DNA of 22,844 nt, from assembly GCA_025454075.1 (NCBI GenBank), contig JALOPD010000026.1:1-22844 (forward strand). Reading direction: 5' to 3'. Below, piece by piece: positions 1 to 22,844 of the stretch. Each line of letters opens with the position of its first letter. The first letter of the stretch is position 1. Origin of the DNA: Desulfobacterales bacterium (GTDB lineage Bacteria; Desulfobacterota; Desulfobacteria; Desulfobacterales; UBA2174_A). Below the pieces are notes generated by a model. It saw only the letters and a list, made by a program, of their open reading frames with translations. It ran no database searches and was not told the DNA's origin. The translations under genes and the position numbers were made by a program.

Positions 1-2
1 AG

Positions 3-464
3 TCCGGAGAGCCGCTGGAAGTCTACAAGCATCCGGCCAACCGGTTCGTGGCCGGGTTCATCGGCTCCCCGGCCATGAACTTCATCGACGCCACCCTGGT
101 GCGGGAGCAGGGCGCCTATTTTGTCGCGGCGGAAGGCTTCAAGGTCAGGCTGCCCGAGGTGTTTTCATCAAAGATAGCGCCCTATGCCGGGCGGCCGGTC
201 GTCTTCGGCGTGCGGCCCGAGGACATGGCGGCGCAAGCGCCCGGGGCGGATAGCGGCAACGGCAACACCCTGGCCGCGCGTGCGGACGTGGTGGAAACCC
301 TGGGGGCGGAAACCTTTGTGTACCTGACCTGCGGGCCCCACTCCATCGTCGCCCGCATGGAGTCCCCGGAACGCCCGCTGGCCGTGGGTCAGGCGCTTCT
401 CGTCGAGCTGAAGATGCCCAAGACGCACCTGTTCGACCGGGAAACTTCCCAGACCATCGTTTGA
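3..464 (+). CDS. ABC transporter ATP-binding protein, MalK/UgpC type (C-terminal part)
   Basis: The reading frame is open from the window edge and ends with TGA at 462-464, leaving the last 153 residues of a protein whose N-terminal ATPase domain lies outside the window. The first residues (GEPLEVYKHPANRFVAGFIG, then SPAMNF) are the hallmark junction between the nucleotide-binding domain and the C-terminal TOBE/regulatory domain of MalK/UgpC/MsmK-type sugar importer ATPases. A second TOBE-like stretch (VFGVRPEDM) follows. In this family the TOBE domain contributes to dimer contacts and regulation of ATP hydrolysis at the inner membrane. A matching solute-binding protein and two MalF/MalG-like permeases follow directly, so this is very likely the ATPase of that importer. 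The Walker motifs cannot be checked here. Confidence 0.9.
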   Translation, partial: SGEPLEVYKHPANRFVAGFIGSPAMNFIDATLVREQGAYFVAAEGFKVRLPEVFSSKIAPYAGRPVVFGVRPEDMAAQAPGADSGNGNTLAARADVVETLGAETFVYLTCGPHSIVARMESPERPLAVGQALLVELKMPKTHLFDRETSQTIV

Positions 465-523
465 AGACCACGCAACCGGAGATGTGACCACCAACCAAGA
501 CCCATCAAGGAGGGAGGCGTACC

Positions 524-1825
524 ATGAGAAGGATTGCAAGCGTAGTGTCGATGGCCCTGCTGGGCGCCGTGATGATGTCCGCGACCGCTTTTGCCCAGGT
601 CGATTGGATGCAATTCAAGGGCACCGAGATCCGGTTCCTGATGAACAAACACCCGTTCACGACCTTTATCGAACCCAAAATCCCCGAGTTCGAAAAACTG
701 ACCGGCATCAAGGTCGTCTTCGAGGTCTTCCCGGAGGATCAATATCGCAACAAGCGCACCATCGAGCTGAACGCCGGGGGCAAGCTGGACGGCTACATGA
801 TCATGCCGGGCCAGGACGATCTGTACTACTGGAAGGCGGGCTGGCTGCAGCCGCTGGACGACTACATCAAGGACCCCAAGCTGACCGACGCCGGCTGGGA
901 CCCCAAGGACTTCTTCACGAGCTTCACCAAGGCCTCGACGGTCGACGGCAAGCAGATTGGCGTGGTCATCAACGCCGAGACGTCGCTGCTGTCCTATCGC
1001 AAGGACTTGTTTGACCAGTTCAAGGTCAAGGTCCCCACAACCATGAAAGAGCTTGAGGATACCGCCAAGTTCTTCCACGGCAAGGAGGTTGACGGCAAGA
1101 AGATGGTCGGCATCACCCTGCGCGGCAAGGGCGCCGCAGCCACCTCGCAGTGGGTGGACTTCCTCTACAGCTTCGGCGGGTCCTGGACCAATGCCCAGGG
1201 CAAGTCGAACCTGGCGGCCCCCGGCAGCATCGCGGCCTTCAAGTTCTACGGCGACATCCTGAGAAATTTCGGTCCCGAAGGCGGCACCATGCTGCACTGG
1301 GCCGAGAGCACCTCCGTCTTCATGGAAGGCAAGACCGCCATGATCTACGACGCCAACGTGTTCAAGTCGCTTTACGAGAACCCCAAGGAATCCAAGGTCG
1401 CCGGCAAAGTCGGGTATGCCGTGATCCCGGCCGGCCCGGCCGGCAGCGTGCCCCACGTCTCCAACTGGAGCCTGTCCATCAACAAGAACAGCGACCCCAA
1501 GCGCCAGAAGGCCGCCTGGCTGTTCATCCAGTGGGCCACCAACAAACCAAACGCCCTGGGCGCGCTGCTGGCCGGCGTCCCGGCGGGCCGGGCCTCCGCC
1601 TGGGACTCCGCGGAATACAAGGCCGGAGACAAGCAGCCGGACTGGACGGCCGGCACCAAGAAGTCTTTTGAGCTCGGCCAGCCCCAGTGGAACCCGCCCG
1701 TCATCAACGTGCCCGAAATCCGCGATATCACCGGCCAGGTGATCGTGGACGCCATCCAGGGCAAGGACGTGGCCGAGTCGGCCAAAAAAGCAGCCGAGCT
1801 GATGGACAAGAAAATGGAGATATAG
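524..1825 (+). CDS. ABC transporter solute-binding protein, family 1 (sugar type)
   Basis: A 433-residue periplasmic solute-binding protein. The ATG at 524 follows a strong ribosome site (aaggaggg) and starts a Sec signal peptide: MRR, a hydrophobic stretch, then a likely cleavage after AFA near residue 24. The mature part has the pattern of extracellular solute-binding protein family 1: an N-terminal strand (GTEIRFLMNKHPF), FEKLTGIKVVFEVFPEDQY, and a late NWSLSINKNS / AAWLFIQWATN segment. It should capture a sugar or sugar-like ligand and deliver it to the MalF/MalG-type permeases that follow at 2012 and 2927. It lies 59 bp after the ATPase gene, in the same operon. The substrate cannot be told from sequence; the nearby HAD phosphatase hints at a carbohydrate or polyol but does not settle it. 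Confidence 0.9.
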   Translation: MRRIASVVSMALLGAVMMSATAFAQVDWMQFKGTEIRFLMNKHPFTTFIEPKIPEFEKLTGIKVVFEVFPEDQYRNKRTIELNAGGKLDGYMIMPGQDDLYYWKAGWLQPLDDYIKDPKLTDAGWDPKDFFTSFTKASTVDGKQIGVVINAETSLLSYRKDLFDQFKVKVPTTMKELEDTAKFFHGKEVDGKKMVGITLRGKGAAATSQWVDFLYSFGGSWTNAQGKSNLAAPGSIAAFKFYGDILRNFGPEGGTMLHWAESTSVFMEGKTAMIYDANVFKSLYENPKESKVAGKVGYAVIPAGPAGSVPHVSNWSLSINKNSDPKRQKAAWLFIQWATNKPNALGALLAGVPAGRASAWDSAEYKAGDKQPDWTAGTKKSFELGQPQWNPPVINVPEIRDITGQVIVDAIQGKDVAESAKKAAELMDKKMEI

Positions 1826-1848
1826 ACTGGCTGTGACCTTTCAACCCT

Positions 1849-1922
1849 GTGGGAGCGGCATCTTGCCGCGACAGGAAGCACCTTCCTCGTCGATTGCCGT
1901 CTTGGCTGGAAGCCACTCCCAC
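1849..1922. repeat. REP-like inverted pair (REPIN-type) inside the sugar transporter operon
   Basis: The gap between the binding-protein and permease genes holds two REP-like units in inverted orientation. The left unit starts GTGGGAGCGGCATCTTGCCGC (from 1849) and contains the perfect hairpin GCGGCA-TCT-TGCCGC. The right unit, read on the minus strand, starts GTGGGAGTGGCTTCCAGCCA (from 1922) with the hairpin TGGCT-TCC-AGCCA. Both share the GTGGGAG head, as REP sequences mobilised by RAYT transposases often do. A RAYT remnant exists at 9685-9813. In an mRNA the pair would form a long fold-back and could stabilise or attenuate the transcript between highly expressed binding protein and permeases. 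That role is inference. Confidence 0.6.
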
Positions 1923-2011
1923 CGAAGCAAGAGCTTCATTAACCGGGGGTCATCCGGGAAAGACCCCGGCCGAAGACCCGTTGCGGGATCGCCAGGACAC
2001 GAGCCCCTCGC

Positions 2012-2905
2012 ATGAACCACACCCTCAGCGCCGCCAGCCGCTTCGTGGATCGACGCCAGTCGCTGGTTTATCCGGCGCCGGCGGTGATCGTGCTGTTTCT
2101 GATCGTGGTGCTGCCCATCGCCTTCAACCTGTATCTCGCCTTCACCAAGTGGACCGTGGGCCTGGGCCAGCCGCGATTCATCGGCCTGGACAACTTCGTC
2201 GAGCTGGTCACCGATGAGCGCGTCTGGAACGGGGTCAAGGTGATGGTGGTTTTCAGCGGCCTGAGCCTTGGCCTTGAGCTGGTGCTGGGGCTTCTCATCG
2301 CCCTGTACTTCAACCGCGAATTCAGGGGCAGCGAGGCCGTCCAGGCCATCTACATTTTCCCGTTTGCCGCGACCCCGGTGGCCGTAGCCCTGATCTGGCG
2401 GGTCATGCTCAACCCCGAGATCGGGGTGCTGAACTACCTGCTGCGCAGCATCGGCCTTCCGGGCAGCCTGTGGGTGAGCAGCGAACACACGGCGGTCCTG
2501 TCGCTGGTGATGGTGGATGTGTGGAAGTGGACCCCCATGATCACCCTCATCGTGCTGGCGGGGCTCAAATCCCTGCCGCCGGACCCCTATGAAGCCGCCC
2601 GCATCGACGGGGCCAACGCGCTGCAGATCTTCTGGTACATCACCCTGCCCCTGATCCGGCCGGTGCTGATTGCCGCCCTGATGCTGCGCTCCCTGGACAA
2701 CCTGAAGGAATTCGACATGATCTACACCATCACGCAGGGCGGGCCGGGTATCGCCTCCGAGACCCTGTACCTGTATTCCTATCAGGTCGGGTTCGGCTTC
2801 TTCAAGGCCGGCTACGGCTCGGCCCTCATGGTGGTGGTGTTCATGATCGTGCTGGTGTTCAACGTGGTCATGAACCGGATGCGGCTCAGCGCACTGGACC
2901 GCTGA
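2012..2905 (+). CDS. Sugar ABC transporter permease, MalF/UgpA type
   Basis: A 297-residue inner-membrane permease with six predicted hydrophobic segments, the first at about residues 24-44 (AVIVLFLIVVLPIAFNLYLA). The cytoplasmic EAA loop that docks on the ATPase is clear: EAARIDGANALQIFWYITLP from residue 194. Length and layout fit the MalF/UgpA/LacF group of carbohydrate importers (BPD_transp_1 domain) without the extra periplasmic domain of E. coli MalF. It is the first of two permeases, 21 bp before the second. The chosen ATG at 2012 has no strong Shine-Dalgarno sequence. It follows the REP-like pair, which separates it from the solute-binding protein gene. Confidence 0.93.
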   Translation: MNHTLSAASRFVDRRQSLVYPAPAVIVLFLIVVLPIAFNLYLAFTKWTVGLGQPRFIGLDNFVELVTDERVWNGVKVMVVFSGLSLGLELVLGLLIALYFNREFRGSEAVQAIYIFPFAATPVAVALIWRVMLNPEIGVLNYLLRSIGLPGSLWVSSEHTAVLSLVMVDVWKWTPMITLIVLAGLKSLPPDPYEAARIDGANALQIFWYITLPLIRPVLIAALMLRSLDNLKEFDMIYTITQGGPGIASETLYLYSYQVGFGFFKAGYGSALMVVVFMIVLVFNVVMNRMRLSALDR

Positions 2906-2926
2906 CCGCGTGGCACGCGAGGGACG

Positions 2927-3754
2927 ATGAGAAAACGAACCGCCATCAAGACCGCCCGGTCCGCTCTCTTCTACGCGGGCGCCGCCGCCCTGTGCGTCGG
3001 GCCGCTGTTTGTTTTTGTTTGGATGATCATGACCGGTCTTAAGACCGGCGTGCAGAACATCACCTACCCGCCGGAGTTCCTTTTCACGCCCACCCTCGAA
3101 AACTTCCAGGCGGTGTTCCAGCAGCACCATTTTTTCAGATACCTGATGAACAGTCTCATCATCGCCACCCTGGCCACGGGGCTTTCGCTGGTGCTGGGGC
3201 TGCCGGCGGCCTATTCCATCGCCAAGTACCGGCAGGGCAGGATCGGGATGATCATCCTGCTCGCCCGGATGACCCCCTTCGTGAGCTACCTGCTGCCCTG
3301 GTACATCATTTTCCGGTACCTGAAACTGATCGACACCTACACGGCGCTGACCCTGACCCACCTGATCATCACCCTGCCCATGGTGGCCTGGCTCATGGTC
3401 GCCTTTTTCGAAAGCGTGCCGGCCGAACTGGAAGACGCGGCCATGATCGACGGCTGCTCCCGCTTGAAAAGCTTCCTCATCATCGTGCTGCCCCTGGTCC
3501 GAAACGGCATCGCCACCTCGGCCATCATGGCCTTCATTTTCTCCTGGAACCAGTTCCTTTTCTCGCTGATCCTCTCCGGCCCGCAGACCAAAACCGTGCC
3601 GGTGGCCGTCTACAACTTCATATCCTACGGCAAGATCGACTGGGCCGGCATCGGTGCGGCCGCCACCCTGATCGTCCTTCCGGTCTCGGTGTTCGCTTTC
3701 TTCGTGCGCAAGACCATCGTGCAGGGGCTGACGATGGGGGCGTTGAAGGATTGA
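2927..3754 (+). CDS. Sugar ABC transporter permease, MalG/UgpE type
   Basis: A 275-residue inner-membrane permease, partner of the MalF-like protein. The start ATG at 2927 follows a gaggg ribosome site. After a short basic N-terminus there is a first membrane segment (about residues 15-35), a TLENFQAVF stretch typical of MalG-like proteins, and further segments. The EAA loop is at residue 169 onward (EDAAMIDGCSRLKSFLIIVLP). It ends with the usual KTIVQGLTMGALKD tail, in which the MalG family C-terminus contacts the ATPase. It completes the importer (ATPase, binding protein, two permeases). The substrate is unknown; a MalK/UgpC-type carbohydrate or polyol importer is the safest reading. Confidence 0.93.
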   Translation: MRKRTAIKTARSALFYAGAAALCVGPLFVFVWMIMTGLKTGVQNITYPPEFLFTPTLENFQAVFQQHHFFRYLMNSLIIATLATGLSLVLGLPAAYSIAKYRQGRIGMIILLARMTPFVSYLLPWYIIFRYLKLIDTYTALTLTHLIITLPMVAWLMVAFFESVPAELEDAAMIDGCSRLKSFLIIVLPLVRNGIATSAIMAFIFSWNQFLFSLILSGPQTKTVPVAVYNFISYGKIDWAGIGAAATLIVLPVSVFAFFVRKTIVQGLTMGALKD

Positions 3755-3779
3755 TAGTAGTTATTTGGTTGTTGGGTTG

Positions 3780-3840
3780 TTTGGGTATTTGGAAAAAGCA
3801 ATCCGAACACCCAAACACCAAACACCAAACACCAAACACC
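3780..3840. repeat. CCAAACA 7-bp tandem repeat with fold-back arm
   Basis: Four perfect copies of CCAAACA lie at 3811-3838, plus a partial CC. They are preceded by a T/G-rich mirror stretch. The arm TTTGGGTATTTGG (3780-3792) can pair with CCGAACACCCAAA (3803-3815) at 11 of 13 positions around a 10-nt loop. The element fills the gap between the MalG-like gene and the HAD gene and ends one base before the HAD start codon, so it replaces any normal ribosome site. It may act as a transcript end or attenuator, or it may be a slippage-prone spacer. Neither is proven. Confidence 0.7.
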
Positions 3841-3841
3841 T

Positions 3842-4600
3842 ATGGTAGCCCTTTCAGTAAACTCAAAAATCATCCAAGACGTGGGCCTCGTGATCTTCGA
3901 CAAGGACGGGACCCTCATCGAGCTCTACCACTACTGGTCGCAGATGGTTGCGCTGCGCGCCCGGCTCATCTGCGAGGCGCTGGGCCTGGGCCCGGGCCTT
4001 CAAGCCGGCCTTCGCTGGGCGCTGGGGGTGGATGAGAAGACGGGACGCCTCAGGCCCGAGGGGCCGGTCGGCTTGAAGAAGCGCGAGATCGTGATCAAGG
4101 CCGCCACGGACTACCTCGAAGAGATCGGCCGCAGAGACACGCTGCGGTTCTGCGAGCAGGCCTTCGAGCAGGCCGACGAGATCTCAAGCCGCGACCTTGG
4201 CGGATTCATCCGGCCGATCCAGGGAGCGGTGCCCCTGATGAGGGCGCTGCACGATCGCGGATGCCGCGTTGCGCTGGCAACGGTCGACGTCAGCCGGCGC
4301 GCCCGGCTTGCCATGGAATTCATGGGCGCAAGCGAAACGCTCGATCTCATCGTCGGCGGGGAAGAGGTGTCCCGCTCGAAACCCGACCCCGAGATGATCC
4401 AGATCATCCTCGACCGTCTGGGGATTCCTCCATTGCAGGCCGTCATGGTCGGCGACGCCCTTAACGACGTTCAGATGGGCCTCAACGCCGGCCTCAAGGC
4501 CTCCATCGGCGTGCTGACAGGCTTAGCAACGGCCGAGCAGATGCGGGGTTTAACTTCTTATGTCGCCCAGGACGTGTCGGAGATCGCAGTAGTGTTGTAA
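3842..4600 (+). CDS. HAD-family phosphatase (phosphoglycolate phosphatase-like)
   Basis: A 252-residue haloacid-dehalogenase superfamily hydrolase. All four motifs are visible: motif I FDKDGTL with nucleophile D20 and acid D22; motif II at LATVDVS, where T or S is expected; motif III lysine in SKPDPEMI; motif IV VGDALNDVQMG with the metal-binding acidic pair. A helical cap lies between motifs I and II, as in class I phosphoglycolate phosphatase/beta-phosphoglucomutase relatives. The likely reaction is hydrolysis of a small phosphate monoester in the cytoplasm. Its position after a sugar importer suggests a sugar or polyol phosphate as substrate (inference). The ATG at 3842 directly abuts the CCAAACA repeat and has no Shine-Dalgarno sequence. 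A GTG a little downstream is possible, but the extra residues look normal. Confidence 0.82.
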   Translation: MVALSVNSKIIQDVGLVIFDKDGTLIELYHYWSQMVALRARLICEALGLGPGLQAGLRWALGVDEKTGRLRPEGPVGLKKREIVIKAATDYLEEIGRRDTLRFCEQAFEQADEISSRDLGGFIRPIQGAVPLMRALHDRGCRVALATVDVSRRARLAMEFMGASETLDLIVGGEEVSRSKPDPEMIQIILDRLGIPPLQAVMVGDALNDVQMGLNAGLKASIGVLTGLATAEQMRGLTSYVAQDVSEIAVVL

Positions 4601-4622
4601 AATGCCCGCATGACCACCTTTT

Positions 4623-4709
4623 TTGCTTGAGTCAAGCAAGGATCGTTGCTTGATCCAAGCAGCGCTGTTCAAGCAAAATTCATCCTGCGACCCCTTCCTG
4701 CTTGCTTGA
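4623..4709. repeat. Cluster of TTGCTTGA / TCAAGCAA repeats
   Basis: A short region between the HAD gene and the toxin-antitoxin promoter carries TTGCTTGA three times (4623, 4646, 4702) and TCAAGCAA twice (4632, 4669), plus a partial CCAAGCA (4655). The first pair forms a perfect 17-nt palindrome, TTGCTTGAGTCAAGCAA (4623-4639). A small GGATC...GATCC inverted repeat (4640-4656) surrounds the second copy. The cluster ends 18 bp upstream of the -35 box at 4728. It could be an array of operator half-sites or a hairpin-rich transcript end for the upstream operon. Confidence 0.6.
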
Positions 4710-4727
4710 CTCCCCTATCCATACGCC

Positions 4728-4757
4728 TTGACAGGGCCTTTTCAAAGTAACTATAAT
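4728..4757 (+). promoter_or_regulatory. Consensus sigma70 promoter of the toxin-antitoxin pair
   Basis: A perfect -35 TTGACA (4728-4733) and a perfect -10 TATAAT (4752-4757) are separated by 18 bp. Transcription would start near 4764, about 40 bp before the antitoxin ATG at 4806. A match to both full hexamers is unusual and fits an autorepressed toxin-antitoxin operon, in which a strong promoter is held down by the antitoxin complex. Confidence 0.8.
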
Positions 4758-4778
4758 GACCACATTCAACTGTGATCA
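4757..4778. promoter_or_regulatory. Operator-like inverted repeat overlapping the -10/start site
   Basis: TGACCACA (4757-4764) and TGTGATCA (4771-4778) form an inverted repeat with one mismatch around a 6-bp spacer. It begins on the last base of the -10 box and covers the expected transcription start. The perfect palindrome GTGATCAC (4772-4779) overlaps its right arm. This is where a Phd-type antitoxin would be expected to bind for autoregulation; binding itself is inferred. Confidence 0.5.
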
Positions 4779-4805
4779 CTTTTTGACTTGCGCCGGGAGG
4801 CATTG

Positions 4806-5093
4806 ATGCGAAACACCAGCGTAGGGATCCGGGATGCGAAGATCCATCTCAGTCGCTACTTGAAGCTCGTTCAAGAGGGGAACGAGGTGGTTATAACAGA
4901 TCACGGCAGGCCGGTGGGTAAAATCGTGGCAATAGATGCCAGAGACTTGCCCTTGCAGGACCGCATTGATCGCATGGTGGCGCAAGGGGTGCTGGAGCCT
5001 TTTGCCGGCGATCGCATGCGAAAATTACCGCCGGCCCTTCCGGTTCCGCAGAGCGCAGCTCAGAGATTGCTTCAGGAGGACCGCGATGCCTGA
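4806..5093 (+). CDS. Antitoxin, Phd/YefM family
   Basis: A 95-residue antitoxin. The N-terminal half has the Phd/YefM DNA-binding pattern: SVGIRDAKIHLSRYLKLVQEG, then NEVVITDHGRPVGKIVAI. The C-terminal tail, rich in charged residues and proline, would wrap the toxin. The ATG at 4806 is chosen because gggagg sits 5 bp before it; an upstream in-frame TTG at 4788 lacks a ribosome site. The gene overlaps the toxin gene by 8 bp (ATGCCTGA), a classic translational coupling. It neutralises the PIN ribonuclease and probably represses the promoter at 4728-4757 through the palindrome at 4757-4778. Confidence 0.9.
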   Translation: MRNTSVGIRDAKIHLSRYLKLVQEGNEVVITDHGRPVGKIVAIDARDLPLQDRIDRMVAQGVLEPFAGDRMRKLPPALPVPQSAAQRLLQEDRDA

Positions 5094-5505
5094 CTTGCCG
5101 GAAGTCCTATACTGGGATTCCTCTGCGGTCATATCTGCCCTTTTCAGGGACGCTAACACAAAGAGGGCGAAAACTGCCGCCGAAAGGGAAGTGCTGCATC
5201 TCCTCACCACCCTGGCATACGCTGAGGTGGCTGCTGTCCTTTCGCGCATGAGGCGAGAGAACATGCTGACGGAGATCCTTTTCCAGTCCGCGCATGAAGT
5301 GCTGGACCGGGGTCCTTGGCGCCGCATCTCGGTTTCCCCCGGATGGGCGATTATTGGGGATTTGGCGAAGAAACATTCTCTGCGAGGAGCCGATCTCTGG
5401 CACCTTGCCGCCGCGGTATCCTTGACGGATGAGTTCCCGGAGCTTTCGTTGCTGACGTTCGACCAGCAGCTCCTGACGGCAGCGAAAATTGAGAGGCTTT
5501 GCTGA
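5086..5505 (+). CDS. PIN-domain ribonuclease toxin (VapC-like)
   Basis: A 139-residue PIN-domain protein. The acidic residues that bind the metal are in place: D11 (YWDSSA), E47 (AYAEVA), D103 (RGADLWHLAAA) and D126 (LTFDQQL). VapC-type toxins are Mg2+-dependent ribonucleases that cut tRNA or rRNA and stop growth. The ATG at 5086 follows AGGAGG at 5074-5079 and overlaps the antitoxin stop. The same frame is open further upstream, but inside the antitoxin gene, so the longer version is rejected. The gene looks intact. No other gene follows closely in the same operon. Confidence 0.9.
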   Translation: MPDLPEVLYWDSSAVISALFRDANTKRAKTAAEREVLHLLTTLAYAEVAAVLSRMRRENMLTEILFQSAHEVLDRGPWRRISVSPGWAIIGDLAKKHSLRGADLWHLAAAVSLTDEFPELSLLTFDQQLLTAAKIERLC

Positions 5506-5635
5506 AGAATAGCTTTCGGCTATGCTTGGCGGCACGGTGTGTCCACGCAGAGCCATTGGACGGCGGGGCAGCATCCGAACGTTGCCGTTATACTCTATGA
5601 GTCGCGGGCATTGCCGGACAACGAAGAAGGGCATC

Positions 5636-6523
5636 ATGGCGGACACCTGCGTCGAAACCAACGTTCTGGATGAACTGCTGCAGCTGCTGAAGCTGGAGCA
5701 GATCGAGGAGAACATTTTTCGCGGCCAGAGCCAAGATCTCGGCTTCGGCAACGTCTACGGCGGCCAGGTGCTGGGCCAGGCGCTGTCGGCCGCCTACCAG
5801 ACCGTGCCGCCGGAGCGCCGCGTCCACAGCCTGCATTCCTATTTTCTCAGGCCGGGGGACGCCCGCCGGCCAATCGTCTACAACGTCGACTGCATCCGCG
5901 ACGGCAAGAGCTTCACCACCCGCAGGGTCGTGGCCGTCCAGAAGGGCCGTCCGATTTTCAATCTGGCGGCCTCCTTTCAAATCGACGAATCCGGGTTCGA
6001 ACACCAGGACCAAGCGCCCTCCGTGGCGGGTCCCGATGGACTGGCTTCGGAGATAGAGTTGGCAGGCCTGATCGCCGACCAGATCCCCGTCCCCATCCGC
6101 GACAAATTCCTTTGCCGGCGGCCGATCGAGGTCCGGCCGGTGAACCCCATGAATCCCTTTGCGCCGGAGAAGCGCGAGCCGGTGCGGTACAACTGGGTCA
6201 AGGCGATTGACACGATGCCGGACGATCCGGCGATTCATCAGTACCTGCTCGCCTACGCATCCGATTACGGCCTGGTGGTGACATCGCTTTACCCCCACGG
6301 CCAGAGCTTCTGGCAGCCGGCCATGCAGGTCGCGAGCCTCGACCACGCCATGTGGTTCCACCGGCCGTTTCGCATGGACGAGTGGCTGCTCTACGCGATG
6401 CAGAGCCCCAACGCCTGCAAGGCCCGTGGCCTGGCCTTCGGAAAGGTCTACAACCGCGAAGGGATGCTGGTGGCCTCGGTGGCCCAGGAAGGGCTGATCC
6501 GCTATCGCCCACCGAAGAGCTGA
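5636..6523 (+). CDS. tesB: Acyl-CoA thioesterase II
   Basis: A 295-residue double-hotdog thioesterase that hydrolyses acyl-CoA to free acid and CoA in the cytoplasm. It matches E. coli TesB along its whole length: [43 protein letters not shown], then [12 protein letters not shown] and [13 protein letters not shown]. The catalytic triad of TesB (Asp204, Thr228, Gln278) corresponds here to D210, S234 and Q284 with identical spacing; the Thr is replaced by Ser, which keeps the hydroxyl. The ATG at 5636 is preferred because it gives the family's N-terminus and follows a purine-rich gaagaaggg. The longer frame from 5522 would add residues unlike the family. It ends 43 bp before the dehydrogenase start and may share its transcript. 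Confidence 0.93.
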
Positions 6524-6566
6524 GATGATGGTAAAATCGAAGTCTACTTTGAAAAAAAAGGCTTGC

Positions 6567-7574
6567 ATGAAAATCACCATCCTCGACGACTATTTCGACA
6601 CCGTCCGCACCCTCCCGTGTTTTGAAAAACTGGCCGGGCACGAAGTGACGGCCTGGAACGACCACGTTCAGGACATCGACGCCCTGGCCGCACGCCTCCT
6701 GGACACGGAGGCGCTCGTGCTGATCCGCGAGCGCACCCAAATCCGGGAGCCGCTGCTCGAGCGGCTCGGTGCGCTCCGCCTCATCAGCCAGCGCAGTGTC
6801 TACCCCCACATCGACATCGAGGCGTGCACGCGGCGCGGGGTCATCGTATCTTCCAATATGCATGCCGGCAGCCCGTGCCATGCCGCGGCCGAGCTCACCT
6901 GGGGCCTGATCATCGCGGCCCTGCGCCGGATCCCCCAGCAGATGGCCGCGCTCCGCACCGGGACCTGGCAGATCGGGGTTGGCAACAGCCTGCGCGGCAA
7001 GACTCTGGGGATCTACGGGTACGGGAGGATCGGTGCGATCGTAGCCGGCTATGGAAGAGCGTTCGGCATGCACGTGCTGGTGTGGGCGCGTGAGGCATCG
7101 CTGGAGCGCGCGCGACGGGATGGGTACGCGGTCGCGCGGAGCAAGCGCGAGTTCTTCGAGTGCGCCGACGTAGTCTCCCTGCACATGCGGCTGGTCAAGG
7201 AAACCGGGGGGATCGTCACGCGGGATGACCTGGCCTGCATGAAACCCAGTGCCCTGCTGGTCAACACCAGCCGGGCGCCGCTCATCGAACCGGGGGCCCT
7301 GGTCGAAGCGTTACGCGCCGGCCGGCCGGGCATGGCCGCGGTCGACGTTTACGAAGAGGAGCCCCTGCGCGACCCCGGCCACCCGCTGCTGAAGTTGGAA
7401 AACGCCGTGTGCACGCCGCACATCGGCTACGTGACCCGCGACGAGTACGACCTCCAGTTTTCGGACATCTTCGATCAGATCACCGCTTATGCGGCGGGTA
7501 CCCCCATCAACGTAGTGAACCCGAACGCCGTTGAGGTATTGAAGGGACGGCGCGCCTCGATGCACAGCGCATAG
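6567..7574 (+). CDS. D-2-hydroxyacid dehydrogenase (SerA/LdhA superfamily)
   Basis: A 335-residue NAD-dependent D-isomer-specific 2-hydroxyacid dehydrogenase, converting a D-2-hydroxyacid to the 2-oxoacid or the reverse. The nucleotide-binding glycine motif is GYGRIG at residues 151-156. Catalytic residues follow in the usual order: R236 in [10 protein letters not shown], a Glu near 264 in DVYEEEPL, and H285 in TPHIGY. There is no C-terminal ACT domain, so it is not a long-form phosphoglycerate dehydrogenase. The start ATG at 6567 gives the family N-terminus (MKITILDDY). An in-frame ATG at 6525 would add a lysine-rich extension. The physiological substrate is not evident. A FAD-linked 2-hydroxyacid oxidase of a different family lies at 16582. 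Confidence 0.9.
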
Positions 7575-7698
7575 TCGAGCTTCTTTTCGTTTTTTTGATA
7601 GATTGACCCACAACGCTTTCTTGTCTACAATGTCTTTGTCATCGCAGAGGCGACCTTATCGTTCCCTCCCATCAGTTGCCGCCTATAGGAGAAACAGA

Positions 7699-8091
7699 AT
7701 GGCTTCTCCGCCCAATCTCAAAAAAATACTCAACGAGTACCGTCAACGACTTATTGAAATTCTGGGGTCCGACCAGGATTCGGTGCTTCTGTTTGGCTCG
7801 CAGGCCTGCGGGGATGCGGGCGGCGGCTCCGATATTGACGTCCTTTGTATTATGAAAGCACCCTTTGATTATGGCGACTTGATCCGCCGCACGTCATTGG
7901 CAACAGCCGAACTCAGTCTCGCGTATGATGTTGTCATCTCGCGTGTTTTTGTCACGCGCGAAGCATATTCATCGCAGGACAGCCCCTTCTTGATGAATGT
8001 CCGCAAAGAACAGGTGGCGGTATGCCCTCCGGCCTTGAGGCTTTGTTTGTCAAAACCAGGAAAAGCCTTGATTGGGCTGTTCAGCTTATAA
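7699..8091 (+). CDS. Minimal nucleotidyltransferase (MNT domain), altered C-terminus
   Basis: A 130-residue protein with the pol-beta nucleotidyltransferase core: LLFGSQACGDAGGGSDIDVL, with G33-S34, D45 and D47, and the third acid in the LAYDVVIS strand. MNT proteins pair with HEPN proteins as toxin-antitoxin modules, in which the MNT enzyme modifies the HEPN RNase. The ATG at 7699 follows AGGAG (7687-7691); 32 upstream in-frame residues are rejected. The family normally ends near FLMNVRKEQVAV. Here the frame runs on for 23 further residues that are simply the second reading frame of the HEPN gene, which suggests loss of the original stop. The partner gene at 8022 is broken, so the module is probably dead. 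Confidence 0.8.
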   Translation: MASPPNLKKILNEYRQRLIEILGSDQDSVLLFGSQACGDAGGGSDIDVLCIMKAPFDYGDLIRRTSLATAELSLAYDVVISRVFVTREAYSSQDSPFLMNVRKEQVAVCPPALRLCLSKPGKALIGLFSL

Positions 8092-8120
8092 ACGCTGCGG
8101 AAGTCTTTCTGCGGACCTGA
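8022..8120 (+). pseudogene. HEPN-domain gene remnant, partner of the nucleotidyltransferase
   Basis: Starting at ATG 8022, inside the end of the nucleotidyltransferase gene, a second frame reads MPSGLEALFVKTRKSLDWAV and then QLINAAEVFLRT before a TGA at 8118-8120. This is the first helix of a typical HEPN protein, which is normally about 120-140 residues long. After the TGA the same frame continues TYGRC...FMYCT, faintly like the usual GRAYYAMFYA helix, and then meets further stops from about 8170. The catalytic Rx4-6H motif cannot be found. I read it as a HEPN gene truncated by nonsense and other mutations. The degraded tail probably reaches about 8240. Confidence 0.6.
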
Positions 8121-8357
8121 ACATACGGGCGCTGCTTGCTGCTGCCATTCATGTACTGCACCTCTTTTATCAATCCATAAATCAGGCTCTGACACCAGTG
8201 CTCCTGCTTGGAGATCGAAGCCATAGAGTATTTTCAAAATAATGTGTAGTCAAAGAGAAGGACAATCACGGCACCACACGTAATGCAGTCTAAACTCGAC
8301 AACGCAAAGCTCAAAATGTGATACCCAAAAATTCCCGTTTCAATCAAAATGAAACAT

Positions 8358-8403
8358 AGTCGATAATCGAGATTTGACACCTGTTTCCTACACCTGTTTC
8401 CTA
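8358..8403. repeat. RAYT-associated motif copy 1 with 13-bp tandem duplication
   Basis: The 23-bp stretch 8358-8380 (core ATAATCGAGATTTGACAC) matches 9853-9875 at 20 of 23 positions; all three differences are G in this copy and A in the other. It is followed by two perfect copies of CACCTGTTTCCTA (8378-8390 and 8391-8403), the second ending on the first base of the channel start codon. The other copy lies just upstream of a RAYT transposase remnant, so this looks like a solo copy of the same mobile-element edge. Confidence 0.65.
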
Positions 8404-9524
8404 TGATGGACACTCCTATCATGCAGCCGAACCCAAATGCCCGGCCGAGAATACTTTATGGAATGATTGGCTTTTTGCTTTTTCTATTTTGCCCAGCCAC
8501 TTCATTTTCTCAGAATGAGAGTACAGCCCCTCGTGTTTTACAGGTGGGGGTGATAACAGCTTCTCCCTTATACATGAAATCGGCTGATGGCCGCTGGGAG
8601 GGATTTAGCGTCGAACTTTGGCAGGCTGTGGCTCAATACTTGAATGTGGCATTTGAATTTCGGGAATTCAGCAGCCTGGAGAATCTGTTGAGTGCCTTAG
8701 AAAAGCAGGAAATAGATGTTTTTCCTTCCTTGCCGGTCGGGGAGCGGTATGAATCTACGATGGATTTTAGCCAGTCCTATTTGAAATCGGGACTATCCAT
8801 CGCGGTACCGGCAGAAGAGTCCGAATACAGATGGCTGCGCGTTTTTAAGGGAATTTTTTCAAAGCATATTTTGAAAGCGATAGGGTTTCTCGGGTTGTTG
8901 TCCATGGTAGCCGGAACAATCGTATGGCTGTTTGAAAGACGCAAGAACGACGAAATGTTCGGGGACGGCACTGCCGGGGGAATCGGGCACGGCATCTGGT
9001 GGGCGGTCGTAACAATGACCACGGTGGGCTATGGCGACAAGGCCCCCAAAACAGCCGGTGGTAGAATTGTCGCCCTTATTTGGATGCTTTTTTCAATCAT
9101 TTTTATCGCCAGCTTTACCGCCAATATCACGACATCGCTGACCATAACCGAGTTAAAAGGCAAGGTCCACGGCCTCAACGACCTTTACAATTCCAAAGTC
9201 GGATCAGTATCCCAATCGGAAGGCTTTGATTTTTTGACCAAACAGGGAATCGCCGTAATTCCCTTCGAAGGGATACAAGATGGATTGGAAGCGGTTGCCA
9301 GCAGGAAGATCGATGCGTTCGTTCTGAATGAACAGGTGCTGAAGTACCTGACAAAGAAAGAGTTCCCCGGGCGCGTGCAGGTTCTGCCAGGAATCTACGA
9401 CGACTATTTCGTCAGCATTGCCTTGCCGCAAAACAGCTTGCTCCGGAAGCCGATAAACAAGGCTTTATTGAAGTTGATGAAAACGGAGAGTTGGGCTGAA
9501 TTGCGCCGTCGCTATATCCAATGA
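8403..9524 (+). CDS. Ionotropic glutamate receptor-like potassium channel (GluR0 type)
   Basis: A 373-residue ligand-gated channel. Order: hydrophobic leader (about 19-35), first half of a periplasmic solute-binding lobe (LQVGVITASPLYMKSADG, then GERYESTMDFSQSYLKSG), membrane helix M1 (about 155-175), a pore loop with the potassium filter TVGYGD at 207-212, membrane helix M2 (about 222-242), and the second half of the binding lobe. The M2 exit reads SFTANITTSLT, like the SYTANLAAFLT gating motif of animal glutamate receptors. This S1-M1-P-M2-S2 layout is that of the bacterial receptor GluR0, which is amino-acid gated and K+ selective. The ligand is unknown. The gene is less GC-rich than its neighbours and is flanked by two mobile-element-type repeats, suggesting transfer. 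ATGs at 8403, 8406 and 8421 are all possible starts and none has a ribosome site. Confidence 0.88.
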   Translation: MMDTPIMQPNPNARPRILYGMIGFLLFLFCPATSFSQNESTAPRVLQVGVITASPLYMKSADGRWEGFSVELWQAVAQYLNVAFEFREFSSLENLLSALEKQEIDVFPSLPVGERYESTMDFSQSYLKSGLSIAVPAEESEYRWLRVFKGIFSKHILKAIGFLGLLSMVAGTIVWLFERRKNDEMFGDGTAGGIGHGIWWAVVTMTTVGYGDKAPKTAGGRIVALIWMLFSIIFIASFTANITTSLTITELKGKVHGLNDLYNSKVGSVSQSEGFDFLTKQGIAVIPFEGIQDGLEAVASRKIDAFVLNEQVLKYLTKKEFPGRVQVLPGIYDDYFVSIALPQNSLLRKPINKALLKLMKTESWAELRRRYIQ

Positions 9525-9684
9525 GACTGGATCAGGCACGGCTAAAGTTATGGTCCTTCCGTTGCCGAACCCATTGGCTGCGCGCTGCAAAGAATCACGT
9601 CTTGATTCTTGATTTTAAGCGAAAGCGGCCTTTTCATCAGGAATGGCAATTTAAGAACTGCGAAAACGTGCGATAATACAACAA

Positions 9685-9813
9685 TCAACCAACGATATGT
9701 CCCGGGAACATGTGGTGGTCGTCATCGGCGAGGAAAATCTCCCGCCGTTTGTTTGCGCGGGAAAGGACGTGGTACAGCGACTCGTGGCCTTCTATGTGCA
9801 AGGCGCGCGACAT
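9685..9813 (-). pseudogene. RAYT (REP-associated tyrosine transposase) N-terminal remnant
   Basis: On the minus strand, ATG at 9813 opens a 42-codon frame that reads MSRALHIEGHESLYHVLSRA and then NKRREIFLADDDHHM before TGA at 9685. This is the start of the Y1 transposase family that mobilises REP sequences (family pattern MARPLRIE...YHVTSRGN...IF..D). A complete protein is usually 150-300 residues, and its HUH motif and catalytic Tyr are missing here. The piece is thus a truncated mobile-element gene. Its upstream flank carries the 23-bp motif at 9853-9875. Confidence 0.75.
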
Positions 9814-9852
9814 GAAAGCCGTCTGTCAGTGAAAGGCCCTCTGGTCGACCAA

Positions 9853-9899
9853 AATCAATAATCAAGATTTGACACTTATTCTTCCACTTATTCTTCCAC
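9853..9899. repeat. RAYT-associated motif copy 2 with 12-bp tandem duplication
   Basis: The stretch 9853-9875 (core ATAATCAAGATTTGACAC) matches the copy at 8358-8380 at 20 of 23 positions. It is followed by CACTTATTCTTC twice (9873-9884 and 9885-9896) and a CAC start of a third unit. On the minus strand the duplicated unit spells GTG GAA GAA TAA, the last codons of the MerB-like gene. The element therefore abuts the gene's 3' end and the RAYT remnant's 5' flank. Confidence 0.65.
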
Positions 9900-10580
9900 G
9901 CCAAGATCCCAGAAGGCTCCTTTCAGCCCGAGTCTGTCGAAGAGGTGTTGGATCTGGGCCGGTCCCGGCCGCTGCCAGTCGCGATCGAGGCGGCCGGCAT
10001 ACCATTTCTGCGCCAGTTCCCAGCACGTCTGGATCGGCATGAGGTGGCCTTCGGCCGCACCCCGCCGCTTCAGCCACCTGTCGAGATGATCCTTCGACCT
10101 GAAGGCGAGGATCGTCGCTCAGGTGAAGCCGATGTTTTCCCAGAACCGGACGGCCGGGACCATGAAGTGCACGATCCAATCCGAATCCACCGGCCGGCCA
10201 GGGCGGACCGGGAGCGCGAGCCGTTCGCGGCACTCTCCACACCCGCACGGGGTGTGCGCCACGGCATCCCTGCCGAGAATGGCGGCGATGCCGAGGACGT
10301 CCCAGACTCAGTTGCCCCAGTAGCGCTGGGTCCCGATCTCGGTCACGTAGTTCGTGGGCAGACCCGAGAACGGGTGGGCCATCCAGATCGAATGCGACCC
10401 CGGGGCGAGGGCGATGTGGTGGACGCCCGCCAGACGCTCATAGGCTCCCTCGACGTCGGCGACCGGGATGTCGAAGTGCTCGGCGCATTCGAGGGTGGTC
10501 GGCGGGCGGGAGGTTCTTGCAAACGTGCTGTAAACGTAGTGACGGACATCGGGATCGGAAGCTCTGTTGCTGGTCTCCAT
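9888..10580 (-). CDS. MerB-like organomercurial/organometal lyase with two selenocysteines (UGA91, UGA154)
   Basis: A 230-codon frame runs from ATG 10580 (ribosome site GGAGG just upstream) to TAA at 9888-9890, interrupted only by TGA at codons 91 (10308-10310) and 154 (10119-10121). The protein is a MerB relative: a winged-helix-like N-terminus, then RYWGN-U-VWDVLGIAAILGR, CGCGEC, and WENIGFT-U-ATILAFRS. Classical MerB uses Cys96, Asp99 and Cys159 to bind the metal and cleave the carbon-mercury bond. Here U91, D94 and U154 have exactly those spacings (3 and 63), and C112 matches Cys117. Both UGAs thus replace catalytic cysteines, and each has a SECIS-like hairpin downstream. Ordinary Cys codons (32, 112, 114, 117, 186) and TGA stops elsewhere argue against a changed code. 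Sec assignment is inference, though strong; the alternative is a double-nonsense pseudogene. Confidence 0.87.
10088..10113 (-). promoter_or_regulatory. SECIS-like hairpin after UGA codon 154
   Basis: Counting the U of UGA as 1, CCUUC (17-21) pairs with GAAGG (27-31) around the loop AGGUC (22-26). A lower stem GAU/AUC (9-11 with 32-34) is separated by a 5' bulge that contains a U. The loop sequence and its distance from UGA nearly equal the E. coli fdhF SECIS, whose loop AGGUCU starts at 21 and is bound by SelB. Seen by eye; folding not computed. Confidence 0.75.
10263..10292 (-). promoter_or_regulatory. SECIS-like hairpin after UGA codon 91
   Basis: Counting the U of UGA as 1, GGCAUC (19-24) pairs with GAUGCC (43-48), and GCCG (25-28) pairs with CGGC (36-39), closing a CCAUUCU loop, with an AGG bulge at 40-42. 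That is ten base pairs with the apical loop in the 16-37 nt window used for bacterial SECIS elements. If the top pair opens, the loop starts with G, but it lacks the GGU of the second hairpin. Confidence 0.55.
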
Positions 10581-10603
10581 TCGGCAACCTCCGTTCAGGG
10601 AGC

Positions 10604-11197
10604 TCAACGCGCTGTTCTCACCCCTTCAGCCTCAATTTTTTTCTCCGCCTCCGCGAGCGACGCATGGCCGCTTGCCCGCACCAGGTAGTCGTAGACCTTT
10701 TCCGACAGGCTCTCTCCGCGTGCCTGCATGGCCAGCAGGTCGCGGTGGAGAAGCGTCAGGGTGCGCTCGGAATAGGTTTCGAGCTCCCCGCGCGCGTAGG
10801 TCTCGAACGAGGTCATCTGCGTTTGCGTGCCCTCATCCGTCAGCGGGCGCGCGCCGCTCATGACGGCCGGGTAGTCCCGGAACATCGCCCGCTGCCAGTC
10901 CATCTTCAGCCGGACGATTTCGTCGACGAGCGGGTTGGTGTTTTCACTTCCGATGAGCCCCTGCATGCGGGCGTACTTGCGGCGCATGAGGTTGTCCCCG
11001 CGATCCTTCGCCTGGTGCAAGTCGTCCAGGTAGCTGCCGAGCGCCTCCTCCGACCAGGGGTGGAACTGGGCGCGCCGATGCAGCTTGAAGCTCTCCGGGT
11101 GTTCCTGGCAGCTGCTCGTCGGCTGGGGGTTTACGGTGAGGAACATCTGGAGCTCGATCTCCAGAATGGCGTCGATGATGCGGTCTTTTTCGCTCAT
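10604..11197 (-). CDS. DUF4125 family protein
   Basis: A 197-residue soluble protein that I recognise as DUF4125: an N-terminal IIDAILEIELQMFLTV helix, a RRAQFHPWSEE segment, YLDDLHQAKDRGDNLMRRKY, a central EIVRLKMDWQRAMF, and FETYARGELETYSERTL near the end. It is mostly helical, with no signal peptide or membrane segment. Its biochemical role is unknown. The start at 11197 gives the family N-terminus and has AGGG before it; the longer frame from 11254 adds unrelated residues. Its stop is 23 bp before the MerB-like start, so the two form a minus-strand operon. That suggests a part in handling an organometal or one-carbon compound, but this is context only. Confidence 0.8.
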   Translation of the reverse strand: MSEKDRIIDAILEIELQMFLTVNPQPTSSCQEHPESFKLHRRAQFHPWSEEALGSYLDDLHQAKDRGDNLMRRKYARMQGLIGSENTNPLVDEIVRLKMDWQRAMFRDYPAVMSGARPLTDEGTQTQMTSFETYARGELETYSERTLTLLHRDLLAMQARGESLSEKVYDYLVRASGHASLAEAEKKIEAEGVRTAR

Positions 11198-11216
11198 GTG
11201 GAGACCCTTGCATCCA

Positions 11217-11245
11217 TCTATGTGCTTGTACCGCCCCTGCGTCAA
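11217..11245 (-). promoter_or_regulatory. Possible promoter of the DUF4125-MerB operon
   Basis: On the minus strand, TTGACG (11245-11240) and CATAGA (11222-11217) are 17 bp apart, a fair sigma70-type pair. Just upstream, 11249-11271 contains an inverted CATGA/TCATG pair that could be an operator. The leader to ATG 11197 would be only about 12 nt, so this is a weak call. Confidence 0.3.
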
Positions 11246-11314
11246 CATGGTCATGAATCACTTATCATGCCCCGGCGCCGGCGGCAAATGAGCTGTTCCG
11301 GCCTCGGTCATAAA

Positions 11315-11348
11315 CCAAATGCCCCACAGCACGCTGAGGGGCATTTGG
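11315..11348 (-). terminator. Terminator hairpin after the chemoreceptor gene
   Basis: CCAAATGCCCC (11315-11325) and GGGGCATTTGG (11338-11348) form a perfect 11-bp stem around a 12-nt loop, 34 bp past the chemoreceptor stop. On the minus strand it is followed by TTTAT, a short U tract. It separates the chemoreceptor from the DUF4125-MerB operon. Confidence 0.75.
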
Positions 11349-11381
11349 TTGAATATGCAGAATCTTGCTGATTGTACCGGA

Positions 11382-13187
11382 TCAGAAGTCTTTGAAATCG
11401 CCTTCCTCCAGGGGGATCACTTCATCCGGCTTTTTTTGTCTGCCTTGCGTTCCGCTCGCTTTTCGGGTTTTCGCTTTTAGTTGATTTGCTGCGGACAGGC
11501 CCGTATCGCGGACCTTGGCCGCCGGTTTTTGGCCGACCCTCCTCTGAGGCGAAACCGCATCCTTCCGGAGACCGCCGCCGACCATGGCCATGAGGTCGTT
11601 CACCATGGCCCTCATCGTTTCGGCCTGGGCGCTCATCTCTTCGGAAGCGGAGGCGGATTCCTCGGCGCTGGCGGCGTTCTGCTGGGTCACCTGGTCCATC
11701 TCGGAAACCGCCTTGTTCACCTGCTCGATCCCCTGCGCCTGCTCACCGGAGGCGGCCGCGATTTCACCGACCAGGTCGGCCACCTTGTTGGCGCTCTCGT
11801 GCACCTGGCCGAAGGCATGGTCGGTGGACGCCATCAGGGCGGCCCCCCCCTTGACCTTCTTCACCGTCTCTTCGATCAGGCCGGCGGTATTTCTGGCAGC
11901 ATCCGCGGCGCGCATGGCCAGGTTTCGGACCTCATCCGCCACTACTGCGAAACCGGCTCCGGCTTCGCCGGCCCGGGCGGCTTCCACGGCCGCATTCAAA
12001 GCGAGAAGGTTGGTTTGGAAAGCGATCTCGTCGATGGTCTTTATGATCTTCGAGGTGTCTTCGCTGGCCTTGGTGATGTCATCCATGGACCGGCACATCT
12101 GGGACATGGACTCCTTGGCCTGAGCCACCACCCTCTTTGTTTCTTTCATCAAATCATCGGCCTGCCGGGCGTTGTCCGCATTTTGGCGGGTCATGGAGGC
12201 CATTTCCTCCAAAGAGGCCGAAGTCTCCTCGATGGAAGCGGCCTGCTCGGAGGACCCTTCGGCCAGCTGCTGGCTGGTGGAGGAGATCTGCGAAGCGGCG
12301 GAAGCCACTTGGTCGGCCCCGTCGTTCAGGCCGGCGACGACCCGGGTGACGGGCCGGGTGATGCTGCGCCGGGTGAATAGGAAGCTTGCAACCAGGACGG
12401 CTGCCAGCGCGGCCAAAGATATCCCGCCGATCCACGCCAGGACGCCGCGGATGCTTTTCTGGATATCCTGTTTTGCCGCCTCAATCTCCCGGTTCAACTG
12501 GTCGGCTTCCGTTTTCAACCGCTGCGCCAGCTCTGCCCGACGGGCACTGACCATGGCGTCGATGTCGTCGACATAAAGCCCGGTGCCGACAATCCATCCC
12601 CACGCTTTGAAAAGCTTCACGAAGGAGAGCTTGGGTTGGGGTTTGTCCGCCCCGTATTTGGGCCACATGTAGTCGACGAAGCCTTCCCCCGACCCTTTGC
12701 CGACATTGGCAAATTCCACGAAGAGCCTCTTGCCGTTCGGGTCCTTGTTTTCGGTGAGGTCCTGGCCGTTCATCTCGGGCTTGTAGGGATGCATCACCAT
12801 GCGGGGGTGCAAGTCGTTGATCCAGAAGTAGTCCTTACCCTCTGGCCCGTAGCGCAGCGACTCGATGAGGGTGAAGACCTGCTTTCGCCTGACCTCCGGG
12901 CTCAGTTTCGCATCTTTTTCGACGGTCTCGAGGATGCTCATGGCCGTCTGCACCTGGGACTTGAGGTATTCCTTTTTCAGCGCCGTCAGTTCCTCACGGA
13001 AAGCCGCGGCTTGCCGTTCACCGTCCTCCTTGATTCGCCGGAGGTTGTCCTGCCCCAGGCGCTCGATCTGGGCAATGGTTTCGTTTCCCGACTCTTGAGT
13101 TTTCCAGGTCGAAACCACGCCGGACAGCGCAGCGGTGAGAACCAGGGCCGTCGTGATGAGGATGATGATTTTGGTATTCAGGTTCAT
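11382..13187 (-). CDS. Methyl-accepting chemotaxis protein with single Cache sensor
   Basis: A 601-residue inner-membrane chemoreceptor. A first membrane helix (about 7-27) is followed by a periplasmic single-Cache (sCache_2) sensor of about residues 60-220, with the family strings [20 protein letters not shown] and [19 protein letters not shown] second membrane helix is at about 252-270. A shortened HAMP-like [16 protein letters not shown] leads to a long coiled-coil signalling domain whose tip [20 protein letters not shown] binds CheA and CheW. There is no C-terminal NWETF-type tether for methylation enzymes. The ATG at 13187 follows GGGAGG. sCache_2 sensors of this kind often bind small carboxylates, and the gene lies next to a tricarboxylate-type transporter, so a shared ligand is plausible (inference). 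Confidence 0.93.
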
Positions 13188-13479
13188 GCGATTTGCCTCC
13201 CGATGAGAGCCTCTTTACAAAATATGCAAGGGGACAGTCTGTTCAGTCGAAAAAGCGGGTGGCAGCGAAAATTCCGCCCCGAGGTAACGGCATGGCCCAA
13301 CCGGGCCGGGCGAGAAAGGCACGGACCTTGCCGCTTTGATATGCTTTCGGCAATGGGCGAAGAAACTTTAATCCTGATTTTTGCCGTAGGAATGCCCGGC
13401 ACGCCCCTGGCGGCGATTCAGAGGAAAGACGCGACTGCGGGAACTCTCGGGTTTAAACATGCGGCGGACCGCTGACGGC

Positions 13480-14985
13480 TCAAGGCTCCTTCGGAACGAG
13501 CCTGAGGGATCGCTTGCGGAGAGATGCAATGATTGAAGAAAGGAAAATGACAGCGGTGATGATCAGGCATACCAGGCTGATCGGCCGGGTGAAAAACACC
13601 GCGAAGCTGCCCCGGGAAAACATCAGCGCGGACTTGAAGTAGTACTCGATCAGCGGGCCCAGCACGAAGGCGAGCACCAGCGGGGGGGAGTCGAATTTGA
13701 GCTTTTTCATCAGGTAGCCGACGACCCCGAAGCCCAGCATGAGGTAGACATCGGTTATGCTGTTGGCCACCGAATAGGACCCCACGATGCAGAACAGCAC
13801 GATCGCCGGCATCAGATACGGGTAGGGGATCCGCAGCAGTTGGACCCACAGCCCGATCAAGGGCAGGTTGAGCACCAGGAGCATGGCGTTTCCCAGGTAC
13901 ATGCTGGCGACCACCCCCCAGAAGATGTCCGGGTTCTTGGTGAGCAGGAGCGGCCCCGGCGTGACCCCGTGCAGGATCAGGGCGCCGAGCAAGAGCGCCA
14001 TGACCACATTGGCGGGCAGCCCCAGGGTCAAGAGCGGGATGAAGGCCGACTGGGCCGCGGAGTTGTTGGCGGCCTCCGGCGCAGCCACCCCTTCGATTGC
14101 GCCGGTGCCGAATCGCTCCGGGTGCTTTGAGACGCGCTTTTCCACCGCATAGGCCACAAAGGATGAGAGCACCGCGCCGCCCCCCGGCAGGATCCCTAGG
14201 AAAAACCCGATCAGCGTCCCGCGCACCAGGGCCCATTTCGCCAGGGCCCATTCCGCGAGGCTCGGCAGCAGTCCCTTGACCTTGGTTTTGAAGACCTCGC
14301 GGTCCACGTTCTGCTCGAGGTTCAGGATGATCTCCGAAATGCCGAACAGCCCCATCACCAGAGGCACCAGCCCGACGCCGTCCATAAGCTCGGTCAACCC
14401 GAAGGTAAAGCGAGTGCTGCCCGACACCGTGTCCATCCCCACTGCCCCCAGAATGATGCCGAAGCAGGCCATCATGAGGGAGTGAATCATGGATTCGCCG
14501 GTCAGAAAACTCAACACCACCATGCCCATGCACATGAGGGAAAAATATTCGGGGGGCCCGAACTTGAGGGCGAAAAGAGCAAGCGGCGGAGCCAACAGGG
14601 TCAGGCCGACCAGGCCGAAAGTGCCGGCAATGAAGGAGGCGAAGGCCGACATCCCCAGCGCCGCGCCGGCCCTGCCTTGCCGGGCCATCTGATAGCCGTC
14701 CAGGCAGGTCATGACCGAAGCGGCTTCGCCGGGGATGTTCACCAATATCGACGTGGTGGACCCGCCGTACATGGCCCCGTAGTAGATGCCCGCCAGCATG
14801 ATGATGGCCGTGACGGGCGGTACATGAAAGGTGGCGGGCAGCAGCAGCGCCATGGCCGCGGTGGGCCCCAGCCCCGGCAGCACCCCCACGAGGGTGCCGA
14901 TCAGGCAGCCGAGGAAGCAATAGAAAAGGTTGACAGGCTGAAAGGCGACGGCAAAGCCGCTGATCAGCTGATGAAATAGGTCCAT
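13480..14985 (-). CDS. tctA: Tripartite tricarboxylate transporter, large permease TctA
   Basis: A 501-residue inner-membrane protein with about a dozen hydrophobic segments, the 12-TM permease of the TTT family. Typical strings: GVLPGLGPTAAMALLLPAT near the start, IYYGAMYGGSTTSILVNIPG, a central IGFFLGILPGGGAVLSSFVAY, and APEAANNSAAQSAFIPLLTLGLP. These two glycine/proline-rich repeats are the signature of TctA. The ATG at 14985 gives the proper N-terminus (MDLFHQLISGF) and overlaps the end of tctB by 22 bp; the in-frame extension up to 15156 runs through tctB and is rejected. The protein would import a carboxylate delivered by TctC, driven by an ion gradient. Confidence 0.93.
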   Translation of the reverse strand: MDLFHQLISGFAVAFQPVNLFYCFLGCLIGTLVGVLPGLGPTAAMALLLPATFHVPPVTAIIMLAGIYYGAMYGGSTTSILVNIPGEAASVMTCLDGYQMARQGRAGAALGMSAFASFIAGTFGLVGLTLLAPPLALFALKFGPPEYFSLMCMGMVVLSFLTGESMIHSLMMACFGIILGAVGMDTVSGSTRFTFGLTELMDGVGLVPLVMGLFGISEIILNLEQNVDREVFKTKVKGLLPSLAEWALAKWALVRGTLIGFFLGILPGGGAVLSSFVAYAVEKRVSKHPERFGTGAIEGVAAPEAANNSAAQSAFIPLLTLGLPANVVMALLLGALILHGVTPGPLLLTKNPDIFWGVVASMYLGNAMLLVLNLPLIGLWVQLLRIPYPYLMPAIVLFCIVGSYSVANSITDVYLMLGFGVVGYLMKKLKFDSPPLVLAFVLGPLIEYYFKSALMFSRGSFAVFFTRPISLVCLIITAVIFLSSIIASLRKRSLRLVPKEP

Positions 14986-15431
14986 AGTCGTCCAGCCGGC
15001 AGGCGGGCCCCGAGCAAAACCGAAAACAGGATGTAGGTGAACGCCAAGGTCAGGCCGGACGCCACGAAGACCGTCCGCCACCGGAGCGGCTCCACGCATC
15101 TGAAGAGAAACAGGAGCAGCAGGAAAGTGGAGGCGAGGAACCCGAGGACGTCCCAAAGAAACACGTAGACGAACAAGACGGCTGCAACCAGGCCGATCCT
15201 GAGGATGTCGGCCGCGCGGAAACCGCCGGCGGCCTCGGCGACCGGTTTTTTGAGAACGGTCTGAATCAGGCCGGCGCCAGCCAGAACGGCCAGGCAGATT
15301 CCAGCCAAAAAGGGCAGGAACCCCGGCCCCGGCCGGCCGAAGGTGCCGAACCCCAGGCGGCCGGATTCGGCCGCGACGGCCAGGGCCAGCAACACCCAGA
15401 CGAAATAAGTGATGAGATAGGTTTTTTTCAA
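14964..15431 (-). CDS. tctB: Tripartite tricarboxylate transporter, small permease TctB
   Basis: A 155-residue protein with four hydrophobic segments (about 7-24, 38-58, 79-115 containing two, and 124-145), the small membrane subunit of TTT transporters. FGTFGRPGPGFLPFLAGICL is the family motif around residue 30-50. The start is a TTG at 15431, only 3 bp after the tctC stop, giving MKKTYLITYFVWVLL. There is no good ribosome site, so translation is probably coupled to tctC. Its end overlaps tctA. Confidence 0.88.
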   Translation of the reverse strand: MKKTYLITYFVWVLLALAVAAESGRLGFGTFGRPGPGFLPFLAGICLAVLAGAGLIQTVLKKPVAEAAGGFRAADILRIGLVAAVLFVYVFLWDVLGFLASTFLLLLFLFRCVEPLRWRTVFVASGLTLAFTYILFSVLLGARLPAGRLWTYFIS

Positions 15432-15434
15432 CGT

Positions 15435-16397
15435 TTACGGTTTCATGTATTTCCTGACCTGCTCCCCGGCCTCAACATACGCCTCGGCCCAGAACTTGGC
15501 GAAATCCGCAGAGTTCTGGTAAAGCACGGGCATCTCGTAGCTGACCATGGCCTTCAGGAACCCCGGATCGCTCAGGGCTTTCTGGAAGGCGTCGTGCAGA
15601 ACCTTGACCCGCTCGGGGGCCATTCCCTTCGGGCCGACGATGCCGATGGGCGAGTCGTGGACCACCTTGTAGCCCGACTCCTTTACCGTGGGGACGTCCG
15701 GGAAACGCTTGACACGGTTCTCGCTGTAAACGGCGATCGGCTTCAGCTGCCCGGCCTCCACGAGCGGGATCCAGCCCGAGGTGGTGGATATGAAGTCCAC
15801 GTGGCCGCCGAGCAGGGAGGCCGAGGACTCCTGGTCGCCCTTGGAGGGCAGGTGGTTGAATTTGACGCCGGCGTTGGTGGCCATCTCTTCGGCGGCGATG
15901 TGGCCGCCGGTGCCGATGCCCGAAGCCATGTAGCTTGCCTGGCCGGGGTTGGCCTTGGCGTAGTCAATGAGATCCTTCAGCGTCTTGATTTTGGAGTCGG
16001 GTTTCACCAGGACCCCGTAGAGATATCCACCGACCCGGATGATGGGGGTGACGTCCTTGACCGTGTCGAAGGCGAGCTTATTGATGTGCGCGGCCCGGTG
16101 CAGGCTCGTGACGACCACGGACAGCAGATACCCGTCCGGCTCCTTGCCGATGATGGAACCCGTTCCGACAGCCCCGCCGCCGCCCCCCTTGTTTTCCACC
16201 ATAACGGGCTGGCCGAGGATCTTGCCGGCCGCTTCCGCCAGCGGCCGGATGACCACGTCGGTGGAGCCGCCCGCAGGATAGGGCACAATCAACGTAATGG
16301 GTTTGGTGGGAAATTCGGCAGCCATGGCATAGCCGCCCAGCATGATGATGGAAACTACGGAACACAGAACGATCAGGCGACCTATCAGAGATTTCAT
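15435..16397 (-). CDS. tctC: Tripartite tricarboxylate transporter solute-binding protein TctC (Bug family)
   Basis: A 320-residue periplasmic binding protein. A signal peptide ends at YAMA near residue 27, followed by the Bug-family start AEFPTKPITLIVPYPAGGSTD, then PLAEAAGKILGQPVMVENKGGGGG and a late RVKRFPDVPTVKESGY segment. Bug proteins grip one carboxylate of the ligand with the two loops seen here (PAGGSTD and the second near SGIGTGGH). The ATG at 16397 follows GGGAGG. It is the first gene of the tctCBA operon, divergent from the FAD-linked oxidase at 16582. Ligand unknown; a carboxylic acid oxidised by that neighbour is a reasonable guess. Confidence 0.93.
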   Translation of the reverse strand: MKSLIGRLIVLCSVVSIIMLGGYAMAAEFPTKPITLIVPYPAGGSTDVVIRPLAEAAGKILGQPVMVENKGGGGGAVGTGSIIGKEPDGYLLSVVVTSLHRAAHINKLAFDTVKDVTPIIRVGGYLYGVLVKPDSKIKTLKDLIDYAKANPGQASYMASGIGTGGHIAAEEMATNAGVKFNHLPSKGDQESSASLLGGHVDFISTTSGWIPLVEAGQLKPIAVYSENRVKRFPDVPTVKESGYKVVHDSPIGIVGPKGMAPERVKVLHDAFQKALSDPGFLKAMVSYEMPVLYQNSADFAKFWAEAYVEAGEQVRKYMKP

Positions 16398-16454
16398 CGA
16401 CGCACCTCCCTTGTTTTTTAAACTGACTAAGCGATTCCGATTTTGCTGTCAAGC

Positions 16455-16485
16455 AATTATCCCCGAAGAAACATCGGGGATTATT
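16455..16485. promoter_or_regulatory. Palindrome in the divergent tctC / FAD-oxidase promoter region
   Basis: AATTATCCCCGA (16455-16466) and TCGGGGATTATT (16474-16485) pair at 11 of 12 positions around the 7-nt spacer AGAAACA. It lies about 60 bp upstream of tctC and about 100 bp before the oxidase start, where a regulator controlling both directions would bind. A transcript hairpin is the alternative. Confidence 0.45.
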
Positions 16486-16581
16486 GATGAGAAAGAAAGG
16501 GAAAAAGTTGATTTGTGCATCGGCGGGTTGTGATATATGAAGATGCGTTTGCAGCGGATTCACTATCACTCGGAGGACAAC

Positions 16582-17970
16582 GTGACATTCAGGCCCCTTT
16601 CCGATTCCGACCTCAAAAACCTCGAATCGATGGTGTCGAAAGACCGGTTTTCAACGGGTGCGTCGGTGCTCGACCTGCACGCCAAAGACCAGTCGGCGCA
16701 CGCGGCCTGCCGGCCGGAGGCGGTGATCTGGCCGGAGACGGCCGCGGAAGTGGCCGCGATTCTCAAATTCGCCGGCGACCAACGCGTTCCGGTGACCGGC
16801 TGGGGGGCCGGTTCCAGCCTGGAGGGCAACCCCATCCCGGTGTGCCGCGGGCTCGTGCTCGACTTCAGCCGCATGCACCGGATCCTGGCCGTTCGCGAGG
16901 AGGATTTCCAGGCGGATGTGCAGCCCGGCGTCGTCTACCAGGACCTGAACGACAAGCTCCGGCACACCGGCCTTTTTTTCCCGCCGGACCCCGGCGCCCG
17001 GGCCACCATCGGCGGCATGATCGCCAACAACGCCAGCGGCACCCGCACGGTGCTCTACGGCTCCACGCGGGATTACGTCATGCGCCTCGTGGTCGCCCTC
17101 GCCAACGGGGAGCTGCTCGAACTCGGCACCCGGGCGAGCAAGAGCTCTTCGGGGTACAATCTCATCAGCCTCTTCGTCGGGTCCGAGGGGACGCTGGGCA
17201 TCGTGGTCGAGGCGACCATGCGCCTGGTGGGCTTCCCGGCAGAGTACTCGGCCGCCGTCGCCACCTTCCCCTCGGTGCAGGCGGCCGCCCGCACGGTGTA
17301 CGAGCTCAAGCGCTCGGGGCTCAACCCTGCGGCGCTCGAGTTGCTGGGGCCGGAGTGCGTCGCTCTGATGAACCAGGAGGAAAAGCTCGGGCTGGCCGTG
17401 GAGCCGACCCTGTTCCTCGAGTTTCACGGCGCAAGCACCGGCCAGCTCGCCGAGGGGCTGGATACCGCCAGGGACATCTGCGCGGGCCAGGGCTGCCGGG
17501 ACTTCCGTCCGGGTCTAGGGCGGGCCGAACGCGACCGGATATTCAAGGCGCGGCACGCCTTGGGCGAGATGATCCAGCACAACCACCCGGAGCACCACAT
17601 CCTCATCATGGACGTGGCGGTGCCCATCACCGGCTACGCCGAGCTGCTGGGGGCCATGCAGACCGAAGTCAAAACCCACGGCCTCATCGCCTATACCCTC
17701 AGCCATGCCGGCAACGGGAACGTGCACCTGAACATCGCCGGCCGCAAGGACGACCCTGCGGAATGGGCGCTGGTGCAGAAAGTCTCCGAGCGTCTGGTGC
17801 TGAAGGCCATCGCACTCGGCGGCACCGCCACCGGCGAGCACGGCGTGGGCCTGGGCAAACGCAAATACATGCCGGTACAGCATGGGGCAAGCCTTGCCTG
17901 GATGAAGCAGATCAAGGGGCTCTTCGACCCGCACGGGATACTCAACCCGGGCAAGATCTTCCCCGAATAA
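16582..17970 (+). CDS. FAD-linked oxidase, D-lactate dehydrogenase / GlcD type
   Basis: A 462-residue flavoprotein of the VAO family that oxidises a D-2-hydroxyacid (lactate, glycolate or a longer one) to the 2-oxoacid. FAD-binding strings: WPETAAEVAAILKFA, VTGWGAGSSLEGN, PPDPGARATIGGMIANNASG, GYNLISLFVGSEGTLGIV. The C-terminal oxidase domain has LSHAGNGNVHLNI and GTATGEHGVGLGKRKYM, ending LNPGKIFPE. I chose the GTG at 16582 because GGAGG lies 5 bp before it; an in-frame ATG at 16537 has no ribosome site. No iron-sulfur domain is fused and no GlcE/GlcF partner follows. It is divergent from tctCBA, which suggests that transporter brings in its substrate. Confidence 0.9.
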   Translation: MTFRPLSDSDLKNLESMVSKDRFSTGASVLDLHAKDQSAHAACRPEAVIWPETAAEVAAILKFAGDQRVPVTGWGAGSSLEGNPIPVCRGLVLDFSRMHRILAVREEDFQADVQPGVVYQDLNDKLRHTGLFFPPDPGARATIGGMIANNASGTRTVLYGSTRDYVMRLVVALANGELLELGTRASKSSSGYNLISLFVGSEGTLGIVVEATMRLVGFPAEYSAAVATFPSVQAAARTVYELKRSGLNPAALELLGPECVALMNQEEKLGLAVEPTLFLEFHGASTGQLAEGLDTARDICAGQGCRDFRPGLGRAERDRIFKARHALGEMIQHNHPEHHILIMDVAVPITGYAELLGAMQTEVKTHGLIAYTLSHAGNGNVHLNIAGRKDDPAEWALVQKVSERLVLKAIALGGTATGEHGVGLGKRKYMPVQHGASLAWMKQIKGLFDPHGILNPGKIFPE

Positions 17971-18005
17971 ACCATTGCCCGCCGCTTGCGGCGGGCAATG
18001 GTTTA
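17968..18005. terminator. Long perfect palindrome over the oxidase stop codon
   Basis: TAAACCATTGCCCGCCGC (17968-17985) and GCGGCGGGCAATGGTTTA (17988-18005) are perfect inverted repeats separated by only TT. The TAA stop is part of the stem. Realistically 17 bp pair around a CTTG loop. There is no T tract on the + strand, so it may work as a transcript-stabilising 3' hairpin or Rho-dependent end. Confidence 0.6.
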
Positions 18006-18223
18006 TGCCGCAGGGCAAAAAAGGGGCTAAGCGCAGGCACGGCAGAGAGGTGGTGCGCCGGTTGATTTCGCTTCGTTTTTAATGGCCGGTGTGATATGAA
18101 TTTTTCTCTCATTGGCCGGGCGGTTGCCGATTAGCCGACCGCACGCTTACTATCCCCCACCATGGCATCGGATACGGCCCCAGGGGCCATTGGCAGCCAC
18201 ATCATCAACATAAAGGAGGAGTC

Positions 18224-19354
18224 ATGAAAAAGCTGTTGGCATTGGCGTTTCTCACTGTTTTTGCCCTTTCGGGCGCCGCGCTCGCCGCGGACACGGTTAA
18301 AATCGGCGTTTACCTGCCGCTGACCGGGCAGATGGCCTACGGAGGCCAGCTGGAGCTTGAAGGCATCCAGATGGCCCACAAGGAGGCCCCGACGGTGCTG
18401 GGCAAGAAGGTCGAACTGTTCGTGGTCGACAACAAGTCCGACAAGGTCGAGGCGGCCAACGCCGTCAAACGCCTGATCGAAAAGGAGAAAGTGGTCGCCA
18501 TCATCGGCACCTATGGGTCCTCGCTCGCCATGGCGGGCGGCGAAGTCGCGGAGAAGGCCAAAATCCCCATGGTCGGCACCTCCTGCACCAACCCGCTGGT
18601 GACCCAGGGCAAGAAATACAGCTTCCGTGTCTGCTTCATCGACCCCTACCAGGGTGCGGGTGCGGCGACCTACGCGTACAGCGGCCTGAAAGCGAAGACC
18701 GCGGCCCTGCTGGTGGACGTGTCCAACGACTACTCGGTCGGCCTCGCCACCTTCTTCACCCGGTCCTTCACCAAGGTGGGCGGCCAGGTGGTGGCCAACC
18801 TGAAGTACCAGGCCGGCGACCAGGACTTCACGGCCCAGCTGACCGAGATCATCAGCAAGAAGCCGGACGTGCTGTTCATTCCCTCCTACTTTGCCGAAGG
18901 CGCCATCATCATGAAGCAGGCCAAAGAGCTCGGCGCCACGTTCCGCATCATGGGCGGCGACGCCATGGACAACCCCAAGATCGTCGAGATCGGCGGCGCG
19001 GCGGTGGAAGGGTTCGTGCACACCACCTTCCCGTACGACCCGTCCATGACCGACATGAGCCCGATCGCGAAGAAGTTCACCGAGAACTGGAAGAAGGCCT
19101 TCCCCACGAAAGAGCCCAACGTGAACGCCGCCCTGGGCTATGACACCTACCTGATGGTGCTCGACGCCATCAAGCGTGCCGGCAAGGCCGAGCCCGCCGC
19201 CATCACCAAGGCCTTGGCCTCCACCAAGGGCTTCGAAGGGGTGACCGGCAGCACCACCATCAACGCCACCCACGACGCTGAAAAGCCCGTGGGCCTGGTG
19301 CAGATCAAGGACGGCAAGAAGACCTACATCGGCAGCATCACGCCCAAGCTCTAA
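18224..19354 (+). CDS. livK: Branched-chain amino acid-type ABC solute-binding protein (LivK/LivJ family)
   Basis: A 376-residue periplasmic binding protein (type I fold, Peripla_BP_6). The ATG at 18224 follows a strong AAAGGAGG site. The signal peptide ends at ALA near residue 22; the mature protein begins ADTVKIGVYLPLTGQMAYGG, the hallmark of this family. Other family strings are VAAIIGTYGSSLAMAGGEVAEKAKIP and DYSVGLATFF. It should bind a branched-chain or other amino acid, or an amide or short carboxylate, since the family is broad. It is first of the livKHMGF cluster, 168 bp before livH. The 253-bp gap upstream holds the palindrome at 17968-18005 and must carry the promoter, but no clear hexamers stand out. 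Confidence 0.92.
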   Translation: MKKLLALAFLTVFALSGAALAADTVKIGVYLPLTGQMAYGGQLELEGIQMAHKEAPTVLGKKVELFVVDNKSDKVEAANAVKRLIEKEKVVAIIGTYGSSLAMAGGEVAEKAKIPMVGTSCTNPLVTQGKKYSFRVCFIDPYQGAGAATYAYSGLKAKTAALLVDVSNDYSVGLATFFTRSFTKVGGQVVANLKYQAGDQDFTAQLTEIISKKPDVLFIPSYFAEGAIIMKQAKELGATFRIMGGDAMDNPKIVEIGGAAVEGFVHTTFPYDPSMTDMSPIAKKFTENWKKAFPTKEPNVNAALGYDTYLMVLDAIKRAGKAEPAAITKALASTKGFEGVTGSTTINATHDAEKPVGLVQIKDGKKTYIGSITPKL

Positions 19355-19522
19355 AAAGGAGTTTGCAAACGGCGCTTCGGGCCGTTATCCGACGCTGCAT
19401 GGATCTTGAAAAAGCTCATCCCTCAGCAGCGGGACTGCGCTCCAACAGTTTTTCCATGCGCCTTGGCTGACGGCCCGACGCCTGTTTCTCCACCCCTTTG
19501 TAACCTTGCATAGGAGATCCAG

Positions 19523-20416
19523 ATGACCTGGGCCATGTTCGTGCAGCACGCCCTGAACGGCCTGACGCTGGGCAGCCTCTACGCCCTGATCGCCATCGGC
19601 TACACCATGGTCTATGGCATCCTGCGGCTGATCAATTTCGCCCACAGCGAGATCTTCATGCTGGGCGCCTACTTCGTGCTCTGGGGCATCACGCTGCTGT
19701 ACCTGCCCTGGTTCCTGGCCATCGTGGGGGCCATCATCATCACGGCCAGCATCGGCATCCTGGTGGACCGCGTGGCCTACCGCCCGCTGCGCGACGCCCC
19801 CCGGATCTCGGCCCTCATCAGCGCCATCGGCGTCTCGTTTTTTCTGCAGAACCTCACGATCGTAACCTTCGGCGCCCTCCCCCGGGAGGTCTACCGGCCC
19901 GGGTGGCTGGAAAACCCGATCCTCATGGGCGACGTCCGCGTCCTGCCCCTCACTCTTTTCGTGCCGGGGCTCTCTTTCCTGCTCATGCTGGGCCTGGTCT
20001 GGATCGTCTACAAAACCAAGCCCGGGCTGGGCATGCGTGCCATCTCCAAGGACATCGAGACCAGCTACATCATGGGGGTGCCGGTCAACCGGATCATATC
20101 GCTCACCTTCGGCATCGGCTCGGCGCTCGCCGCGGCGAGCGGCATCATGTGGGCCCTGCGCTACCCGCAGCTGCAGCCGGTCATGGGGTCGATCCCCGGG
20201 TTCAAGGCCTTCATCGCCGCCGTGTTCGGCGGCATCGGCTCGATCCCCGGGGCGGTCGTCGGCGGCATCATGCTGGGGGTGATCGAGATCATGGCCGTGG
20301 CGTTTTTGCCGGACTTGGCCGGCTACCGCGACGCGTTCGCCTTCATCCTGCTCATCGTCATTCTGCTGATCAAACCGACCGGGCTGATGGGCGAGAGGCT
20401 GGAGGACAAGGTCTGA
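19523..20416 (+). CDS. livH: Branched-chain amino acid-type ABC permease LivH
   Basis: A 297-residue inner-membrane permease with about eight hydrophobic segments. It begins with the LivH pattern FVQHALNGLTLGSLYALIAI, then YGILRLINFAHSEIFMLGAY. It has the coupling-loop region MRAISKDIETSYIMGVPVN and the late FIAAVFGGIGSIPGAVVGGI signature. The ATG at 19523 follows TAGGAGA. The stop overlaps the livM start by one base (TGATG). The 168-bp gap before it shows no gene; it begins with the aaaaggag just after livK and has no obvious terminator. Confidence 0.93.
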   Translation: MTWAMFVQHALNGLTLGSLYALIAIGYTMVYGILRLINFAHSEIFMLGAYFVLWGITLLYLPWFLAIVGAIIITASIGILVDRVAYRPLRDAPRISALISAIGVSFFLQNLTIVTFGALPREVYRPGWLENPILMGDVRVLPLTLFVPGLSFLLMLGLVWIVYKTKPGLGMRAISKDIETSYIMGVPVNRIISLTFGIGSALAAASGIMWALRYPQLQPVMGSIPGFKAFIAAVFGGIGSIPGAVVGGIMLGVIEIMAVAFLPDLAGYRDAFAFILLIVILLIKPTGLMGERLEDKV

Positions 20417-21465
20417 TGAGCACGAAAACCAACGCCATCCTGAACTTTCTGGCGCTTGCCGCCCTGGGGCTCTTCGTCTGGTGGGCCGAGGACAACCTGG
20501 ACGGCTACATGATCCAGATCCTCAATCTTGTCGCCGTCAACATCATTCTGGCACTGAGCCTGAACCTGATCTACGGTTTCACGGGCCTGTTCAGCCTGGG
20601 CCACGCGGGATTCATGGCGATCGGCGCCTATGTCTGCTCGATCCTGATCCTCGCCCCCGAGCAGAAGGAGATGCTCTTCATCCTGGAGCCGGCTTACGAC
20701 TGGGTGCAGTCCGCCCAGGCCCCGTTTTTCGTGGCGGTGGTCGCCGGCGGCCTGGTCGCGGCTCTCTTCGGGGTGTTGGTGGGCATACCGCTCCTGCGGC
20801 TCGGCGACGACTACCTCGGGATGGCCACCCTCGGTTTCGCCGAGATCGTCCGGGTCGTCGCCATCAACCTGCCGCGCGTCACTAACGGCGCGCTCGGGTT
20901 CAAGGGCATCCCGGACCATGCCGACCTCTGGTGGAATTTCGGCTGGTGCGTCCTCACCCTGTTTGTCATCATCCGGCTGATCGGCAGCAACAGCGGCAAC
21001 GTCTTCAAGGCCATCCGCGACGACGAGACCGCGGCCAAAGCCATGGGGATCGATGTCTTCCGCCAAAAGCTCCTGTCCTTCACCATCGGGGCGTTCTTCG
21101 CCGGCGTGGGCGGGGCGCTGCTGGGGAGCCTGGTCGCCACCATCGACCCGAAGATGTTCACCTTCGTCCTGACCTTCAACGTGCTGATGATCGTCGTGAC
21201 CGGCGGGCTGGGGTCCATCACCGGCTCGGTCCTGGCAGGCATCGTCATCACGATCCTGCTGGAATGGCTGCGGTTCGTGGAAAACCCGGTCACCTTCGGC
21301 GACTGGGAGCTGCCGGGCATCCCCGGCATGCGCATGGTGGTCTTCTCGCTGGCGCTGATCTTCATCATCCTCTTCCGCCGCGAGGGGTTCATGGGCAAGC
21401 GCGAGTTCAACTGGGACTGGGCGGTCGGACGATTCTTCAAAAAGGCGGGCCGCCATGGCATCTGA
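20416..21465 (+). CDS. livM: Branched-chain amino acid-type ABC permease LivM
   Basis: A 349-residue inner-membrane permease, partner of LivH. Family strings are LNLIYGFTGLFSLGHAGFMAIGAY near residues 50-75, LLRLGDDYLGMATLGFAEIVR, the cytoplasmic coupling loop IRDDETAAKAMGIDVFRQKL, and the late GGLGSITGSVLAG. The true start is ATG at 20416, overlapping the livH stop; the same frame is open further upstream inside livH but that is not coding. The end overlaps livG by 11 bp. A 30-residue basic cytoplasmic tail follows the last membrane segment. Confidence 0.93.
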   Translation: MSTKTNAILNFLALAALGLFVWWAEDNLDGYMIQILNLVAVNIILALSLNLIYGFTGLFSLGHAGFMAIGAYVCSILILAPEQKEMLFILEPAYDWVQSAQAPFFVAVVAGGLVAALFGVLVGIPLLRLGDDYLGMATLGFAEIVRVVAINLPRVTNGALGFKGIPDHADLWWNFGWCVLTLFVIIRLIGSNSGNVFKAIRDDETAAKAMGIDVFRQKLLSFTIGAFFAGVGGALLGSLVATIDPKMFTFVLTFNVLMIVVTGGLGSITGSVLAGIVITILLEWLRFVENPVTFGDWELPGIPGMRMVVFSLALIFIILFRREGFMGKREFNWDWAVGRFFKKAGRHGI

Positions 21466-22240
21466 CGTAATCCTGGAAACCAGGGGACTCACCATGCGCT
21501 TCGGCGGGCTGACGGCCGTGAAGAACTTCAGCGCCGCCGTCCCGCGCGGCGCCATCGTGGGCCTCATCGGGCCTAACGGCGCCGGCAAGACCACCTGCTT
21601 CAACATGATCACCGGGTTCTACCAGCCGAGCGAGGGGCAGGTGCGCTTCGAAGGGAACGACATCACGGGCACCCCGCCCCACCGGGTGTGCCGCAGCGGC
21701 ATCGCCCGCACCTTTCAGAACATCCGGCTCTTCACCAACGAAACGGTGCTGGAAAACGTGATGATCGGGGGCCACCTCCGTCAGAAGACCGGCTGGTGGC
21801 AGGCGGTGCTCTGCCTGCCGGCGAACCGGCGGGAGGAGCGGGCCGTCGCCGAGCGCGCACGGGAGCTTTTGAAGGTCGTCGGCCTGGAGGAGCTCGAGGG
21901 TGAAAAGGCCAACAGCCTGCCTTACGGCGCCCAGCGCCGGCTCGAGATCGCCCGGGCGCTCGCCACCCGGCCGGCCTTCCTGCTTTTGGACGAGCCTGCG
22001 GCCGGGATGAACCCCAACGAGACCGTGGAACTCATGGGCTTCATCCGCGAGATTCGCACGAGCTTCAACCTGACGGTCCTGCTGATCGAGCACGACATGA
22101 AGGTGGTCATGGGCATCTGCGAACACATCTGGGTCCTGGACTATGGCGAAACCATCGCCGAGGGGCCGCCGGAGGCGATCAAGACGGACCCCAAGGTGAT
22201 CAAGGCCTACCTGGGGGAAGAGGCGGTCCCCAATGCTTAA
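21455..22240 (+). CDS. livG: Branched-chain amino acid-type ABC ATPase LivG
   Basis: A 261-residue ATPase. Walker A GPNGAGKTT is at residues 39-47, the Q-loop at ARTFQNIRLF, the family's variant signature LPYGAQRRLEIARAL, Walker B FLLLDEPAAGMNP, and the switch histidine in LLIEHDM. The extended insertion around residues 105-130 and the C-terminal AYLGEE are typical of LivG. It energises the LivHM channel together with LivF. Start ATG 21455 lies inside the livM end, and its stop overlaps the livF start by 8 bp (ATGCTTAA), so the cluster is translated as a coupled unit. Confidence 0.95.
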   Translation: MASDVILETRGLTMRFGGLTAVKNFSAAVPRGAIVGLIGPNGAGKTTCFNMITGFYQPSEGQVRFEGNDITGTPPHRVCRSGIARTFQNIRLFTNETVLENVMIGGHLRQKTGWWQAVLCLPANRREERAVAERARELLKVVGLEELEGEKANSLPYGAQRRLEIARALATRPAFLLLDEPAAGMNPNETVELMGFIREIRTSFNLTVLLIEHDMKVVMGICEHIWVLDYGETIAEGPPEAIKTDPKVIKAYLGEEAVPNA

Positions 22241-22844
22241 AATCCAGGACCTCCACGTCTACTACGGCGGCATCCACGCCCTGAAGGGGATCTCTCTCGA
22301 GGTGCCCAAGGGCAAGGTCGTCACCCTGATCGGCTGCAACGGGGCCGGCAAGAGCAGCACGCTGCGCGCCGTCTCCGGGCTGATCAAGAACAAGAAGGGG
22401 ACCATCACCTACAACGGCGCCGACCTCTCCCACCGCGACCCGGTGGAAATCGTCAAGTCCGGCATCGTCATGTCGCCTGAAGGCCGGAGGATCTTCCCGC
22501 ACCTGAGCGTGCTGGAGAACCTGCGGCTGGGGGCTTACAGCCGCAGCGACGAACCGCAGATCCTCAAGGACATCGGGTGGATCTTCGAGCTGTTCCCCAA
22601 GCTCAAAGACCGCAAGGACCAGAAAGGCGGGACCCTCTCGGGCGGCGAGCAGCAGATGCTGGCGCTCGGCCGCGCGCTGATGAGCGCGGCCGAGGTGGTC
22701 ATGATGGACGAACCCTCCCTGGGTCTCGCCCCCATGCTGGTCAAAGAGGTCTTCGACATCATCGCCGCCATCAACCGCCAGGGCAAGACCGTGCTGCTGG
22801 TGGAGCAGAACGCCTTCGCCGCCCTCAAGATCGCCGACTACGCC
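22233..22844 (+). CDS. livF: Branched-chain amino acid-type ABC ATPase LivF (5' part)
   Basis: The first 204 codons of the second ATPase; the gene runs off the window and about 30 residues should be missing. Walker A is GCNGAGKSS, a slight variant of the usual GANGAGKTT. The stretch GIVMSPEGRRIFPHLSVLENL is diagnostic of LivF. The signature is LSGGEQQMLALGRALM, Walker B VVMMDEPSLGLAP, and the switch region LLVEQNA. It pairs with LivG to drive LivHM. Confidence 0.95.
   Translation, partial: MLKIQDLHVYYGGIHALKGISLEVPKGKVVTLIGCNGAGKSSTLRAVSGLIKNKKGTITYNGADLSHRDPVEIVKSGIVMSPEGRRIFPHLSVLENLRLGAYSRSDEPQILKDIGWIFELFPKLKDRKDQKGGTLSGGEQQMLALGRALMSAAEVVMMDEPSLGLAPMLVKEVFDIIAAINRQGKTVLLVEQNAFAALKIADYA

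Follow-up and report, generated by a model that had tools for sequence, protein, structure and literature searches.

A MerB-family gene with in-frame UGA at both catalytic-cysteine positions, predicted to encode a double-selenocysteine organometal lyase

A MerB-family protein, encoded in the genome of a Desulfobacterales bacterium, carries UGA codons in place of both catalytic cysteines; these are very likely read as selenocysteine, predicting a double-selenocysteine organometal lyase. The evidence supports this reading, put forward in the original prediction: in relatives, precisely these columns hold UGA or Cys, the hairpins following both UGAs covary, and the selenocysteine machinery occurs in the genomes of relatives. 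The stretch of DNA analysed, hereafter the window, comprises positions 1-22,844 of the forward strand of contig JALOPD010000026.1 (assembly GCA_025454075.1).

Reading frame and active-site positions

The gene extends from 9888 to 10580 on the minus strand, for a total of 230 codons, starting with ATG and ending with TAA, and is preceded by a Shine-Dalgarno-like GGAGG (10588..10592, minus strand), 7 bases upstream of the ATG. Translation bore out the claim that two stops, and no more, interrupt the frame, each of them a TGA: codon 91 (10308..10310) and codon 154 (10119..10121). The spacings of 3, 21 and 63 reported for U91, D94 (10299..10301), C112 and U154 were also found as claimed. C112 belongs to a CGCGEC motif (10230..10247, minus strand, as all the codons above), in which cysteines 114 and 117 are also contained. 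Directly upstream, on the same strand and 23 bases away, lies the gene for a DUF4125 protein (10604-11254); this protein is absent from the most widespread neighbour families of the relatives. No tRNA gene was found in the 22,844-nt window, nor any match in an Rfam search of it at gathering scores.

The protein scores 80.9 bits against PF03243, the broad MerB family (cut-off 27), and the MerB fold is predicted over its core. Against the NF009710 equivalog, specific for the MerB organomercurial lyase, the score is 23.9 bits, below the cut-off of 193, and the sites Cys96, Asp99 and Cys159 are here represented by UGA, Asp and UGA, which would be functionally equivalent to Cys, Asp and Cys only if the UGAs are read as selenocysteine or cysteine. 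The correspondence with the MerB active site was evaluated by phmmer alignment. With MerB chain 3fn8, residue 91 aligns with Cys96 and D94 with Asp99, as originally assigned; C112 falls on Cys117 in the same alignment, but the family alignment places C114 in that column, and the choice between the two is unsure because two extra residues, present there in the window clade, shift the alignment. The assignment of U154 to Cys159 holds in so far as residues 91 and 154 both align with Cys in MerB2 (5c17), while in 3fn8 residue 154 falls on the neighbouring C160, beside C159 and adjoining a one-residue gap.

In MerB, two cysteines grip the mercury and Asp99 protonates the carbon. Gene context gives no pointer to the substrate of the window protein: the ten frames of the window scanned with Pfam include no mer gene, no gene from the window belongs to the 25 most widespread neighbour families of the relatives, and MerA is above cut-off in only 2 of the 29 hosts of double-UGA forms. 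These same observations would suit a double-selenocysteine protein that is made but is no lyase, and either holds soft metals or acts in redox reactions through its selenocysteine pair. Such a role is unlikely, although far from negligible: both catalytic positions are kept, column 94 is Asp in 80/80 of the best 80 of 118 genome loci described below, and the predicted core fold is that of MerB.

Codons at the two columns among relatives

Scanning a single genome for each species identified 118 relatives, the best 80 of which were examined. Column 154 was excluded from the scan patterns, so that TGA there was unselected; one of the two patterns spans column 91 and cannot match TGA, so that the share of UGA at this column is biased downward. 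Among the best 80 of the 118 loci, column 154 is TGA in all 80; at column 91, 10 carry TGA and 70 carry Cys. TAA or TAG before the end of the frame was found in none of these 80, the one extra stop, in L016, being where that gene naturally ends.

Homologues with cysteine or UGA at the two columns, whose presence the original prediction had proposed to check, make up most of the 119 rows finally aligned. Columns 91/154 are Cys/UGA in 73 rows, UGA/UGA in 35, Cys/Cys in 8, Ser/Cys in one and gapped in two, UGA/Cys being never observed; UGA thus occurs at columns that are Cys in relatives, and the sense codons encode Cys plus one Ser, never Trp. Within alignment columns 13-226, TGA occurs 144 times in the 119 rows, with 143 occurrences at the two columns and one as the natural stop of L102. 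Chance placement of the two TGAs, judged very unlikely from the start, was rejected on these counts and on the TGA present at column 154 in all of the 80 loci. In rows L101-L141 the absence of TAA and TAG is by construction, as frames were ended at these codons; L110, L112, L122 (a duplicate of L002) and L140 (cut during extraction, with two TGA) were excluded. Cys/UGA relatives were found in Acidobacteriota, Chloroflexota, Gemmatimonadota and other phyla. Viral contigs yielded no relative, and plasmids yielded three records with relatives below 60% identity.

A stop-read-through scan of 297 Desulfobacterota genomes identified 41 PF03243 matches in 34 genomes, 29 of them with TGA only and one with TAA. 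Since 26 of the 41 contain two TGA (3 contain one, and 11 no internal stop), double-TGA genes are not rare in this sample. Surveys of organometal degradation based on predicted proteins would miss or shorten such genes, because 14 of the 22 homologues found in a protein database search end at the residue immediately preceding column 154; column 91 is Cys in 13 of these and Tyr in P0015. Four other entries (P0002, P0003, P0004 and P0021) show Trp where relatives carry UGA, apparently because the genes were called with TGA=Trp. P0013, which matches the N-terminal part best (86% over 31% of the query), runs on, judged by eye, into the C-terminal part in another frame, as if a deletion had removed both UGA sites. 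The loss of both sites in P0013 and the Tyr of P0015 count against the main reading.

A quick tree, with long branches, was built after removing the two trait columns. The window and L001-L010 form a UGA/UGA clade of 11 rows (SH-aLRT 100) within the Cys/UGA radiation. A second UGA/UGA clade consists of 5 rows with Asp at column 94, and a third, a separate double-UGA MerB-like set of 19 rows (L111-L139), has the catalytic Asp of this column replaced by Glu. Parsimony requires at least 3 changes at column 91 and at least 5 at column 154. Separate origins of the double form would be compatible with this tree, but the strongly supported branches alone do not force them, and gain and loss are indistinguishable on it.

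Hairpins, selenocysteine machinery and the inserted residue

Candidate SECIS hairpins were analyzed on the minus strand after both UGAs, by comparing each sequence with synonymous-codon resamplings and expressing the result as a z score. After codon 154, a hairpin of 5 pairs with the loop AGGUC is found at 10091..10105. In the 11 window-clade rows, 55/55 cells of its stem are paired, against 29-69% in slid versions, and two pairs are changed on both sides. Over 45 bases, the mean z at this codon is -1.13 in the window clade, -1.13 in the 73 Cys/UGA rows and -2.11 in the 19 Glu rows, random sites being at about 0; a mean of -0.68 in 6 Cys/Cys rows counts against the main reading.

After codon 91, a first test over 45 bases gave a weak signal (mean z -0.83; +0.39 for the window sequence). 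RNAalifold, run on the 60 bases following this codon, predicted a hairpin with an outer stem of 11 pairs (10258..10297, minus strand), in which 90.9% of cells are paired, compared to 40-51% when the stem is slid. Four pairs are changed on both sides, a number matched by 25 of 500 shuffles, and the covariation score was reached by one of 500. With 54 bases, a length picked after the 60-base fold was known, the 11 UGA-91 rows average a z of -2.21 (10 of them below -1, the window at -1.85), against -0.18 for the 73 Cys-91 rows (p 9e-6). At the same length, the z at codon 154 weakens to -0.71, and the Glu group reaches only -0.50 at codon 91 (p 0.06). A SECIS-like hairpin thus follows shortly after each UGA, with the reservation on test length for codon 91, and binding by SelB is predicted.

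The Glu rows use nearly invariant codons at several positions downstream of both UGAs: TTC CGG TCG occupies codons +6 to +8 after codon 154 in 19/19 rows, and TCG (15/15) and CTG (19/19) are found after codon 91. The 5-row UGA/UGA group gave no consistent hairpin signal, with z of -1.04 (45 bases) and -0.08 (54 bases) at codon 91, and of -0.40 and -0.28 at codon 154.

Of the selenocysteine machinery, SelA, SelB and tRNA-Sec were searched for in the hosts of L001-L050, 50 of the 80 loci, and in 14 control genomes. SelA is above cut-off in 46/50 hosts of relatives and in 1/14 controls, SelB in 45/50 and 2/14, the tRNA-Sec model in 42/50 and 5/14; ARAGORN named tRNA-SeC(tca) in 20/20 loci inspected. 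In the ten window-clade hosts, SelA was found in all, SelB in 9 (G006 being without it) and tRNA-Sec in all, G007 being borderline at 47.3 bits. In the Desulfobacterota sample, SelA is present in 20/20 genomes with a two-TGA MerB, and the only MerB-bearing genomes lacking it, G119 and G142, have matches with no TGA. SelA is, however, common in the phyla concerned (269/297 Desulfobacterota and 60/80 Acidobacteriota genomes), and was dropped as a discriminating test; for this reason, and because the tRNA-Sec model also passes in 5 of the 14 controls, the machinery alone discriminates little.

The most serious rival, as to the identity of the inserted residue, is cysteine insertion at the UGAs through a tRNA-Cys of the selC* type and a SelB* dedicated to it, in which case the gene would encode an ordinary Cys/Cys relative of MerB. 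According to the available excerpts of PMC7609411, a selC* tRNA-Cys that reads UGA, together with SelB*, is reported from Desulfobacterales. G001, host of the nearest relative L001, contains at L142 1307-1398 a second UGA-reading tRNA (anticodon UCA) whose discriminator base is T; a selB-like gene follows it immediately, and the two resemble the selC*/selB* pair. Such a system would insert Cys, and is clearly seen in only 1/10 window-clade hosts: apart from G001, the second tRNA is borderline in G010 (47.3 bits), whereas SelA occurs in 10/10. Since, in addition, SelA was found in 46/50 hosts tested and Cys/UGA relatives span Acidobacteriota, Chloroflexota, Gemmatimonadota and others, cysteine insertion is considered improbable.

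The two in-frame stops, and the degraded look of the close N-terminal match P0013, could also indicate a pseudogene, or a gene from which only the 90 residues preceding the first UGA are made. In 55 pairs of window-clade rows, simple counting with capped dS gives a median dN/dS of 0.11 upstream of codon 91, of 0.14 from there to codon 154 and of 0.15 downstream of codon 154; this last value implies that the region behind both UGAs is maintained as protein. With the same two UGAs shared by 35/119 rows, and with covarying hairpins, this very improbable reading was rejected. A host-wide reading of UGA as Trp (code 4), as in the translations of P0002-P0004, which carry W at both columns, is scarcely credible and was rejected as well, because TGA is the ordinary stop of 9 of the 16 other main frames checked in the window, which also argues against any global reassignment, and no Trp is found among the sense codons at the two columns; those W residues are most simply explained by gene calls under the TGA=Trp code.

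Proposed function and comparison with known systems

Under the selenocysteine reading, the hairpin at each UGA would allow SelB to deliver Sec-tRNA, and insertion at both sites would yield the full 230-residue protein. By analogy with the mechanism of MerB, two selenolates may then grip the soft metal, for example mercury, of an organometal, Asp94 would protonate the carbon with breakage of the carbon-metal bond, and the metal would be handed to cellular thiols or sulfide. Tighter binding of soft metals would be expected from selenolates in place of the two thiolates. If selenocysteine is inserted at both sites, the gene offers a natural test of how mercury or other soft metals are bound and released once selenolates replace both thiolates of a metal-carbon lyase; and, as the double form turns up repeatedly on the tree, the reason for using two selenocysteines can be tested directly.

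HgcA, a marker of mercury methylation, is above cut-off in 13 of the 29 hosts of double-UGA forms, including 3 of the 10 window-clade hosts. Among the 297 Desulfobacterota genomes, it is found in 11/20 of those with a two-TGA MerB and in 72/277 of those without (Fisher p 0.009, ignoring relatedness); being confounded by relatedness, the association is a lead only. As a tentative generalization, these genes may represent a widespread and overlooked class of enzymes in anaerobes, some mercury methylators included, in which a selenol pair breaks carbon-metal bonds; the class would have arisen about three times from Cys MerB-like ancestors, would have been missed because gene callers cut at UGA, and would possess the strongest-binding active site of the MerB type.

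The window protein resembles MerB (NF009710; PDB 3fn8, 5c17 and others) in Pfam family, predicted fold, and the positions of the two cysteines and the Asp; it differs in having UGA at both cysteines, in scoring far below the equivalog cut-off, and in lacking mer genes nearby among the frames scanned. The original statement that selenocysteine-containing relatives of MerB have been reported proved right: SaoL, as described in the available excerpts of PMC13188914, is a MerB-like organometallic lyase of the SAO system, with one selenocysteine in a CU motif. Like the window protein, SaoL (NF040728) is MerB-like with selenocysteine replacing a cysteine, and two loci with Cys/UGA at columns 91/154, L103 and L107, pass the SaoL cut-off. 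The window protein, in contrast, has UGA at both columns and shows no match to this equivalog at E<=1; ten of its relatives score 17-51 bits, against a cut-off of 140. No report of a double-selenocysteine MerB was found in the literature searched; one could be contained in Haft and Gwadz 2023 or in Haft and Tolstoy 2025, which probably treat SaoL and selenoproteins related to it. The available excerpts of PMC13188914, PMC9312934, PMC12013277 and PMC2398784 do not mention the double form. A MerB-like protein with a single selenocysteine is already known in SaoL, and the form with two appears new within the literature searched.
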